Source: Haloprofundus salilacus (GTDB taxonomy: Archaea > Halobacteriota > Halobacteria > Halobacteriales > Haloferacaceae). From it: a stretch of DNA of 64,000 nt. Every line of letters starts with the position of its first letter. The first letter of the stretch is position 1. The translations under genes and the position numbers were made by a program. This document shows positions 1-64,000 of the stretch, in pieces. Where the stretch lies: the NCBI RefSeq assembly GCF_020150815.1, contig NZ_CP083724.1, positions 186,001-250,000 on the forward strand, read 5' to 3'. Below the pieces are notes generated by a model that made no database searches, was not told the origin of the DNA, and saw only the letters and a list, made by a program, of their open reading frames with translations.

Positions 1-1532
1 TTGTTCATGGTGATTTGACTTAGGCCTCCCGCACCCACATCGCGTTGTTCTACAAGTACTATTGCTCCGGGTTCTACAAGCACTTTTGCGGCAAGGAAGT
101 CTTCGAGGCCTGATTCCTCGACCGCGGCTTGATACAAGGCATGCTGGAATGCGTGTAGGAGGGGAATGAGTTTCAACCCTGTTCCCCCCTCAGCAATCTC
201 GTCAGCGTCAAGATTGTTCAGTCGTGCCAGTTCCCTTGACGCGATTTCACCATATCCTGCCTCCCCACTACTGACTATGCCAGCTAGGACATCCGATCGA
301 AGGTCAAAAACGATTCCGCGTCCCTCCCGGCGTGTTAAGTAGGCAATGCGCTCGTAATCGGGCTTATTAGAGTTGAAGGTTCGAGCCAATCGACCCTGGA
401 TATCGAGGTCGGTTCCATGTGATTCGACATTCGACTTGTAACCGTAAACACTTGAAACAGAGCTGACATCAGCAACGGTAAAAACATCATTGAGACCAAA
501 TGTATCGTGGAAGATAGCTTGACTTCCAGATGTGATGGTGTCGAGATTCCAGTGATATGTGTCGTCATCCGCTTCGTTCTCGATGCTTGTTTCGTACAGA
601 GCATCGAGTCTCGTGCCGTGTCTACTAACAATATCTTCGAGAATCAATGGCTCTATGTGTTTTGCGTCGACAGCTTTCGGACGCATTTCTGCGAGTAGTT
701 CCTCTTGACCGTTGGCAGCTGGTTTGTGACAAATTGGACAGTGACCATGGAAGCGAGCGGAATGGTCACGACGCTCAGAGCAAACGAATCTGACACCGGA
801 GAGCCGATCACCTAACTCAACATGGAGATGTCCCCGACAACCGTTTTCCGGGCATGAGATGCTATCTCTCATATCGTCTTTTCCAATGACGACTTGGGGA
901 GCTGGTTTATCACTAGAAATCTGCATCCACGTATGCGGGCTCGCCTGTTCAATATGTGCACACCTTGGACAAACGAAGAGATACGGAAACCGACGCATCT
1001 GATGAGATGCAACGTCGGGACAATTAACTGACTGTTGCACCGCTTTTGGCTTCGCAATCCTGAAATGACCACAGGAGGTGTCAGTACACCTATACACCCG
1101 TGGGAAGGGGACGTTGACCACTTTAGAATTCCTGGTCAGCTCTGCTAATTCGATATCTGAGCGCGAGAAGTCGTACGACCGCAAGGGTTCATCTGAGTCA
1201 TCATTTTCGGTCGAAGTATCATCTTTTCGCTTCTCTCGTTCTGCATACTGACGGAACGTCGCAGGGAGGTCATCTGATGTAAACTTGTCTGGCTCATCAT
1301 CGGTGTTTTGTTCATGTGCAGCCTCTTGCCGGGAATTTGCCTCGGTCGTATACGTATAGAACTCGGTATCTAAGTTACTGATGACCGTGGCGAGTCGATC
1401 TGCAAACGGTTCTAAATCAGTCGGCGTATCGTATCCACGAATAGTCTCTACCAGCACCCGGTGACCATCCTCCGACCTCACCTTGCCAGGATACGCTGAC
1501 AGAAGAACCTGATATTGTGATAGTTTTGACAT
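1..1532 (-). CDS. drmB: DUF1998 (MZB) protein, DrmB-like, 3' end off window
   Basis: An open frame of about 510 codons starts at the ATG at 1530-1532 and runs off the left edge without a stop. Its start overlaps the helicase stop in a TAATG arrangement, which implies translational coupling. Cys pairs near residues 147, 189, 229 and 266 (for example CPRC and CPIC) look like zinc ribbons. The last visible stretch, rich in hydrophobic and Gly residues and ending near VGAGGLSQ, resembles the DUF1998/MZB domain. DUF1998 proteins partner long SF2 helicases in DISARM (DrmB with DrmA) and related systems that restrict incoming DNA. The drmB assignment rests on gene order and domain type. The missing C-terminus and the next gene (drmC, a phospholipase-D-like protein, in DISARM) would settle it. 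Confidence 0.72.
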   Translation of the reverse strand, partial: MSKLSQYQVLLSAYPGKVRSEDGHRVLVETIRGYDTPTDLEPFADRLATVISNLDTEFYTYTTEANSRQEAAHEQNTDDEPDKFTSDDLPATFRQYAEREKRKDDTSTENDDSDEPLRSYDFSRSDIELAELTRNSKVVNVPFPRVYRCTDTSCGHFRIAKPKAVQQSVNCPDVASHQMRRFPYLFVCPRCAHIEQASPHTWMQISSDKPAPQVVIGKDDMRDSISCPENGCRGHLHVELGDRLSGVRFVCSERRDHSARFHGHCPICHKPAANGQEELLAEMRPKAVDAKHIEPLILEDIVSRHGTRLDALYETSIENEADDDTYHWNLDTITSGSQAIFHDTFGLNDVFTVADVSSVSSVYGYKSNVESHGTDLDIQGRLARTFNSNKPDYERIAYLTRREGRGIVFDLRSDVLAGIVSSGEAGYGEIASRELARLNNLDADEIAEGGTGLKLIPLLHAFQHALYQAAVEESGLEDFLAAKVLVEPGAIVLVEQRDVGAGGLSQITMN

Positions 1533-4500
1533 TATTTCGTCACCTCGGATGGGGTCGTCCATTCAATTGACGTCTCAACTTGGTCCTCTTGGGGGCCCCG
1601 AAGTTGGATTTCCCTATTTCGGAAATACTCAGAGAACCACTCGTTAATATTCATAGGAGTATTGTCTGTGCGTGCCCGGATTGCGGTATCAAACCAGGCA
1701 CTTTCTCGTTCTGCGTCACCGATGAACCCAAATAGTTGTTCTGTGATTTGTTTGTCAATTACTTCCAGAATCTGGTGGTCAAGCTGGAGATCGTCTGGGC
1801 AGAAGATGCTTTTCATATCTAAATACAGTTCTCGAGCGTGCGGGTTTCTTAGCGGGTTCTTGTGATCGTCGAACATGTTGACTAAATCTTGGATGTCGTG
1901 TGGATTTTCACGGTCGACAGCCTTCTCGCGAATGGCATACTCTATTGTTAAAAACGGCCCCAGAAGGTATTCGAAGAGAATACGAGCCAAATAGGGATTA
2001 GTCGGGTGGATTGCAGCAATATCGTAGTAATCATCAACGTTTCCGAGCAATTGGTGGAATTTCCGCTCGAGCTGCATATCACGTGGCTTCCCTGGATACA
2101 AATGAATTGTTGCATGGCCTGCTGCCTTATCGCGACCGGTTCTACCGATAGTTTGCATCTGCTCTGACATACTTCGGGGAGCACCAAACAGAAGTAAATT
2201 GTTGAGCTCCGGAATGTCTATACCTAGCGAAACCACAAGATTCGCCAGTACGACATGATCCGGGTCCTCAGTACCCATCCCCATGTGGGCCCGCATATTC
2301 GACTTTGAGGACTCACCGGAGATGAACTGAAGGTCATCCAGTCCCCCATCACTGATTTGATCCGCTCGGTCACCGATAGATTCTCTCAACGAATATCCAT
2401 CGGACTTTCGGTGCAAATAGCCCAGTATAAATTCGTAATCACCAATATCGGCGCCAACGTGGGCTCGTTGAATCTCTTGCTCGAACTCGTTGCGAAATTG
2501 CGTCCCAGACGCAAAATTATGGAAATCATCGTACAGTTGTACGATTGCCTCTCTAAACGAACCCCTGTTCGATGTTGCAACCGGCGTCGCCGCTACAATA
2601 CGATAGCGGACACGGTCTTCGACCATCGTGAAATATTCTCCGTGTTCTCCACTACCGGGGATGGCGGCAATCTCCTCTTCAGGTGTGCGTAGAAGCCGCG
2701 AGATATGTTCAAGTTTGTTACTGATGGTTGCTGTCCCGGAATCTGCAGAGATGGTTTGGCTGTCTCTGTCTCGGTCTTTCCCAGATTGTAATCTCGAGGC
2801 AAGCACCTCAAAGAAGCGTAGAATCACTGAAATTGCGATACCGAATTGACCGGTGTACATGTGGGTTTCGTCCAGCACGATATGACCAATCGGTGAGTGC
2901 GTGGCGTCCTCGCTGTACGGCTCACTCACCCTCCAGTTTACTGCATTAAACGGGTTTGGTCTCACATGGTGATTTCTCCCACAAACAAAGCAAAAGAGCC
3001 CACCACGATTATTGAGCACCCGAAAATTGTTCATGTCAGTGAGTGCACGCCCACACTGTTCACATTCCCTATAAGGAGCCCCGTAGAATGGGAGCGTGGA
3101 GAAGGTTGAGTGATGAGTGTATGACTCAACGGTCGGCATAGTGAAGAATTTCTCTGGTGTTCCAACCGTCAAACTTGGCAGATACTGTTGGGTCCGTTTG
3201 ACGTCAAAGACAAAATCGTATACAAATCCGCATTCAGTATTGGTACAGACAGGGAACTGAAGGTGGTGATCGTCTGTATCGTCACACTTTCTCGAATTAC
3301 AATCTTGACACTCTGTGACTAAGGCTGACTCACAGCAATCACAGTCTCCAATGTACTCAACAAGGTCATCGGCATCCAGGTACGAACGTTGACCAGTTTC
3401 GTCGTATTGTTGCCCGATTGCTACGCCAACAGAAAATTGGTGGTCAGGCATCCGACTACCAGCATCTAAATATTGTCTCCCTCGGACATGTCGGTTATAC
3501 TTGGTTGCTAGTTCGATTACTTCCTCGAGTTTATCCTCAGTCAACATCCGCGTTGGGAATGGGAACGCTGCGCGTGTTTCACGCTCAAAAATCGTCAGTA
3601 GCGTGGACCCATAGTAGACCACTGTTTTTCCCGCTGAAGTTGGTGCTTGGACAACGATGGGTGAATTCTCGTCATTCAAGAGCGCCAGCGCACGTTCTTG
3701 GATTGCATCCCACTGGAATTTATGTAGTGTTGGCTCTTTCTGCTCAGTGAATCCACCATCGTATTCATCACTACTAATTTCAGGAATATCTGTCAGATAA
3801 TGGCGGAGAGTCAGCAGTACTGCACGGAGATTTTGAAGCAATGATTCATGTTCAAGAGCTGCTGTCGCCTGGGTGGCCAACTTAGGTGCTGCTTCAACCA
3901 GTTCGGTGTCGTCCATACAAACCAGTCGGTCCAAGCGGTATCCTGAATCCACTGGCTCCTCTTCTACGTAATCATATACTCCAAACGATGTGGTTCGGAA
4001 ACGTTCGTCTGCCTGTGGTTCGTTGCGTGTGTTCCATCTAGAGTCAAACGACTCAACGAGTCGTGTGATATAGCAGTCCTGTTGTCGGTAGAGATTTTCT
4101 GCACTTGAGTCACCAACAAGCCCATTTTCGGTGGATAGTGCTGACTGCAGTTTCACGTCGTGTTGTTGGCTCGGGAAGTCAACAACTAAGGTACCAAAAT
4201 CGAGTTCCAACGACGGATAGAAAACGCGTCGCTCCGACCATTCTGTCTGGGAACCTTCACCTATATCCGTCTCATTTCGCATCGTTACGGTGAGCCGAAC
4301 GTAATCGTCAGGATTTCCTGTTGGGGTAAGGCCGCTGAGGTCATCGTGTACCACGACAGACAGACTCAGTTCGAGCGTTGGCCGATAATAGTCGATTGTG
4401 GCCGTATCTTCATTTGCCTCTGAAAGAGTCTCATCGGTGGAGCCTGTGGCGTCGAGTTCGCGTTTCTCTTGGAAATTTTGCCTTGGATTGACGATGGCAG

Positions 4501-5032
4501 CTCGAGTCTGGGTGCCGGGGATCGCAATCGATTCTTCGTAATCCGTTTCTGGCGTAATTGGAATTGAGTCGGGCCCAGCCCGAAATTGGACAGGAGGTGT
4601 CGTCGTTGCGAACGGTTTTTCCGCAGTATACAGGCTATGTTGTTCGCCTTCTATCGTGATTGCTGGCAATTGGTCCTCCGTGAGGCGATACGGGTTGTCG
4701 TATTCCACGTCGAGATACGTTCCAGCGAACCCCTCAACGAATACCGTCAGTTTACCATCGAGACTCCCACGCTTGACAAGAACGTGAACGCGGTGAGACG
4801 ACGGATTGTTAAACATCGCGTCATCGAAACCGCCGACGGCGCGCGGGACGAGGCAGTTCCCGTCACCAACTTCATCAGTTCTTACTCCACAACGGTATGT
4901 AAAATCGACAAGTTCCCTCGTCGAAAGACGGTCCAAGTACGCTGCATCTGTCGTTTCTGGCCGCAGATGAGGGAGTAATTGTTCCCGGAGCACTGTCTCC
5001 GGGTCACCCTGAGGAATGAACCTCGAGTTCAT
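1532..5032 (-). CDS. drmA: Long SF2 helicase, DrmA-like, with zinc-finger inserts
   Basis: The 1166-residue protein has helicase motif I (APTSAGKT, about residue 465), a DETH box (about 721), an ATPVA segment and the motif VI signature QTIGRTGRD (about 961). Two Cys-rich inserts lie between motifs I and II, at about 564-600 (CDCC, CQDC, CTNTEC) and 654-682 (CEQC, CFVC). About 450 residues precede the helicase core. DrmA of DISARM has this size and plan and works with DrmB to block unmethylated incoming DNA. The stop overlaps the start of the DUF1998 gene, so the two are probably translated together. A TATA-like GCTATAAGAT lies at about 5070-5079. No methyltransferase is visible in the window, so a full DISARM locus is not shown. 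Confidence 0.78.
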   Translation of the reverse strand: MNSRFIPQGDPETVLREQLLPHLRPETTDAAYLDRLSTRELVDFTYRCGVRTDEVGDGNCLVPRAVGGFDDAMFNNPSSHRVHVLVKRGSLDGKLTVFVEGFAGTYLDVEYDNPYRLTEDQLPAITIEGEQHSLYTAEKPFATTTPPVQFRAGPDSIPITPETDYEESIAIPGTQTRAAIVNPRQNFQEKRELDATGSTDETLSEANEDTATIDYYRPTLELSLSVVVHDDLSGLTPTGNPDDYVRLTVTMRNETDIGEGSQTEWSERRVFYPSLELDFGTLVVDFPSQQHDVKLQSALSTENGLVGDSSAENLYRQQDCYITRLVESFDSRWNTRNEPQADERFRTTSFGVYDYVEEEPVDSGYRLDRLVCMDDTELVEAAPKLATQATAALEHESLLQNLRAVLLTLRHYLTDIPEISSDEYDGGFTEQKEPTLHKFQWDAIQERALALLNDENSPIVVQAPTSAGKTVVYYGSTLLTIFERETRAAFPFPTRMLTEDKLEEVIELATKYNRHVRGRQYLDAGSRMPDHQFSVGVAIGQQYDETGQRSYLDADDLVEYIGDCDCCESALVTECQDCNSRKCDDTDDHHLQFPVCTNTECGFVYDFVFDVKRTQQYLPSLTVGTPEKFFTMPTVESYTHHSTFSTLPFYGAPYRECEQCGRALTDMNNFRVLNNRGGLFCFVCGRNHHVRPNPFNAVNWRVSEPYSEDATHSPIGHIVLDETHMYTGQFGIAISVILRFFEVLASRLQSGKDRDRDSQTISADSGTATISNKLEHISRLLRTPEEEIAAIPGSGEHGEYFTMVEDRVRYRIVAATPVATSNRGSFREAIVQLYDDFHNFASGTQFRNEFEQEIQRAHVGADIGDYEFILGYLHRKSDGYSLRESIGDRADQISDGGLDDLQFISGESSKSNMRAHMGMGTEDPDHVVLANLVVSLGIDIPELNNLLLFGAPRSMSEQMQTIGRTGRDKAAGHATIHLYPGKPRDMQLERKFHQLLGNVDDYYDIAAIHPTNPYLARILFEYLLGPFLTIEYAIREKAVDRENPHDIQDLVNMFDDHKNPLRNPHARELYLDMKSIFCPDDLQLDHQILEVIDKQITEQLFGFIGDAERESAWFDTAIRARTDNTPMNINEWFSEYFRNREIQLRGPQEDQVETSIEWTTPSEVTK

Positions 5033-5132
5033 GATACTCTAACAGGACATGGCATCTGTGATTAATCTATCTTATAGCAAGTAGACCCTGAGTTACCAGG
5101 TAGTGGTCAGTAGATGATGCGACAAATTCCTC

Positions 5133-5708
5133 TCAATCGGATTTGTGTGAGATCCACTCTCGGTACGAAACCCAGGGACCGTACCGTCTATGAATAGTAG
5201 CAATAGCACCAGGCTGCTTCTTCACATCATAGGGACTCTGTACATGGCGGCCGGTGAACGTGAAGAATTTTTGCCCATCATAAATTTCGACCGGATGCTC
5301 TTCCGAATGGCCATAGTATGACTCTAAATTATATCCAGATGTCAGGATGTGTAGCCCGTGGCCACCGACCGAGATTTCGGTATAAGAGTTGACTGTAGTA
5401 AAGATGTCCTCTGCAACCTCACTCTTGAACTTGAGGTCATCGTCGAGACAGTCGTCCAAATCGATGAGTATGAGTTCATCGTCGAGACCAATCGAGAAGC
5501 CAATGCCGACAGGGGCATCGTGATCTGCATATGCGAGGTTCGCCTCTCGATAGCTCATATGATGATCGCGAGTTCTGAGCACATCGACAGGGTCGCCAGA
5601 TTCCGGGTCGATAGGTTTCTTTTCTGCATCAAAACAAGCCCACCGGTTGCGCCGTTTCAGCGAACGCAAGAGTTTGTTCGGTCTCATTCCCGATTCCTCG
5701 AGTTTCAT
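5133..5708 (-). CDS. Stand-alone primase-polymerase (NrS-1-type prim-pol) domain
   Basis: This is a 191-residue protein. Three motifs of the archaeo-eukaryotic primase fold, as in the N-terminal domain of phage NrS-1 polymerase, are readable: LIDLDD (D83 and D85, metal ligands), SVGGHGLH (H120), and EIYDGQKFFTFTGRHV (141-156). All presumed catalytic residues are present. There is no C-terminal helicase or DUF5906 region, which phage versions usually carry. The gene stops 100 bases before the helicase start on the same strand, so cotranscription is plausible. Priming, gap-filling or nucleotide transfer within a defence response is inference. A leftover phage or plasmid replication gene is the main alternative. 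Confidence 0.72.
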   Translation of the reverse strand: MKLEESGMRPNKLLRSLKRRNRWACFDAEKKPIDPESGDPVDVLRTRDHHMSYREANLAYADHDAPVGIGFSIGLDDELILIDLDDCLDDDLKFKSEVAEDIFTTVNSYTEISVGGHGLHILTSGYNLESYYGHSEEHPVEIYDGQKFFTFTGRHVQSPYDVKKQPGAIATIHRRYGPWVSYREWISHKSD

Positions 5709-5784
5709 CAGTTAACCCGATGGCACCGGGATGGTAAAGTATTTACAAATGTCCTATCTACTATCTTGATATACGTTTCTACTG
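5709..5784. promoter_or_regulatory. Divergent promoter region, prim-pol / SLATT
   Basis: These 76 AT-rich bases separate the divergent prim-pol and SLATT starts and must hold both promoters. TATA-like stretches (AAAGTATTTACAA and CTTGATATACG) lie on the two sides. No further operator was recognised. Confidence 0.4.
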
Positions 5785-6513
5785 ATGAGTTCTGACACAG
5801 AATCTAATTCGTGGCGCCAACGTGAATTGTTGTTCCGCCAAGCGATGACTGACAAACAATCGTTGTATACAACATACAATCGATACTACAAGGCTCATCA
5901 CGTCACCACTCAGGCTGGCTGGATTGTTACAGCGCTCACGGCTATTATTGGTGCCGTATTACTCTATGTTATTACATCGAACACATTCAGTCTGCAACTG
6001 TTTAGTGAATATCTTCAGGGAACAAGTGATGTGCTTGCGATCTGCTTGCTTATTCTCTCTTTGATGAATGCGTTTTATTCCCCGGAAGCACGATCAGTCC
6101 GGTACTACAGAGCAGGACAGGACCTTCAAGAACTCCACGATGAATACGAGAACTTTGTGAATTTGGACCTCGCTAATCTTGATCGCGAACTTGAGCCATT
6201 GCGTGAAAAATTTGACCAACTCCATACGCGACGTCATAACCTCAATAAATCTGTTCCACAGCTTAGTGGCATTTGGTATTCGATGACCAAACTGAGTCAA
6301 GATGGATACAGAACGCTGATTCCGTTTATTCCAAGCAAAAACGATAAATCTCTCTACCATCGACTCAAAGCTAAATACGGCTCTGATGACAATGAAAATT
6401 TTGATCAGAACGACAGTTCAGAAACCAAAAACCAGTGGGAAGAGACACTCGCTGAGAAGGTAAGTGGATTTGAACCAGCACAGAAAGAGTGTGAAGTTGA
6501 ACATAGTTCCTAA
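5785..6513 (+). CDS. SLATT-type two-helix membrane effector protein
   Basis: The 242-residue protein has an N-terminal helical stretch, two membrane segments (about residues 44-68 and 80-98), then YSPEARSVRYYRAGQDL followed by a long charged coiled-coil-like region and a polar tail. This plan, with Arg/Tyr-rich helices right after the second membrane helix, is that of SLATT domains (SMODS- and SLOG-associating two-TM effectors). Those are predicted pore-forming effectors of nucleotide-signal immunity. No SMODS cyclase or SLOG sensor is visible in the window, so it would be an orphan or respond to another sensor. It reads away from the prim-pol gene and is followed by the EVE-like gene on the same strand. 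The family call is by architecture; membrane topology is more certain. Confidence 0.6.
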   Translation: MSSDTESNSWRQRELLFRQAMTDKQSLYTTYNRYYKAHHVTTQAGWIVTALTAIIGAVLLYVITSNTFSLQLFSEYLQGTSDVLAICLLILSLMNAFYSPEARSVRYYRAGQDLQELHDEYENFVNLDLANLDRELEPLREKFDQLHTRRHNLNKSVPQLSGIWYSMTKLSQDGYRTLIPFIPSKNDKSLYHRLKAKYGSDDNENFDQNDSSETKNQWEETLAEKVSGFEPAQKECEVEHSS

Positions 6514-6673
6514 GATATTTTGATGATCTGATTCTCGAACTATCAGGCTGTTCCAGTCTCGAGTCGAACCTTCTCTCTGAGATAAGCTGTATCGATTCAC
6601 GGAGTGTAAAATTGTCTTCTGTCTAAATATCAAAATTTATACAACTAAGTATAGAGCCCTACACGAATCAATT

Positions 6674-7096
6674 GTGATTATCGACAAGAAGACACAGTGG
6701 TGGCGAATACATGCGGGTAAACATGGCGAGCTTGCAAAGGATTGGCTAGAGCAAAATATTATCACGATAGGGTGGGCAGATGATCTCGGCGATTTTCGAG
6801 AACAGACAGAAGATGAGTTCGTTAATAACGATACATCACCACGCGATCAAGTATCCCGATTCGTCGGGTTCAAAGACAACGGAATGCAAAGCGGTGAGAT
6901 TGCAGTCGTCTATGCCCCAAAAATCCTTGACATCGTAGGGGTGGGGAGAATTGGAGAGCCGATGTTTTTGGAGGAGCAGCCTCTGAAGTATGCACCAAAG
7001 GCGCGTGGTCACAGGTACATTCGACCAATCGAGTGGTTTGGCTGGGATACCCCAGTTCCTGTCTCCGAGCTTCCTTCTCAATTCCACCTCAATTAG
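6674..7096 (+). CDS. EVE/PUA-like domain protein
   Basis: The 140-residue protein starts at a GTG; a TATA-like TTTATAC about 35 bases upstream suggests a short or absent leader. The N-terminal pattern WWRIHAGKHGELAKDWL followed by ITIGWADDLGDF matches the small beta-barrel module found at the front of Mrr/McrB-like restriction proteins and in EVE proteins. Such folds bind modified bases in DNA or RNA. Here it stands alone, with no nuclease domain. A role as a sensor of modified bases for a neighbouring effector is inference. It lies 160 bases after the SLATT gene and is convergent with the next gene. Confidence 0.5.
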   Translation: MIIDKKTQWWRIHAGKHGELAKDWLEQNIITIGWADDLGDFREQTEDEFVNNDTSPRDQVSRFVGFKDNGMQSGEIAVVYAPKILDIVGVGRIGEPMFLEEQPLKYAPKARGHRYIRPIEWFGWDTPVPVSELPSQFHLN

Positions 7097-7198
7097 TCTG
7101 ATCAGATCCAAAGTCCAGGGACGTTGTCAAATTTAAGACAATTAAAAAGATCATTATAGGCATAACCTCTTTTGATTTTCTTCTACATCCAATACCTC

Positions 7199-7753
7199 TC
7201 ACACCTCTCTCTCTATGCACCTCTCAGCTCGTCTCGCCACACGTTCAGCTTCGGCATCGCTGTGTTTTGTACGGAGAAACTGTACGATGGCATCGCTGAA
7301 ATCTTGTGAGACAAGTAGTCTACTGATTGCAGTGAGTCCGACGCCAGCAGGAATAACCAACTGATCATCTTCAGATGCAGCGATCGTCTCTGGAAGCGTA
7401 TCGAGTAACGGAATGAGGCAGTCGATCCTCTCTTTTTCCAAATCCCCAGCTAGTGATTCTACGGTCTCAGCGGCAGAAACCTTCCCAGCTCTGCTACCAT
7501 CTTGGAGGAGACACTGAAGCTCGTTGACTGCAAAACGAGACGCTGGTCGCTCTGGTGGATGCCGAATGACCGCACTTGCTGCGTCAGCTGTCGCAAGTTG
7601 GTGCTCGTTGGACCGAGTCCCGACACCATCGTCGTCAGTAGCCTCCCAAAACAGAAGAAACGCAGTCTCTGGGTCTTGTGAAGCGATTTCTGCGACTATT
7701 TGTAGGTAAATTACTGCTTGATTTGGCCCCGACGTTGTCGGCATTTCGCTCAT
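7199..7753 (-). CDS. Hypothetical alpha-helical (HEAT-like) protein
   Basis: I prefer the ATG at 7751-7753 (184 residues). An upstream in-frame start at 7822 would add a basic stretch (RGRRRRE) unlike the rest of this acidic protein. The sequence is made of amphipathic helices with repeated Ala/Leu spacing (IYLQIVAEIASQDPETAF, LIPLLDTLPETIAASEDD), which suggests HEAT/ARM-like repeats. No catalytic motif is visible. It is divergent from the MORC ATPase across a 420-base spacer with repeated palindromic half-sites. A partner or scaffold role for the ATPase is possible but not shown. Confidence 0.55.
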   Translation of the reverse strand: MSEMPTTSGPNQAVIYLQIVAEIASQDPETAFLLFWEATDDDGVGTRSNEHQLATADAASAVIRHPPERPASRFAVNELQCLLQDGSRAGKVSAAETVESLAGDLEKERIDCLIPLLDTLPETIAASEDDQLVIPAGVGLTAISRLLVSQDFSDAIVQFLRTKHSDAEAERVARRAERCIEREV

Positions 7754-7996
7754 TATTTTTGTAGTTTCTCGTCGACGCCGTCCTCTATCAGCGAGACAGA
7801 TTTCTCGCCGGTTCCAACACATCGTTCAACACGTACTGAGATGGGCGAATTCACGCCAGTAACTCCAAGGTGGAGTACTCGCTCACAAGTTGATTGTCGT
7901 GCACGCGCATACACACGTGTAATCGGCCACTCAGTGTCGATAGGTGACCGATTTGGGTTTGTACAGTCATGCCTATGGTAACAAGTCTAGTGTGGG

Positions 7997-8120
7997 GATA
8001 CTTAGTATCTACGATAACCAAGAAACACTTCCAAGTAAGTACAGGCCTCTACCGACTTACTGGTTCTCAGTATCTCTTTTTACCACAGATATTTAAGTGA
8101 GGGATACTTGGTCTCAGTAT
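7997..8120. promoter_or_regulatory. Repeated GATACT/AGTATC half-sites upstream of the MORC gene
   Basis: A 13-base palindrome, GATACTTAGTATC, sits at 7997-8009. A second AGTATC lies at 8069-8074, and a spaced pair GATACT...AGTAT at 8103-8120. A TATA-like ATATTTAAGTG lies at about 8089-8099. The half-sites bracket this TATA box, as expected for a repressor or activator operator. The rest of the 420-base spacer between 7754 and 8173 shows no gene. Confidence 0.45.
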
Positions 8121-8173
8121 ATACCGACGAATCTCCCCCTAAACAAGTCAGTGAAAATACATAATACTAAGAA

Positions 8174-10699
8174 ATGGCACGAAATACTGAGGCTGAAACA
8201 GATGGTGGTAGCGAAAATACGACTACTGAAATGGATAACTCTGACTACCAAGGGGAAATACCTGAAAACATCTCTTACCGGCCACGTGGTCGTTCAATCA
8301 ATATCGTTGAGTCTGACTCTACTGCCTTAGATGCGAGTCGCGACCTCATCGACAACGTCGTTGACGCTGTAAAGCGACGTGCTCATGAAGGACGCGATCT
8401 CCCAGACAAAGTTCAGGCTATCTTCGAATACGATTCCGCACGCGACCGGATTATCATCAAGGATAACGCCTACGGTGGTGTTCACCCGAAAAATCTTGGT
8501 GATATCCCAGCGATGGGTGCCAGTAGCGACGAAGACGACCTGATAGGTCACTTCGGAGTTGGCGGTCTCCGGCCGGCAGTTCTCGGTAGTACCATTAAAT
8601 ACGCGTCTTCAAAACCGGGTTATCCAGCAAGCGAGATTACAGTAGACGTGAAGGAGTTGCGAGCTGACGAAGAAGGAGATGAAGATGTTTTCGTCTCTCC
8701 TCGACGTGATGTGGAACTCGAAGAAGGGTGGACGCGTATCATTATCGAGGATTTACGCGACGGTATCACCTCTTTACTTCGAAGTGCACTTAATGAAATC
8801 GGGAAAAAGACAGATAAAAATAGAAAGGACGACGGCACCAGTAAAGCCACGGGAGAGGACCTCCTTACAAAATACGGCCTACATCCAGTGTCAGAGGCAT
8901 TCGGTCAGACCTACACCCGTCTACTCCGAAACGGAATCAAGACGGTAGAGGGAACTGTTGATTTCGATCTCAAGCTGTTACATGATGATTCTGAAATTTC
9001 TGTGGAGCCTGCTGATTTCCCCGAGCTTGTTCCACTGGCACCAGACGGATTGTGGTCACGAGAATACCGTAATGTACCCTTCTCTGTTGATAATGGCGAT
9101 AATCCAGAGCCTGACGTAACTGCAGATGTCCGTGTCGGAGTCAAGGTAGAAGCAGATGAGCAGACTGCTGGCCTTTATGTCTCAATTCAAGATCGAATGG
9201 TTCTGTACTCAGACTTAGAAAGTCGTTTGTTCGAGTCGCAATATCTTGGCACACTTCGTGATTCAGCAGGCCATTTCCGCCTCGTTATCCATGTAGACTT
9301 GAAAGAGATTGATAAGCCAAATCATGACCGGACCTACCTTCCTATAAACTCGGGAAAAAATGGATTCGATTACAACTCCAGTATTACTCCGCGTCTACTT
9401 TCGTTCATTTCTAACGCTGCTGGACCTTATAAAAAGCAAGGGTATGACTCAGTTCCGCAAGCTCTTCTCAATGCGTATAGTCAGCGTAAGAATTCCGCAA
9501 ATTTCGATGTGGACCTCTTGCGAGATCTTATTGAAAACGTAGATAGTAACCAATTGGTCTGCGTTTTTGACAAAAAAGGCTCAAAAACAAACGCTGCTCG
9601 TGTGCGGCCGAAGCCAGGTGAATGGCAAAACCGAGGCCGCCAGTTCCCTGAACGAGATGCCTTATTGAAAATAGCATATATTCATGCATATCTTCGTATT
9701 CGCGTCTCAAACCCTGTTCAGTATCTTATGGAACAAATGGACAGTGTATCGATGGGAAAAGCGAAAGCATTAGCAATTGGTTACAACTACATTCTAAGTG
9801 AATCAGAAGAATCCCGGTCTTATCATGATATGATTTCAATTGAGGCTGTCAAGTATGCCCCTTCCGCCCCTGTGGAGGTCGAGGATGGACCGCACCTTGA
9901 TTTAGATTCCATCAATTCTCCTCGAAGCCTTTGCGATACACATCAATCTCTTTCGTCCAGGTCTCCGCCTAATCTCCTGGTCAAACTCAAAGAACTGGCT
10001 GAAAAACACGTTAATGAGGGCGTCAGAGCAGACAAAAGCGGGCAGCTTTCTGCATGGCAGAAGCCTCGTTATCTGGAATATTTGACTGATCTCACTAATG
10101 GTGACTTATCCAATCTCGAGCTGTTTGATGGGGACTTGGAATTTGAGACTGGCAGCAGGGATGAATCGATAGACAGCGAGACTGAATATACAACTGAAAA
10201 AGAAAATCCAGAGACAGAGGATAACAGTCAGACCAAGAAAGGAAACAGTAGACGCGATGAGACAGACGAGAAACGTGACGACGGTCCGAATAACCAGGAA
10301 ACTGCTGAAGTCGAGAAGTCGACCTCGGTATCGGACGAAATGGAAACAGCCCGACCCCAACGCTCGGGTTCTGAAAGTGGTGTACCCAACGAAGACGTTG
10401 AGGAATTTGGAAACGAAGAATCTCAAGTTGCGACTTTTTCAGAATCTACAGATGTTGATACAGCAGCTGACAAAGGAGCTAAAGATACTCGGGATTCGAT
10501 ACGCAAAAATCTGCCGGAGAAAGGAATTATCATCGTTAACGATGGGGAGCAGACAGTTATTGAGGAAGAACAGTTCGAAAAACTGGTACGGAAAATCGGT
10601 GATGTCGAAATCGGGGAAGATTTCGTAGAGAGAATCATTGAACAACTCGAACGAAAGGAAAAGCTCGAACAGGCCGTTGAAGTATTCAAAAACGTTTGA
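8174..10699 (+). CDS. MORC-type GHKL ATPase, predicted defence protein
   Basis: This is an 841-residue protein. The GHKL ATP-binding motifs are clear near the N-terminus: N box DASRDLIDNVVDA (D57, N61, D64), G1 box DNAYGG (97-102) and G2 box GHFGVGG (125-131). The middle (about 200-600) fits the S5-like and linker region of MutL/Hsp90/MORC proteins. A very hydrophilic Glu/Asp/Ser/Thr-rich stretch follows (about 655-790), then a charged C-terminal helix. Prokaryotic MORC-type ATPases are described as partners of SF2 helicases and nucleases in restriction-like operons. ATP-driven dimer clamping on DNA is the family expectation. No nuclease is fused to it. It has its own promoter region and sits 3 kb from the DrmA-like helicase. 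Confidence 0.72.
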   Translation: MARNTEAETDGGSENTTTEMDNSDYQGEIPENISYRPRGRSINIVESDSTALDASRDLIDNVVDAVKRRAHEGRDLPDKVQAIFEYDSARDRIIIKDNAYGGVHPKNLGDIPAMGASSDEDDLIGHFGVGGLRPAVLGSTIKYASSKPGYPASEITVDVKELRADEEGDEDVFVSPRRDVELEEGWTRIIIEDLRDGITSLLRSALNEIGKKTDKNRKDDGTSKATGEDLLTKYGLHPVSEAFGQTYTRLLRNGIKTVEGTVDFDLKLLHDDSEISVEPADFPELVPLAPDGLWSREYRNVPFSVDNGDNPEPDVTADVRVGVKVEADEQTAGLYVSIQDRMVLYSDLESRLFESQYLGTLRDSAGHFRLVIHVDLKEIDKPNHDRTYLPINSGKNGFDYNSSITPRLLSFISNAAGPYKKQGYDSVPQALLNAYSQRKNSANFDVDLLRDLIENVDSNQLVCVFDKKGSKTNAARVRPKPGEWQNRGRQFPERDALLKIAYIHAYLRIRVSNPVQYLMEQMDSVSMGKAKALAIGYNYILSESEESRSYHDMISIEAVKYAPSAPVEVEDGPHLDLDSINSPRSLCDTHQSLSSRSPPNLLVKLKELAEKHVNEGVRADKSGQLSAWQKPRYLEYLTDLTNGDLSNLELFDGDLEFETGSRDESIDSETEYTTEKENPETEDNSQTKKGNSRRDETDEKRDDGPNNQETAEVEKSTSVSDEMETARPQRSGSESGVPNEDVEEFGNEESQVATFSESTDVDTAADKGAKDTRDSIRKNLPEKGIIIVNDGEQTVIEEEQFEKLVRKIGDVEIGEDFVERIIEQLERKEKLEQAVEVFKNV

Positions 10700-11045
10700 A
10701 GAAGTTCTCTACTCCTTGTAACTACTCTAAGTGAACTCTACTAATTCCATCAGTCCATTTTATCTCCTCGATTCTTACGACCGCTATACGAGAGTCCTTA
10801 GAAAGTAGCTTATCGAATTGTCTTTCGGTTTTGTTCGCTGACAGAGCCAATTTCAGTCTGAGCAACACTACTTACTCGTTTACTAGGGGCTTGAATAGTC
10901 ATTTGTGTAGGTCCAGAAGGGTATTCTGTTGGAACGGCACCCTCTGGAAAAGATATAAGTATGACGGGTTATTTTGTCATGACATGGATGGCAGTGATGG
11001 CACGTCACAATACCTATATGCCTGTACTGAGTATGGAGAGTAAAG
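10700..11045. other. Intergenic spacer with a likely promoter
   Basis: No gene is supported in these 346 bases. A TATA-like AAGATATAAGTATG near 10950 could drive the toxin-antitoxin pair downstream. The spacer is AT-rich like the rest of the island. Confidence 0.4.
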
Positions 11046-11357
11046 ATGGTATCCTCGAGCGACAAAATCCAGTTCCGTGGTGGCGCTGAAAAGGAGGCTA
11101 GCCAGCTTGTCGATAGGATGCGTTTAGGCGGTATCAACATAAGCGAACTAGCCCGTAAAGGCCTCAAGGAAAAGCTCAGAGAGGTACTTTCCAAGGAGGA
11201 ACGAGTCCAGATCCACCAGCAATACGTGGTTGGTGAGGTGAACGAAGAAGTTGCTGAAATCCTGATTGGTGACATGCTCGACGCTATCAAACAAGAGCGA
11301 GAAGCTGTACGAAAAGCAGAAAATCTCAGCACCGACGGTGTCTTCCAGAACGACTAA
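11046..11357 (+). CDS. Putative antitoxin upstream of a PIN toxin
   Basis: The 103-residue acidic protein is mostly helical. Its N-terminal segment IQFRGGAEKEASQLVDRMR followed by INISELARKGLKEKLRE resembles a ribbon-helix-helix DNA-binding module. The C-terminal half is charged and helical, as in VapB-type antitoxins that wrap their toxin. The stop is three bases from the start of the PIN-like gene, the normal tight order of a VapBC pair. Antitoxin function is inferred from position, size and fold. Confidence 0.55.
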   Translation: MVSSSDKIQFRGGAEKEASQLVDRMRLGGINISELARKGLKEKLREVLSKEERVQIHQQYVVGEVNEEVAEILIGDMLDAIKQEREAVRKAENLSTDGVFQND

Positions 11358-11360
11358 TGA

Positions 11361-11969
11361 ATGGTTGACCGTGATTCCCGGCATCCTGTTATTGCGGATA
11401 GCGATGCACTGATTTCTGTCGCAAACACATCTCTATGGCCGTGCATAAAGGACAATTTCAATCTCACGACTACAAACGTTTGCCAACAGGAACTCAATCG
11501 ACACGTCAAAGAAAAATCGGAATATGCACGGGAAGGAAGCCGTGAAAAGTGGGTGCACGATGGCAGCAAAGCTGCTTTAAAGCCCTTTGAAGATGAGTCC
11601 AACCCCTCATTCACCATCGCCACTAGTGTACCACGCCCGCATGGCAGTGACGCCGGCGAAATCTCGATAAAACAAGAAATTGAGCAATATCCTGAAAAAT
11701 ACACATTTGCGGTATTGATGGACCAAGCAGGGCGATATTCAATCAATCGCGTATTCGATGAACGCGATGCGTACGGTGTTGCAGTCGCTCCTCCGTATCT
11801 TCTGTATCTCCTTCACAAAAAAGAGAAATGCTCAAAAGCAAACTTCTGTCAGGTCTGTGGCGAGCTACTTGAAGGAGAGGGTTGGACAAGCTATGAGTCG
11901 ATTCAGGCAGTATGGGAAGAAATTCCCGTTGACTGTAGCGACTACTTATCCTCCGACCTGCTCCCCTGA
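11361..11969 (+). CDS. PIN-domain toxin-like ribonuclease
   Basis: The 202-residue protein begins its fold with VIADSDALISVA (acidic residues D13 and D15), a PIN strand-1 signature. Later acidic sites are GSDAGEISI (Glu near residue 100) and LMDQAGRYS (Asp near 121), which fits the metal-binding set of PIN nucleases. It is longer than typical VapC (about 130-140 residues). A C-terminal extension contains a possible metal site, C-x5-FCQVC (about 153-162). It is three bases downstream of the putative antitoxin. RNA cleavage is the family expectation. The substrate is unknown. Confidence 0.55.
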   Translation: MVDRDSRHPVIADSDALISVANTSLWPCIKDNFNLTTTNVCQQELNRHVKEKSEYAREGSREKWVHDGSKAALKPFEDESNPSFTIATSVPRPHGSDAGEISIKQEIEQYPEKYTFAVLMDQAGRYSINRVFDERDAYGVAVAPPYLLYLLHKKEKCSKANFCQVCGELLEGEGWTSYESIQAVWEEIPVDCSDYLSSDLLP

Positions 11970-12016
11970 TAGGTGTCCTTACGCATTCACTGAAATCATA
12001 CTGCATATTCCGATAG

Positions 12017-12241
12017 TCTGCTCCTCACAAGGGGTCGCGACTCAGCTCCAGCAGGACGCGGCAGGTATACCAAGTCGATGAGTTTGAACGAAGCGGACCA
12101 AACCGACCGAAGCGGGTCATGGCTCTCTGTCCTACCTGCCATGCGAGAGTTCACCACGGTGAGGATGGCATAGAGATGAATGCCGCCCTTGTCGAAAAAT
12201 TGGTGACTGGGCTAAGGAAACTTGGAGACACCGACGCCTAA
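12017..12241 (+). pseudogene. HNH endonuclease, C-terminal fragment
   Basis: A frame without an upstream start reads ...RPKRVMALCPTCHARVHHGEDG and then a helical tail to the stop at 12239-12241. ALCPTCHARVHHG is the C-terminal half of an HNH nuclease (two-Cys knuckle plus catalytic His). The N-terminal half, with the first Cys pair and DH motif, is absent, and the frame is closed by a TAG at 12014-12016. A short ORF from the ATG at 12119 could still be made, but no intact nuclease is present. Confidence 0.6.
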
Positions 12242-12451
12242 GGACTGCTCTATCGCCTCCGACTCTCTATTGAAGTCCGGTATCGTAATCCAATAACCAA
12301 CATATTACACCGCTGTTTGTCGGGAACTTGACTGTACTCGGTCTCACTGGTGTCGTCCTGTATCGACGGTCGCTTCCGAAGTGGTCGAACCGGTATCAGG
12401 AAGGGTGACACCGTGCGGCGTTAACGAAATCGCAGTCTCTTGTTCGCACCG

Positions 12452-12745
12452 TCAAGTATCCGTTGAGTCTGGAGTCCTACCGTCCGGCTCGGCAAGTACA
12501 CGATTCGAGTGCGTATCGGCCTCGCCAGGAGGTTCCTCGACCGTCTCATTGCCGTTGTTTTCTGATGGCGTGTCAGTGGCCCCAGGCAACTCCGCTCGCG
12601 ACTGTTCTTTGGCGTCGAAGTCGATAACCTGCTGCTCTTTCGGCAGGGCTCTGACTGAGATACCTCGCCAGTCATAATCGGTGCCCACAACCGCCTCGGA
12701 ATACCCGACTTGCTCACTTTCCAATACAGTATTCTGCACAGCCAC
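12452..12745 (-). pseudogene. VirB4/TraC-like ATPase, C-terminal scrap (copy 1)
   Basis: The frame reads MAVQNTVLESEQVGYSEAVV, then DWRGISVRALPKEQQVIDFDAKEQ and a low-complexity acidic tail. It is clearly homologous to the 14-kb pseudogene, in the same orientation. In VirB4/TraC ATPases of conjugation machines this is the extreme C-terminus. The ATPase core is missing. Together with copy 2 it marks a decayed integrated conjugative element. The remainder of 12242-12451 shows no supported gene. Confidence 0.5.
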
Positions 12746-12851
12746 ATCTAGACTAAACGGACAGTCTCGCCATGAGATTTACAAGAACACTCCGTTGAAA
12801 TCCTATTGGTCAGATACTATTCACGGTGAAATAGCCGTTAAGGAGGACTGC

Positions 12852-13178
12852 TCACGAATCTCCACCTTTGTTAGCGGACGTCTCGCCCGTATCTGGGTCG
12901 TTCCGTAGTTGCCGAACCAGATTCATGTGCATGAGATGGAGGTGCATCCCGATGCCGAACAGCAACAGCCCCATCCCGACGAAGATGAGTGGCATGAGTA
13001 GCGCCTCGACGGCACTCGCGAGCGAGTCAGTGTTCTGGGGCAAGAGAACGACGGCCGCAAGGACGAACGCGGCGAGAATGACGCCGAGACCCGCTTTGAC
13101 GAACCGGGAGTAGTGTCCGAGCTGCTGCAGGCGTTCTTCGATTTGCCTCGTGTCCATTCTGTCGTCATCTGAAGCCAT
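12852..13178 (-). CDS. Small two-helix membrane protein
   Basis: The 108-residue protein has a charged helical N-terminus (DTRQIEERLQQLGHYSRFV), two strongly hydrophobic segments (about 28-50 and 62-84) and a polar tail. The last membrane helix ends in a His/Met-rich stretch, GMHLHLMHMNL, that might contact metal. It lies 76 bases downstream of the copper-storage-like gene on the same strand, so a shared transcript and a metal-related job are possible. I do not recognise the family. Confidence 0.6.
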   Translation of the reverse strand: MASDDDRMDTRQIEERLQQLGHYSRFVKAGLGVILAAFVLAAVVLLPQNTDSLASAVEALLMPLIFVGMGLLLFGIGMHLHLMHMNLVRQLRNDPDTGETSANKGGDS

Positions 13179-13254
13179 CTTTTGAATCCTGCTAGGAGGT
13201 CTTCACCGGCTGAGCAGTACTGAAAGAAACGGTGGGTGTGTTCGTGGTCGTCGC

Positions 13255-13611
13255 TTAACTGTTGGCCATGCTCCGGCAGGATTCGGCGCACTCGCGGAGG
13301 ACGTCGGCGCAGACCTGGCAGTGGTCGGCGTCGTGGCGTTCGCACTCCTCGGCACACTCCTCGCACGCGCCGGCACAGGCCTGGGCGAGCTGGGTACTGT
13401 AGTTCGAACCCCGGGCCATAAATCGGGCGTGCAGCGACGTGAGGTCGGCCACATCCCGACAAAGCCGGGCGCACTCCTCTATGTCGGAGTCGCCGAGGCA
13501 CTTGTCGGCACACCATTCACAGACTTCGGCGGCCTCGTTACAGTTCTCGATACACTGGCGTTGTTCGTCGCTTAGGCTATCGATTTTCGAGACGGTTTCT
13601 GAAAGGGACAT
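13255..13611 (-). CDS. Cys-rich four-helix-bundle copper-storage-like protein (DUF326/Csp)
   Basis: This 118-residue protein carries Cys at regular helical spacing along its whole length: CIENCNEAAEVCEWCADKC, CARLC, ACAGACEECAEEC, CQVCADVLRECAESC. That is the pattern of the DUF326/Csp family, whose four-helix bundles store Cu(I) through inward-facing Cys. No signal peptide is visible, so it would be cytosolic. It sits between two decayed VirB4-like copies, which suggests it arrived as cargo of the conjugative element, possibly as metal resistance. Confidence 0.8.
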   Translation of the reverse strand: MSLSETVSKIDSLSDEQRQCIENCNEAAEVCEWCADKCLGDSDIEECARLCRDVADLTSLHARFMARGSNYSTQLAQACAGACEECAEECERHDADHCQVCADVLRECAESCRSMANS

Positions 13612-13752
13612 ACCATCCTAGACAATATCCAGCAGCCGTGTAAACGCTGGGCCTGCCAATGAAAGCGATGAGAATTGCCCCCGAGTTGCTTACGTTTTCA
13701 TCCCAGACAAGCTCGGCAAGGTGAGTGAGGTCCAAGCAAACGACGGCTAATA

Positions 13753-14405
13753 CTAGCGGTCGTTTGCGTAGCGTTCCTCACGAGAATCTACAGGCGGAGC
13801 AGGCCGAGTACCTCGGGGTCGTACGGAAACCTCCGATTTCCGTGATGACGAGACGCGGAGCGTCTCGAACCACTTGACCCCGAGGCGGTTCATCGTCCCG
13901 GCTAACACATGATTTGAGTTATTATCCGTCTGATTACGAGTCTCCACGAAGTCATTGCCGTTACCATCAGATGACACCCCACCCGTAGCCCCAGGCAACT
14001 CCACTCGCGACTGCTCTTTCGCGTCGAAGTCGATAACCTGCTGCTCCTTCGGGAGGGCTCGAACCTCAATCCCTCGTCAGTCATTATCCACGCCCACAAG
14101 CGCCTTCGAGTATCCAACTTCCTCACTGCCCAACACGGCATTTTGCATATATCGCATCTGGGCGTGATTCAGTCCGAATTCGTTGGCCCAGTGTTCGTCC
14201 ATGCCCTCGAGTTGGTGGAACTGCTTGACCGCACACTGATCGAGGATTGCCTCGGATTCGTCGTGTTGGAAGAACTCGTCGACCGTCTGTGTCACCAAGC
14301 GAAGGGAGAGGTTGTGGTGGCGGTGATGCCAGAACCTTGTCTCGAGGAACTGCAGGGTCGCTGTATCCTGCATGGTGTACCGCATTCATAGATCACAATG
14401 ACGAC
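13753..14405 (-). pseudogene. VirB4/TraC-like conjugation ATPase, broken C-terminal part (copy 2)
   Basis: Reading leftwards, VVIVIYE (14385-14405, a Walker B-like strand) is frameshifted into RYTMQDTATLQFLETRFWHHRHHNLSLRL. The frame then continues to an in-frame TGA at 14077-14079 and on through RGIEVRALPKEQQVIDFDAKEQ to a TAG at 13753-13755. Copy 1 has TGG (Trp) at the TGA position, so this is a nonsense mutation. The HHNLSLRLVTQTVDEFF segment is typical of the late ATPase core of VirB4/TraC, the motor of type IV secretion. With a frameshift, a stop and no N-terminus, it cannot work. Confidence 0.6.
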
Positions 14406-14488
14406 CGTGTGTAGCGTATTGCGATTACGGTCCGGGACATCGCGATACTGGGGTATACGATGGATAGTGCCGACGAAAGCGAGGTCGA

Positions 14489-15235
14489 TTATCCACTCCG
14501 GTATTCTTCAAGGACAATTTCGACCGTCATTTCACCAGATTCACCGTCGTAGTACGCGGTGTAGAGTGCGAGACTCGCGTCTGGCGAAATACAGGACTCG
14601 AACTCGTAGGAGTCTTCCCACTCTTCGGAATCGGGGACGCGAATTGCGGTTTCGTAACACTCCACCCCAGCGTACTCGTTTCGACCTTCGACATTGGCAG
14701 TCATGTACCCTGCATCGGGATTACCAGAGAGCCGCCAGCTGTTCCCAACTTTGAGTTCACGGTGCTGGTAGTAGGCCGTCATTGGGCTGAATGGCCCGAG
14801 CGAGAGGTATCCGAGAGTTCGGATAGTGGCCTCTGCCTCCTCGCTTTCGGGATCGACACCCCTGAGATCGAAGAGTATCGTGGCATTCTCGCCTGTCACC
14901 GTTCTACTGAACGAATCAGTTCCGTTGTCGTAGGTGATTTCAGCAGTTACCTCCTCACCATCGACGGACAGAACATCCCACGTTATTGTCGCTGTTTCGT
15001 CGTTTTTGATGTCGTTTACGCGGTAGCGATAGAACTCACCTTCTTCGAAGGTAAATCGCTCCCACTGGGTGACAACATCATCTCCACTCGTTTCGTCGGA
15101 GCCCGACTGCTCATTGCTTGACTCGCCGGTGTCTCCAGCGTCTGCCGAACTCTCTGATGAGGTTCCTCCCCCGACACACCCTGCAAAGACGACGAGTAAG
15201 ACAACGAGGCCGAGAGCTAAACGTCGGTGACTCAT
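14489..15235 (-). CDS. Secreted lipoprotein, function unknown
   Basis: The 248-residue protein has a short signal peptide with lipobox FAGC (Cys20), then a Ser/Gly/Asp linker typical of haloarchaeal surface lipoproteins. A beta-rich acidic domain of about 190 residues follows. The mature domain repeats short strands with Asp/Glu/Tyr (TAEITYDNGTDSFSR, YMTANVEGRNEYAG). No enzyme motif was recognised. It would be anchored outside the cell. It borders the decayed conjugative element but has an intact frame. Confidence 0.7.
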   Translation of the reverse strand: MSHRRLALGLVVLLVVFAGCVGGGTSSESSADAGDTGESSNEQSGSDETSGDDVVTQWERFTFEEGEFYRYRVNDIKNDETATITWDVLSVDGEEVTAEITYDNGTDSFSRTVTGENATILFDLRGVDPESEEAEATIRTLGYLSLGPFSPMTAYYQHRELKVGNSWRLSGNPDAGYMTANVEGRNEYAGVECYETAIRVPDSEEWEDSYEFESCISPDASLALYTAYYDGESGEMTVEIVLEEYRSG

Positions 15236-16173
15236 CGTTCAGCCCATCCAAAATAGCTCCAGCCTCGCCGGCCAGACCCCTTCAGTTGTAGGACAATCGG
15301 ATGAGCGTATAGTGATATGTCTTTGGTCATTGTTAGGCATTCGCTTGTGTGTATCTACCTAATTACGGACCTGAGCGTCTGACAGGCGCGTTATTGGGCT
15401 GATGTGACAGTATATACCAAGCGAGACTATAATGTTATCTGTTCAATACATAAACAGGGTACAGAGCGTGAACACTGCTGTATCCACTGAACGTTTTGGC
15501 TAACGATGATCGGGTTTGGCTAAAAGATAGAGCGCTAAGCGCCTTCCTCACCGAGCGACTGGACTGGGGTTGTGTTTGTAAAATACCACCACTCAACACG
15601 TCTCCGACACCCCTAGAAGTAGTTCTTCAGCTGATGACTACTTCATACTCGGAAACACGCTCACAGAATCAGCCAAAGCACTCGCCGAACCAGCTCCGTC
15701 AGTCACCGAGAGTTCATAATCGGTGTTTTCCCCCGCAAGAACACCCACAACCCCGAGACAGAACCCATCTAGGAACACATACGCCCACCTCACAATCGGC
15801 CTCCTAAACCAGCGATATCGAAGGCTTTGACGCCTCAAAACCTCGATTTTCAACTCCGCGTCAACGAGCCGTGATGGCTGTCTCGTCGCAAAAACCAAAA
15901 ACCAGTAGACGGCAACCGATTATGAAATGTGGAGCTGCAACTGAAAGCCAACAAAGCCCCCCATCGAATACCACGCTTTCCTCCGCCAGCGCGTTCCACC
16001 AGCCTCCTTTCGCGCATCAAAAAACAGCATCGCTAGTTCTCACTGGATTCATACTGGCCGCTACCATGGGGATTGTGTCTCTCTTGCGGGTGGTAGAGCC
16101 GATTATGAACGCGAGGAGAAGAGCGTGATAACGCAGAGAGCTCTGTTACTTGGTTCTCAGTCATCTAGCCTGA
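15236..16173. other. Gene-poor stretch, probable debris
   Basis: No convincing gene lies in these 938 bases. Short frames (15638-15898 minus; 15871-16128 plus) lack starts, domains or haloarchaeal composition. The string CCGATTATGAA occurs at about 15917 and 16098, with its reverse complement near 15713, which hints at decayed repeats. The stretch lies between the lipoprotein and a gene fragment without a start. Confidence 0.35.
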
Positions 16174-16518
16174 GTTGGAAAGGAAGAACTCGCCGGGCTC
16201 ATCCGTACGCTCAAACTGTTCTGTGAGGAAGACGAAGCACAACTCAAGCGGACGTGGGACGCTCGTGTCGAACAGATCACTGCCTCCCTCGACCGTCTGA
16301 CCGGCATAATGTACGATGTTACGGGTAATGAGAAAGTGTCTGTTGCTCCTGAAATCGTCGTCTCCGTTCACGAGTCAGAAGCCGGTATCGACGCGGCAGT
16401 ACTCGTGGGGCCACTCCGACGTGAAAATCCCCGGGTGTTCATCGGCGCAGATTCGTTGGGTGACTCGTCACTGCCAGGATTTGACGACGGTCAAGTACCC
16501 GACGTACGCAAGCGCTGA
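16174..16518 (+). pseudogene. 5'-truncated gene fragment, unknown
   Basis: A 114-codon frame opens right after an in-frame TGA (16171-16173) with no start codon and reads like real haloarchaeal protein: VGKEELAGLIRTLKLF, LKRTWDARVEQITASLDRL, then APEIVVSVHESEAGIDAAVL. The stop at 16516-16518 overlaps the 3' end of the convergent membrane-protein gene. An ATG at 16309 could give only 69 residues. I read it as the tail of a lost gene. The family is not recognised. Confidence 0.4.
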
Positions 16519-16956
16519 AGCGACGAGTGCCACAGCAAGCACTGTGACTCCGGCGAAGTCTCCCACTGCTACTCCCGGATTGTCCCAGAGGTACGCACTA
16601 CCCTCAGCTGCAAAGACGAACAGTGTTCCATACACCGCAGTGAAGGCAATTGATCGTGCGAGCGTGAGTGCACTCAGTTCGCGGCGCTTGAGAAGTTCGA
16701 GCACGAAGAGGAAGGAAATTGCAAGGAAGTAGAACGGCTCCGGGAGCGCCCGTCCAAGGTCACGCGTTGCCTCTACTGCAATGACGCCATAGTACGCCAG
16801 TGCGAGCAGAACGGCACCGACGAGTGTGAGCGTCAACCCGTAGCCGCTCATCGACTCACGCGGCGAAGTGGAGTCTGGGGGCTTGGAAGTAGTTGAGGTG
16901 ACGGGTGGCTCACCGGATTCACGTCGGGTCGACGTCTCTGGTGGGACGTCGCTCAT
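16468..16956 (-). CDS. Four-helix membrane protein, unknown
   Basis: I chose the ATG at 16956 (162 residues); an in-frame start at 17028 would add 24 residues. A Pro/Ser/Thr-rich acidic N-terminal tail is followed by four hydrophobic segments (GYGLTLTLVGAVLLALAYYG, FYFLAISFLFVLELL, SIAFTAVYGTLFVFAAEG, VTVLAVALVASALAYVGYL). No domain was recognised. It lies 227 bases downstream of the PolB2 stop on the same strand, with nothing to tie it to that operon. Confidence 0.6.
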   Translation of the reverse strand: MSDVPPETSTRRESGEPPVTSTTSKPPDSTSPRESMSGYGLTLTLVGAVLLALAYYGVIAVEATRDLGRALPEPFYFLAISFLFVLELLKRRELSALTLARSIAFTAVYGTLFVFAAEGSAYLWDNPGVAVGDFAGVTVLAVALVASALAYVGYLTVVKSWQ

Positions 16957-17183
16957 CGTCCGTCCCTCACTGTTGCTTGGAAGTACGTCCGGACTGGTGG
17001 GCGATCCAGTCGCTCGGTTTCGGTCCAAGTAACCATCCGGAATGCCATGGTTGGTTCACCCGATCTAATTATGCTGCCTGAGAGCTTAACGACGAAGTTC
17101 TGTGTTGCAGTGGTCGAGGAGGAGTCGTTGTTGAAGGCTGATAGCTTTCTCAACCGTCTCCAACACGCTGAGACCTGCAGATT

Positions 17184-19292
17184 TTACCAGCTCTCGAAAG
17201 CAGAGAGCTTCGAGTTCTTCGAGCCCGTCAGCGTGCGTTCGATAGCAGAGCGACGCCAGCCAAGCGGGGAAAGCACGCTTTCTGCGGTCCGAACGAGCAG
17301 TGTCCTGTAGAACTCGACGTCGTATTGAGAGATTTCTTCGTGAGCTAACGCAACTCGATCTCTCGATTGTTTCTCGTCGTCGACGACAACGTAGGAGACG
17401 CTCTCGCCTGGACTCCGACTGAGACCATAATCTTCGGCACGTTCGAGTGCTGCCACATTCCGCGTGTTTTGCGAATACTCGTCAATGTTCTTCGACACTC
17501 GGTTATTGATGAGCAATTGCTCTGATTCGACGTCACCTCGCTGTAGTCGTTTGACCCACAGTTTCAACCGGTCACATACCCATTCCGGTTCTCGATGTTC
17601 GTCGAGTACCTGAACCAGATCCTTCTGCGCTTCCTCGATGAACGCCGGTGTACTACGCTGTCGGCACTCGATACCTCGATACTTGTACTCGTCCTCGTCG
17701 GCGACCTTTCCGAAGTACTTCGTCAACGCGCCAGCGTCGCTGTCGCGCATCGGAACGAACGCAATCCAGTCGTACGCTGCTTCGTACTCCAACCGAATCC
17801 CGACGTCTTTGGTGATCTGCTCGGCGAGTTCGTCGAGCGGTGTTTGCGTTTCGCCCTCAAGTGGACGAACCCAGATACTGTCGACGATGCCGTGGACGAC
17901 CTCCCACCCGTTCTGCTCGAACACCTGCTTCGAGTCGAGGAGAATCTCTCGAGCGAACGCGTTGATCGCCTCGTGACACTCGATACGACCGAACTTCGCG
18001 TTCGAAAAGCCTTGGTAGCCGAAGCAGGAAACCAGAATCCACTTGATCGCGTTTGAGCGACCCTCCAACGCTTTTTCTCGCTCCGGGTCGTCCGTCTCCT
18101 GAAGCTCGGCTTTGATAGCGTCGCGGTCTTCGATGAGCGGTTCGAGGACGTCCGGAAGGTATCCTCGCTCGTCGCAGATGCAGTACCCAAGCCCGGGAAC
18201 GTCTTCGCGACCCTCGTGGCACTCACAGCGAATCTTCTCAGGGCTCACGTTGTGGGTGACGATGATGTTCGGGTACAACGACGAGAAGTCGAGTTCGTGG
18301 ACGTCCTCGTGCAGCCCAACTTTCGGTGCGAACGTAAACCCGCCGCGGTCGGCTTCGTGCAGCTGCCGCATCGTCTTGAACTGCTCGTGCCGCCAGGAGT
18401 TCCACGGGACTAACACACCTCGTTTCCGCGCCTCTCGAATCTGAATCGCTGTAAGGATGTTTCCGATAGACGACCAGGCTAACTCCTGCAGCGGTTTCCC
18501 CGACCGTTCGACGAGGTCGAGACAGCCGTCGAGGTTCGTCTGGTTCCACATGAACGTATTCGAGCGATCGATGATCACCCGTCCGGGGAGGTTATACCGT
18601 GCTGGAGAGTGGCCGACTTTTCCGTAACTGGCGTACGTCGACTCTCCCGCGAGTTGTTGGCATCCGGGGAGACGCCCTAACTCGAACTCTCGATTCCCGA
18701 CCTGCTCGGCTTGCTGGTACAGCTTCGGGATTACCTCACTCGTGTTGAGCAGGAGGACGTCCGGGTCGTCAACACTGAGGCGATTGCTTATTGCCTCAAG
18801 AACTTCCTCCCGTGTTCCGTTCACCGTCTCGTCGCCCAGTTCGACCGTCGTGATCTGTCCACTGGCCAACTGTGCCTCTCGGATAGAAATGTCGAGAACT
18901 GTGAGGTCACCATCGGGTATCGGCGAGACTCCCTCCTCGAGGCAGTATCTGAACTCTCGACTCAAATCGACGTTGTAGCACCGGTATTCTCCGGGTTTTC
19001 TCCATCCCCTGACTTCGTATGCAACATCGGTAACTGCCTCCAAGTCGACAACATCGACGCGAAGCACCGGCTTCGAGTCGTGTCTGAACCCGACTCTCTC
19101 CTCCACCAAGTGCGCGAGTGTGACCTTCGGGTGTCGACGGAATACCTCCGAGACCTCCTCAAGATCGCCATCGCTGTGTGCCGAGATGTATATCGTCGGC
19201 TCGTACGACGTATTTCGAGTGAAATCCGCACCCTCGGGCGTCAGTGACCACTCGAGTACGTCACCGTCGAGGTAGTCGAATTTGAACGACAT
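17184..19292 (-). CDS. polB2: Family B DNA polymerase, PolB2 type, degenerate active site
   Basis: This is a 702-residue protein. Motif A is intact (DFSSLYPNII, about residue 335). Motif B reads KWILVSCFGYQG, with Val where Asn is usual. Motif C reads HGIVDSIW, so the first Asp of the DTD pair is Ile. Exo I reads LDIS rather than DIE, and Exo II (LLNTSE) lacks its Asp. A Cys cluster (CECH...CIC, about 350-375) follows motif A. This matches the archaeal PolB2 lineage described as inactivated B-family polymerases. A structural or lesion-bypass role is proposed for such proteins. It is the last gene of a three-gene operon starting at 20226, three bases after the preceding stop. Confidence 0.85.
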   Translation of the reverse strand: MSFKFDYLDGDVLEWSLTPEGADFTRNTSYEPTIYISAHSDGDLEEVSEVFRRHPKVTLAHLVEERVGFRHDSKPVLRVDVVDLEAVTDVAYEVRGWRKPGEYRCYNVDLSREFRYCLEEGVSPIPDGDLTVLDISIREAQLASGQITTVELGDETVNGTREEVLEAISNRLSVDDPDVLLLNTSEVIPKLYQQAEQVGNREFELGRLPGCQQLAGESTYASYGKVGHSPARYNLPGRVIIDRSNTFMWNQTNLDGCLDLVERSGKPLQELAWSSIGNILTAIQIREARKRGVLVPWNSWRHEQFKTMRQLHEADRGGFTFAPKVGLHEDVHELDFSSLYPNIIVTHNVSPEKIRCECHEGREDVPGLGYCICDERGYLPDVLEPLIEDRDAIKAELQETDDPEREKALEGRSNAIKWILVSCFGYQGFSNAKFGRIECHEAINAFAREILLDSKQVFEQNGWEVVHGIVDSIWVRPLEGETQTPLDELAEQITKDVGIRLEYEAAYDWIAFVPMRDSDAGALTKYFGKVADEDEYKYRGIECRQRSTPAFIEEAQKDLVQVLDEHREPEWVCDRLKLWVKRLQRGDVESEQLLINNRVSKNIDEYSQNTRNVAALERAEDYGLSRSPGESVSYVVVDDEKQSRDRVALAHEEISQYDVEFYRTLLVRTAESVLSPLGWRRSAIERTLTGSKNSKLSAFESW

Positions 19293-19295
19293 GGG

Positions 19296-19556
19296 TTACT
19301 CGACAAACTCGTGGACGTCCATCCGGTTCTCAAGCGACGCAATCCGCTTCTCCTGCTCGAGCGCGATGGAGAGCAGAATCGGAATCTCGACGAACTGGTG
19401 GTTGAGATATCCACCGGCGTCCGCGTGGGCGCGAGCATGCTCGAACAAGTGGTCGAAATGCGGCTGGTCACTGTGCCTGAGTGCTCGTCGGTAGCCCGAC
19501 CATCGGTTCTCGGTTGCTCGAACCATGTCGCGGTACGTCGGGTTAGTTCGCCCCAA
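19296..19556 (-). CDS. Small conserved protein of the PolB2 cassette (DUF8156-like)
   Basis: The 86-residue basic-to-neutral helical protein opens with MGRTNPTYRDMVRATENRW and has a YRRALR...FDHLFEHARAHADA pattern I recall from a small haloarchaeal family (DUF8156, from memory). Its start lies inside the 3' end of the RecA-like gene (14-base overlap), and its stop is three bases before the PolB2 start. Translation is therefore coupled on both sides. Its strict placement between the two suggests a subunit or adaptor of the same complex, which is inference. Confidence 0.7.
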   Translation of the reverse strand: MGRTNPTYRDMVRATENRWSGYRRALRHSDQPHFDHLFEHARAHADAGGYLNHQFVEIPILLSIALEQEKRIASLENRMDVHEFVE

Positions 19557-20226
19557 CGGTGGTCACCTCCGGTGACGTAGTTGCCGGAATCACGGCCGGG
19601 TGACGCGCCGCGAGGATGTGGTTCCAGTACGAAATTGTCGTCTGGACCAGTCCGTTGTCGAGCGGGTAGACGAGCGTCTCGAACGAGTCACCCGAGAATC
19701 GCGGTCCGTACTTGGTCAACTCACACTCCACGGTTTCGGAAACCATGTCGTCGAGTGGTTCGGTGAAGTCGTCGCTTTCCGATAGCGTGAGGAGAACCGG
19801 TACGTCGACGCCATCGAGCAACTCCGTGACTCGCGAAACTGCCTCCGAGAACAGTCGCTCACCTTCGCTGCGTCGGAGGTCGTCAGTCCGGTAGAACCAA
19901 TCGAACTCCGGAAGGACGACGAGTGGCGTGTCCTCTGCGATTTGATCGGAGAGGTCCGTCAGCAGGCTGTAATGCTGCCACGGAGTGAAGCCTCGAGCGA
20001 TGTGAACGCGGTCGAGTACTCTCATCGTCGGTGCGATTCGGCACAGTTGCTGCGTCGTCCCGTTTCCACGAGCGTCGACCCAGACGGCGTCCCCGCCTTC
20101 TAAGAGCAGGTGGTCGACGACGAGCGAGTGTAGTGCCCCCGTCGCTCTCTGATTCGCCTGTAAGAGCGTCGCACCCTTCTGTAGTGTCGGGAGCGTCGGT
20201 TGGTCGCTGGTCTGCTGATACATCAC
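19543..20226 (-). CDS. RecA/RadA-fold protein with degenerate Walker A
   Basis: The 227-residue protein follows the RecA core order. The region in Walker A position reads ANQRATGALHSL, without the GKS/T lysine. GGDAVWVDARGNGTT matches the strand after helix A (VVYIDTE in RadA). LVVLPEFDWFY is a Walker B-like strand with Asp, followed by a charged loop. ATP hydrolysis is therefore doubtful. It is the first gene of the operon with the small protein and PolB2. A RecA paralogue beside a dead polymerase recalls bacterial ImuA/ImuB mutasome gene sets; that is an analogy, not a homology claim. A TTCCGA repeat and a TATA-like GGTTATGAC precede the start. Confidence 0.65.
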   Translation of the reverse strand: MMYQQTSDQPTLPTLQKGATLLQANQRATGALHSLVVDHLLLEGGDAVWVDARGNGTTQQLCRIAPTMRVLDRVHIARGFTPWQHYSLLTDLSDQIAEDTPLVVLPEFDWFYRTDDLRRSEGERLFSEAVSRVTELLDGVDVPVLLTLSESDDFTEPLDDMVSETVECELTKYGPRFSGDSFETLVYPLDNGLVQTTISYWNHILAARHPAVIPATTSPEVTTVGAN

Positions 20227-20270
20227 AGAAGTATCTAGGCGGCTTTCGTGTCATAACCAAGACAGGGCCG

Positions 20271-20287
20271 TTTCCGAAATTCCGATA
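20271..20287 (-). promoter_or_regulatory. TTCCGA direct repeat upstream of the PolB2 operon
   Basis: TTTCCGAAATTCCGATA lies 45-61 bases upstream of the RecA-like start, just ahead of a TATA-like element. It is nearly the same as the motif upstream of the Orc1/Cdc6 gene, which implies a shared regulator or origin-binding protein. Confidence 0.45.
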
Positions 20288-20294
20288 CTGTCTT

Positions 20295-21308
20295 TCAGGA
20301 CGCTTCCTCCCGGGGTCTGTAGGTTCGCGCCCGTTTCTCTCCTTGGGCGATGATGAGGCGGTACTGCTCCATCTTCTGGAGGTAGTTACGAACCGTTCGC
20401 TTCGTCTTCGGTTCGTCGACGTGTTCGCAGTATTCGTCGTAGAGATCGCCCGGACTCATCTCGCCATCCTCGAGTAAAATCTCGTAGAGGACGCGCTGAT
20501 GCTCGCGTAATTTGTCGGCAGTCGAGCGCCGGATCTCTTCGCGTCCGTCAGGGACAGCCTCGTGTAGAATCTCGTTCGAGATTGTGTCGCGAGACTGCTG
20601 ATCTGCGAGTCGTGCAGCGTTGCGGAGAATACTGATTCCGATTCTCGCATCGCCGGCTGCCGCGTCGGCGATGAGAGCGAGTTGTTGATTTCCGATAGCG
20701 CTTTCCGATAGTCCCCAGCGTGCCCGCGCAGCGAGAATCGCGACGAGTTCATCGAGGTGGTACCTATCAAATTCAACGCGGACGCTCCCATGCAGACGGC
20801 TCGTCAACCGTTCGTCGAACATCGAGAACAGGTCCTCCTCGCGATTTGCGATGAGCACCATCGTAATCTTCCGCGTGCGATAGAGGTCGTAGAGGACGCT
20901 CTTGTCTTCGAGTTGATCGACTTCGTCGAGAATGACAACGTAGTGTGGACCGTCGTACTCTTGGATTCGAGTCAGGAGTTCGTCCCGTGGTGTGGAGCGT
21001 CGATGGATATCCACTGTCTGGTCGATGCCTTCGAGAATGCGGTAGAGCACACGAAACCGGGTGTAGTCCTGCCAGCAGTTGATATACTGGGTGTTGATGT
21101 CGAGGACGTTCTCACGAAGACGTTCGACCGTGAACTGCGCAATGCATGTCTTTCCGGCACCGGATGGTCCGAGCAGAAGCGATGTTTCCCCGGGCTGCCC
21201 GTCCATGATCGGCTTGAGCGCGTTCGAGAGCACGTTCGTCTCCTGATTGCGATGCTCGATCTCCTGAGGGATGAACTCGGGTTGTAGCACGCGAGCATCG
21301 TTGATCAT
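20295..21308 (-). CDS. Orc1/Cdc6-type replication initiator
   Basis: I chose the ATG at 21306-21308 (337 residues) because it begins directly with the conserved N-terminal part (VLQPEFIPQEIEHRNQE). A longer in-frame start lies across the probable promoter. Walker A is GPSGAGKT, Walker B VVILDEVDQLED, sensor 1 IANREE, with an Arg finger in RLTSRLHG and sensor 2 in AAGDARIGISILRNA. The last 80 residues form a winged helix. Haloarchaea carry several Orc1/Cdc6 paralogues; accessory ones accompany plasmids or islands. The gene is just upstream of the PolB2 operon on the same strand but has its own promoter region. Confidence 0.85.
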   Translation of the reverse strand: MINDARVLQPEFIPQEIEHRNQETNVLSNALKPIMDGQPGETSLLLGPSGAGKTCIAQFTVERLRENVLDINTQYINCWQDYTRFRVLYRILEGIDQTVDIHRRSTPRDELLTRIQEYDGPHYVVILDEVDQLEDKSVLYDLYRTRKITMVLIANREEDLFSMFDERLTSRLHGSVRVEFDRYHLDELVAILAARARWGLSESAIGNQQLALIADAAAGDARIGISILRNAARLADQQSRDTISNEILHEAVPDGREEIRRSTADKLREHQRVLYEILLEDGEMSPGDLYDEYCEHVDEPKTKRTVRNYLQKMEQYRLIIAQGEKRARTYRPREEAS

Positions 21309-21356
21309 GCTTACCAGCACTCTTCCTCGTGAACTGTAATAAACGGAACCGGGTGA

Positions 21357-21374
21357 TTTCCGATAGTTCCGATA
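21357..21374 (-). promoter_or_regulatory. TTCCGATA direct repeat upstream of orc1/cdc6
   Basis: TTTCCGATAGTTCCGATA, two TTCCGATA units nine bases apart, lies about 50-66 bases upstream of the initiator start, ahead of a TATA-like TTTATTA. The 10-mer TTTCCGATAG recurs at 20690, 20703 and 19776 in the same orientation. It could be an operator or an initiator-binding site. Confidence 0.45.
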
Positions 21375-21531
21375 AAGAAGCGAGACGGATTCGAGTATCT
21401 GTGCCGGATGGGGCGGGTATCGAATCCCGACAGTGTACGTAGACGCGAAGGATACACGTTTGAGCGGTTGAGTTGGTGATGATAGGCTTGTAATTATACT
21501 GCCCCCGATGAAACGAACCGCAGCCCATACA

Positions 21532-21540
21532 CTTTTAAAC
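21532..21540 (+). promoter_or_regulatory. TATA box of the nucleoside importer operon
   Basis: CTTTTAAAC lies 32-40 bases before the BMP lipoprotein start, a normal distance for a haloarchaeal transcript with a very short leader. Confidence 0.5.
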
Positions 21541-21571
21541 CTTAGATTGTGAACAATTTGGGTGACCAACT

Positions 21572-22759
21572 ATGACACGAGAGAGAGACCCATACGAAGA
21601 TTCCGAACGCACAAACGGACAGAACCCCGCCAAACGCGGTCTCAATCGGAGACGCATCATCAAGTCTGGAGGCGCACTCGTCGGCGGCGCAGCGCTCGCA
21701 GGGTGCATGGGCGGTGGAAACGGTTCCGGTGGCGGTAACGACTCAGGAAACGGCTCTGGCGGCGGCGATAACTCAGGTGGCGAGGCGACAAACATCGCGA
21801 TCATTTCGAGTTCCGCCGGCTTCGGGGACCAAGCGTTCAACGATCTCGCGTGGCAGGGACTGCAGAACGCTGCAGACGAGTTCAATATTCAGCTCCAGCA
21901 GGTCGAAGAGACGAATCAGTCGAACTACGGAACCGTCCAGTCGCGGCTAGCCGAGAGCCAGAACCCTGACTACGATCTCATCGTCCTGGTCGGCTATCAA
22001 CACACACAGGCGCTCGAATCGAACGCCACGCAGTATTCGGACCAGCGGTGGATGCTGATAAACGACCACGTCGATCAGCCCAACGTCGCCGGCTACACGT
22101 GGGCGAATCACCAGATGTCGTATCAAGCGGGTGTCCTCGCGGCGACGATGACGACCCGCGAGTTCTCCTTCGACGACAACTCAACAACGGCAGAGAATCC
22201 GACGATTGGCTTCGTCGGCGGCGTCGACGGATCGCTCATCAATGCGTTCGAGCGAGCCTACGTGGCCGGGGCGGAGTACGTCAATGAAGATATCAACGTC
22301 CGCGTCGGGTACATCGGCAACTACACCGACACGCAGACGGCGAACAACATCGCCAGTTCGCAGTACGACGCCGGTGCAGATATCGTCTACCACGCCGCTG
22401 CGGCGGCCGGACAAGGCGTCTTTGAGGCGGCGCAGAACGCAAATCGTTTCGCCGTCGGTGTCGACGCTGATCAGTCGAAGACCCTCGACGAGTATGAGGA
22501 CGTCATCATGGGCTCTGCGGTCAAGTACATCAACAAGGGGACGTACGAGGTCGCGAAGGCAGTCGTACAGGACAACTGGCAGTCGGTCCAGGGCGACAAC
22601 GTGCTCGGACTCGACTCGGATGCCGTCGCGATGGTGCTCGGAAACGCCATCGGTCCCGAACTTCCCAGCGTCGTCGAGGAGAATCTCGAGGAGTCCAAGC
22701 AGGCAATCCTCAACGGGGACGTGACGGTTCCGTGTAGCGCCTCGGGCTGTCAGAACTGA
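21572..22759 (+). CDS. BMP-family substrate-binding lipoprotein (nucleoside-type importer)
   Basis: This is a 395-residue protein. The N-terminus has a twin-arginine signal (NRRRIIKSGG) ending in lipobox LAGC (Cys45), then a Gly/Ser/Asn linker, so it is exported folded and lipid-anchored. The mature part follows the BMP/PnrA-like fold: IAIISSSAGFGDQAFNDLAW at the first strand, later IGFVGGVDGSLINAFERAYVAGAEY, and YHAAAAAGQGVFEAA. BMP proteins bind nucleosides or related ligands. It heads a four-gene operon with one ATPase and two permeases. Substrate identity is inferred from the family only. Confidence 0.88.
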   Translation: MTRERDPYEDSERTNGQNPAKRGLNRRRIIKSGGALVGGAALAGCMGGGNGSGGGNDSGNGSGGGDNSGGEATNIAIISSSAGFGDQAFNDLAWQGLQNAADEFNIQLQQVEETNQSNYGTVQSRLAESQNPDYDLIVLVGYQHTQALESNATQYSDQRWMLINDHVDQPNVAGYTWANHQMSYQAGVLAATMTTREFSFDDNSTTAENPTIGFVGGVDGSLINAFERAYVAGAEYVNEDINVRVGYIGNYTDTQTANNIASSQYDAGADIVYHAAAAAGQGVFEAAQNANRFAVGVDADQSKTLDEYEDVIMGSAVKYINKGTYEVAKAVVQDNWQSVQGDNVLGLDSDAVAMVLGNAIGPELPSVVEENLEESKQAILNGDVTVPCSASGCQN

Positions 22760-22802
22760 TCCAGTATGACAATACTGTATCTTGAACCGAGACATCGTGG
22801 CG

Positions 22803-24422
22803 ATGAGTAACGCACAAGCGCCCGTCGTCCGACTCGACGGAATCACCAAGCGGTTCGGTGAAATTGTCGCCAACGACGCCGTCGATTTTTCGCTCGAACC
22901 CGGGACGGTGCACGCACTCGTCGGCGAGAACGGTGCAGGCAAATCGACCCTCATGAGCGTCCTCTACGGTCTCTACCAGCCAGACGCCGGAACCGTAATC
23001 GTCAACGGAGAGCCGCGGGACTTCGACACTCCGCGTGACGCGATCAACGCTGGAATCGGAATGATTCACCAGCACTTCCAGCTCGTAGATACGATGACGG
23101 TCGTCCAAAACGTCGTCCTCGGCCAAGAACCGACCGAGAACGGATTGGTCGACGAGGCGAGCGCCCGATCCGATATCGAACGCATCTGTTCGACGTACGG
23201 CTTCGAGGTAGACGACTACATGGACACGCCGGTCGAGGAACTCGGCGTCGGTATCCAACAGCGCGTCGAAATCGTCAAAAGCCTCTACCGGGGCGCTGAC
23301 GTACTCATCCTAGATGAACCGACCGCGGTCTTGACGCCGCAGGAAGTCGAGAACTTGTTCGACGTGATGACCGAACTCACAGAGCGCGGCCATTCGCTCA
23401 TCTTCATCACGCACAAGCTAGACGAGGCATTGGCGGTCGCCGACGATGTCACTGTGCTTCGCGACGGCGAAGTCGTCGGATCCGTCGACGCTGCAGATAC
23501 CTCCCGGACGGAACTTGCACGAATGATGGTCGGCCGTGACGTGTTGTTCGACGTTGCAGAGCGAACGACAACTCCCGGTGAACTCATCGTCGAAGTCACT
23601 GACCTCCGTGTTCGGGACGACCGCGGATTACTGCAGGTTGACGGGGTCGACCTACAGATCCGCGAGGGCGAAGTGCTCGGCATCGCGGGCGTCGAAGGGA
23701 ACGGTCAGTCAGAGCTCGTAGAAGCGCTCACTGGACTTCGAGGCGCCAAATCCGGCACTATCGTGTTCGACGGCACGGATATCACTGACGCGAGTCGTCG
23801 GCGCCGTATCGAGTCGGGCATCGCTTACGTTCCCGAAGATCGCCAAGAGATGGGATTGGTCCAGGAGTACGACCTCGTACGAAACGCGCTTCTCGGCAAC
23901 CAGACCATCGAACCGTACGCCAACGACGGCTTTCTCGACTGGGGGGCCGTCCGCGACCACGCAGACGAAATTATCGAAAAGTACGACGTACACCCCTCAG
24001 ATCACAGTGCCGAGGCGTCGTCGCTGTCCGGCGGTAATCAACAGAAGTTCATCGTTGGTCGAGAACTCGAACACGACCCGTCGTTTGTCGTTGCTGCACA
24101 TCCGACGCGGGGCGTCGACATCGGCTCGATAGAGTTCATCCACGAACGCCTCCATGAGATGCGTGACGAAGGGGTAGCGCTTCTCGTCGTCTCCTCGAAA
24201 CTTGACGAGGTACAGAAGCTCTCAGATCGCATCGCGGTCATGTACGAGGGCGAGTTCGTCGACGTCGTCGATCCCGAAACCGTCACCGAGCAAGAGCTGG
24301 GGTTACTGATGGCTGGACGGAGCCTCGACGAACGCACCGAAAACGCGGACAACGGTGAAGCGAGCGACGGAGACGAGGAGTTCGTCACCGATGCCGACGA
24401 GGCGGACAGAGGTGTTCAGTAG
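22803..24422 (+). CDS. ABC importer ATPase with two nucleotide-binding domains
   Basis: I take the ATG at 22803 (539 residues) because the upstream in-frame TTG adds only a poor extension. Two ABC domains are in tandem. The first has Walker A GENGAGKST, Q-loop HQHFQL, a signature region reading ELGVGIQQRVEI, and Walker B VLILDEPTAVL. The second has a Walker A region reading GVEGNGQSEL, signature LSGGNQQKFIVGREL, and FVVAAHPTRGVD. The second half is degenerate at the Walker A Lys and Walker B, as usual in the simple-sugar/nucleoside (RbsA/YufO-type) class. It energises the importer with the two permeases downstream. Its stop shares one base with the next start. Confidence 0.9.
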   Translation: MSNAQAPVVRLDGITKRFGEIVANDAVDFSLEPGTVHALVGENGAGKSTLMSVLYGLYQPDAGTVIVNGEPRDFDTPRDAINAGIGMIHQHFQLVDTMTVVQNVVLGQEPTENGLVDEASARSDIERICSTYGFEVDDYMDTPVEELGVGIQQRVEIVKSLYRGADVLILDEPTAVLTPQEVENLFDVMTELTERGHSLIFITHKLDEALAVADDVTVLRDGEVVGSVDAADTSRTELARMMVGRDVLFDVAERTTTPGELIVEVTDLRVRDDRGLLQVDGVDLQIREGEVLGIAGVEGNGQSELVEALTGLRGAKSGTIVFDGTDITDASRRRRIESGIAYVPEDRQEMGLVQEYDLVRNALLGNQTIEPYANDGFLDWGAVRDHADEIIEKYDVHPSDHSAEASSLSGGNQQKFIVGRELEHDPSFVVAAHPTRGVDIGSIEFIHERLHEMRDEGVALLVVSSKLDEVQKLSDRIAVMYEGEFVDVVDPETVTEQELGLLMAGRSLDERTENADNGEASDGDEEFVTDADEADRGVQ

Positions 24423-25555
24423 TGAGCGGCATCGATACCGGACGGGCACGTGCCGTGTTCGACCGAGTCGCCGGTCGAATGCTTCAGGCGTCAGTGTTGG
24501 AGCGAGTCGCCATCGCTGTGGCGTCAACGCTGCTGGCGCTCTTGCTCGGATCCCTCATCGTCGCAGCCTCGGGATACGACGCAGTACAGTTCGTCTCCGC
24601 GCTATTGTACGGTGCGTTCGGTACAGCCTCGAACCTCGCCTTCACACTCCGACAGTCGACGATGCTTATTCTCGCGGGCGTCGCCGTCGCCATTGCGTTC
24701 CGCGCCGGCGTCTTCAACATCGGTGTTCAAGGCCAGTTCGTCGTCGGTGGCTTCGCGACCGCCATCACGATTCTCTTTCTCGCGCCGATGCTCCCCGAGG
24801 GCGTGGTCGGCGGCGTGTTACTCATGGGTCTCGGAACCGTCGCGGCCGTCGTCGCCGGGGGTGCGTACGCGGCACTCCCCGGGATGATGAAAGCATACGC
24901 CGGCGCGAACGAGGTGATCACGACCATCATGCTGAACTTCATCGCGACGGGCGTCGTCTACTTCCTCGTCGACGGATTCCTCCGTCCCTCGGGGACCTCC
25001 GCGCCGAACACCGAGCCGTTTCCGACGTACGTCGAACTGCCGCCGATCGTGTTCGAGAGCGGGACGTTCTCGGTTATCGGACTCGGGGTTGCGCTCGCGG
25101 TGGTCGCGGTGGTCTACGTGACGATGGTGCGAACCCGCTTCGGTTACGACCTCGTTACCAGCGGCCATCAAGAACCCGCAGCCGCCTACTCGGGCGTCAA
25201 CCCCAAACAGACCATCGTCACGACGATGACGTTCTCCGGAATGGTCGCCGGACTCACCGGCGCGTTATTCACAATCATGATTCTCGGCTATTACAGCGAC
25301 CCGAGCACGTTCCCCCGGTTCGGCTTCGACGCCATCGCGGTGAGCCTACTCGCAGCGAACAACCCTCTCGGCGTCGTTCCGGCGGGGTTGTTGTTCGGCG
25401 GCCTGGACGCCGGTGGACAGTATATCGGCTTCACTCTCGACGTCCCCGCCGAACTGGTCGATGGAATCACCGGTCTCGTCGTTCTGTTCGTCGCCGCACC
25501 GGAACTGTTCCGGATGGCCGGACGTCGCACCGGATTGGGAGGTGAGAAGCGATGA
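24422..25555 (+). CDS. ABC importer permease 1 (BPD_transp_2)
   Basis: The 377-residue membrane protein has about ten hydrophobic segments and the conserved EAA-like region of the branched-chain/ribose/nucleoside permease class (GVFNIGVQGQFVVGGF, later GYDLVTSGHQEPAAAYSGV). It starts at a GTG that overlaps the ATPase stop (TAGTG) and ends in an ATGA overlap with the second permease, so the operon is translationally coupled throughout. It forms half of the membrane channel. Confidence 0.88.
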   Translation: MSGIDTGRARAVFDRVAGRMLQASVLERVAIAVASTLLALLLGSLIVAASGYDAVQFVSALLYGAFGTASNLAFTLRQSTMLILAGVAVAIAFRAGVFNIGVQGQFVVGGFATAITILFLAPMLPEGVVGGVLLMGLGTVAAVVAGGAYAALPGMMKAYAGANEVITTIMLNFIATGVVYFLVDGFLRPSGTSAPNTEPFPTYVELPPIVFESGTFSVIGLGVALAVVAVVYVTMVRTRFGYDLVTSGHQEPAAAYSGVNPKQTIVTTMTFSGMVAGLTGALFTIMILGYYSDPSTFPRFGFDAIAVSLLAANNPLGVVPAGLLFGGLDAGGQYIGFTLDVPAELVDGITGLVVLFVAAPELFRMAGRRTGLGGEKR

Positions 25556-26607
25556 GCGTCGGCGAGTATGCATCCCGGAATCGACTCTCGATCAGCCTCG
25601 CCGTCGCCGCCGTCCTCCTGATAGTAGCGGCTGCGGCACTGCTCGACCTTCCGGGGGCTGAACTACTCACAGTCGGCGCACTAGAGCGTACGCTTCGGGC
25701 TGCGACACCCATCGCACTCGCAGCCATCGGTGGACTCTACGCCGAGAAAAGCGGCGTCTTCAATATCGGGCTGGAGGGGTTCATGATCTTCGGCGCCTTC
25801 ACGGCTGCCGCCGCCGCATGGATTCTCTCCGGTGACCAATCGATTGGTCAACTCCACCTCTGGGCGGGCATCCTCATCGCGGTGCTCGTCTGTTCGCTTC
25901 TGACCGTTGCGTTCGCTGTCTTGACGATCCGGTATAAGGCCGACCAGATAGTCGCCGGATTGGCCGTGTGGTTCATCGGACTCGGCTTCGGGCCGTTTCT
26001 CGCGAGCGTCGTCTGGGGTGGCGTCTCCAGTCCGGCGCTCCCAAATGTCGCGACTCTGACGGTTCCGGTCCTGTCGGACCTCCCAGTGATCGGACGTCTC
26101 CTGTTCGACACCTCTCCGCTCATACTGTTCACCCTCGTTTTGACCGTTGTGGCGTGGGTTGTCCTCTACCGAACTCGCTACGGATATTGGGTGCAGGCGG
26201 CTGGAGAGAATCCGGAGGCGCTGGATACCGCTGGCGTCGATGTCAATCGCGTTCGGTATGCGACGGTCGTCTTCTCCGGTGCGATAGCCGGCTTGGCCGG
26301 GGCCGTTCTCTCTGTCGGTATCGGGAGCGGCTTCATCGGCACGGGCGTGACGATAGTTGACGGTCGAGGATGGATCGCTATCGTCGCCTACCTGTTCGGC
26401 AACTACAACCCGGTTGGGGCTTTCCTGGCGTCGCTACTGTTCGGCGCGATGGATATGCTCCAGATACAGCTTCAGACAGTCGGCATCGCGCTCCCAGGGA
26501 GCATCACGGGGTTGTTCCCCTACGTCGCCGTGCTCGTTGTACTCACTCTGGTCGGCTACACGCGGGTTCCCGCCGCCGTCGGCGAGCCGTACGAGACCGA
26601 GGAGTGA
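25552..26607 (+). CDS. ABC importer permease 2 (BPD_transp_2)
   Basis: This 351-residue polytopic protein is paralogous to the preceding permease. KSGVFNIGLEGFMIFGAF is the equivalent of GVFNIGVQGQFV in the first, and GYWVQAAGENPEALDTAGV of its later loop. Having two different permeases is standard for nucleoside-type BMP importers. Its stop codon is followed within two bases by an IS200/IS605-type end hairpin, so the original downstream sequence may be lost. Confidence 0.88.
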   Translation: MSVGEYASRNRLSISLAVAAVLLIVAAAALLDLPGAELLTVGALERTLRAATPIALAAIGGLYAEKSGVFNIGLEGFMIFGAFTAAAAAWILSGDQSIGQLHLWAGILIAVLVCSLLTVAFAVLTIRYKADQIVAGLAVWFIGLGFGPFLASVVWGGVSSPALPNVATLTVPVLSDLPVIGRLLFDTSPLILFTLVLTVVAWVVLYRTRYGYWVQAAGENPEALDTAGVDVNRVRYATVVFSGAIAGLAGAVLSVGIGSGFIGTGVTIVDGRGWIAIVAYLFGNYNPVGAFLASLLFGAMDMLQIQLQTVGIALPGSITGLFPYVAVLVVLTLVGYTRVPAAVGEPYETEE

Positions 26608-26608
26608 A

Positions 26609-26634
26609 CGCCCTCCAGGGCGGGGAGGACGTCA
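26609..26634 (+). repeat. Solo IS200/IS605-type right-end hairpin, site 1
   Basis: CGCCCTCCAGGGCG (6-bp stem) is followed by GGGAGGACGTCA. This matches the terminal hairpin plus GGGGAGGATGTCA seen at the other three sites. No tnpA or tnpB is attached. The final TCA, read on the minus strand, is the TGA stop of the neighbouring regulator gene. Confidence 0.6.
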
Positions 26635-27045
26635 ATTCTCGGCTGAGCTGTCGTACATCCCTTCGAATTCCTGTTCACCACGGATCAGTTCATCGACGCC
26701 TTCAGTGAGGGTAACCTCCCCGTATACGGTCGCACGGTAGTACGTGTACAGCCCGTCTTGTCCTCGTTCTGTGCGCTGACGTTTTTCGACGAGGCCCACA
26801 TCAACGAGTTTGTTGAGATGGTAGTGGAGTGTACTGTCGTCGATTTCAATCGCCTCTTCCAGTTCTTTGGGACTCATCTCCCCACTGTGGACGAGTCGGT
26901 AGAGTATTTCGTATCGTGTCCGGTGACCAACAGCGGCGTGCATCGCGAGATACTCTTCGAGACGCAGGACGCTGTCTTCCGGCAGCAGATCCTCCGGATC
27001 TTCCGGGGCCCCCCCACCGAACGAGCGCGTTTGATCTGTTGCCAT
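26632..27045 (-). CDS. Winged-helix transcriptional regulator (ArsR-like)
   Basis: I chose the ATG at 27045 (137 residues). A longer in-frame start at 27108 would run through the divergent promoter. HAAVGHRTRYEILYRLVHSGEMSPKEL...DDSTLHYHLNKLVDVGLVEKR is a clear ArsR/HTH_20-type winged helix, with the recognition helix in DDSTLHYHL. It is convergent with the nucleoside importer and 26 bases from it, so control of that operon is possible. The stop codon comes from the IS end sequence, so its natural C-terminus may be slightly altered. Confidence 0.75.
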   Translation of the reverse strand: MATDQTRSFGGGAPEDPEDLLPEDSVLRLEEYLAMHAAVGHRTRYEILYRLVHSGEMSPKELEEAIEIDDSTLHYHLNKLVDVGLVEKRQRTERGQDGLYTYYRATVYGEVTLTEGVDELIRGEQEFEGMYDSSAEN

Positions 27046-27112
27046 CGTACCTCGGAGTACGAACGGGAGACTCTTAGGCTTTCTCAAGCCGAGAATTCTC
27101 AAAATCACTCTC

Positions 27113-27120
27113 TTTTAAAT
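27113..27120 (+). promoter_or_regulatory. TATA box
   Basis: TTTTAAATA-like sequence 24-31 bases before the start at 27144 fits a leaderless haloarchaeal transcript. Confidence 0.5.
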
Positions 27121-27143
27121 ACTACTGCTGAGTACGCCTGTCT

Positions 27144-27764
27144 ATGACGGTGGAGATCACGCGAGACGTAATCGTCGAACGGTTGGGTCGCGTGAAATAC
27201 GACCGCTTTCTCTTCTATCTCATGGAGCCGTACAAGTCGTTCAATCTCAACTACGTCCTCAGCGAAGAGGAACGAGAGGAGATCGATATCGAAGACCTTC
27301 CTGGTCCGTTGCGCCGGCTCTTTCAGCGTAAAGACGAAATCGACCAAGCGCAGGCATTCCTCCGTCGAATCCAAGGCGAACTCCGCGTAGAACCCGGAAT
27401 AAATGCGTTTCTCGCTCTCGACGTCAATGTGGATACAGAGGATGTAGATGCTGTCACGCAGAGTATCGAGTACACGAGATGCAGCAACGCAACTGCATTC
27501 GTCGTGCCGTTTCTCGGACACAACTTCGGCGTCGGCGAAGAAGCCGGCAGTATCCTCGAAAACGTGGCCAAAACACACAACAATAGGCTGACTTTCGTTC
27601 ACGAAAACGACGTTACAAGCGCGATGATCCGGTCGGCAAAGGTTCGGTGGGATTTGCGGGTCGAGACGTACGAGACCGAAGCAGAACTTGTGAAGAAACT
27701 TCGATTGTTCGCCGGGGCAGTCATGCAGCGAGAACGGCGAGGAGAACTGAGTCGCTTAGATTGA
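27144..27764 (+). CDS. Conserved haloarchaeal protein, unknown (DUF7509-like)
   Basis: This is a 206-residue soluble acidic protein. It opens with ITRDVIVERLGRVKYDRFLFYLMEPYKSF, a pattern I associate with a haloarchaeal family numbered DUF7509 (from memory). A central alternating strand/helix region includes INAFLALDVNVDTEDVDAVTQ and NATAFVVPFLGHNFGVGEEAGSI, followed by TFVHENDVTSAMIRSAKVRW, which looks like a Rossmann-like or nucleotide-interacting alpha/beta domain. It is divergent from the winged-helix regulator. No enzymatic role can be assigned. Confidence 0.65.
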   Translation: MTVEITRDVIVERLGRVKYDRFLFYLMEPYKSFNLNYVLSEEEREEIDIEDLPGPLRRLFQRKDEIDQAQAFLRRIQGELRVEPGINAFLALDVNVDTEDVDAVTQSIEYTRCSNATAFVVPFLGHNFGVGEEAGSILENVAKTHNNRLTFVHENDVTSAMIRSAKVRWDLRVETYETEAELVKKLRLFAGAVMQRERRGELSRLD

Positions 27765-28007
27765 GTGGTGGCACAATTTCACCACGAGCGTGATCTCTGG
27801 TGATTCGTTATACGTCCATCCGGAGTTCAACACGTGCGGGAGTAGACCATCAAATGGTGGCCACACCAGTGGGTCGCACGTGCGCTGGAGTCCTGAGCGA
27901 CAATTTACCGAACCAACATCCTGGCGACTGAAATTCCCGGTCGCTACCGAACCGATATGATTTCTTGTTAGTTATTGCTTCATTTTGTAGAAGATATAAC
28001 GAGAATA

Positions 28008-28757
28008 CTACTTGGCGGGCTCGGCGTCAATAGGCGACGGATTCTTGGAAACAATCGTAGTTGAATTGAATCCTTTAACGATAAGCCACACCGCGATACC
28101 CAGTTCAAAGATAGCACCTGGAATATAGAGCGTATAGAGGATCGGCCCCACGCCAGAGCCGACAATCTCGACCACCATCATTATCAATAGTGCTGGGTAG
28201 CCGATCAGGCCAAAGACTGAGATCGTTCTCGGCACGAGTCTTGTCTGATACAATAAGTAGCAGAGCGGCAAACTCCCAATAGCAAGGCCACTCATAGCAA
28301 TACTATAGGCATAGAAGTTACCTTGGACAGCCAACGTACCGAGGAATTGAAGCACGGCCACATCTGCGCTACTTGCCTGTACGTATTCCTGACTCAATGG
28401 TACGAGCAAAAGTAAACTGATGATACCACCCATCATGAGTATGGACTCGAAGATTCGGGTTCCAATATATCCAAGAGCTATCGTTTCATTGTGCTGTTTT
28501 ATCGTTGGGTAGAGGAACAAGCTGATTCCAATCACAGCAGCAGAATTCACGGCCATAATGAGTGCCGCGATAGTCAGTTGCATCGTATTTTCAGAAATGC
28601 TGGCAAGGGGATCTGAAGTACCCAAGAGAGGTTGTATGAGAGCCCCGTCCGGAATCCCATAGGTAAGATATCCAAGTATAATTAATGCGCCCGCAATCTT
28701 TGCGAACATTTTGTTTGTGATCGTTTCTAATTCTGATTTATTCTCTGTTTCTGACAT
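28008..28757 (-). CDS. DUF4386 family membrane protein
   Basis: The 249-residue protein has about six membrane helices. The features KIAGALIILGYLTYGIPDG, then LFLYPTIKQHNETIALGYIGTRIFESILMMGG and RTISVFGLIGYPALL, follow the DUF4386 pattern. A GGAG Shine-Dalgarno-like sequence sits about eight bases before the ATG, which is uncommon for haloarchaeal first genes and supports this start. It diverges from the TetR gene, so that regulator may control it. Function is unknown. Confidence 0.75.
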   Translation of the reverse strand: MSETENKSELETITNKMFAKIAGALIILGYLTYGIPDGALIQPLLGTSDPLASISENTMQLTIAALIMAVNSAAVIGISLFLYPTIKQHNETIALGYIGTRIFESILMMGGIISLLLLVPLSQEYVQASSADVAVLQFLGTLAVQGNFYAYSIAMSGLAIGSLPLCYLLYQTRLVPRTISVFGLIGYPALLIMMVVEIVGSGVGPILYTLYIPGAIFELGIAVWLIVKGFNSTTIVSKNPSPIDAEPAK

Positions 28758-29000
28758 TGTATTATCTCCTGATACACTACGGAGTTACTCATCCGTTCGT
28801 CCGTCATTTGGCGAGTTACAGTCGCCATCTTGATCAAGGCCTTTCGTGACTTGAACAGTCATACAGTCATGAGTTGCCAAGATAAACGTTTCTGTTTCCT
28901 CATTGGGCCCCGAAAGTACCGATATCGGTCAGTATCCGACCGCTACTGCATGCCGCTTTCAAATGGTATGACTGAAATGGTCAGAGGGTCAAGCGGGGGT

Positions 29001-29594
29001 ATGCGCGGATTTGACGACGAGGAACGCAAGGAGATTCGGGAAGCACTGGTTGATGCCGGTGAGAAGTTCTTTTTGCGGGTTGGCCCCCGAAAGACGACGG
29101 TAAAGGAGCTCACCGACGAGGTAGGCATCGCCAAGGGTTCATTCTACAACTTCTTCGACTCGAAAAGTGAGCTGTTCATGGAGGTGTTCATCCGAATCGG
29201 GAGAGACAACGTTGGAGCGGCTCTCAAAGCCGTCGAAGACGTCGAAGACGGTCAGGAGGGGATCCGGCTGCTATTTCACGCCTACGCTGATTGGCTGGAA
29301 GATCACCCTATCATCCAGAAATTCGCCGCGGACGTGGATCAGGACCGCTTCCGGCGGAGTTTCCCCGCTGATCAGTTCGCCGCGGCCGAGCGAAAGCGCG
29401 ACGAGTTACTCGCTGCGCCGGTCGAACGTTGGCAAGCGAATGGTACCCTTCGCGACGACGTCTCACCAGTAGCCGTTGTCGAACTTCTCCAACTCGTCCT
29501 CTTACTCGCGGTGACGAACGACGAGTACGACGAGGACTACTACAGAAAGCGGAACTTCGCTATCGAGACGCTGGCCCGCGGGCTGGAGCCCTAA
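29001..29594 (+). CDS. TetR/AcrR-family transcriptional regulator
   Basis: I chose the ATG at 29001 (197 residues); 28968 is an alternative in-frame ATG. The N-terminal HTH is textbook: AGEKFFLRVGPRKTTVKELTDEVGIAKGSFYNFFDSKSELF. The C-terminal ligand domain is helical (IRLLFHAYADWLEDHP). It lies between two membrane-protein genes, divergent from DUF4386 and same strand as the next. TetR proteins usually repress a neighbouring transporter or detoxification gene. No clear inverted-repeat operator was found in 28758-29000. Confidence 0.85.
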   Translation: MRGFDDEERKEIREALVDAGEKFFLRVGPRKTTVKELTDEVGIAKGSFYNFFDSKSELFMEVFIRIGRDNVGAALKAVEDVEDGQEGIRLLFHAYADWLEDHPIIQKFAADVDQDRFRRSFPADQFAAAERKRDELLAAPVERWQANGTLRDDVSPVAVVELLQLVLLLAVTNDEYDEDYYRKRNFAIETLARGLEP

Positions 29595-29890
29595 CGGACC
29601 TGATTTTCTATTTACGCAGCAGAATGAGTCGTGATTTCCCGCGACAGCAGAGCAAAGTGCATCGTCGGAATGTCCTTCATCGCTTTCACCGCATCTAGTT
29701 CGTCACGGGATTCATATCTTTTATACTGAGTTCTGTGTGGATGCACTATATCTTTGAGAACATTTTTAAAATCCAAGCCTATAAATGTAATTCTGGAAAT
29801 AATATAGAATAGTATTTATTGACGAGTGGAGTATGTCAAACGTTGTGACGATAATAGCCGGCTGTACGGCGTATCAACAACGGAAATCAC

Positions 29891-30733
29891 ATGACTTCAA
29901 GTGAAGATGTTTCAACGGAGGTAGCTGCATCGAACGTTCATGGCATGGAAGGAGACGGTACCCAAACGGCGGAGACCATCGGTCCTTCTGAACGGTACTT
30001 CTCGAAAGTTGGGACCGTTGCAGCGTTCGCCGCACTCGTGGTCTACGGTGTGTCGGCCTACTTGCACCCGTTAACGCCACCGCACCACACACAAGAGGCC
30101 TTTGCAGACTACGCGGTCGAATCTCTTTGGGCAATTTACCACTTGGGAGAGTTCCTCGGAATACTATTGATGGGTGCCGCTATCATTGCCCTCGCGTTCC
30201 GGCTCCGTAGGGGCGTTGCCGGAGTGTGGGCAACTCTTGGTGGTGCGGCGATGGTAGTGTGTGCGGGAGTCTATGGCATCTTCGCCGCGGTTGACGGCGT
30301 TGCCCTCGGGATTATGGTGGATCGGTGGGCGGCCGCGGGTCCAGAACAACAGGAATTGCTCTACGAGACGGCCTTCGCAGTTCGGCAAATCGAAGGTGGG
30401 CTCTTCAGTATTCAGTGGTTCATGTTTGGCATCGCGGCAGGACTCTTCGCAGGTGCGTTCTTTGCCAGCGCCAAGTCACCGATTCGTCTTGACTGGTTCA
30501 GCGGTATGGGCTGGCTAAGCATCCTCGCCAGCATCGGAGCGCTTTCCTTCGGGGTCGTCCAAGCGCATGGGTACACTGACCTCTCGATGGCCTTCCAGAT
30601 CGGATTGATGCCTGGCGTGATCTGGGTCGCCGCTGTTGGTGTATTCCTCTACCGTAATCCAGTCCACACTGAAACGCTCGTGGAGATTCCACGCAAAGAG
30701 GACGACGAACCGCCCCACGACCCGGTTAAGTGA
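29891..30733 (+). CDS. Polytopic membrane protein, unknown
   Basis: This is a 280-residue protein. A polar N-terminus of about 35 residues precedes six or seven hydrophobic helices (VGTVAAFAALVVYGVSAYL, YHLGEFLGILLMGAAIIALAF, MFGIAAGLFAGAFFASA, IGLMPGVIWVAAVGVFLY). His/Tyr pairs near helices 1 and 2 (YLHPLTPPHH, IYHLGE) resemble DUF4386-like proteins. It may be a distant relative of the 28-kb gene and part of the same TetR-controlled module. AT-rich DNA upstream (29700-29830) could hold its promoter. Confidence 0.65.
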   Translation: MTSSEDVSTEVAASNVHGMEGDGTQTAETIGPSERYFSKVGTVAAFAALVVYGVSAYLHPLTPPHHTQEAFADYAVESLWAIYHLGEFLGILLMGAAIIALAFRLRRGVAGVWATLGGAAMVVCAGVYGIFAAVDGVALGIMVDRWAAAGPEQQELLYETAFAVRQIEGGLFSIQWFMFGIAAGLFAGAFFASAKSPIRLDWFSGMGWLSILASIGALSFGVVQAHGYTDLSMAFQIGLMPGVIWVAAVGVFLYRNPVHTETLVEIPRKEDDEPPHDPVK

Positions 30734-30798
30734 CGGCGCTGAAATCGGTTTCAGCCGGGCGTACAGTTAGTAAATGAGGTGCATCCGGTGTGCCATAA

Positions 30799-31083
30799 TT
30801 CAAACAAACTGTCACCAACCGTATTTGCAAACGTATTCAAAATGCAAATTACGAGGCGTTCCTCGTAGTTCACAACCCCGTTTATGACCAATTCACCGAC
30901 GTACTCACGGCAGCGCGATAGCGTGGCGTGCTTGTACTCTTGCTCCTCACTGATGAAAACGAAAATACCCGGGATGAGTCACAACTCGTTTCAACCGACT
31001 CTGTCGTTCGGTCATGGCGTGCAGACCCATTGACGCTGACGTTGACTGATGGGGACTCTGGCGTAGTGGGGGGATCAGGAATT
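30799..31083 (+). pseudogene. TrmB-type regulator, internal fragment
   Basis: The frame reads FKQTVTNRICKRIQNANYEAFLVVH, then NPVYDQFTDVLTAAR, an in-frame TAG (30919-30921), then RGVLVLLLLTDENENTRDES and VVRSWRADPLTLTLTDGDSGVV. This is the effector half of a haloarchaeal TrmB-family regulator. The N-terminal HTH is missing, there is a nonsense codon, and the frame is cut at 31083/31084 by the left end of an IS5-type element. Confidence 0.6.
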
Positions 31084-31760
31084 GGGCCTTGTTTAGACGC
31101 TGTAGAGAACGACTCACTCCGGTGAACTAACTGACCTCTGAGTCAGACCCAAGTAGTGTGCCCTCTCGTCTCTCGCGCTTCACAGATCGCCTTGTAATAT
31201 TAGCGAAACGCGCTGTCTCTGGCGATTCTTCACCAGCGGTCAAGAAGGGTGACGGCGGCTACGCTGACTGGGTGATCGTTGTGATCCACGGTCTCCGCGA
31301 ATATCTTGACCTTCCCTATCGACGGCTCCTCGATGTTCTTCACGAGATGCATGGGGTCGTCAAGAAACTGGATCTTGAACCGAGCGAGTTGCCGGACTTC
31401 ACGACAGTTTGCGCACGGAAGCAACAGCTCAAGATGGCGGTCTGGCGAACTCTCCTGCGGCTCTCCGCTGATCTTCACGATACCGGAGACGTGCAGGCTC
31501 TCGATGCAACTGGCTTCGACCGCCATTCGGCCAGCCGTCACTATACGAATCGGACAGATTATACCTTCAGGTCGGTCAAGACGACAGCGTTGGTAGACTG
31601 TGAAACCAGTACTGTATTGGATATCCACTGTTCGATGAAGCAGCCACACGACACCCAAGTCGGGCGGCAGGTACTCACGCGGAATCTGACTTCCCCTTTC
31701 GAACCTATCGCAACAAACGCGTAAAACGCCAGAACCTGGCGATTTAGTCGATTCTTTTGC
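31084..31760 (+). mobile_element. IS5-family element, 3'-truncated
   Basis: The left end GGGCCTTGTTTAGACGC begins at 31084 inside a TrmB fragment. The element carries a transposase gene truncated before its last third. The expected inverted right end is not found. AGTCGATTCTTTT at 31746-31758 recurs next to the same left-end sequence at 42.45 kb, so both sites are deletion products of related elements. Confidence 0.6.
31158..31724 (+). pseudogene. IS5-family transposase, truncated
   Basis: The protein (188 residues, GTG start) reads YADWVIVVIHGLREYLDLPYRRLLDVL, then LSADLHDTGDVQALDATGFDRHSASRHY (first catalytic Asp in ALDATGFDR) and KTTALVDCETSTVLDIHCSMKQPHDTQVGRQVLTRNL (DIH region, second Asp). 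After TRNL the frame diverges and stops, so the DKGYD segment and the catalytic Glu region are lost. Full-length relatives run about 280 residues or more. It cannot transpose. Confidence 0.8.
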
Positions 31761-32059
31761 GAAGATTCCAAGAAGCGAATGATTCTGAACCGTCGTCATC
31801 GATGCCTCACCGCCAGATGCTATGATAGAAGTCTTTGATACCGCGAGCAAAGATCTGCTTTCGGCACCAACCAATCGAGAATTCTGACAGCACTGGGGAC
31901 CTACTGGCGGGTCTGAACTCCTCCCGCACATCCATCGTATCTGAGAGGATGAGTGGGACGACTTCGACCCAAACAGTGTTATCGAAATTAACCATTCAGT
32001 GAACGTGCATATCGGTCATGTGAACATACTCTAACCGCGCGCTGCTGGACCGATGAGCG
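31761..32059. other. Spacer without recognisable features
   Basis: Nothing is supported here beyond short frames antisense to the IS remnant. The stretch separates the truncated IS from the CPBP protease gene. Confidence 0.3.
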
Positions 32060-32878
32060 CTATGACAGCGGCTCGATCGTGAACCCAGGTGTCATCGAGC
32101 GCCCGTACAGCCCCACCAGAACGGCGGCAATAAACCACCACGCTCCAGATCCGACGACGAGCGCGATCGGCAGTGTCTCCTCCAGCATGCCACCAGAGCC
32201 ATCCAGAACGCTTCCGACGTTGATTGCGGCGTGCATGAACACGGCTGGGATCACTCCGCCGTCCGTGACGTTGACGAGCGCACCAAGGACGGTAGATGCG
32301 CCGAGGACGAACATCGTGTACTCAACGAGGAACAGCGGGTCGGGGGTGAAGTTTGGATGTCCGAGAAACAGGGGGAGGTGCCACGCCCACCACAGTACTC
32401 CGACTGCGAGACTCGCTGTCAGGACCGACAGCCGCTCCTGGAACCACGGTTGGAGGACTCCGCGCCACCCGAACTCCTCGACGCCACCAAAGAGAAAGAC
32501 GTTGAGCAGGAAGAATCCGAATAGTAGGTGTAGTGGGGCTGGCGGTGAGTAGCGCACCGATCCGCCGCCAAGCGCGGCGAGCGCTGGTTGGACCTCCCCG
32601 ACGACCACTGGGAGGGACACCGCAGCGAGGTACACCCATGGAGGGAACCGCCACTGGAGTACTCGGCCGAGCCAGTCCCGAAGCGGGACGTCACTCGCCC
32701 AGACGACGAGTACCGCCCCAATCGGGAGGCCCCACTGTCGCGGGAACGTGTTGATGTAGACCGGCAAAGTGTTCCATAAACCGAAAGCATAGTAGATCGC
32801 GTCCCATGCCCACGTCCAGCCGAACACGACGATGAGGAAGGCTGGAATGCGGTGTCTGTGAATGCGAGATCGGATCAT
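32060..32878 (-). CDS. CPBP-family intramembrane metalloprotease
   Basis: This 272-residue protein has about eight membrane helices. The catalytic set of the Rce1/CPBP family is present: EEFGWRG (about residue 132), WWAWHLPLF (the F-x3-H-like motif) and MHAAINV (last His/Asn motif). CPBP proteins cleave or process membrane-bound substrates; in prokaryotes some protect against self-made bacteriocins (halocins in haloarchaea). No bacteriocin gene is visible next to it. It starts at an ATG at 32878. Confidence 0.82.
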   Translation of the reverse strand: MIRSRIHRHRIPAFLIVVFGWTWAWDAIYYAFGLWNTLPVYINTFPRQWGLPIGAVLVVWASDVPLRDWLGRVLQWRFPPWVYLAAVSLPVVVGEVQPALAALGGGSVRYSPPAPLHLLFGFFLLNVFLFGGVEEFGWRGVLQPWFQERLSVLTASLAVGVLWWAWHLPLFLGHPNFTPDPLFLVEYTMFVLGASTVLGALVNVTDGGVIPAVFMHAAINVGSVLDGSGGMLEETLPIALVVGSGAWWFIAAVLVGLYGRSMTPGFTIEPLS

Positions 32879-33001
32879 GGTGAGACCGAGGCCATCCTGT
32901 CACTTACCGGGTCACTTTCTTGGTCTGAAATATAGTTCTTGGCAAGTTCCGCAGTGAATTTCACGTTCAAACCGGATCACGGGCAGATATTTGTCTGGTG
33001 A

Positions 33002-33367
33002 ACTACCCCACCCTACTCGCTCACAGCTTTTGCCGTTCGCTCAGAAGCGTGGACTTCTCAGACGTGTCCGAACTGCGGATCAACCACAGACACGGTTCGC
33101 CACCAAGACACGCTGACGTGTTCGTATGGGTTCGAGGGTCACGCAGACCTCGTGGCATCGGAATCGTTCTTGAGACGTCATCAGACCTCTGCGAGTTCTA
33201 ATTGGCGAACGAGACACTCCGTGTCTCGTCAACGGCAGACGACGGTAACACGGTTGATGGCACAGCCTGTATGCCTCAAGTGGGGCGACCATAACTGGTC
33301 AGAGTCACCACACTCAGCTCCCAACGAGGAACATACGAACCCGCAAGTTGCCTCTGTGGGTCGGTAA
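33002..33367 (+). pseudogene. IS200/IS605 TnpB, C-terminal fragment
   Basis: A frame opened by TGA (32999-33001) reads [33 protein letters not shown] and ends [16 protein letters not shown]...[14 protein letters not shown] plus the CGYE.HAD-type segment is the TnpB zinc ribbon with its last catalytic Asp (HAD). The second Cys pair has decayed (CSYG for C..CGYE). The RuvC core upstream is gone. GTGAACTACCCCACCCTACTCG at 32998-33019 looks like a haloarchaeal IS605-type end fused directly to the tail. Confidence 0.65.
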
Positions 33368-33390
33368 GCGACACCCTCAGCGCGAGGAAA

Positions 33391-33419
33391 CCTTGCCGTT
33401 CACGGCGAGGAAAATGTCA
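33391..33419 (+). repeat. IS200/IS605 right-end hairpin, site 2 (TnpB-linked)
   Basis: CCTTGCCGTTCACGGCGAGG, a near-perfect stem with a short loop, is followed by AAAATGTCA and sits 24 bases after the TnpB fragment stop. That is the expected place for the right end, the region from which TnpB guide RNA is processed. It links sites 1, 3 and 4 to the TnpB family. Confidence 0.6.
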
Positions 33420-33649
33420 TCTGAGTGAGCGAACAGAGGGGAGAGTCGTTTCCTCGTAGTGGCGTCATCCGAGCAGGTATCGAGCCCAGGGATATCGCTC
33501 GATTGACCGAAGCTCATGTATTTTCGGTTCACGAGGCTTCGTCGTCGGATGGTGTATACCTTTAGCCAGTTTTCTCTCGAGCAAGCTATTTTTCTCATAT
33601 AGGTGTACGGCGGTACACTCAATAGAGCAGATAACTTCAGAATTTCTGA

Positions 33650-34255
33650 ATGAACCCGCTTGGCGAATCCCCGGATGGATATGGCGACTACTTGGAGTAC
33701 GATGTGCCCGAGAAATGGATAGTAGGACTCGTACTCTTACTCGTTGTCGGCCTCGGTGAATTCTTCTTTCCTGGAGTAGTTGGTTGGTTCTTCGTAACCG
33801 TAGGCAACGGCCCCACAGGCTTCGTCATGGTGTCTCTTGACGAACTGCTATTCCTCGTAGGGATGATTGTCGTTCACGAAGCAATCCACTACGTCGCCGC
33901 TCTGAGGCAAGGATACAATCCTACGGCAGGTGTCAGGCTTATTGACTCATTCTACGGTATCAAGGAGCCGTCTCCGTACATCATCGTTCTGAATGAGCAT
34001 ATCTCGCGCAAGCATAATCTTGTGATGCTCATTGCTCCTCTCCTTGTAATTAACGCGATTGCTCTTCTCGGACTGCTTCCGATATTCCCTGTTTTTGCCG
34101 CCTATTACGCGAAGATCGCTCTCGTCGCGAATACGGCATCCTCGATGCAAGACGTCTACAATTTCGTCCGACTATGGACGATGGACGAAGGAACGCAGTT
34201 CATCAACGTCGAGGAAGATGAAATTCGGTCGTTCTACTGTCAACCGCAGAGTTAG
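33650..34255 (+). CDS. DUF3267-type membrane zincin protease
   Basis: This 201-residue protein has about four hydrophobic segments. The motif HEAIHY (about residue 76) lies at the end of the second membrane helix, as in the DUF3267/putative zincin family of small membrane metalloproteases. The later segment SMQDVYNFVRLW contains an Asp that may complete the zinc site. Substrate is unknown. It lies alone, flanked by the IS605 scar and a convergent hypothetical gene. Confidence 0.72.
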   Translation: MNPLGESPDGYGDYLEYDVPEKWIVGLVLLLVVGLGEFFFPGVVGWFFVTVGNGPTGFVMVSLDELLFLVGMIVVHEAIHYVAALRQGYNPTAGVRLIDSFYGIKEPSPYIIVLNEHISRKHNLVMLIAPLLVINAIALLGLLPIFPVFAAYYAKIALVANTASSMQDVYNFVRLWTMDEGTQFINVEEDEIRSFYCQPQS

Positions 34256-34309
34256 ATACTTGGGTTGGGGTTGAGTGGATGAGTCTGCAGTCGAATTTCA
34301 GTCGGTGTT

Positions 34310-34747
34310 TTACAACGGTTCACCATCGTCTAAGTCTTCTCTGGAAACTTGGATTTCGATGTTCTCAAATCGGTCAGGGAACTCAGGAATTGGCTCGTCG
34401 CCTGTTTCGCTCACAGAGATAGCAATCGCCATTCGTTTTGTATCGTCGATTGGCGGGTCTGTGTGACTTCTGCCGATTCCGATGGAGAGAACCCTCGGCG
34501 AGTCGCCATACTGCTGGCGGACTCGCTCCACTGCTTCCTCTGTTTCCTTCACATGCACGTACCACTCTGCATCCACCTCCAGCCATTCGCCGGCACGTTC
34601 TCCTCCGGGGTACTTTCGAATCCGTATGGACTCACGGTCGTCGCCGTTCATAGAACACGATACCTGTAACTTCTCTATCGTCAACCCTATTAGAAGCGTC
34701 TCGTCCTGCCTAGGCGAACCTGCCAGTAGGTAGATGCCCGTGTTCAT
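34310..34747 (-). CDS. Hypothetical soluble protein
   Basis: This 145-residue acidic protein has no recognised domain. It opens with a strand and a short SPRQDETLLIG loop, then a basic patch (DRESIRIRKYPGG) and a C-terminal alternation of strands (PRVLSIGIGRSH, RMAIAISVSETG). The frame has normal haloarchaeal composition and ends convergent to the DUF3267 gene. Confidence 0.5.
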   Translation of the reverse strand: MNTGIYLLAGSPRQDETLLIGLTIEKLQVSCSMNGDDRESIRIRKYPGGERAGEWLEVDAEWYVHVKETEEAVERVRQQYGDSPRVLSIGIGRSHTDPPIDDTKRMAIAISVSETGDEPIPEFPDRFENIEIQVSREDLDDGEPL

Positions 34748-35122
34748 CGTGGTAGTTACTCACTTACTCAAAACACAGAGCTAACACGAATCTCACCCAT
34801 CTTAAGTGCCTTCCGGCTCATTCGTTTAAAATGGAAGAAACATCAGGGCGCACAATTGGCAATACTACTATTGAATTGTCGAACCCGTGAGTATTCTTCG
34901 CGATAACGTTCGCGTTCACCTGGGCGTTCTGGATACCAGCGATCATCTTTGACCTCGCGTTCGATAACGCTCTTGGGCTCCTGTGAGAGTTGGCGTGCGT
35001 AATATGACGATAGTGTCACCAGTATAGAATCAGTACTGCTGGAAATACTGCCCAACACTTCGCCTACACTGGCTGTACGCCCGACGCGTACGTTTAAGCC
35101 ACATTGAGCGACAGTTGCGAGT

Positions 35123-35239
35123 ATGCTCTTGGACGAACTCGCGAACATCGACTTTGACGACGCCGAGACACGACACGAACTGAAACGACTCCGCGCAGAA
35201 TCCGCAGAGAAAACAACCTTTGGAGAACTCTTCGCATGA
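35123..35239 (+). CDS. Small acidic protein (38 residues), coupled to next gene
   Basis: MLLDELANIDFDDAETRHEL and the rest of this frame encode a helical, charged micro-protein. A TATA-like GTTTAAGC lies about 30 bases upstream (35090-35099). Its stop overlaps the next start in ATGA, which strongly suggests a real translated first gene of a three-gene operon. Confidence 0.5.
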   Translation: MLLDELANIDFDDAETRHELKRLRAESAEKTTFGELFA

Positions 35240-35652
35240 CCACATACGAAACAGACGACCCGATAGACCAACCCGAACGTGAAGCGATCCGTTCGCTCGC
35301 CAACGCGATTGTCGACCACACCGAGAGAGGCGACGACGGACGAGTCACGACCGACGATACCCAACGTGTTCTCGCGGACGCCCGTGACCTCTCGCTGCTC
35401 GTACTCGAAGAGCTCGGACGCTCAGATATTGAGCATCAACGCATTCTCCGGGCGATAGATCGCACCGTCGACGCCGAGTTCCCGTTGTGGGCAGACTACG
35501 TCGGTGGGTCAACGGACCCCGACGTTGAACAGACGCTTCTCGACCGTGCGGAAGCCGAGTACGAGGCGCTCGAAGGCGAGACGGCCGAACGGGACGAACT
35601 CTCGAAGTGGTTGGATAAGAAGCGTTGGGACGAACAAGCCGAACGGCAATGA
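35236..35652 (+). CDS. Hypothetical helical protein
   Basis: The 138-residue acidic protein is predicted all-helical (IRSLANAIVDHTERG, LLVLEELGRSDIEHQRI, QTLLDRAEAEYEAL) with a highly charged C-terminus. It overlaps the micro-protein upstream and the zinc-finger-like frame downstream by ATGA junctions. No family is recognised. The arrangement recalls small mobile or plasmid-borne operons. Confidence 0.55.
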   Translation: MTTYETDDPIDQPEREAIRSLANAIVDHTERGDDGRVTTDDTQRVLADARDLSLLVLEELGRSDIEHQRILRAIDRTVDAEFPLWADYVGGSTDPDVEQTLLDRAEAEYEALEGETAERDELSKWLDKKRWDEQAERQ

Positions 35653-35912
35653 ACTGCGACCACTGCGGCTGGGCAAATCCCACGCCTCGAAAACTGTCGA
35701 CTGAGGGCGGTTCTGCGGGCACACAGCGTGCAGACAGGAGTTCAACTGCCGACTCGCCACCGGGGCGACTCGAAGTGCGTGACGTGGCGATAGCCCCTGA
35801 TTCTGATTCTGACGCCTACGCGACGACTACTTTTCACCCTTACATCACTCTCTCGACGCGCGGCGTTCTGTGCGGACTCTCGTATCCACAGACCCCGCGC
35901 CGGTCGTGTTAA
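35649..35912 (+). CDS. Possible small zinc-finger protein
   Basis: The 87-residue frame starts in the ATGA overlap and begins MNCDHCGWANPTPRK, a C-x2-C knuckle typical of haloarchaeal small zinc proteins. A second Cys pair is missing. The remaining sequence is low-complexity and may be frameshifted, so the gene may be decayed. Confidence 0.35.
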   Translation: MNCDHCGWANPTPRKLSTEGGSAGTQRADRSSTADSPPGRLEVRDVAIAPDSDSDAYATTTFHPYITLSTRGVLCGLSYPQTPRRSC

Positions 35913-35987
35913 AAAATATCACACTAATTGCGTAGGCATTACGCCTATATTCGCCCTATACTGTGGTTATAACCAAGAGTGAATGTC

Positions 35988-36257
35988 ATGGAGGTAAAAC
36001 AGAAACACCCCAACACGCGACAGGCTGTTCGTCGTGTGATTTTGGAGACAATCGTTGACGAGGGGGGGCTGACAACTCGGTCGCATCTCGCCGAAGCAAT
36101 CGCAAACGAAAATCTGTCGCAATACAAAGCCGAGATTCGCCTGCATCACATCCATATCCCGGTCTTGATGGATGCCGGAGTGATCGATTATGATGACCGC
36201 ACGGGCGATGTTGTTCTGGTGGAGGATGTGTCGAGTATCGACTTAGCGCAGTTATAA
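35988..36257 (+). CDS. Small winged-helix protein (DUF7344-like)
   Basis: I chose the ATG at 35988 (89 residues); a GTG at 35979 is three codons upstream. GGTTATAAC at 35964-35972 is a TATA box at leaderless distance. The pattern RRVILETIVDEGGLTTRSHLAEAIANE, then IRLHHIHIPVLMDAGVIDYD and VVLVED, is the winged helix found in DUF7344-type haloarchaeal regulators. It precedes a Bat-type regulator by 42 bases on the same strand, so the two are probably cotranscribed. Confidence 0.65.
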   Translation: MEVKQKHPNTRQAVRRVILETIVDEGGLTTRSHLAEAIANENLSQYKAEIRLHHIHIPVLMDAGVIDYDDRTGDVVLVEDVSSIDLAQL

Positions 36258-36299
36258 TTGGGCGGAAGAGTCAAATCTGAGGGCAACCACGGATTCCCA

Positions 36300-37010
36300 A
36301 TGACTATCCAAGACCGCAAGAGAAGGGAATCGACCGGTCCTGTAATCGAAGTCGAATTCTCAATGACTGACTCGACATATCCATTCGTGGCTGCGACACA
36401 GGATGGCACATGCACGGTCGAACTCGCCAAAATGGTACCTCGAACGGGCGGCCAATACGCTGAATTCTTCAATATGTCCGGTACAAGACCGGAACAGATC
36501 TTGGACCTCACTGCGTCCTACGATACTTTAGAAGTATCCCTCCTGCGGGAATACGAAGATGGGGGACTCTTTGAATTCGTCGCCTCTGGGGACTGCCCAG
36601 CATACACACTCGCGGAACTCGGTGCGCTTCCACGAGAAGTCATCGCTGTCGACGGAGAAGGCCGCATCGTGGCTGAAATCTCTCACTCCCATGAATCGTC
36701 TGCGATTATCGAACGATTTCTCGATGAGAATCCCGACGCCAAACTTGTTTCGAAACGAGAGCGAGATTCATTCTCGCCGATCTTCACACGATCAGCATTC
36801 CAACAGGTGCTTCACTCCAAACTGACCGACAGGCAGCGTGAAGTTCTTCAAGCGGCCTATAATGCGGGGTACTATGATTGGCCGCGTGAAGCCACCGGGA
36901 AGGACGTTGCCGAAGATCTTGGAATCACGTCAGCAACGTTTTCAGAACATATTCACACCGCCGAACGCAAGCTACTCACCGTCCTTTTCAGTGAGCCTTG
37001 TGAAGATTAA
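36300..37010 (+). CDS. Bat-type HTH_10 transcriptional regulator
   Basis: I chose the ATG at 36300 (236 residues). The N-terminal 150 residues form the beta-rich bacterio-opsin-activator-associated module (VEFSMTDSTYPFVAAT, ELGALPREVIAVDGEGRIVAEI). The C-terminus is a clear HTH_10: LTDRQREVLQAAYNAGYYDWPREATGKDVAEDLGITSATFSEHI. Such proteins are common haloarchaeal regulators with unknown signals. Nothing here identifies its target. Confidence 0.8.
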   Translation: MTIQDRKRRESTGPVIEVEFSMTDSTYPFVAATQDGTCTVELAKMVPRTGGQYAEFFNMSGTRPEQILDLTASYDTLEVSLLREYEDGGLFEFVASGDCPAYTLAELGALPREVIAVDGEGRIVAEISHSHESSAIIERFLDENPDAKLVSKRERDSFSPIFTRSAFQQVLHSKLTDRQREVLQAAYNAGYYDWPREATGKDVAEDLGITSATFSEHIHTAERKLLTVLFSEPCED

Positions 37011-37037
37011 CTGGATATGTACCAAATATTTAATTTA

Positions 37038-37373
37038 TTAGGGATTAGTATCTACTCGTGGTGAGACGGTTATCTGCCGACCGTTTTGGACAGTGACGAG
37101 GTAGCCTTCATACTGAAATGAGATAGCGATTTCCTGGGAGCACCGAAAGGTTTCAGATGGCATTCCGAATAATTGATCGAGAGCATCCGGGTCGATCGCG
37201 TTGTAGAGCGGTTCCATCTGCTCCGGAGGTATCCCAGTTGTAGTAGCCACAGCACTGATTACGTTGTACGAGAGGGACTTATTTGGTTCAATAGTATATT
37301 GGTCGATACTGGGGTGACTGCTGTGTCTTTTGCCAGAGCCATCGTCCGCCGTAGTTTTATCTCTCGGGGTCAT
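37038..37373 (-). CDS. HalOD1 (halobacterial output domain 1) protein
   Basis: I chose the ATG at 37373 (111 residues). After a polar N-terminus, NKSLSYNVISAVATTTGIPPEQMEPLYNAIDPDALDQLF and FQYEGYLVTVQNGRQITV match HalOD1, a small domain found alone or in haloarchaeal signalling proteins. Its biochemical role is unknown. It is convergent with the Bat-type gene, 27 bases away. Confidence 0.75.
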   Translation of the reverse strand: MTPRDKTTADDGSGKRHSSHPSIDQYTIEPNKSLSYNVISAVATTTGIPPEQMEPLYNAIDPDALDQLFGMPSETFRCSQEIAISFQYEGYLVTVQNGRQITVSPRVDTNP

Positions 37374-37806
37374 CGCACAACCTGTTTTGATCGACTGCAA
37401 GTTTGGCAGGCTATTTCTTAAGCAAATACCCTACACCTCAAGGGTTGTTCCCAATAGCGAATGAACAACTCCTTCCGGACAATGCACAGAGTGACTGTTT
37501 ACCTAAATTGAGGCGCTAAGGTCCCTTCCTCAACGAGCAACCGAGACGAGAAATTGTGAGTGCGACCATCGGCAGGGCACGATTCGATTTTCGCTCCCTC
37601 CCGTGCTTGAGGAATTGGTCGAGCATGCCCGTCAGAAGGAACTGAACTGAGAAATTCGCGCCTTCTATTCAGCACGGCTCCTGAAACCTATCTCCGATTG
37701 AGGATTTCAAGAGAGCTCAATGAAGACTGTCGTCTCCGATCCCACAATTCTCTCCAGGAGCTACTCTACTCCGAACGAATCTATTCAGAGACGATTTTGA
37801 CGAATC
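37374..37806. other. Gene-poor stretch with an IS end remnant
   Basis: No intact gene lies here. A frame at about 37594-37650 (LPPVLEELVEHARQKELN) and the repeat at 37666-37717 look like the 3' end of a lost insertion sequence. Confidence 0.4.
37666..37717 (-). repeat. IS-end repeat, copy A
   Basis: TATTCAGCACGGCTCCTGAAACCTATC, then TTGAGGATTTCAA, matches 43016-43068 closely and 41745-41803 in inverted orientation. Three diverged copies in 6 kb, one beside a transposase-like 3' scrap, indicate the terminal region of one IS family. Confidence 0.5.
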
Positions 37807-38073
37807 CTATTCATTCGACTGGTCTTCCATGTTTTCGAGCATCTGGCGAGGTTCCCCGAATGGCTTGAGCTCCACTTTGGTAGTAGCAAGAACGGTTTTG
37901 AGGTAGCCCCATCGAGCCAGTGAAGTACCACCAGATTCCATCAGAAACGAAAGTGGAATCGGTGGGTGGTGACCTTCGTCGCCTGGTGAGTAGTCAACGA
38001 TTGTGAGCTCGCTTGCGTCTGCACTGAGGACACCTCTACAACGCTGGAAACCGTCAGTCCAGAACAGGTGAGT
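37807..38073 (-). pseudogene. 5'-truncated gene fragment, unknown
   Basis: A frame closed upstream by TAG (38074-38076) and lacking a start reads THLFWTDGFQRCRGVLSADA, SELTIVDYSPGDEGHHPPIP, LSFLMESGGTSLARWGYLKT and ends at a TAG (37807-37809). Composition and phrase structure are those of a real haloarchaeal gene tail. The family is not recognised. The lost 5' part would have lain under the VOC gene promoter, so a rearrangement is likely. Confidence 0.45.
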
Positions 38074-38079
38074 CTACTT

Positions 38080-38502
38080 ATGGAACCACAAATCACCGTC
38101 ATCACGTTGGGAGTAAGTGACCTCGAAACGTCACTTGAGTTTTATCACCAAGGTTTAGGTTGGCCGACGGAGGGTATAGTCGGCACTGAATTTGAAGGTG
38201 GAGCTGTTGCTTTCTTCCCATTGAATAATGGCTTACAGCTTGCACTTTACCCGAAACAGCAAATCGCGGAAGACGCGAACGTTGAGGACGAAGGGCTAAG
38301 TTCTATAGAGTTTACCCTCGGCCACAACGTCGCGTCGAAAGAAGCAGTTGATGCCGTACTGAAGACAGCGGACGAAGCAGGCGCAGAAATCACCGACCCC
38401 CCACGTGACCGTGAATGGGGCGGATATTCGGGTCACTTCCTCGATCCAGACGACCACTTGTGGGAAGTAGTCTGGAATCCGCAGCTCGAAATTGAAGAAT
38501 AG
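38080..38502 (+). CDS. VOC-family (glyoxalase/dioxygenase fold) protein
   Basis: I prefer the ATG at 38080 (140 residues) over the GTG at 38068. ITVITLGVSDLETSLEFYHQGLGW opens the first VOC module. GGYSGHFLDPDDHLWEVVWNP closes the second with the conserved Glu ligand (HLWEV). The first-strand ligand position carries Thr rather than His, and SSIEFTL sits at the second-module start, so the metal site is not obvious. Similar proteins often bind antibiotics or small electrophiles. Substrate is unknown. Confidence 0.8.
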   Translation: MEPQITVITLGVSDLETSLEFYHQGLGWPTEGIVGTEFEGGAVAFFPLNNGLQLALYPKQQIAEDANVEDEGLSSIEFTLGHNVASKEAVDAVLKTADEAGAEITDPPRDREWGGYSGHFLDPDDHLWEVVWNPQLEIEE

Positions 38503-38684
38503 CCATCAATTCGGCCACGCCCTCTCAAGCCTCGTACATCGAGTCATTCGCCTCCAAACGCGCAAATTCTGTCGTCTCCAGGTCCCACGCCACATGACCT
38601 CGATCGCTCTGTCGATCGATCATGTGTGTGGTGAGTGTGGGGTGGGTGATGGGTGGCGGAGTGGTATTTCCAAGAGTTCCGATG

Positions 38685-39749
38685 TTAGGTTTCTTGTTTG
38701 CGTTCAAGTTCACGCAGTTGAGTCAGGCGACGTTTCGAATCCGGGTGCGTATTGAGTAACTTCTTGAGCGGTGCTGGGAGATATCGTCGAACCCCGAGCG
38801 TATTCGTTTCTGACTCAAGGATTGCCGCTGCTGCAATTTCCGATTGTCTGAGATCTGTCGCTGGCATTTCGTTTAGTTCCTGGTCGATGGCGGTGAGGGC
38901 GCTTGCGAGGCTGGCAGGCTTCCCAGTGAGTGCTACTGCCCCTTGGTCAGCAGCGTATTCACGTGAGCGCGAAAGCGACGCTGTGAGGATGTGTGCGAGC
39001 GCCCACACCGGAATTATCGCTACGAGTCCAGCAGCGATACACAAGTCAGTAACATCGGCACGACTAGCCTGTCCATGTTCGACACCAGGGTTTTCACCAG
39101 AGAGCAGTTTGAGTATTCTATCGGTTGCTCCAATCGGGAGTGATGCAGCCGTCATAACGGCCATATCGTGATTTCGCACATGAGCGATCTCGTGTGCGAT
39201 GACTGCTTCTAACTCGTCTTCATCAAGCAGTGAGATGAGACCTTCACTGAGTGCTAACCGAGCAGATTCAGCTGAATACCCCGTCACTAACGAGAGCGGT
39301 GTATCAGTCGGTACGATGTAGAGACTCGGTTCAGGTGTGGTTGCTTGCTGGCAGACCTTTTTGACGAGACCGCGGATTTCTGGGTACTCTTCATTTGCTA
39401 CAGCGACTCCTCCAATCGACTCAATAGCATGTGTGGGTGCCTCGCGTTCCCCGTCGAGGAGTTGCATGAACAACCCGAGTGCTGTAATTGCGATGAGTCC
39501 AACGAGGATTTCCTGTGGGAGCAACTGCGTTGGCCATGAGACATCTGGTGGGAGGGTGTACCCGAGCTTATCGGCTGCGGCGCCTGTGATCACGAGTGCT
39601 AAGACATTGATTATGAGAATGCCACCGACAACGGATGCAAACGCACCCGCAGTAACGAGCACAAAGAGTGTGACCAGAATTTTCAGTCGAAAAACCCGAG
39701 TTACTGACCACCCGGGCGACGTGGTCAATACACTCGAACGATTGGTCAT
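38685..39749 (-). CDS. htpX: HtpX-like M48 membrane metalloprotease
   Basis: The 354-residue protein has two N-terminal membrane helices, then the zinc motif HEIAHVRNHD (about residue 186) at the end of a soluble segment. Two more hydrophobic segments follow, and the third ligand Glu lies in SREYAADQGAV. This is the HtpX/M48B plan. These proteases remove damaged membrane proteins. The length (354) is slightly above bacterial HtpX (about 290). It stands alone, with its start at the ATG at 39749. Confidence 0.85.
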   Translation of the reverse strand: MTNRSSVLTTSPGWSVTRVFRLKILVTLFVLVTAGAFASVVGGILIINVLALVITGAAADKLGYTLPPDVSWPTQLLPQEILVGLIAITALGLFMQLLDGEREAPTHAIESIGGVAVANEEYPEIRGLVKKVCQQATTPEPSLYIVPTDTPLSLVTGYSAESARLALSEGLISLLDEDELEAVIAHEIAHVRNHDMAVMTAASLPIGATDRILKLLSGENPGVEHGQASRADVTDLCIAAGLVAIIPVWALAHILTASLSRSREYAADQGAVALTGKPASLASALTAIDQELNEMPATDLRQSEIAAAAILESETNTLGVRRYLPAPLKKLLNTHPDSKRRLTQLRELERKQET

Positions 39750-39881
39750 TGGTTCTTAATTCGATCAGTAGACAATTGTAATGGTATCGCTACTCTGAAT
39801 ATTCATCACGAAGCAGGATGTCTTGCCGCCGAAAGACAGTGTAGGGAGCGAAACCTAAAGAAAAGACCAGCAGAGCATTTC

Positions 39882-40400
39882 CTATTCAGTTTCCTCAAGG
39901 GCATAGTAGACACGTTCTCGTGGAATCTGAATGGAGTACACAAAGGTGTGTCCGTCTTCGAGGTAGGAAACATCGTGCAAGCTGTAGTGCCAATGTTGGG
40001 TGTCTTCATTAAACCGAATTGGTTCGAGGAGTTCATCTTCAGTACTATCAACTACAGCAAGAGGCTCTCCGGGGCCGTCGTCATAGACAAGTTGCTGGGC
40101 CTGAGTTCCATCAGCCATAGACTCATCGTCCGAATTCCACTTCGGATATGGAATTTCACGTACCACGCGGTAAACTCTATGGCGAGGCACACGAACTCTA
40201 TAAGTCGTTTCAGACCGAGATTGCTCAGACGGGTGTTGATGCGTACGAAACGTCCAGTACCCACTTTCGATCTCATAGGTGAGTTCATCAGGCCCAAAGC
40301 AATACTCATCCGGCACATCAGAATCGAAATCATCTCTCACCATAGGAACTACGTCCTCTTGAGGACGGGGAAGTTCGTGGAGAATCGTCACCCGAGTCAC
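39882..40400 (-). CDS. Hypothetical acidic protein with internal duplication
   Basis: The 172-residue soluble protein seems to contain two similar halves: YRVRVPRHRVYRVVREIPYP in the first and YSIQIPRERVYYALEETE in the second, each preceded by a GYWTFRTHQH / QHWHYSLHDV segment. This suggests a duplicated beta-rich domain of about 75 residues. No family was recognised. Confidence 0.55.
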   Translation of the reverse strand: MTRVTILHELPRPQEDVVPMVRDDFDSDVPDEYCFGPDELTYEIESGYWTFRTHQHPSEQSRSETTYRVRVPRHRVYRVVREIPYPKWNSDDESMADGTQAQQLVYDDGPGEPLAVVDSTEDELLEPIRFNEDTQHWHYSLHDVSYLEDGHTFVYSIQIPRERVYYALEETE

Positions 40401-40737
40401 AATACCGATATTCCGTCACGGCCTATGATAAAGTATCGCCCCTCCGATAAAACGTAAGATCCACAAAGCATCTCAGGCCATTCAATCCAGTCATTAACTG
40501 ACAGAGACACCTAGACCGGGAGTTTACTTTTTAAGAACAGACCGTCTCTCTGCTAGGTATTGCAGTGAATGATTCAGTGTGTCTTTGCGGCCAAAGACGT
40601 ACTAAAGACCCTTCGAGCTGAAAAGTATGAGAAAACGTAGCCTTTTTTAGAGGTGGCGAGTACCAGAAGATCAGAGAGAAAGTACGGTGTTTGTCAACAG
40701 TTCCGAGCAGAACCACCTGACTGATAGTTATGCATCT
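40401..40737. other. Gene-free spacer
   Basis: These 337 AT-rich bases show no supported gene; a 61-codon minus-strand frame has no domain and unusual composition. A T-rich stretch (GCCTTTTTTAGAGG, near 40640) might act as a terminator on the plus strand, but no gene ends there. Confidence 0.3.
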
Positions 40738-41121
40738 TTAACACGGGGATACTTTATCACCACTGGTGCGTTGTATGTCCTCAACGGTAACGAAATAGGT
40801 GGCCTTAGAGCCAGTATCGGCGTCATCCTCATCCGTTGAGTACCAATAAGGCTGTGAAACTTCTACGTCGACCCCATCCGTACTCCGATTGGTGACCTGT
40901 GCCTCCTTCTCGAAGCCAATGTATGAATTCAACCCCCAGTCATTGACGCAGGATGCATTCTTGAGTTGAGTGGTGACGTACCTTTCCTCCGCAGAAAGAG
41001 CACGTTCTTTGACATCTTTATCCGAGACACCGCCATCTTGAAAAACACCGAGACAGCCGAAGAATCCACCGAGGGTTACTGTCGCACCGACGAGCTGGAA
41101 AGCTTTTCGCCGCGAGTACAT
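40738..41121 (-). CDS. Small secreted lipoprotein, unknown
   Basis: The 127-residue protein starts with a twin-arginine-like signal (MYSRRKAFQLVGATVTLGG) ending in lipobox FFGC (Cys23), so it is anchored outside. The mature part is about 100 residues, acidic, with one pair of Cys (ASCVNDWG, SPC at the end) that could form a disulfide. No domain recognised. Confidence 0.6.
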   Translation of the reverse strand: MYSRRKAFQLVGATVTLGGFFGCLGVFQDGGVSDKDVKERALSAEERYVTTQLKNASCVNDWGLNSYIGFEKEAQVTNRSTDGVDVEVSQPYWYSTDEDDADTGSKATYFVTVEDIQRTSGDKVSPC

Positions 41122-41308
41122 GTTATATCGAGACCTTTTATCACGAAGTACTTTCTGATAAACGATAAGCTAACTCACTCATCTCTTCGGTCCCGTATGG
41201 AGCAATCGAAATTAGGCGTTTTGGGACGTGGAAAAGTGCGAATCAAAAGAAATGGTAAACTATATTTCCAGTAGACAAATTTAAAGAGAAAGGCAATTAA
41301 AGCACGAT

Positions 41309-41743
41309 ATGGGACAGATCTCGGATTGGTGGTTTAGCCGGGTTTCCAACGATGAGGCTGATATGGGCGACACGCGAGTGTTCGTTAAAGCCCTCGGCGG
41401 AAATGTTCTGCATATTCTGTTGTTCTTCCTGCTGTTGGTGAACGCTGTTCTCAGAGGTCACACAGTCGAACAGAGCCCCTCACTTGGGGGCTTGCTCTTA
41501 ACCATTATTTTTGGTTTGTCAGTAGGTGCTGCCACTCCACTTCACACCAAAAACGAGTTACTGACAGAATTAGCAGAGACGTTCTGGTACCGGGCGATCC
41601 TACTACTAGTGATATTCGGGGGATTCTGGCTACTCCTGGGTTATAATATTTCGTATGGGATTTGGTTCGGACTTACATTCGTGGTGGCAAAGGCCATCAC
41701 AACGACCCTGTTGTACATACAGGCCCGGTCTAATTGCAACTGA
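41309..41743 (+). CDS. Four-helix membrane protein, unknown
   Basis: The 144-residue protein has four hydrophobic helices (VLHILLFFLLLVNAVL, LGGLLLTIIFGLSVGAA, FWYRAILLLVIFGGFWLL, YGIWFGLTFVVAKAITTTLLY) after a short polar N-terminus. AAATTTAAAG about 30 bases before the ATG is a good TATA box. The coding region ends one base before an IS-end remnant. Confidence 0.65.
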   Translation: MGQISDWWFSRVSNDEADMGDTRVFVKALGGNVLHILLFFLLLVNAVLRGHTVEQSPSLGGLLLTIIFGLSVGAATPLHTKNELLTELAETFWYRAILLLVIFGGFWLLLGYNISYGIWFGLTFVVAKAITTTLLYIQARSNCN

Positions 41744-41819
41744 AGACCTTGCTGAAACCCTCACGCGGTGATTAGTTCCAGAAACCTTGCTAAATAGAGG
41801 GCACGTATGTCGCAGGAGA

Positions 41820-42173
41820 CTACGGACAGGGTGGGTTCCATGGATGTTCACTTGCAGGGGTGAGAAAGAGACCCGGTACGCCACCTGTTGGAGGAATATC
41901 GATTCGAACGAACATACACTTCTCACCGTTAGTCTCGTCATCTTCTGCGGTCAACTCGTGCGTGTTTCGAGTTCTCTCAGAGAGACCATACGAGAGGGTA
42001 TAACCAGCCGGCTCACTCGACCACGTCGGTTTGAGTTTGATAATGTTCTCTCCAGGCTCGGTTCCAACTGTGAGGACATCTGCTGTAGATACGTGCGTCA
42101 ACCTCGGAACCGCGCATCCCCCTCTACGACACTCTTCGATAAACCTCTTGTAACAATATTCAGATGTGAACAT
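41820..42173 (-). CDS. Doubtful hypothetical protein inside IS debris
   Basis: A 117-codon frame contains a plausible segment (ENIIKLKPTWSSEPAGYTLSYG, then CMFVRIDIPPTGGVPG) of beta-rich, secreted-protein flavour. It lacks a good start context, domain or neighbours. It may be the remnant of a surface protein captured in the degenerate element. Confidence 0.25.
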   Translation of the reverse strand: MFTSEYCYKRFIEECRRGGCAVPRLTHVSTADVLTVGTEPGENIIKLKPTWSSEPAGYTLSYGLSERTRNTHELTAEDDETNGEKCMFVRIDIPPTGGVPGLFLTPASEHPWNPPCP

Positions 42174-42452
42174 CAGCCGTTAACGCCATCCAGTGCCTCT
42201 CAACACGAGGGGGATGGTGGGGCAAAAACCCTCGTACGTGGCGCGGCTGTCGACACCGAGACACCGGGCCTGTTCCCACTAAACAGAGGCACCCCTTCCT
42301 CAGCGCCGACAACCAAGAGAGAGGGCCACAACGAGGAGAATAGGTTTTTGCATTGTCTACTCACGGCGACTGTTGTTATTCTGGGTAATATTTCTTCGCG
42401 ACTCCAGCGCTACCACTTCAGAGATATTGTTTTGTGGGAATATTTACAAGAA

Positions 42453-42490
42453 AGGGCCTTGTTTAGATGCGGAGTACCAGTCGATTCTTT
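42453..42490 (+). repeat. IS5-type end scrap
   Basis: GGGCCTTGTTTAGATGC, identical but for one base to the left end of the IS5 remnant at 31084, is followed after 8 bases by AGTCGATTCTTTT, which in the 31-kb copy lies 650 bases further on. This looks like an internally deleted relic. Confidence 0.5.
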
Positions 42491-42597
42491 TCACTAAGGA
42501 CAATGCAGATCAGCCACTCGGTGTACCCGAGTACTTAGAAAGACAAAAACGAATATCCCTGCGAATGTTTCACATGTGTTCATAGAACAGAATCTGT

Positions 42598-42908
42598 ATG
42601 AAAAGACGTCAGTTCCTCGCTGGAACCGTTCCAACGGCATCCATGGTTTTGGGCGGATGCCTTGGCAGCGGTCCATCTTGCACAGATGAGGATAGCTGGC
42701 GTTCCTTCGAACAGCGACTGGTCGTTCCCTCGCTCAGCGTTGCCGTGTGGTTCGTGATTCACTTTGATAGTCACTGGCAAACGATTCATGAGCCATGGCG
42801 GGTGATGGGGATTACTCCGCTGGATTTCTACATTTTTGGCGCGTCTATGCGCTCACGACTGCCGTTCTTGGAGGAGTCATCGAATATGCCGTCCATCGAT
42901 ACCTAGCC
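42598..42908 (+). pseudogene. Lipoprotein signal joined to membrane-protein debris
   Basis: The frame starts convincingly (MKRRQFLAGTVPTASMVLGG with lipobox GGC, then GSGPSCTDEDSW) and then degenerates. In a shifted frame, ATG at about 42797 leads to HFWRVYALTTAVLGGVIEYAV and a stop near 42908, clearly the end of a membrane helix protein. I read this as two gene scraps joined within the IS-bounded element. Confidence 0.4.
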
Positions 42909-42959
42909 TGAACAATCCGCTCAGACACTGGACAGTAAGTACGTGTTCTGGATTTCTGA

Positions 42960-42976
42960 CTCTCTCTCTCTCTCTC
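42960..42976. repeat. (TC)n microsatellite
   Basis: About eight uninterrupted TC units, which is unusual in a haloarchaeal genome, lie 40 bases from the IS-end repeat. Confidence 0.7.
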
Positions 42977-43015
42977 CGTCAGGGGACGATTGGTAAGTGA
43001 CCGATAAGCGCTCTG

Positions 43016-43068
43016 TATTCAGCACGACTTCTGAAACTTATCACTGCTTGAGGGTTTCAACAAGGCCA
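43016..43068 (-). repeat. IS-end repeat, copy B
   Basis: TATTCAGCACGACTTCTGAAACTTATC followed by GCTTGAGGGTTTCAACA; same family and orientation as 37666-37717 and inverted relative to 41745-41803. It ends 14 bases from the stop of the next minus-strand gene. Confidence 0.5.
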
Positions 43069-43081
43069 ATTCAGGTACAGA

Positions 43082-45169
43082 CTACAACTTCTTTGAATTC
43101 TGCGCCTGCTCAGTGCGCTGATTTGCCTGTCTGAGTCGGATCTGGGCGGCGTTCGAGAGCGGCTTCGATAGATCGTCTTTCGCTTCAGCGAGCCGATTTT
43201 CCGCCCGCTGAAGCCGTTCGACGACAACCTCGAGTTGTCTGTCAGTGTTTCCTCGTTCTTTAGCGCGTGCCCGCTCGGCGGCCCGGTCTGCGGCTTCAAC
43301 GACGGCTGCGAGCGAGCGCTCTAGCCCTTGGACCGCGTTCGACGACCCACGGTCTGTATCATCGTCCTCGCTACTGTCATTGTTACGCGTCGCGATCGCC
43401 ACCCGCGTCTCCTCGGCGATATCTGCGACAAACTCCGAGAGGGGTGCTTTGCCCGTCTCGGGGCGTTCGATGCGAATTCCCGACGTATCTTCGGGAGATG
43501 GATTGACTCGGTACGCGCCTATGGCGTCGTTTTCGTCCCGAACTTCTGTCGTGTAAGCCCCGCCGACGTGGACGTAGATTGCATCGTCTTCGTCTACCGA
43601 CGACTCGTAGAGGCGACCAGCGAAGTCGTCTTCGAGAGCCACTGTCGAGAGAGCGATATCGGCGTCTTCACCGAGAACCTCCAGTTTCGTCGCACGCTCG
43701 CGGGCGACCAACGGTATCTCACCGTTGACTCCAGCTGCGGTCACCGTTTCGTCATCAGATACCACCACTCGTTCGCTGTACGGTGCTCGGCCAGCACCGT
43801 TGACCGTCAGTCGGTGCTCGCCGGCCGGAACGTCTCGTATCACTGCGATACCGTGGAACGTAGGCACGGTTTCTGGCTCGCTCTCGAAGAGAGCGACAGA
43901 TTCGACCGACGTCTCCGTCGTCGTCAACCCTTCGTTCTCCGGTGCGTCATCGGCTGTGACTGTTTCGGTGATGCGAGTGGCCACCGTATGAACTGGTGCT
44001 GGCTTACCGATGGCGTCGTAGCGTTCGGCCAACGCCTCCCGATGTCGAGGATCGGTGATATCTGCTGCGGGATTCGGGTATCGAGGTTGATTCCACGGCG
44101 CTCCCGTTGTCGTAATGTGATTGGCCATGGCGTCTTCTACCGCTGCGGGCACGGCGAACTCGAAGCTCAATTGTGGCCCGGTGAAGTCCGCGATGTGTTC
44201 GATTTCATCGGTCGATACGAGGTCGTACTCGATGTCTGCGTCAGCGTCTCGGTCACGGGGTCCAAAGACGAGCCCCGTCTCGCGCGTCGGTAAGTCCGTC
44301 GGCGGCGACGTCAGTGCGTCGTACGACCGTATCGTAAGTTCGGAACGGATCAGCGAATCGGTTGTGACGGAGGGCAATCTCTCGTGATCGTATATCGGCA
44401 CCCCCTCGTACTCCGGGACGAGATACGGCAACCGTGACCCTTCGTCGCGGGGCAACCCGTACGCAAGTGGGAGCGAAACGTCTGCGAAGTCTTCTATACT
44501 CTCGATTGGCGCGTTCGTGATGTCCGCCGTCAAGTCTTCGACAGTGACTCGCTGGAAGCGGTCCGGGACGTCGTTGACCGAGAGCGTACTCGAATGCGAG
44601 CCGAGTTCAGAGAGGATTCGCGGTATCACTTCGGGATCTGGGTCTAAGAACTCGTTGTTCGGTACCTTCCGAGAGTGAGAACTGGCGACGTACAGCTGTG
44701 GATCGCCGGTTTCGGTATCGACGAAGACGTGCAGCACTTCCCAGTCGTGCCAGTGAAAATTCGTCGTGAACTGGTCGAATACTGAGTAGAACCAAAACTG
44801 GATGACGGTAAGTGAGGAATTCTCGTACTCGACAGCGTTGTAAAACACCGTCGGGTTCGGTGGACTCTGTCCGTCGTACTGCTCGTGGTATCCGTCGAGG
44901 GCATCGAATCCGTCGACGATGGTTTCGCCGTCGCGTTCGGTAGTGTAGGGGCGTGGATCCGTCGGAAACCACGGTTCGTTGACGTCGAAGTACACCGTCG
45001 GGGCGAATTTCGTCGCTAACTCCCGGGCGGGTTCGGCGTCGACCTCGGCTGTTTGGGTGTCGGTTCCCCGTTCGAGCGTCGAACAGCCGGCCGCACCAAC
45101 TGCACTGAGACTGGCGAGTGCACTGAGGACGGTCCGTCGGTCGACAGTGAGACGCGAGTCGTCACCCAC
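43082..45169 (-). CDS. Large exported protein with Vps62-like domain
   Basis: This is a 695-residue protein. The N-terminus (DRRTVLSALASLSAVGAAGC) is a twin-arginine-like lipoprotein signal with lipobox GAAGC. Residues about 50-330 resemble the Vps62/DUF946 fold: FAPTVYFDVNEPWFPTDP, then FWFYSVFDQFTTNFHWHDWEVLHVFVDTETG. A middle beta-rich region (about 400-560) looks Ig/FN3-like (AVIRDVPAGEHRLTVNGAG). The last 130 residues are a charged helix with Arg/Glu/Gln heptads ending KKL. It is probably a cell-surface protein; an adhesive or protein-binding role is a guess. Confidence 0.6.
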   Translation of the reverse strand: MGDDSRLTVDRRTVLSALASLSAVGAAGCSTLERGTDTQTAEVDAEPARELATKFAPTVYFDVNEPWFPTDPRPYTTERDGETIVDGFDALDGYHEQYDGQSPPNPTVFYNAVEYENSSLTVIQFWFYSVFDQFTTNFHWHDWEVLHVFVDTETGDPQLYVASSHSRKVPNNEFLDPDPEVIPRILSELGSHSSTLSVNDVPDRFQRVTVEDLTADITNAPIESIEDFADVSLPLAYGLPRDEGSRLPYLVPEYEGVPIYDHERLPSVTTDSLIRSELTIRSYDALTSPPTDLPTRETGLVFGPRDRDADADIEYDLVSTDEIEHIADFTGPQLSFEFAVPAAVEDAMANHITTTGAPWNQPRYPNPAADITDPRHREALAERYDAIGKPAPVHTVATRITETVTADDAPENEGLTTTETSVESVALFESEPETVPTFHGIAVIRDVPAGEHRLTVNGAGRAPYSERVVVSDDETVTAAGVNGEIPLVARERATKLEVLGEDADIALSTVALEDDFAGRLYESSVDEDDAIYVHVGGAYTTEVRDENDAIGAYRVNPSPEDTSGIRIERPETGKAPLSEFVADIAEETRVAIATRNNDSSEDDDTDRGSSNAVQGLERSLAAVVEAADRAAERARAKERGNTDRQLEVVVERLQRAENRLAEAKDDLSKPLSNAAQIRLRQANQRTEQAQNSKKL

Positions 45170-45470
45170 GGATTCGAACCACCTCGTTGCTGTGTACGAC
45201 CACGCCTGATCTGGACATGGCTCTGGATGTGCCCAATCGCTCTATAAGCCTTCTCCATCTCTGACCGACAGGCCGTAGACAAACTGAACGAACAGAGCTT
45301 TATTTTCCTCGGCAGTCGTGAACTTCGATTCGCTCTCGTAGCCCCACTTTCTGATAAACAGAGCCCTCAACTACCTGACTCAAGGAGGGTTCTTCACTGC
45401 CCGTATTGCGTAATAACGACACTCGCCGTGAGTAACAGTCCGAAAGCCTAGAAACAGAATTCAATTCGTC
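45170..45470. other. Spacer between surface protein and MFS gene
   Basis: No gene is supported. It contains the upstream region of the exported protein gene (minus strand, near 45190-45250) and the 3' side of the MFS gene. Confidence 0.3.
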
Positions 45471-46736
45471 TCAATCGTTGGCTTGCGTTGATTGCTTCAC
45501 CGGGTGCCCGACGCCCGTGACGCGAGCGACAATCACGACCACGACGCCCGCGACGAGAAATCCACCGACGAGTAGGAACGCGACTGGCGGTGAGAAGCGA
45601 TCGATGACTGTCCCAAGGAGTACCGGACTAATGACAGCGCCCATCGAGAGACCCGTGAAGAAGAATCCGAAACTCTTCCCTGCCGTACCGGGGTCGGCGA
45701 CGACAGTAGCGAATTTGTCTCGAGAGGGAAGCGAGAGCCCGATTAGCAGCCCAATTACTGATAACAGTACCCCTGTGACGAGGAGACTCGGGACTCCGGT
45801 GGCAACGAGTATCCAGACGCCGAGCGCTGCGGAGAGGAACATCGTAGTGAGAACGTGACGGAACGGCAGGCGGTCAGCCAAGGGACCGCCGGCGAGAACT
45901 CCGACGGCAGTCGCCGTGAGATGCACCGTCAACAGGGTGTTTGCCGTTGACTCATCGAAGCCGTAGGCATCGACCGCAAGCACCGTCGTGAACGACTGCA
46001 GCCCCACAACCGCCATCATACTCAACAAATAAAAACTGAAAACGAGCAGCATCTTGAACCGTCGAGCGAACGTTACTAATTCGCCGATTGTCTCTCGTAC
46101 TGATTCGTCGGCATTCGAAGATGACTCAATATCGTCACTCTTCCGCGTTTGAATCGCTTGGGTGTGCACAGCCTCGACTGTCAAGTGGACTACTCCCGCG
46201 TACCCAAAACCGACTAATCCAACCGCGATGAGAGCAATCTCCCAGCTGATCGTGAGTGCAAGGCTCCCGATGACGAGTGGTGCGACGGCAAAGCCTGCGT
46301 ACCCACCGAACGTATGGATGCTGAAAGCGGTTCCTTCGGTAGATGAGTCGGTGACGGTGTCGAGGAGTGCGTAGTCAGCGGGATGAAACACAGATTGTCC
46401 TACTCCGGAGAGAAACGCACAGGCGAGCAGCAAGGGATAGTTTGGAGCGAAACCTGCGAGGGTGATTCCGAGTGCGGTCACCGTGATGCCGGTTACGAGA
46501 ACATGCCGTGCGCCGATTCGGTCAATCACATCGCCAATGGGGAGCTGAAAAAGCAGCGTGGGAACGTAGATTGCCGTAATCAAGAGCCCGAGTCGAGTTG
46601 TCGAAAGCCCAAAGTCACGGGCAAGCAGCGGGAACAACGGTGGAAACGCCAAGAGAAAGAGATGTGAGAGGAAGTGGGCTCCAGATACAACCCCAATGAC
46701 GTAGGCAGCATTTCCCCGTCTGTGTGACACGGCCAT
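45471..46736 (-). CDS. Major facilitator superfamily transporter
   Basis: I chose the ATG at 46736 (421 residues) because TATTTATAA at 46762-46770 sits at leaderless distance; a start at 46820 would place the promoter in the gene. Twelve hydrophobic helices are readable. The loop 2-3 signature is present as GDVIDRIGARHVLV, and its C-half equivalent as GPLADRLPFRHVL. The central loop is acidic (KSDDIESSSNADESV). A drug/solute exporter role is typical for such 12-TM members. Substrate is unknown. An IS605-type end lies directly upstream of the TATA box. Confidence 0.85.
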   Translation of the reverse strand: MAVSHRRGNAAYVIGVVSGAHFLSHLFLLAFPPLFPLLARDFGLSTTRLGLLITAIYVPTLLFQLPIGDVIDRIGARHVLVTGITVTALGITLAGFAPNYPLLLACAFLSGVGQSVFHPADYALLDTVTDSSTEGTAFSIHTFGGYAGFAVAPLVIGSLALTISWEIALIAVGLVGFGYAGVVHLTVEAVHTQAIQTRKSDDIESSSNADESVRETIGELVTFARRFKMLLVFSFYLLSMMAVVGLQSFTTVLAVDAYGFDESTANTLLTVHLTATAVGVLAGGPLADRLPFRHVLTTMFLSAALGVWILVATGVPSLLVTGVLLSVIGLLIGLSLPSRDKFATVVADPGTAGKSFGFFFTGLSMGAVISPVLLGTVIDRFSPPVAFLLVGGFLVAGVVVVIVARVTGVGHPVKQSTQAND

Positions 46737-46770
46737 TATCCACGAGTATATCTCGAGCGAGTTATAAATA

Positions 46771-46792
46771 TGACATCCTCCCCGCCGTGAAC
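46771..46792 (-). repeat. Solo IS200/IS605-type right end, site 3
   Basis: Read on the minus strand, GTTCACGGCGGGGAGGATGTCA ends one base before the TATA box of the MFS gene. The left arm of the hairpin is degraded. No tnpB is attached. Confidence 0.55.
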
Positions 46793-46816
46793 AGTCAAGA
46801 AGGGAACGCGACACGC

Positions 46817-48736
46817 TCAATCAAAGCGAAATGTTTCCAGATTGTGCGGTGCGTGGGTCCGGATATTGAATTTCTGGTAGAGACCAGACGAGAGCTGATC
46901 CGTCGACGACTCGTCTCCGTGGACGCAGAGGATCTCCTCTGGGCGCGGATTCATCGTGCGTATGAAGCTCTCGAGCCCGTTTCGGTCCGCGTGGCCGGAG
47001 AATCCACTGACCGATTCCACGTCGAAGCGAAGCGTCAGTTGCTCGCTGCGACTCCCGCGATCACTAAACGGAATCTCTCGTCGTCCACTCTGGATTCGTC
47101 GACCAAGTGTCCCCTGTGCCTGATAACCGACGAAGATGAGTGTGTTCTTCGGATCTCCTCCGAGGAGTTCGAGCCACGACATGATTGGGCCGCCAGTCAC
47201 CATCCCAGATGTCGAGAGGATAATACAGGGCTCACCGCCAGCGATTTCCTCGCGCATCTCCAGACCACCGTCAACTTGCTGGAACTGCTCGGCGAGGAAC
47301 GGGTTCTCGTCTTCATGGAGGATACGCTGACGGAGACCGTCGCGGAGGAACTCCGGATACGCTGTGTGAATTGCCGTTGCCTCCCGGATCATCCCATCGA
47401 GATAGATTGGCATCGTTGGGAGCTTCCCTTCACGCATCGCCTCTTCGAGAACGAGCATCAGTTCTTGAGAGCGTCCGACAGCAAATGCTGGAATCACGAC
47501 CTTCCCATCCTGCTCGTATGTGTCAGTAATTAGCTCGGTGAGTTTGCGCTCGCTGTCCTCTTGGTCGGTCTGATAATCGTTGCGCCGTCCGTAGGTCGAT
47601 TCCATGATGAGCGTCTCGACGCGGGGGAAGTCATTCGAGGCGCCGTTAAACAGACGGGTGTCACTATAGTGGATGTCACCTGAGAAGACGACGTTGTGGA
47701 ACCCGTTGCCGACATGGAAGTGTGAGACTGCGCTTCCGAGAATGTGTCCCGCGTTGTGGAATGTCAGTTTGATGTCCGGCGCGATATCCGTGACGTTTCC
47801 GTAGTCGACTGTGATGGTATGTTTGAGCTCTTCGCGAACCATCGCACTATCGTAGGGTGGCGTGCGGCCCTCCTTCGCTGCCACGTCGAGATAATCAAGC
47901 TGGAGAAGCCCCATCAGATCACGAGTCGCCTGTGTCGTATAGACAGGCCCGTCATACCCGTATTTGAACAGAAGGGGGAGCAGCGCGCTGTGATCGAGAT
48001 GAGCGTGGGTCAGGACCACTGCGTCGAGGTCAGAGATCGGATTTGCCTCTGGAATCTGTAAGTAGGGAACTTCGCCTTCCGCTCCTGGCTTATCGCCGCA
48101 GTCGACGAGAATCCGAGTTTCGGGTGTACTGAGAATAAAACTCGCTCGGCCGACCTCACGACAGCAGCCGAGCGTCGTCACACGAACCCACTCGGTATCG
48201 TGCATCGGCTCGCGATAAATCTCGTTGCCGACACGCTCGAGAAATTCCCGTCGCTCATCGCGTTCCTGCATCAGGAAGTTCCGAACGTTGTCGACCGTCG
48301 ATGACTCCATCGGCGGCGTCCGGAGGACCTCGGGTGGCCACCCGACCTCTTGCGTAATCTCTCTGAGGGTACTTGCTCTACGGCCGATAACGAGGCCAGG
48401 CTTCTCGGCCTCGATTAAAACTTCACCAGTCGCAGGATAAAACTGGAGATTCGTAATTCCTGCTTCTTCGGGTATGAGATCGAGGATCTGAGGTTTTGCA
48501 TCGGTCGGTTCTGTCTGTGTGCCTGGTGCTGGCCGAACCGTGATCCGCTTGCGAACTTTACTGGCCATCTTCCGTATTAGCTCATCTCGTTCCGCAAATT
48601 TTCGGGGGGTTTCGGTATAGATAACGAGTTCAGGGCCTTCGAAGGTGACTCGCGAAATCGTTAGATCATCTGGAATTTCTGCCTCTAATTTGGCCTGCAC
48701 TGCGTCAAGGGAGTTCGTATCTTCAGTTGTGTTCAT
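46817..48736 (-). CDS. aCPSF1: KH-domain beta-CASP ribonuclease (transcription termination factor)
   Basis: I chose the ATG at 48736 (639 residues), the usual family length. N-terminal KH-like domains (about 1-145, including GLVIGRRASTLREIT) precede a metallo-beta-lactamase domain with HAHLDHS (about residue 244), GHILGSAVSH, SGDIHY and a beta-CASP insert with MESTYGRR and IPAFAVGRSQE. The C-terminal lactamase motifs are SGHADRNG and CVHGDESS. aCPSF1 (FttA) cleaves RNA 3' ends and drives transcription termination in archaea. It is normally a core gene. Its position amid mobile debris makes it worth asking whether it is a second copy. Confidence 0.9.
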   Translation of the reverse strand: MNTTEDTNSLDAVQAKLEAEIPDDLTISRVTFEGPELVIYTETPRKFAERDELIRKMASKVRKRITVRPAPGTQTEPTDAKPQILDLIPEEAGITNLQFYPATGEVLIEAEKPGLVIGRRASTLREITQEVGWPPEVLRTPPMESSTVDNVRNFLMQERDERREFLERVGNEIYREPMHDTEWVRVTTLGCCREVGRASFILSTPETRILVDCGDKPGAEGEVPYLQIPEANPISDLDAVVLTHAHLDHSALLPLLFKYGYDGPVYTTQATRDLMGLLQLDYLDVAAKEGRTPPYDSAMVREELKHTITVDYGNVTDIAPDIKLTFHNAGHILGSAVSHFHVGNGFHNVVFSGDIHYSDTRLFNGASNDFPRVETLIMESTYGRRNDYQTDQEDSERKLTELITDTYEQDGKVVIPAFAVGRSQELMLVLEEAMREGKLPTMPIYLDGMIREATAIHTAYPEFLRDGLRQRILHEDENPFLAEQFQQVDGGLEMREEIAGGEPCIILSTSGMVTGGPIMSWLELLGGDPKNTLIFVGYQAQGTLGRRIQSGRREIPFSDRGSRSEQLTLRFDVESVSGFSGHADRNGLESFIRTMNPRPEEILCVHGDESSTDQLSSGLYQKFNIRTHAPHNLETFRFD

Positions 48737-49022
48737 GATATGTACGGTCAGAGGCCGTTGGTAGGTGCCATCTGAGAGGATAACTCGCTCCAATTAGCAC
48801 CACCCGATGGCGATTCGTCTTCAGAGAGTTCGACCCGGACGAACGGAGCGTAGAGTCTGTGCCGGCTTCACTCGTTGAGGACATTCTACCACTGTAGAGT
48901 GAGATCGATACAGTATCCTCTCCAGTGTTCGGACGGATGAATTCGTTCAGGTGAGACTACCCCAGTGATAGTATAAACATTTTCCGACTACTCGACCGTA
49001 CGTTCGTTTGCGGTACGGGAAG

Positions 49023-49051
49023 CCCCGTCGTTTACGACGGGGAGGATGTCA
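49023..49051 (+). repeat. Solo IS200/IS605-type right-end hairpin, site 4
   Basis: CCCCGTCGTTTACGACGGGG is a perfect 8-bp stem with a 4-base loop, followed by AGGATGTCA. It is the best preserved of the four copies. The final TCA (49049-49051) supplies, on the minus strand, the TGA stop of the kinase-like gene. Confidence 0.65.
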
Positions 49052-49687
49052 CTTGAGTACTCTCTCCCGGTAGAGATCGCAGTGTATTGCTTCGAAGATT
49101 CGTCCGTGAACGGTTTCTACCGGGAGTTCTGCACGGAAGGAGAGCCATTCATCCGTCGAACATTCGTCGTAGAGGCCGATGACGGTCGCATAGTACTGCG
49201 TATCCGCTGCTCGGTCCGTGGCATCCATCCGAGTTTGGATGGTGGTCAAATCGGCATTCAAATAGATCATCCGCCACGGTTGGGGAAGGAGTCGTGAAAG
49301 GAAGACGGCTAGTGGCCCGTACACGTCGTAGAAGAACTGCTGGTAGTACCGGTCAAATACGACGATCTGACTCTCGTCACGAAATCGGAGGGAGACAACT
49401 CCGATCGTGAGCAACGCGAACCAAAAGCCAACCAGACCGAACAGCGCCTGCCGAAGGAGATACACCGGGCGACCGGTTTTTGTGAGTTGCGTACGCGTTT
49501 TCCGCGGGCCGATTCGTCTGCGCAGTTCGTCTGCATAGGGAAAATTGTTAGAGAGGTAGTACAGTGCGTGAACGTATTGAGCGTCGTAACCGGCTGCTTG
49601 TAGGTGCTCGACGAGGAGCTTTGCCTGTGTGGTTTTGCCGCTTCCATCTGGCCCAACAATAGCAATCGTGCGCGCTGTGTGTAGCAT
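49049..49687 (-). CDS. Thymidylate-kinase-like P-loop protein
   Basis: The 212-residue protein has Walker A GPDGSGKTT (about residues 12-20), the Lid/DR-type segment VVFDRYYQQFF (DRYY as in Tmk) and a helical C-terminus. A hydrophobic stretch (LFGLVGFWFALLTIGVVSL, about 82-101) and the YLSNNFP region are unlike housekeeping Tmk. Relatives occur in surface-glycan or sulfotransferase-type loci and may phosphorylate other substrates. The C-terminus ends in the IS605-type end sequence (stop TGA from it), so it may lack its natural last residues. Confidence 0.7.
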   Translation of the reverse strand: MLHTARTIAIVGPDGSGKTTQAKLLVEHLQAAGYDAQYVHALYYLSNNFPYADELRRRIGPRKTRTQLTKTGRPVYLLRQALFGLVGFWFALLTIGVVSLRFRDESQIVVFDRYYQQFFYDVYGPLAVFLSRLLPQPWRMIYLNADLTTIQTRMDATDRAADTQYYATVIGLYDECSTDEWLSFRAELPVETVHGRIFEAIHCDLYRERVLK

Positions 49688-49773
49688 TCAGTAGAAGTCC
49701 ACTGCTAGTTCGCGTCGGACGAGAATAGCCCTTCTTACACCGTCAACGTGACACTCCGCAGTGACACCCTCTT

Positions 49774-49968
49774 CTACTCACTACTTTCGTCAGTGACGAC
49801 CGCGTCAGCCTCGACCTCGACGAGGAGGGAAGAGTCGATGAGTGCGCTGACCTCGACCATACTCGTCACTGCTTGAATCACTCCGAAGGGCTCACCGTGG
49901 ACGTCACCAATCTGTTTCCAGTTGTCGATGTCACCAGTCGAATTCTCGATGAACTTGCCGGCCTTCAT
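49774..49968 (-). pseudogene. RidA/YjgF C-terminal scrap
   Basis: From about 49930 down the frame reads NWKQIGDVHGEPFGVIQAVT, SMVEVSALIDSSLLVEVEAD and AVVTDESSE. This is the last third of a RidA-family enamine/imine deaminase, including the SMVEVSALI...EVEADAVV core. The first part of this frame is deaminase DNA in another frame. The two thirds with most of the ligand pocket are absent. Confidence 0.6.
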
Positions 49969-50404
49969 CGTTCAACACGGGTCCGACAACCTCGCTGATT
50001 CCGTCGAGAATATCTGAGGACCGAACCGATGGCTTACTGCCGGCGAATTCCGCAACTTCATCGCTACCGACGCTGTAAACGACTCGACCGAACCCGGCCG
50101 TAGTCATCCCACCGGCGCACATCGGACATGGCTCTGTACTGGTGTACATCACCATCTCGGCACGTTCTTCGGGGTCGTGGTCTCGACACGCACGGTACGC
50201 AAGGTGAAGTTCGGGATGGCGACGGATGTCGTTCTCGGTGACCACACGGTTCGAGTCGGCTGCGACGATTTCGTCGTCGCGAACGAGCACAGTTCCGAAT
50301 GGTCGATCTCCACGATCGGTGGCCTCGCGGGCGAGCTCGAATGTTTTTCGCATGTGTGCGTCGTGATCAAAATCGTCGAAGTTCGAGTTAGACATGTTCT
50401 TCAA
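49931..50404 (-). CDS. Cytidine/guanine-type nucleoside deaminase
   Basis: The 157-residue protein carries the zinc-dependent deaminase motifs: HPELHLAYRA, with Glu as the proton shuttle (Pro replaces the usual Ala of HAE), and EPCPMCAGGM (two Cys zinc ligands). The core sequence FELAREATDRGDRPFGTVLVRDDEIVA is typical of the guanine/cytosine deaminase-like group. The C-terminus (REFDW) falls exactly where RidA sequence begins, so the last residues may be a fusion product. RidA and deaminases often cooperate in amine metabolism, but here RidA is broken. Confidence 0.78.
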   Translation of the reverse strand: MKNMSNSNFDDFDHDAHMRKTFELAREATDRGDRPFGTVLVRDDEIVAADSNRVVTENDIRRHPELHLAYRACRDHDPEERAEMVMYTSTEPCPMCAGGMTTAGFGRVVYSVGSDEVAEFAGSKPSVRSSDILDGISEVVGPVLNDEGRQVHREFDW

Positions 50405-50632
50405 TGGTTCGAAAGAGCAGATAACCGTTTGGCAACCAGAGGAGAGCTTTTGTGTGGGAGTAGCGGGCGAACCGTTCCATCAACGTCTGTCAGCGCTCGA
50501 TGTAACAGATGTCACGCGGCGAAGGGCAGAGTTCCTGCCTTTGAAGCCGAGAATCTGAAGAGAGACGACGGCATCATCTGAAAGCTGTCTCGACGGTAGT
50601 CCGGCCGTTCCGGACGCTGCGAAACAACTATA

Positions 50633-50662
50633 TTAGTGGATGCTAATATTAGCATATACTAA
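50633..50662 (+). promoter_or_regulatory. ArsR operator: 30-base inverted repeat
   Basis: TTAGTGGATGCTAAT|ATTAGCATATACTAA: two 15-base arms match at 13 positions around the perfect palindrome TGCTAATATTAGCA. It ends one base before the arsR-like ATG and contains or abuts the TATA region. Metal release of ArsR would free the promoter. This is the standard autoregulation of the family. Confidence 0.7.
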
Positions 50663-50663
50663 A

Positions 50664-51035
50664 ATGAGCCAGCAACCGACCACATCCGAGGAGAACGAAA
50701 CGACCCGAGCTGAGAGACAGTGCTGTACTGCAGCGCACGTACTGACCGAGTCGGAACTCGCATCGGACGTGCAACTCCTCTCGGCACTCGGAAACGACAC
50801 GCGGTACGAAGCTCTCAGGCTCATCGCCGATACGGACGGCGACGTGTGCGTCTGTGAACTCGAACCCGCGCTCGGTGTCAGCCAGAGCGCCATCAGCCAG
50901 GCGCTCTCGCGTCTGTACGCTGCCGGACTCGTCTCACGACGCAAGGAGGGCCGCTGGCGGTACTACGCGCCGACTCCGCGAGCGGAAGCGCTGCTGAACA
51001 CGCTTGACGAGACCAGAGGTGAGTCCGATGAGTGA
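50664..51035 (+). CDS. arsR: ArsR-type metal(loid)-responsive repressor
   Basis: The 123-residue protein has an N-terminal CC pair (RQCCTAAHV), then a winged helix: LSALGNDTRYEALRLIADTDGDVCVCELEPALGVSQSAISQALSRLYAAGLVSRRKEGRWRYY. The VCVCEL segment places two Cys in the helix-3 metal site of the ArsR/SmtB family (ELCVCDL in classical ArsR), so arsenite sensing is likely. It lies directly after a strong palindromic operator and overlaps the arsenite methyltransferase gene by 8 bases, a compact two-gene resistance operon. Confidence 0.88.
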   Translation: MSQQPTTSEENETTRAERQCCTAAHVLTESELASDVQLLSALGNDTRYEALRLIADTDGDVCVCELEPALGVSQSAISQALSRLYAAGLVSRRKEGRWRYYAPTPRAEALLNTLDETRGESDE

Positions 51036-51852
51036 ACAGAACCCGTCGTCCGAGTCGGGCCCGAACGAGTTAGCTCCCGACGAACAGCGTCGCGCAGTGC
51101 GACAGCGGTACGCGCGTATCGCGAGCGAAGAATCGAGTTGTTGCGACGGTTGTGACACGAGTTCCGACGACGACCGCAGCGAGCTGAACCGACAACTCGG
51201 ATACTCCGAGGACGAGGAGGCAACCGTCGCCGAGGGAGCAAACTTGGGGCTCGGCTGCGGGAATCCGAACGCGATCGCGTCCCTCCAACCCGGCGAGACC
51301 GTTCTCGACCTCGGCTCCGGTGCCGGCTTCGACTGCTTCCTCGCGGCACAGGAAGTCGGGGAAACCGGATCCGTGATCGGCGTCGACATGACGCCCGAGA
51401 TGGTCGAGAAGGCCAGAGACAACGTCGAGAAAAACGATGCAACGAACGTGGCGTTTCGGCTCGGCGAGATCGAACACCTCCCTCTCGCCGACGGGAAGGT
51501 CGACGTCATCATCTCGAACTGTGTAGTGAACCTCTCTCCGGACAAACAGCAGGTGTTCCACGAAGCGTATCGCGTCCTTCGTCCCGGTGGGCGGCTCGCG
51601 ATTTCCGACGTCGTCCTGACCGCTGAATTGCCGAACGATGTCCACGCTGACCCGGAGTCGGTCGCGTCCTGCGTTGCCGGTGCGTCGCCGATCACGGAGA
51701 TAGAGGAGATGCTCTCGAACGCGGGATTCGAACGGATCCGAATCCAGCCGAAGGAAGAGAGCGAGCGGTTCATCAGCGAGTGGGACGACGAACGCGACGT
51801 TAGCGAGTACGTCGTCTCTGCGACGATTGAAGCAGTCAAGCCGACCCAGTAG
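51028..51852 (+). CDS. arsM: Arsenite S-adenosylmethionine methyltransferase
   Basis: The 274-residue protein shows the AdoMet site VLDLGSGAGFDCFLAA, the Cys positions of ArsM (SSCCDGC near the N-terminus, GLGCGNP, ISNCVVNLSPDK) and the ArsM signature SNCVVNLSPDK. ArsM methylates As(III) to volatile or less retained species in the cytosol. Its start lies inside the 3' end of arsR, so both are made from one operator-controlled transcript. No arsenite pump is in the window. Confidence 0.92.
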   Translation: MSEQNPSSESGPNELAPDEQRRAVRQRYARIASEESSCCDGCDTSSDDDRSELNRQLGYSEDEEATVAEGANLGLGCGNPNAIASLQPGETVLDLGSGAGFDCFLAAQEVGETGSVIGVDMTPEMVEKARDNVEKNDATNVAFRLGEIEHLPLADGKVDVIISNCVVNLSPDKQQVFHEAYRVLRPGGRLAISDVVLTAELPNDVHADPESVASCVAGASPITEIEEMLSNAGFERIRIQPKEESERFISEWDDERDVSEYVVSATIEAVKPTQ

Positions 51853-51899
51853 CACGCCGAGCGACTCGGAGGGATCTTCGCAATCGAAAGTGGAGGGAG

Positions 51900-52583
51900 T
51901 TAGACGCCCAGCGCCTCCGCCAACTCGAAGAACGTCTCGATGGTGAGGTCAGGATCTCCGCCGAACGTCTCCCACGGCGAGCCTTTCCGGTCGACCCAGA
52001 CACCCTGCATCCCCGCGTGTCGAGCGCCCATGACGTCGAACCAGCCGGCGGTCACGTGGACGATCTCGTCAATGGGCGTTCCGGTCCGCGCCGCGGCGTG
52101 ACGGTAGAGTTCGGCGGCGGGTTTGAACGTCCGCACCTCGTCGGCGCTTATCGTGTCCGCGACGAGGTCGCCGATGTTCGCGTGGTCGACCATCGAGTCG
52201 AGCATTTCGGGGTTGCCGTTCGAGACGACGTAGCAGTCGTAGCCGCCCTCGCGCAGGCGTTCGATGCCCGCTCTGACGTCGTCGAACACGTCCAGTTCGT
52301 GGTAGACTGCGAGAATTTCGTCGCGTTCGTCGGTCCCGATGTCGACATCGTAGACGTCGAGCGCGTACTGCAAGGCGTCCCGGTTCATCTCGTAGAACGG
52401 CTGGTAGGCGTCGATCTGGTTGGCGACGAACGTGTACTCGAGCGACCGCGCCCGCCAGAGTTTCGACACGGGTTCGGGGTCGTCTACTCGTTCGGCCAAC
52501 GCCTGCTCCGCCGCGTCAACGTCCACGAGCGTGCTATACGAGTCGAACGTCACCGTCGAGATCCGCTCGGGTTGTAACGGCAT
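51900..52583 (-). CDS. Haloacid dehalogenase type II-like HAD hydrolase
   Basis: This is a 227-residue protein. Motif I is TFDSYSTLVD (nucleophile Asp about 14), motif II VVSNGNPEML, and motif III FKPAAELYRHAAARTG with Lys. AGWFDVMGARHAGMQGVWVDRKG carries the last motif. The order and the Ser-rich motif I match 2-haloacid dehalogenase-like HADs. These release halide from 2-haloacids or act as phosphatases; substrate cannot be told. It is divergent from a PadR regulator. Confidence 0.85.
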   Translation of the reverse strand: MPLQPERISTVTFDSYSTLVDVDAAEQALAERVDDPEPVSKLWRARSLEYTFVANQIDAYQPFYEMNRDALQYALDVYDVDIGTDERDEILAVYHELDVFDDVRAGIERLREGGYDCYVVSNGNPEMLDSMVDHANIGDLVADTISADEVRTFKPAAELYRHAAARTGTPIDEIVHVTAGWFDVMGARHAGMQGVWVDRKGSPWETFGGDPDLTIETFFELAEALGV

Positions 52584-52654
52584 TTCATTGCAGTAGGGCG
52601 GTCTCCGTATTAGCTCTCGGGGCCCGATATGACAGACTAAATTAATTATTAGAA

Positions 52655-52699
52655 CGTACGATACTGCGAAATCCTATATACAAACTCGTTGGCGTACGA
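52655..52699 (+). promoter_or_regulatory. TATA box flanked by CGTACGA direct repeats
   Basis: CGTACGA occurs at 52655-52661 and 52693-52699, on either side of CCTATATAC (about 52672-52680), 24-32 bases before the PadR start. The repeats may be its own binding sites. Confidence 0.4.
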
Positions 52700-52702
52700 C
52701 AT

Positions 52703-52984
52703 ATGAACGATTTGAGTGGATTCCAACGTGACCTGCTGTACGTGATTTCGGGGTTCGACCAACCGTCTGGACAGAACGTCAAAGACGAACTCGAACAGTA
52801 CATCGACGGCGAGATCAACCACGGACAGCTGTACCCTAACCTCGACACCCTCGTGAACAAGGGATACGTCGAAAAAGGACCGTTAGACCGCCGGACGAAC
52901 TACTACACGATCACGGAAGAAGGAAGGGAGGCGATCCGTAACCGACGGTCGTGGGAGAACCAACGGACGTCGATCGAGGCGTAG
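52703..52984 (+). CDS. PadR-family transcriptional regulator
   Basis: The 93-residue protein is a minimal PadR winged helix: LSGFQRDLLYVISGFDQPSGQNVKDELEQY, then NHGQLYPNLDTLVNKGYVEKGPLDRRTNYYTITEEGREAI. It lacks the C-terminal dimerisation helix, as is usual in haloarchaeal forms. The preserved HGQLYPNLDTL recognition helix indicates DNA binding. It lies upstream of the P450 gene on the same strand (187-base gap) and may regulate it or itself. Confidence 0.88.
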   Translation: MNDLSGFQRDLLYVISGFDQPSGQNVKDELEQYIDGEINHGQLYPNLDTLVNKGYVEKGPLDRRTNYYTITEEGREAIRNRRSWENQRTSIEA

Positions 52985-53171
52985 TTCGCTCGCAACCGAA
53001 GGAACAGATCCTCGAAACGGGATACAACGGTATTCTGCGGGAGGACATCAATAATATACTACCGCTCGTCGCTATCAGCGAGATCCTCGGCGGTCCTCCG
53101 CCTCGACCACATCGGCTGATTTCGGACAGTCGGATAAAGAGGGAAGACAGTTGCGCGCGAACATCGTCTCG

Positions 53172-54518
53172 ATGAGTGGTGAGACGAGAACTCCAGCGGA
53201 CGAGTTGCCCCCCGGACCCGACGGGCTTCCGGTCGTGGGGTCGGCGGTGGCTTCCATCCGCGGCGGATTGGATTTCAGCGAGCGAATGGCGCGCGAATAC
53301 GGCGACATCGTCCACTGGGAAGAGCCTCGCGGCCACGTCTACCAACTCAATCACCCGGACGATATCGAGCACGTGCTCGTCCAGAACAACCAACGCTACG
53401 AGAAAGGCGAGGGATTTCAGAAAGTTCTCGGACCACTTCTGGGCAACGGTATCTTGAACAGCGAAGGCGAGGAGTGGAGACGCAACCGTCGACTGGTGCA
53501 ACCCTCGTTTCATCCCGACCGAATTCAGGTCTACGCGGGGATGATGACCGACCTCACGGCGACAATGCTCGAAGCGTGGGACGACGGCGAGACGTTTTCG
53601 ATACACGACGAGATGATGGAGTTGACGCTCCGAATCGTCACGAAGGCGCTGTTCGGCGTCGACATCGACGAGTACGTCGACGAGATCGAGTCGGCCATCA
53701 ACGCGTTCCTCCCTGCGACGTCCAGTCTCCCGAACGTCTTGCTCCCCGCAGACGTTCCGCTTCCCTCCCGCCGCCGGATGGCGAAGGCGCGCGAGACGTT
53801 AGACCGGGTCGTCGACGGCATCGTTCGGCAGAAGAAGCGCAGCCCGGGCGAACATGATGTCATCTCGATGCTGCTCGAAGCGCGCGACGAGCAGGGAAAC
53901 CCGCTCGGCGAGAACCAGATTCGCGACGAGGCGATTACGCTGTTGACCGCCGGTCACGAGACGACGGCCGTTTCGCTGACGTACACGGTGTTCGTACTCG
54001 CCCAGCATCCGAAAGTCGAGGCGAAACTGGTCGACGAACTCGACCGCGTTCTCGACGGCGACCGCCCGACGATGGCCGACGTTCCGAACTTAACGTACAC
54101 CGAACGGATCGTCAAGGAGTCGATGCGGCTCTATCCGCCAGTCCCCCGCATCGTCCGCGAGTCCGTCCAACCGGACGTCATCGGCGGGTATCGCGTCCCC
54201 ACAGGGTCGCAGATCATGATGAACCAGTGGGTCGTCCACCGCGATTCGCGGTGGTACGACGACCCGCTCGCGTTCGAACCAGAGCGCTGGACAGGCGAGT
54301 TCGAACGCTCGCTCCCCCGACTGGCGTATTTCCCCTTCGCCGCAGGGCCCCGGAGATGCATCGGTGACCGGTTCGCGATGCTGGAAGCACGTCTGATACT
54401 AGCGATGCTCTACCAGCAGTATCACTTCGAGTTGGTCTCTGACCGGAGTATCGAAGTTGTTCCGACGGTGACGTCGCGGCCGAAAGAGGTTATCGTCGTC
54501 ACGATTCACGAGCGCTAA
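53172..54518 (+). CDS. Cytochrome P450
   Basis: I chose the ATG at 53172 (448 residues). Hallmarks are AGHETTAVSLTY (I-helix oxygen-activation motif), ESMRLYPPVPRIVR (ExxR), the PERW segment, and FPFAAGPRRCIGDRFAMLEA with the heme-ligand Cys (about residue 395). The sequence resembles soluble CYP4/CYP102-like P450s seen in haloarchaea. It has no membrane anchor and no fused reductase, so it needs a separate ferredoxin or reductase, and none is adjacent. Substrate is unknown. Confidence 0.92.
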   Translation: MSGETRTPADELPPGPDGLPVVGSAVASIRGGLDFSERMAREYGDIVHWEEPRGHVYQLNHPDDIEHVLVQNNQRYEKGEGFQKVLGPLLGNGILNSEGEEWRRNRRLVQPSFHPDRIQVYAGMMTDLTATMLEAWDDGETFSIHDEMMELTLRIVTKALFGVDIDEYVDEIESAINAFLPATSSLPNVLLPADVPLPSRRRMAKARETLDRVVDGIVRQKKRSPGEHDVISMLLEARDEQGNPLGENQIRDEAITLLTAGHETTAVSLTYTVFVLAQHPKVEAKLVDELDRVLDGDRPTMADVPNLTYTERIVKESMRLYPPVPRIVRESVQPDVIGGYRVPTGSQIMMNQWVVHRDSRWYDDPLAFEPERWTGEFERSLPRLAYFPFAAGPRRCIGDRFAMLEARLILAMLYQQYHFELVSDRSIEVVPTVTSRPKEVIVVTIHER

Positions 54519-54618
54519 CAGGGCTCTGACGCTCTCCTGTCGACCGAGACGCTCGGTCCGCCGGCGTTCGCACCCGATTTCCCGAAGGTTGATACGGGCG
54601 CTCCCGAGACGCAAAGAC

Positions 54619-54861
54619 ATGCCAAACTCCCGACTGCGGCTGAACGGGTGGTCGACGGTCGGTCTCGGCCTCTCTGTCCTCTTCGCCGTCGGCGCGTTCG
54701 CCTACCTCGCCCTCGCGGGGGCCCCGTTACGCGGGGCGGTGGTCGGACTCCTCGTCCTGATAGCTGGTGTCTGGGAGTACCGACAGAAGCTGCAGGACGT
54801 CGCTGTCGCCGAGTCGTACGAGGCGGAAGCGGAGGCGCAGCGGCGAGAAAACCGCCGATAA
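54619..54861 (+). CDS. Small two-helix membrane protein
   Basis: The 80-residue protein (ATG at 54619) has two hydrophobic segments (STVGLGLSVLFAVGAFAYLAL and GAVVGLLVLIAGVWEY) and an Ala/Glu/Arg-rich C-terminal helix. No function is assigned. It lies 93 bases upstream of the TldE-like gene on the same strand. Confidence 0.6.
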   Translation: MPNSRLRLNGWSTVGLGLSVLFAVGAFAYLALAGAPLRGAVVGLLVLIAGVWEYRQKLQDVAVAESYEAEAEAQRRENRR

Positions 54862-54954
54862 CCGAGTCGGACGCCGACGCATCCGAGCGCCGAACCGCAT
54901 CGGCCCCAGCCGCCGTCCGGGAGTTTCATACCCAGTGGTTAGGTATCTCCTCGC

Positions 54955-56418
54955 ATGAACGAGAGCGACGAACCGATAGCGGCGATGGAGTGGTTGCTCG
55001 ACCGCTTCGAGGACGACGACGACGTCGCGTACGCCGAGGTGGGGGCCGTCTCGCAGGCGAAGACGGATCTCGTCGTGACCAACGACGGTCCGCGAGACGA
55101 ACTCGCGTTCGACGAGACGGGCGTTTGGTGTCGGGTCTTCGCCGATGGCGCCGCCGACTACCGGTACACGACGAGTTTGGACGAGGAGGCGCTGGCGGAC
55201 ATGGCTGACAGAGCGGTTCGCGGCGGCAAGTTCCTCGCGCAGACCGACCCCGCCCGATTCGATCAGTTCACCGCTCACAGAGCTGTCCACGGCGGGTGGG
55301 CGACCGGCCGAATCGACGACGTGTCGCTGGAGACGAAGCGGTCGACCGTCGAAGCGGGACTCGCAGCGGCGGACGACCTCGACCTCGACCTTGACCGGCA
55401 GTGGGTCAACTACGCCGACGCGCACGTCGAGGAGTCGACGGCGACGACAACCGGGAGCACCGTCCGCACGACGCTGGACCGCGCGAGCGTGACGTTCAGC
55501 CTCTCGGTTCGCGACGGCCCGACGGTTAGACGCCACGCCGGGTCAACGCGGGGGGCTGCGTTCCTCGACGAACTCCCTGACGTGTTCGAGGACGCGGCCG
55601 CCGACGCGCGGGCGTTGTCGCGGGCGGACGTGACCGACGCGCCGACCGGCGAGACGACGGTCGTTCTGAGTCCGCAGGCGGCGGGACAGTTGTTCGCGTT
55701 CGTCTCGCGCTACCTCGAAGCCGACACCTGCGAAATGGGGCTGAGTCCGTACAGCGTCGGCGACGAACTCGGCTCGGAGTCGCTCTCGATAGCCGACACT
55801 GTTCGCGCTGGATCCTGGGCGGCCCGCGGCTACGACGCCGAACTCCGGCCGACAACGCCGGTGCAACTGGTCGACGACGGAACCGTGACGCGACACCTCC
55901 ACAACACCGCGACAGGAGCCGAGGCGGACGCATTCCCCGCCGGAAACGCTGTCCACAGTCTCGGGTTCGGACAGGCACCGCGGATTCACGCCCGCCACCT
56001 GGAGGTCGAACCCGGCGACACCACCCGCGCGGCCCTCCGCGAGGGGGCCGATGTGCTCGTCGAGCGATTCGACGAGCCGTGGCTTCGCAACGAGTTCGAG
56101 CGCGTCCAGCGGCCGGGCGTCATGCCCGCCAGCGCGCTCTACGCGAGGGACATAGAGCGGAAGATAGACGAGCGATCCGACAGGGGCTGCGCCGAGTTCC
56201 CCGTCGCGGAGGGCTACCGGCTTCGAGACGATGAACGCGTCGGTCGCGTTGAGGGCGTGTCGCTTTCGTACAACCCCGTGACGCTTCGCGGGGTGATGGC
56301 CGTCGGGGGTGTTCGCGACACCGTCACGGGCGTCGACGAGAAGCACAAATCACAGATTCCGTACGCGGTGACCGCACCCGGCGTTCGCCTCCGGGCGACG
56401 CTTCGCAGCACGGAGTAA
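54955..56418 (+). CDS. TldE/PmbA-like subunit of a TldD-type protease
   Basis: The 487-residue protein follows the TldD/PmbA fold: an N-terminal domain with CRVFADGAADYRYTTSLDEE, a central VVLSPQAAGQLFAFVSRYLEAD, then GELG-like ELGSESLSIADT and a C-terminal NPVTLRGVMAVGG region. At the position of the TldD zinc motif HExxGHxxE, it has FAFVSRYLEAD, so it cannot bind zinc there. TldE/PmbA subunits lack the zinc site and pair with TldD to degrade unfolded peptides. No tldD is visible in the window. It precedes a deacylase and the peptide importer. Confidence 0.78.
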   Translation: MNESDEPIAAMEWLLDRFEDDDDVAYAEVGAVSQAKTDLVVTNDGPRDELAFDETGVWCRVFADGAADYRYTTSLDEEALADMADRAVRGGKFLAQTDPARFDQFTAHRAVHGGWATGRIDDVSLETKRSTVEAGLAAADDLDLDLDRQWVNYADAHVEESTATTTGSTVRTTLDRASVTFSLSVRDGPTVRRHAGSTRGAAFLDELPDVFEDAAADARALSRADVTDAPTGETTVVLSPQAAGQLFAFVSRYLEADTCEMGLSPYSVGDELGSESLSIADTVRAGSWAARGYDAELRPTTPVQLVDDGTVTRHLHNTATGAEADAFPAGNAVHSLGFGQAPRIHARHLEVEPGDTTRAALREGADVLVERFDEPWLRNEFERVQRPGVMPASALYARDIERKIDERSDRGCAEFPVAEGYRLRDDERVGRVEGVSLSYNPVTLRGVMAVGGVRDTVTGVDEKHKSQIPYAVTAPGVRLRATLRSTE

Positions 56419-56619
56419 ATCGATAGTAGACGGAAAGCAGCGGAAACGTCGCCGTCGACGACGCTGCCGATGGATTTACCACACACCCCCACGGTGTTTT
56501 CGACCATCGATGGTTCATAGAGACCACGTAGCACGGTGGGGCGCTGTCCCCGTCACGCACCGACAAACCCAGCGCGTTTCGAAGCGACGTACAACCACCG
56601 ACCGCCGCCGAGTAGACCG

Positions 56620-57675
56620 ATGAAGCTCGGGACCGCAGAATCGGCGCCCGGCGACGTTGCCACCGGCTACCTCTCGGTCACCGAGTTGCCGACGGGTCAA
56701 TCGGAGCAGGTGCCGGTCGTCGTCGTCGATGGGGAGAAACCGGGACCGACGATTTGGGTGACCGGGACGATCCACGGCGACGAGCCAACCGGAATGGAGG
56801 CGATTCACGAGTTCGTGGACCGTATCCGAGATGAACCGCTCGCGGGAGCCGTCGTCTGCATCCCGGTGATGAACCCGTCCGGACTCCGGACGAACGCTCG
56901 AACCTCGTACTACGGCGGCGAGGACCCGAACCGGTACTTCGGTATTGAGGGCGGAGACGGCGAGACGCCGCCGAGCGTCCAGCAGCTGATCTGCGACCGT
57001 GTCTACGAGGAGATCAAAGCGAGCGCCGACGCGGTCATCTCGCTTCACACGTCCTGGATCGCGACGTACCCGTACACGATTCGACCGCGCGTGAGCTACG
57101 GAGAACGCCGAGAAGAAACGGCGGCGAGAGAGCTACGCGACCGCCTCGTCGAACTCGTCGATGCGTTCGGGCTCCCCGCTGTCAACCAGTTCGGACACGA
57201 CGAAACCACGCAGCGGTCGCTCGACCACACGCTGACTGGCGCGGCTATCGGAGACGGGATTCCGGCGTTCACGCCGGAGCTCGGTGGTCGGTTCGTGGTG
57301 GAGAAAGACGTCTGCGAGGCGGCCGTCGTCGGACTGCAGAACGTGCTCTACGCGTCCGGGATGGTGTCGGAACCGGCGGCGGCGCGGATGGCGTTCGAGT
57401 TGCCCGCCGAGGACAACCTTAAACGGCTCGTCCACCCGCACACGGACACCGCTGGAGTCGTTCGATACAGAGTGCGGGAGGGTGAGTGGGTCGAGCCGGG
57501 ACAGGTGGTTGCGGATATCGTCACTCCCACCGGAGAGACGGAGACCGAGGTGCGAGTCGAGCACCCGGGCTACGTCCTCAGCCGGTACGAGGGCGTCGCA
57601 GTCTACGAGAACGACCCGCTCCTCGATATGGCGGTCCCGGACGACGAGCCACTGCTACGGAAGAGTCATGACTAA
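56620..57675 (+). CDS. Succinylglutamate desuccinylase/aspartoacylase-family hydrolase
   Basis: The 351-residue protein (ATG at 56620) carries the AstE/AspA zinc motifs GTIHGDEPTG (His and Glu ligands) and VISLHTSW (third His), plus a conserved NPSGLRTNAR substrate loop. The C-terminal 90 residues form a biotinyl/barrel-like beta domain (RYRVREGEWVEPGQVVADIV). The family deacylates N-acyl amino acids such as N-acetylaspartate. Its position between the TldE-like protein and the oligopeptide importer suggests processing of acylated peptide breakdown products. The exact substrate is unknown. Confidence 0.82.
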   Translation: MKLGTAESAPGDVATGYLSVTELPTGQSEQVPVVVVDGEKPGPTIWVTGTIHGDEPTGMEAIHEFVDRIRDEPLAGAVVCIPVMNPSGLRTNARTSYYGGEDPNRYFGIEGGDGETPPSVQQLICDRVYEEIKASADAVISLHTSWIATYPYTIRPRVSYGERREETAARELRDRLVELVDAFGLPAVNQFGHDETTQRSLDHTLTGAAIGDGIPAFTPELGGRFVVEKDVCEAAVVGLQNVLYASGMVSEPAAARMAFELPAEDNLKRLVHPHTDTAGVVRYRVREGEWVEPGQVVADIVTPTGETETEVRVEHPGYVLSRYEGVAVYENDPLLDMAVPDDEPLLRKSHD

Positions 57676-57740
57676 TCGCCCTCGAGGAGGCGACTGGCTG
57701 GGTCCGGGTAAATACTTCCGAAGGATGCGAAAGAACGGAG

Positions 57741-58853
57741 TTAGTCGTCCGCTGGTGCCGACTCGGTGTCGTCGCTCGCGGCGACGTCGTCGTCTTGACG
57801 GCCGCCTTCCAGCTCCTCGTAGGGGTCGTACCCCTCGGCGCTCTCGTAGAGGTGACAGGCGATGTCCTGCTCTACATCGACGTCTGTCTTCTGTTCGAGC
57901 GGCGGGACGACCTCGTCGCAGACGTCGCCGATGTACTTCGGACAGCGGGCTTTGAACCGACAGCCGGTCGGGATGTCGATGACGTCGCCCACTTCGCCCT
58001 GTAGCTCGACGCGCTCGCGGCCCACGTCCGGGTCAGGGACGGGCACCGCGTTGATGAGCGCCTGCGTGTAGGGATGTTGGGGGTTCTCGATCACCTGGTC
58101 CGTCGGCCCTTTCTCGACGATTTTGCCCATGTACATGATGGCGAGGCGGTCGCACATGTGTCTGAGCAGCGAGAGGTCGTGACTGATGTAGACGACCGAC
58201 AGCCCGAACTCCTCGGTCATCCGGTCGAGCAGCGACAGCACCCCGGCCCGGAGGCTCACGTCGAGCATCGACACCGGTTCGTCGGCGACGATAAAGTCCG
58301 GATCGAGCACGAGTGCGCGCGCGATGGCGATCCGCTGGCGCTGCCCGCCCGACAGTTCGTGGGGGTACTGGTCGAAGTACTGTTCGGGCGGCAGGAGCTC
58401 CGCGAACTCCAGCGCACGGTGGACCCGCGCGGTCTCGTTGCGGATGTCGTGGATGCGCAGCGGCTCGGCGACGATGTCGTACACCGTCATTCGGGGGTTG
58501 AGGCTCTCGAAGGGGTCCTGGAAGATCATCTGTGCGTTCTGCCTGAACTCCTTGAGTTCGTCGTCGCTGGCCTCCGAGAGCTGCTTACCGTTGTAGACGA
58601 TGTCGCCGTCGGTCGGCTCGTGGAGCTTCACAAGCGACATCCCTGTCGTGGTCTTGCCGCAGCCGGATTCGCCCGCCAACCCCAGCGTCTCGCCCTCGTG
58701 GAGGTTGAAGCTGACGCCGTCGACCGCGTGAACGTACTCGGGTTCACCGCCGGAGACCGACTGCATCAGACTCGATATCCACCCTTGGTTGACTTTGAAG
58801 TATTTCTTGAGGTCGTCAACTTCGAGCAGCACATCGTCTCGCATCTCAGTCAC
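57741..58853 (-). CDS. Oligopeptide/dipeptide ABC importer ATPase (DppF/OppF-type)
   Basis: The 370-residue ATPase has Walker [13 protein letters not shown]-loop [16 protein letters not shown], signature [15 protein letters not shown] and Walker [13 protein letters not shown]. The C-terminal oligopeptide/dipeptide extension carries a Cys set ([15 protein letters not shown]) of the OppD/F iron-sulfur type. An acidic tail rich in Asp/Ser is usual in haloarchaea. It is the last gene of the importer operon and overlaps the preceding ATPase gene by 8 bases. Confidence 0.92.
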
Positions 58854-59883
58854 CTCCCACGTTCTGGGCCGCGGCGGTCTGTTCCCAGGTCCTCGCGTCG
58901 TCGGCGTACGGCCGCAGTTCCGCGTCTATCTCGTCGGCGTAGTGGCAGTACGACCGTAGGCCGTTCTTGTAGTGCGCTTCGGGTTCCTCCCTGCGGCACC
59001 GGTCGGTCGCCATCGGGCACCGCTCGGCGAACCGACAGCCCTGCGGCGGGTCCACGAGTTCCGGCGGGTAGCCCGCGATCGAAAGCAGGTCCTGGTTCTC
59101 CATCCGGATGTTGGGAAACGCCCGCTTCAGACCGATGGTGTAGGGGTGGTACGGCTGGTTGAATATCTCGTCGACAGGCCCCTCCTCGGCGACCTTTCCG
59201 GCGTACATCACGAGAACGCGGTCGCACGTCTCGGCGACGACGCTCACGTCGTGGGTGATGACCAGCATCGAGGAGTTGATCTCCTCCTGGATGGAGCTGA
59301 TGCGCTTGAGAATCTGGTCTTGCATGATGACGTCGAGCGCCGTCGTCGGCTCGTCGGCCAGCATCAGCGACGGTTCGAGCACCAGCGCCATCGCGATCAT
59401 CGCCCGCTGGCGCATCCCACCCGAGAACTGGTGCGGGTAGTCGTCGGCGCGCTCGGGGTCCAGCCCCACGAGTTCGAACATCTCGGTCACCATCTCGTCG
59501 GACTCGACGCGACCTGTCCCCGGTCGGTGGGTCTCGACGGCCTCGACGATCTGTTCGCGGATGGTGTACACCGGGTCCAGCGAGTTCATCGCCGACTGGG
59601 CGATCATCGAGATCTCCTCCCACTTGAGGCGGCGACGTTCAGGACCGGACAGTTCGGTGAGGTCGTCGCCTTTGAAATTGATGCTGCCGCTGTTGACGTA
59701 GCCGGCGTCCGGGAGGATGCCGATTATCGCCTTCGCGAGCGTTGTCTTGCCGCAGCCGGATTCGCCGACGATGCCGAGGTTCTCGCCCTCTTCGAGCTCG
59801 AACGAGACGCCGTCGACCGCCTGCGCCGGTCCGTCTTCGGTTTCGTAGTAGACTTCGAGGTCGTTGACTTCGAGTAAACTCAT
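58846..59883 (-). CDS. Oligopeptide/dipeptide ABC importer ATPase (DppD/OppD-type)
   Basis: The 345-residue ATPase shows Walker [16 protein letters not shown]-loop MIAQSAMNSLDPVYTI, signature FSGGMRQRAMIAMAL and Walker B LMLADEPTTALD, plus the C-terminal Cys region CRFAERCPMATDRC. It pairs with the DppF-type subunit. Its start overlaps the permease stop by four bases (ATGA), so the operon is translationally coupled. Confidence 0.92.
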   Translation of the reverse strand: MSLLEVNDLEVYYETEDGPAQAVDGVSFELEEGENLGIVGESGCGKTTLAKAIIGILPDAGYVNSGSINFKGDDLTELSGPERRRLKWEEISMIAQSAMNSLDPVYTIREQIVEAVETHRPGTGRVESDEMVTEMFELVGLDPERADDYPHQFSGGMRQRAMIAMALVLEPSLMLADEPTTALDVIMQDQILKRISSIQEEINSSMLVITHDVSVVAETCDRVLVMYAGKVAEEGPVDEIFNQPYHPYTIGLKRAFPNIRMENQDLLSIAGYPPELVDPPQGCRFAERCPMATDRCRREEPEAHYKNGLRSYCHYADEIDAELRPYADDARTWEQTAAAQNVGGD

Positions 59884-60863
59884 TGTAGCTTGGGGTTAGT
59901 TATCTCTTCGTAGCCGCGGCCGATGAGGAAGCCGCTGATCACGAGCAGTCCGATGCAGATTCCCGGCGGCACGAACCACCACCACGCGCCGAACTGGAGC
60001 GCCGAGTACGCCCGCGACGCTTGGAGCATCGTGCCCCACGAGACGGTGTTCGGGTCGCCGAGACCGATGAACGAGACGCCCGCCTCGGCCAGGATGGCCC
60101 ACGCGATGCCGAACGAACCGTAGAGGAACGTCAGCGGCAGGACGTTGGGCGCGAGATGTCTGCTGATGATGTGCCAGTCGCCCGCGCCGGCGACCTCCGC
60201 GGCTTTTACGAACGGTCGCTCGCGGAGCGAGAGCGCCTGCGATCGGATGACGCGGGCGGTCGAGCGCCACTGGAGGATTATCAGCGCGAAGATGATGTTC
60301 CAGAGGTTCGGCCCCATCACCGCGACGAGCACGATGACCGTCGGCAGCAGCGGCATCCCGTACAGGAAGTCGACTAACCGCATCAGCGCGTCGTCGACCT
60401 TCCCGCCGTAGTAGCCCGCGACGAGACCGACGAGCGTTCCGATACCGGCGGTGAACACCGCCGCGATGAGGCCGACCATCAGCGCCGCCCGCGTGCCGTA
60501 CACGAGCTGGCTGAAGATGTCGAACCCCTCTGCGGTCGTCCCGAGGATGTAGGGGGTGTCGGCGCCGAGAATCGACGGCTCGGCCCACTTGTCGATGATT
60601 ATCTCCGCGTCGCCCTGGTACTGGCGCTTCAGCGGCTGATGAGTCGCTATGACCGGCGCGAAGATGGCGATGAGCACGAACGCCGCCACGGTGACGAGTG
60701 AGAGCTTGACCGACAGTTCGTCGGTCAGCTTCCCCCAGTGGTCGCGAAGCGTCTCGCGCCAGAGGCGGGCCGTCCGTTGCCACTTGTTGATCTCCTCGTC
60801 GGACGAACTGCTGTCGTCGAGGTCGGCGAATATCGACCGACTGGTGTGTTCTTCTTGTGCCAT
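59880..60863 (-). CDS. Oligopeptide/dipeptide ABC importer permease (DppC-type)
   Basis: The 327-residue protein has a long polar N-terminus (about 50 residues), then six membrane helices and the permease coupling motif in SLRERPFVKAAEVAGAGDWHIISRHLAPNVLP (EAA-like loop). The acidic loop with ILGTTAEGFDIFSQLVYG is typical of DppC. It sits five bases downstream of the DppB-type gene. Confidence 0.92.
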   Translation of the reverse strand: MAQEEHTSRSIFADLDDSSSSDEEINKWQRTARLWRETLRDHWGKLTDELSVKLSLVTVAAFVLIAIFAPVIATHQPLKRQYQGDAEIIIDKWAEPSILGADTPYILGTTAEGFDIFSQLVYGTRAALMVGLIAAVFTAGIGTLVGLVAGYYGGKVDDALMRLVDFLYGMPLLPTVIVLVAVMGPNLWNIIFALIILQWRSTARVIRSQALSLRERPFVKAAEVAGAGDWHIISRHLAPNVLPLTFLYGSFGIAWAILAEAGVSFIGLGDPNTVSWGTMLQASRAYSALQFGAWWWFVPPGICIGLLVISGFLIGRGYEEITNPKLQ

Positions 60864-60867
60864 TGTT

Positions 60868-61845
60868 CTAGTCGTAGGTCACCCGGGGGTCGAGGTAGCC
60901 GTACGCCAGGTCGGCGACGAAGTTCAGGAAGATGATGGTCGTAGCGAGGACCATGAACGTCCCCTGCGCGACGGGGAAGTCCCGCCGGAGCACCGCCCGA
61001 ACCATCTCCCGACCGAGACCGGGCCATGCGAACACCGTCTCGATGAGCACGCTCCCGCCGACGGCGTAGCCGAGGGCGATGGCTGCCGCCGTGACGATGG
61101 GCAAGAGCGCGTTCCGCGCGGCGTGTCTGAACATGATCGTCCGCTCTTTCAGCCCCTTCGCGCGGCAGACGTCGATGAAGTCCTCCGAGAGCACTTCGAG
61201 CATGCTGGAGCGCATGATGAGAAGCGGGTAGCCCATGAAGTAGAAGCCCAACACCAGCGCCGGCGCGAGGAGGTGGTGCAGGAAGTCCAGCGAGAACACC
61301 ATCTGCCAAAAGCTCGTGCTCTGAGTGCCGAGGCTGGTCATCCCGCTCATCGGGATGACGCCCAGGTTTGCGCCGAAGATCCACAGGACGATCAGCCCGA
61401 CGTAGAAGGTGGGGACGCTCCGGGCGGTCAGCGCGACGATGACCGCGTTCTTCTCGAATCGCGAACCGCGGTACCACCCCGATAGCACGCCGATCGTGAT
61501 TCCGATGGCGTAGGCCGAGATGAACGCCGTCAGCATGAGTATGAGCGTGTTCGGCAGGTAGGTCGCGATGACGTCCGTGACTGGCTGGTTAGAGTGAAAC
61601 GACTGACCGAAATTCAACATCACCAGATTTTCTAGGAATTTGATGTACTGAATGTGTAGCGGCTGGTCAAGCCCGTAGCTCGCGATGATCTGTTGACGTG
61701 CCTCTTGTGTCATCTGCGAAGAGACTACGTACGACGTCGGATCGCCGGGCATGAGCCGAAACAGACCGAACAGCACTGTTCCGACCGCCCAGAGCGTCAC
61801 GACAAGTTGTAATGTACGTCTGATGACGAAACTCGCTTTTCCCAT
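60868..61845 (-). CDS. Oligopeptide/dipeptide ABC importer permease (DppB-type)
   Basis: The 325-residue protein has six membrane helices with the DppB N-terminal signature (LVTLWAVGTVLFGLFRLMPGDP) and coupling loop MLEVLSEDFIDVCRAKGLKERTIMFRHAARNALLP. It follows the binding-protein gene by 72 bases and precedes the second permease by four. Confidence 0.92.
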   Translation of the reverse strand: MGKASFVIRRTLQLVVTLWAVGTVLFGLFRLMPGDPTSYVVSSQMTQEARQQIIASYGLDQPLHIQYIKFLENLVMLNFGQSFHSNQPVTDVIATYLPNTLILMLTAFISAYAIGITIGVLSGWYRGSRFEKNAVIVALTARSVPTFYVGLIVLWIFGANLGVIPMSGMTSLGTQSTSFWQMVFSLDFLHHLLAPALVLGFYFMGYPLLIMRSSMLEVLSEDFIDVCRAKGLKERTIMFRHAARNALLPIVTAAAIALGYAVGGSVLIETVFAWPGLGREMVRAVLRRDFPVAQGTFMVLATTIIFLNFVADLAYGYLDPRVTYD

Positions 61846-61917
61846 AATATTATTGTATGCTTACCGTGTTACCGTTGGTTTTCGTGAAATCCCGCACCGA
61901 AGTCGACTGTTTTCCGG

Positions 61918-63618
61918 TTAGTTACCGCTCGGCGCTTGGAGCATATCGTTGTCGTCCCACGTGTAGCCGGCTTCTTCGAGTCGGCTCCGCGCGGCCTCCT
62001 TACTCTCCTCGTACTTCGTCACGTCCTCTGTGTGGAGCGGGCCGAACGCCGACGAGACGATGTTGAACCCGGTCTCCGGGAAGCCGAACAGAATCTGGTC
62101 GACGATGGGCGTCCGCGGGATGGTTTCGACCAGCGCCTTCCGCAGCTGTTTGTCGTCGAGACCTTGTTCGCGCTCGTTCGGCGTGAACATCCAGAACGTC
62201 GGCGCGGTCTGGAACGTCGTCCCGATGTTCTCGTTGTCTTGGTTCTGGTCGAGGCTGCGGTCGATGCGACCGAACGGCTCGTAGTTGAGGTCGCCGTTGA
62301 TGAGGTTCTCCCACACCGTCGACGCCTCGGGGATGACGCGCCAGAACCGCTTTTCGAAGGAGACGGGCGCGAAGTGGTCGTCGAACTTCGTCATGCCGAA
62401 CTCGCTTCCTTTCTCCCAGTAGTCGAACATCATCGGGCCGCTGCCGACCGGCTCTTGGATGTTCGCCTGGCTCGGATTGTCGCGGTCGGCCCACTTGTGT
62501 TCGGGGATGATGGGCAGGAGGTTCGCGACCGCGAGGTTGAACGGACCGAGCGGCTGCGACATGTTGATGCGAACCGTCTGCTCGTCGACGACCTCGGCGT
62601 TGTCGATGTACTGCGACTGCGTCGAGTACAGCGGCACCTCGTTCTCGCTGATGTAGTTGTACGTGAACGCGACGTCCTCGGCGGTGAGGTCTTCGCCGTC
62701 GTGCCACGAGTGGTCGGTGCGGATGGTGTACTCCATCGTGGTCTCGTCGACCCGGTTCCAGTCCGTCGCGAGGCTGACCTCGGGGTCGGGCTCTGCGTTG
62801 TTGTTGAGCTGGACCAAGAAGTCGTACATCATGTTGAACTGGTAGACGTGCTTGCTCTCGTCGTTGTGGCCGAGCACGTTCATCGTCGAGAGCGTCTCGG
62901 GCCAATAGCCCTTCAGGGTGTTCTCGCCGCCCTTCATCTCCAGGTTGATCATCGTCCAGTAGGAGTTGAAGCCGTTGGCGAGGTCCGCCTGCCAGTTGCC
63001 GACCTGATTTTTGTTGTAGATGGCCGCCTGTGGCATGTGCGTGATGGGCATCGTCGGCACGTCGTCCATCAGCGTCTTTTGGATCTCGTGCGCCTGGTTG
63101 ATTCGGGTGTCGGGGTCCGGTTCGGCCAGGTAGCTCTGCATCATCTCGTCGAGGTCGGGGTTCTCGTAGCCGGAGTAGTTACCCTGACCCGGACCGGTGT
63201 TCCCGGAGTTGAACAGGTTGTTCAGTTCCGTCACCGGTTCCGAAACGAAGAACGTGTGCCACGTCGCGAAGCTGTAGTTGTACTCCTCGGACACGCGGCT
63301 GAACAAGGTACCCCATTCGAGAACGTCGACCTCCATATCCAGTCCGAGGTCGCTGAACTGGTCCGCGATGAGGTTTATCGCGTCGTGTCTCGGGGGGTTG
63401 TAGCTCTGCGCGTTGTTGACGTAGGTGTACGTGGAAAGGCCCGAACCCGCGCTAGCACCTTCGTTGTCGCCGCTCCCGTTCCCGTTTCCGCTTTTGTTTC
63501 CGCCGTCGTTCTCGTTTCCTCCGGCACAACCGGCTAAGGCCGTCATACCCGCGACTCCGCCCGCCGTCGCTGCTTTTAGAAATCTCCGCCGATTTACGTG
63601 ATTGGTATCCTCTGGCAT
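61918..63618 (-). CDS. Peptide-binding lipoprotein of the ABC importer (SBP family 5)
   Basis: I chose the ATG at 63618 (566 residues) since it directly begins a twin-arginine signal (NRRRFLKAATAGGVAGMTALAGC, lipobox Cys31) and has a TATA box 25-34 bases upstream. A Gly/Asn/Ser linker precedes the family-5 binding fold. Recognisable parts are DHSWHDGEDLTAEDVAFTYNY (the family-5 signature) and GPFNLAVANLLPIIPEHKW. The protein is exported folded and captures oligopeptides or related ligands. It heads the five-gene operon. Sugars and nickel are alternatives for this family. Confidence 0.9.
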   Translation of the reverse strand: MPEDTNHVNRRRFLKAATAGGVAGMTALAGCAGGNENDGGNKSGNGNGSGDNEGASAGSGLSTYTYVNNAQSYNPPRHDAINLIADQFSDLGLDMEVDVLEWGTLFSRVSEEYNYSFATWHTFFVSEPVTELNNLFNSGNTGPGQGNYSGYENPDLDEMMQSYLAEPDPDTRINQAHEIQKTLMDDVPTMPITHMPQAAIYNKNQVGNWQADLANGFNSYWTMINLEMKGGENTLKGYWPETLSTMNVLGHNDESKHVYQFNMMYDFLVQLNNNAEPDPEVSLATDWNRVDETTMEYTIRTDHSWHDGEDLTAEDVAFTYNYISENEVPLYSTQSQYIDNAEVVDEQTVRINMSQPLGPFNLAVANLLPIIPEHKWADRDNPSQANIQEPVGSGPMMFDYWEKGSEFGMTKFDDHFAPVSFEKRFWRVIPEASTVWENLINGDLNYEPFGRIDRSLDQNQDNENIGTTFQTAPTFWMFTPNEREQGLDDKQLRKALVETIPRTPIVDQILFGFPETGFNIVSSAFGPLHTEDVTKYEESKEAARSRLEEAGYTWDDNDMLQAPSGN

Positions 63619-63642
63619 GTTTGTGAGTATCTTTAACGGTAA

Positions 63643-63652
63643 CATAAATATC
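63643..63652 (-). promoter_or_regulatory. TATA box of the peptide importer operon
   Basis: On the minus strand GATATTTATG lies 25-34 bases before the lipoprotein start, which fits a leaderless transcript and supports the start at 63618. Confidence 0.55.
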
Positions 63653-63817
63653 TTTCCACCTGTTCTGTCGTATGAGCAGGATAAACAAGAATCTACATGA
63701 TTAAAACCGAACCCGTTGAGCCATAGCTGACATATTTGTCGAATTTTGTCCGGAATCAACGCCGATGTCGGAGAGAAACCAGAAGACTATTGTGAAAAGA
63801 TATCACACCCCACTTCG

Positions 63818-64000
63818 ATGACCGAACTGCCAGATGCAGTCGTGGGTAGCGCCTACCGGAGTACGGTCGGGTGGGACCTCTTGGCCGAGTTAGAGGATCT
63901 GAACGACCGGATGCCGGGACACGAGGGCGAACGGGTGGGGGCGGACCTCGTGGCCGAAGCGTTCGAGGCGGTCGGACTCGACGACGTCTCGTTGGACCCG
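63818..64000 (+). CDS. M28-family peptidase, N-terminal part, runs off window
   Basis: The frame begins with an ATG at 63818 and is open to the edge (61 codons). The start MTELPDAVVGSAYRSTVGWDL, then LNDRMPGHEGERVGADLVAEAF, is the N-terminal helix region of haloarchaeal M28 aminopeptidases, with R-x-P/A-GHEGE typical just before the catalytic domain. M28 enzymes trim peptides from the N-terminus. It diverges from the peptide importer, which would supply its substrates. The zinc ligands lie outside the window. Confidence 0.75.
   Translation, partial: MTELPDAVVGSAYRSTVGWDLLAELEDLNDRMPGHEGERVGADLVAEAFEAVGLDDVSLDP

Follow-up and report, generated by a model that had tools for sequence, protein, structure and literature searches.

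Known Mutasomes and the Present Locus

The PolB2 operon of archaea was described by Makarova 2014 (PMC4104785), together with its inactivated RadA and its arORC2 neighbor; the authors also suggested an alternative or regulated start of replication as a role for the module. More recently, the encoded complex was modeled as a heteropentamer of iRadA, PolB2, and three PPB2 subunits (Timinskas 2025, PMC11791011). In the modeled complex, the contact between PolB2 and iRadA mimics the one in RadA filaments. An arm of PPB2 bearing the sequence MGRT reaches in close to the active site and is contacted by the D(K/R) motif of the polymerase (PMC11791011). A PCNA-binding motif is located on either PolB2 or iRadA (PMC11791011). 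The same study draws an analogy to E. coli Pol V (UmuC, UmuD′, and RecA), which likewise combines a polymerase with a RecA-family protein docked via its oligomerization surface and a small subunit with an inserted arm (PMC11791011). Pol V differs in its Y-family polymerase, its active RecA, its unrelated small subunit, and its control by LexA. The ImuA/ImuB/DnaE2 mutagenesis cassette resembles the PolB2 operon in having a RecA-like subunit without recombinase activity, comparable to iRadA, and differs from it in that ImuB is an inactive Y-family scaffold while synthesis is performed by DnaE2.

We analyzed a stretch of 64,000 nucleotides (hereafter the window) from the haloarchaeon Haloprofundus salilacus and found that it carries the haloarchaeal form of this already published operon, not a new system. 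A polymerase of the PolB2 group with motif C and exonuclease losses is adjoined by an inactivated RadA and by a PPB2 with an MGRT arm. The window shares with the published descriptions the three proteins in the order iRadA-PPB2-PolB2, the MGRT arm, the D(K/R) motif, the loss of the first motif C Asp, the orc neighbor, and a PIP-like motif on PolB2 or iRadA, with no difference in kind. What seems to be new is a promoter element shared by the mutasome genes and orc, of which those sections of PMC11791011 and PMC4104785 that were available to us make no mention.

Gene Content and Genomic Setting

Transcription on the minus strand runs in the order orc, iRadA, ppb2, polB2, with orc directly upstream of the trio (Table 1). 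The haloarchaeal genome totals 3.73 Mb in two contigs, and the window lies in the second (488,583 bases). A sequence-only reading of this DNA had delimited a three-gene operon at 17184-20226, which is exact, and had described its genes as locked by overlapping starts and stops. This description applies to the junction of iRadA and ppb2, where the overlap is 14 nt, and fails for ppb2 and polB2, which lie 3 nt apart, so that interlocking is true of one junction only. Two things escaped that reading: the orc gene as a member of the cassette, and a further iRadA-PPB2 copy on the same replicon.

Table 1. Positions of the cassette genes and promoter elements within the window.
Feature	Position	Strand	Description
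polB2	17184..19292	-	B-family polymerase, PolB2 group, 702 aa; exonuclease-dead; motif C HGIVDS; C-terminal PIP-like KLSAF
ppb2	19296..19556	-	arCOG07300-like PolB2 partner, 86 aa; TTG start; N-terminal MGRT; from translation and homologues
iRadA	19543..20226	-	RadA/Rad51 fold, 227 aa; GTG start; from profile and AlphaFold/Foldseek
orc1/cdc6-family gene	20295..21308	-	arORC2-type neighbor, 337 aa; candidate regulator
Promoter element before iRadA	20253..20283	-	GGAATTTCGGAAACGGCCCTGTCTTGGTTAT; TTAT ends 26 bp before GTG
Promoter element before orc	21339..21370	-	GGAACTATCGGAAATCACCCGGTTCCGTTTAT; TTAT ends 30 bp before ATG

PolB3, PolD, and Y-family polymerases are encoded separately in the genome, and among the genes examined no second polymerase adjoins the cassette. 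Several further Orc genes are present on the replicon. A Haloprofundus salinisoli plasmid is the closest named relative that we found; its PolB2 is 88.9% identical and its gene order matches, including the Cdc6 gene.

PolB2 Motifs and Predicted Activity

Against NF004418, which has a cut-off of 692, the polymerase reached 1099.8 bits; it also matched Pfam DNA_pol_B at 8e-29. In an alignment with PolB3 of the same genome, its motif C reads HGIVDS against YGDTDS, and thus the first Asp is replaced by Ile. Motif B reads KWILVSCFGY against KVIMNSLYG, with the Asn gone, and no acidic counterparts of the PolB3 Exo I, II, and III residues were found in the PolB2 alignment. Motif A is unchanged in this comparison; its Asp is D335, and the Asp left in motif C is D471. 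HGIVDS is invariant among haloarchaeal PolB2 proteins (57/57), and in the same set motif A is intact and the K/R-YF region is kept. The D(K/R) motif of the window protein is IIDRS. PIP-like [LI]xx[FWY] sequences of the kind seen at its C terminus occur within the last 25 residues of 56 of the 57 PolB2 proteins (shuffled mean 12.6) and of 31 of 49 iRadA proteins (shuffled mean 3.3). A structure model of PolB2 was set aside as too poor (pLDDT 64).

The sequence-only reading had already listed the missing motif C Asp, motif B Asn, and exonuclease acids, all of which our alignment bears out, and had gone on to regard PolB2 as an inactive scaffold, a view that we do not retain. Dpo2 of Sulfolobus islandicus lacks the same first motif C Asp (401-IID-403; PMC11791011) and has no exonuclease activity, yet it incorporates nucleotides robustly and distributively, and is efficient at extending primer ends that are mismatched or paired with lesions (PMC8764526). 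It is also needed for damage-induced mutagenesis, as reviewed in PMC11791011. Robust processive synthesis was the observation that the earlier reading had named as speaking against a scaffold; it has therefore been made in part, in a homologue whose synthesis is robust but distributive. By analogy with Dpo2, which shares the motif C substitution and the dead exonuclease, the haloarchaeal PolB2 is probably an active polymerase. The likeness to S. islandicus may extend to an Orc-family protein that regulates the damage response; activity and damage induction were shown in that organism and are predicted for the haloarchaeal cassette. In Haloferax volcanii, polB2 can be deleted according to a review that gives the result as unpublished (PMC7776575).

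The proposed parallel with ImuA/ImuB/DnaE2 thus needs to be modified. A conserved cassette, an ATPase-dead RecA-fold subunit, and an adaptor are indeed present, but Pol V and Pol zeta are the closer analogies, because PolB2 itself is expected to synthesize DNA while ImuA/ImuB/DnaE2 uses a separate polymerase. In place of a Y-family ImuB and a C-family DnaE2, the window cassette has a B-family enzyme, expected to serve as both polymerase and binding platform, and encodes no separate polymerase.

iRadA, PPB2, and a Second Copy

A profile built from 21 iRadA proteins matched RadA/Rad51 chains in the PDB (E 3e-10) solely from just past Walker A onward, and the position of the Walker B Asp is occupied by VVLP. 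Foldseek searches with an AlphaFold model of iRadA (pLDDT 81) retrieved RadA, Rad51, and Dmc1 (best E 1e-10); the RadA N-terminal domain is absent. Profile and predicted structure together confirm iRadA as a RadA/Rad51-fold protein without ATPase motifs. The first gene had been read as RecA-like without the Walker A lysine, and the start of the profile match after the P-loop agrees with this, with Walker B lost in addition. A small adaptor had been proposed as well, and PPB2, with its MGRT arm, takes this place in the conserved three-gene cassette. The N terminus of the window protein reads MGRTNPTYRD. Homologues of PPB2 are present in 53 fetched loci, and those that were aligned share the MGRT N terminus. 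A short-peptide contig search recovered PPB2 at 4 loci only, this method having poor reach for a small divergent protein.

The second copy, at 118521-120448 of the same replicon (C2), consists of iRadA and ppb2 paralogues with 69% and 75% identity, respectively. A different Orc gene follows the pair, polB2 is absent, and a truncated DUF7845 gene lies upstream. The promoter element described below was not found at this copy. Extra two-gene iRadA-PPB2 copies in haloarchaea were noted in 2014 (PMC4104785).

Distribution and Selection

Of 391 haloarchaeal genomes, 241 have a PolB2 that scores above the curated cut-off. In most fetched loci iRadA, PPB2, and PolB2 stand in this order on one strand, and an orc of the same family is usually nearby; the three-gene cassette is conserved across Halobacteria. 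At a minority of loci polB2 is split from the iRadA-PPB2 pair by other genes, or is solitary. Copies are frequent on large plasmids, and truncated polB2 and frameshifted iRadA copies occur elsewhere. In a comparison of the window genes with those of H. salinisoli, dN/dS was approximately 0.10 for polB2, 0.18 for ppb2, 0.15 for iRadA, and 0.03 for orc. The four genes are intact and under purifying selection, with no sign of decay. The cassette stands well above chance expectation, given its full-length purifying selection and conserved synteny.

A Promoter Element at Mutasome and orc Genes

In the window and in its relatives, tandem TATCGGAA-like repeats precede both orc and iRadA, and their spacing to a TTAT box is constant. 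In general form the element reads [GT]GAA-N4/5-GGAA-N15-YTAT and is located approximately 25-30 bp before the orc and iRadA starts. Both window sites fall a little beyond the interval that the sequence-only reading had delimited. Within de-duplicated upstream sets that include some of the loci from which the pattern was first derived, 28 of 37 iRadA promoters (shuffle mean 0.2) and 18 of 36 orc promoters (shuffle mean 0.14) contain the core GGAA-N15-YTAT. A relaxed form, picked after viewing major-clade orc promoters, is present in 26 of the 36 (0.07 when shuffled). Some of these major-clade promoters carry a variant, TTTCCGGAAACRACCC, with TTTTTA instead of the tandem form.

The strongest test comes from polB2, on whose promoters the pattern was not built. 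Where polB2 is detached from ppb2, and so needs a promoter of its own, the core is present in 16 of 17 cases, compared to none of 22 where polB2 directly follows ppb2 (spacers of 14-16 allowed). At the sole detached exception (L041) the polB2 reading frame is broken by a stop, and the start is therefore probably misplaced.

Genome-wide scans yielded 83 matches to GGAA-N4/5-GGAA-N15-TTAT in 146 genomes, against 12 for a reversed control. The H. salilacus genome contains exactly two, both in the cassette, and two congeners have the same pair with the same spacing. Thirty of the 83 matches were opened, and 23 of these sit 7-31 bp before starts, namely those of orc (15), iRadA (7), and polB2 (1). 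For GGAA-N3-ACACGCC-N5-TTAT there were 72 matches in 242 genomes and none in the control; among 30 that were opened, 17 precede iRadA, 11 precede polB2, and one precedes a polB2 remnant. In these scans the element is almost confined to the mutasome genes and the orc that accompanies them. The tandem form with N4/5 spacing replaced a strict 9-bp TCGGAA tandem pattern, which had one match in the genome and was too narrow. Allowing one mismatch in the own genome gave six matches versus two in the control, with no convincing gene besides the orc site. The exact 9-mer ATCGGAAAT is merely mildly enriched in the window, and our claim consequently rests on the spaced element.

Leaderless transcripts occur in haloarchaea, and the short distance from TTAT to the start fits this; with leaderless starts, the repeats would fall just upstream of the BRE/TATA region. 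Our literature search for a haloarchaeal Orc motif or damage promoter motif returned nothing relevant.

The Linked Orc Protein as Candidate Regulator

The Orc protein reached 174 bits against TIGR02928, just below the cut-off of 181. It is an AAA+ protein that retains Walker A, matches Pfam AAA_22 and Cdc6_lid, and matches a winged helix weakly; its gene is syntenic in relatives. In S. islandicus, Orc1-2 is not an initiator but a damage-response regulator that binds an ANTTTC element in its own and other promoters (PMC9738581). Because of this precedent and the element in its own promoter, the linked Orc is the natural candidate regulator, and by analogy it probably controls the mutasome genes via the element. 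The resemblance between the two elements is weak, the haloarchaeal one being a tandem GGAA at a fixed distance from TTAT and the Sulfolobus DDRE being ANTTTC (PMC9738581).

A more specific proposal is a dedicated mutasome regulon, in which the element follows each unit wherever it has moved, and a linked, autoregulated Orc binds it and induces translesion synthesis. We regard the case for and against this proposal as evenly balanced. Some genomes with a single B-family polymerase match retain orc and the element, and in three of these a conserved gene of approximately 200 aa comes next.

Proposed Mechanism and Alternatives

We hold with high confidence that the locus is best explained as the haloarchaeal form of a PolB2 mutasome operon, one that carries the gene for its own Orc-type regulator. 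This explanation builds on the genes and motifs of the window, the iRadA fold, conservation, selection, and the promoter element. Upon DNA damage, the Orc1/Cdc6-like protein, as a putative DNA-binding regulator, would act at the tandem GGAA elements of the orc and iRadA promoters, and iRadA, PPB2, and PolB2 would be produced together. Without binding or hydrolyzing ATP, iRadA would dock PolB2 via a contact that mimics the one in RadA filaments, and the PPB2 trimer would place one MGRT arm close to the polymerase active site. A PIP-like motif at a C terminus, in this case that of PolB2, may connect the complex to the PCNA clamp. Lacking proofreading, PolB2 would then extend distorted or mismatched primer ends past lesions, resulting in damage-induced mutations. 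What this model assumes about polymerase activity, the role as extender, induction by damage, and the contacts of iRadA and PPB2 comes from the S. islandicus literature and from the modeled complexes; the function in H. salilacus itself is presumed from them.

Alternatively, a dead PolB2 could form with iRadA and PPB2 a scaffold resembling ImuA/ImuB/DnaE2, recruiting PolD, PolB3, or a Y-family enzyme to lesions. The lost motif C Asp, motif B Asn, and exonuclease acids would suit such a role, and separate polymerases that could be recruited are encoded in the genome. However, Dpo2 is robustly active despite the same motif C loss (PMC8764526), and an intact motif A with strictly kept remaining motif C residues would be unexpected for a pure scaffold, which leads us to consider this alternative improbable. 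Still less likely is a replication-initiation or origin-regulation module, with Orc, iRadA, PPB2, and PolB2 acting in an alternative or regulated replication start. Such a module would be in line with the orc1/cdc6 gene in the cassette at most loci and with the many copies on large plasmids. Against it stand the several other Orc genes on the replicon, the location of the element at promoters, the part played by Sulfolobus Orc1-2 in the damage response and not in initiation (PMC9738581), and Dpo2 genetics, which indicate damage-induced mutagenesis (reviewed in PMC11791011).

Finally, the degenerate look of the motifs could reflect loss of function in a plasmid-borne operon, as could the truncated polB2 and frameshifted iRadA copies elsewhere and the absence of polB2 from the genome’s second cassette. 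This is contradicted by dN/dS well below 1 in all four genes, by identical substitutions fixed throughout the class, and by the conserved promoter element. We give a decaying remnant practically no credence, pseudogene decay being ruled out by dN/dS and class-wide conservation.

Implications

In this cassette, archaea have an already known equivalent of the bacterial mutasomes, and it confirms the existing picture without changing it. The promoter element matters more, as it bears on how damage-induced mutagenesis is switched on in haloarchaea without LexA. It offers a specific sequence, a candidate regulator of the Orc family, and a short list of targets that could be tested in Haloferax volcanii, in which polB2 is reportedly deletable (PMC7776575). 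If the dedicated regulon holds true, an Orc-type AAA+ protein would play the part of LexA in haloarchaeal mutagenesis and would have hardly any targets other than the mutasome and the gene that encodes it.

Additional copies and partners

Haloprofundus salilacus carries a second copy of iRadA (the RadA-fold protein without Walker residues) paired with PPB2 (the small PolB2 partner). Upstream of the pair lies a DUF7845 gene that is truncated, and the next gene downstream encodes a different Orc protein. This locus lacks polB2, and the promoter element was not found at the pair. The chromosome also encodes two full RadA paralogues about 7 kb apart, both with Walker A intact (L107; also L091, L092 and L095); an ORF similar to UV-damage endonuclease adjoins one of the two. 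On a Haloprofundus salinisoli plasmid, the public iRadA CDS starts at 6268 and homology to the window protein at 6067, so the gene is annotated too short there.

In genomes in which PolB2 was not seen, a conserved gene comes after the element-bearing orc. Its product, about 200 aa long, contains CxxC motifs, matches no Pfam family significantly and is possibly an alternative partner.

Features of the cassette and related loci
Feature	Locus	Coordinates
Second iRadA-PPB2 pair, then Orc gene	L106 (own genome, C2:118509-120448)	12509-14448
Two full RadA paralogues	L107 (own genome)	C1:2803000-2820000
H. salinisoli iRadA	L159	6067-6750
Conserved gene downstream of orc	L149	2621-3343
Conserved gene downstream of orc	L150	2308-3015
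Conserved gene downstream of orc	L152	2477-3190
Element-like site	L155	1319-1349
Intragenic TATCGGAA copies (orc, iRadA, polB2)	window, minus strand	20697-20710, 19784, 18468

Motif copies outside the promoters

Further TATCGGAA copies lie within cassette coding sequence. The window has ten on the minus strand (seven in the cassette) and none on the plus strand, and the pair internal to orc recurs in L001 and L042. Such copies may reflect coding constraint or intragenic sites. An element-like site, GGAAATCCGGAAACGACCCGGCACGACTTAT, lies 110 bp upstream of a radical-SAM gene, possibly as a non-mutasome target or else as a chance match.

A possible phage-borne relative

Among the search matches (H51-H54) is a polymerase of LE1-type Leptospira phages, whose genomes are about 87 kb; it shares about 33% identity with PolB2 across 75% of the query, and thus PolB2 may have a relative carried by phage.
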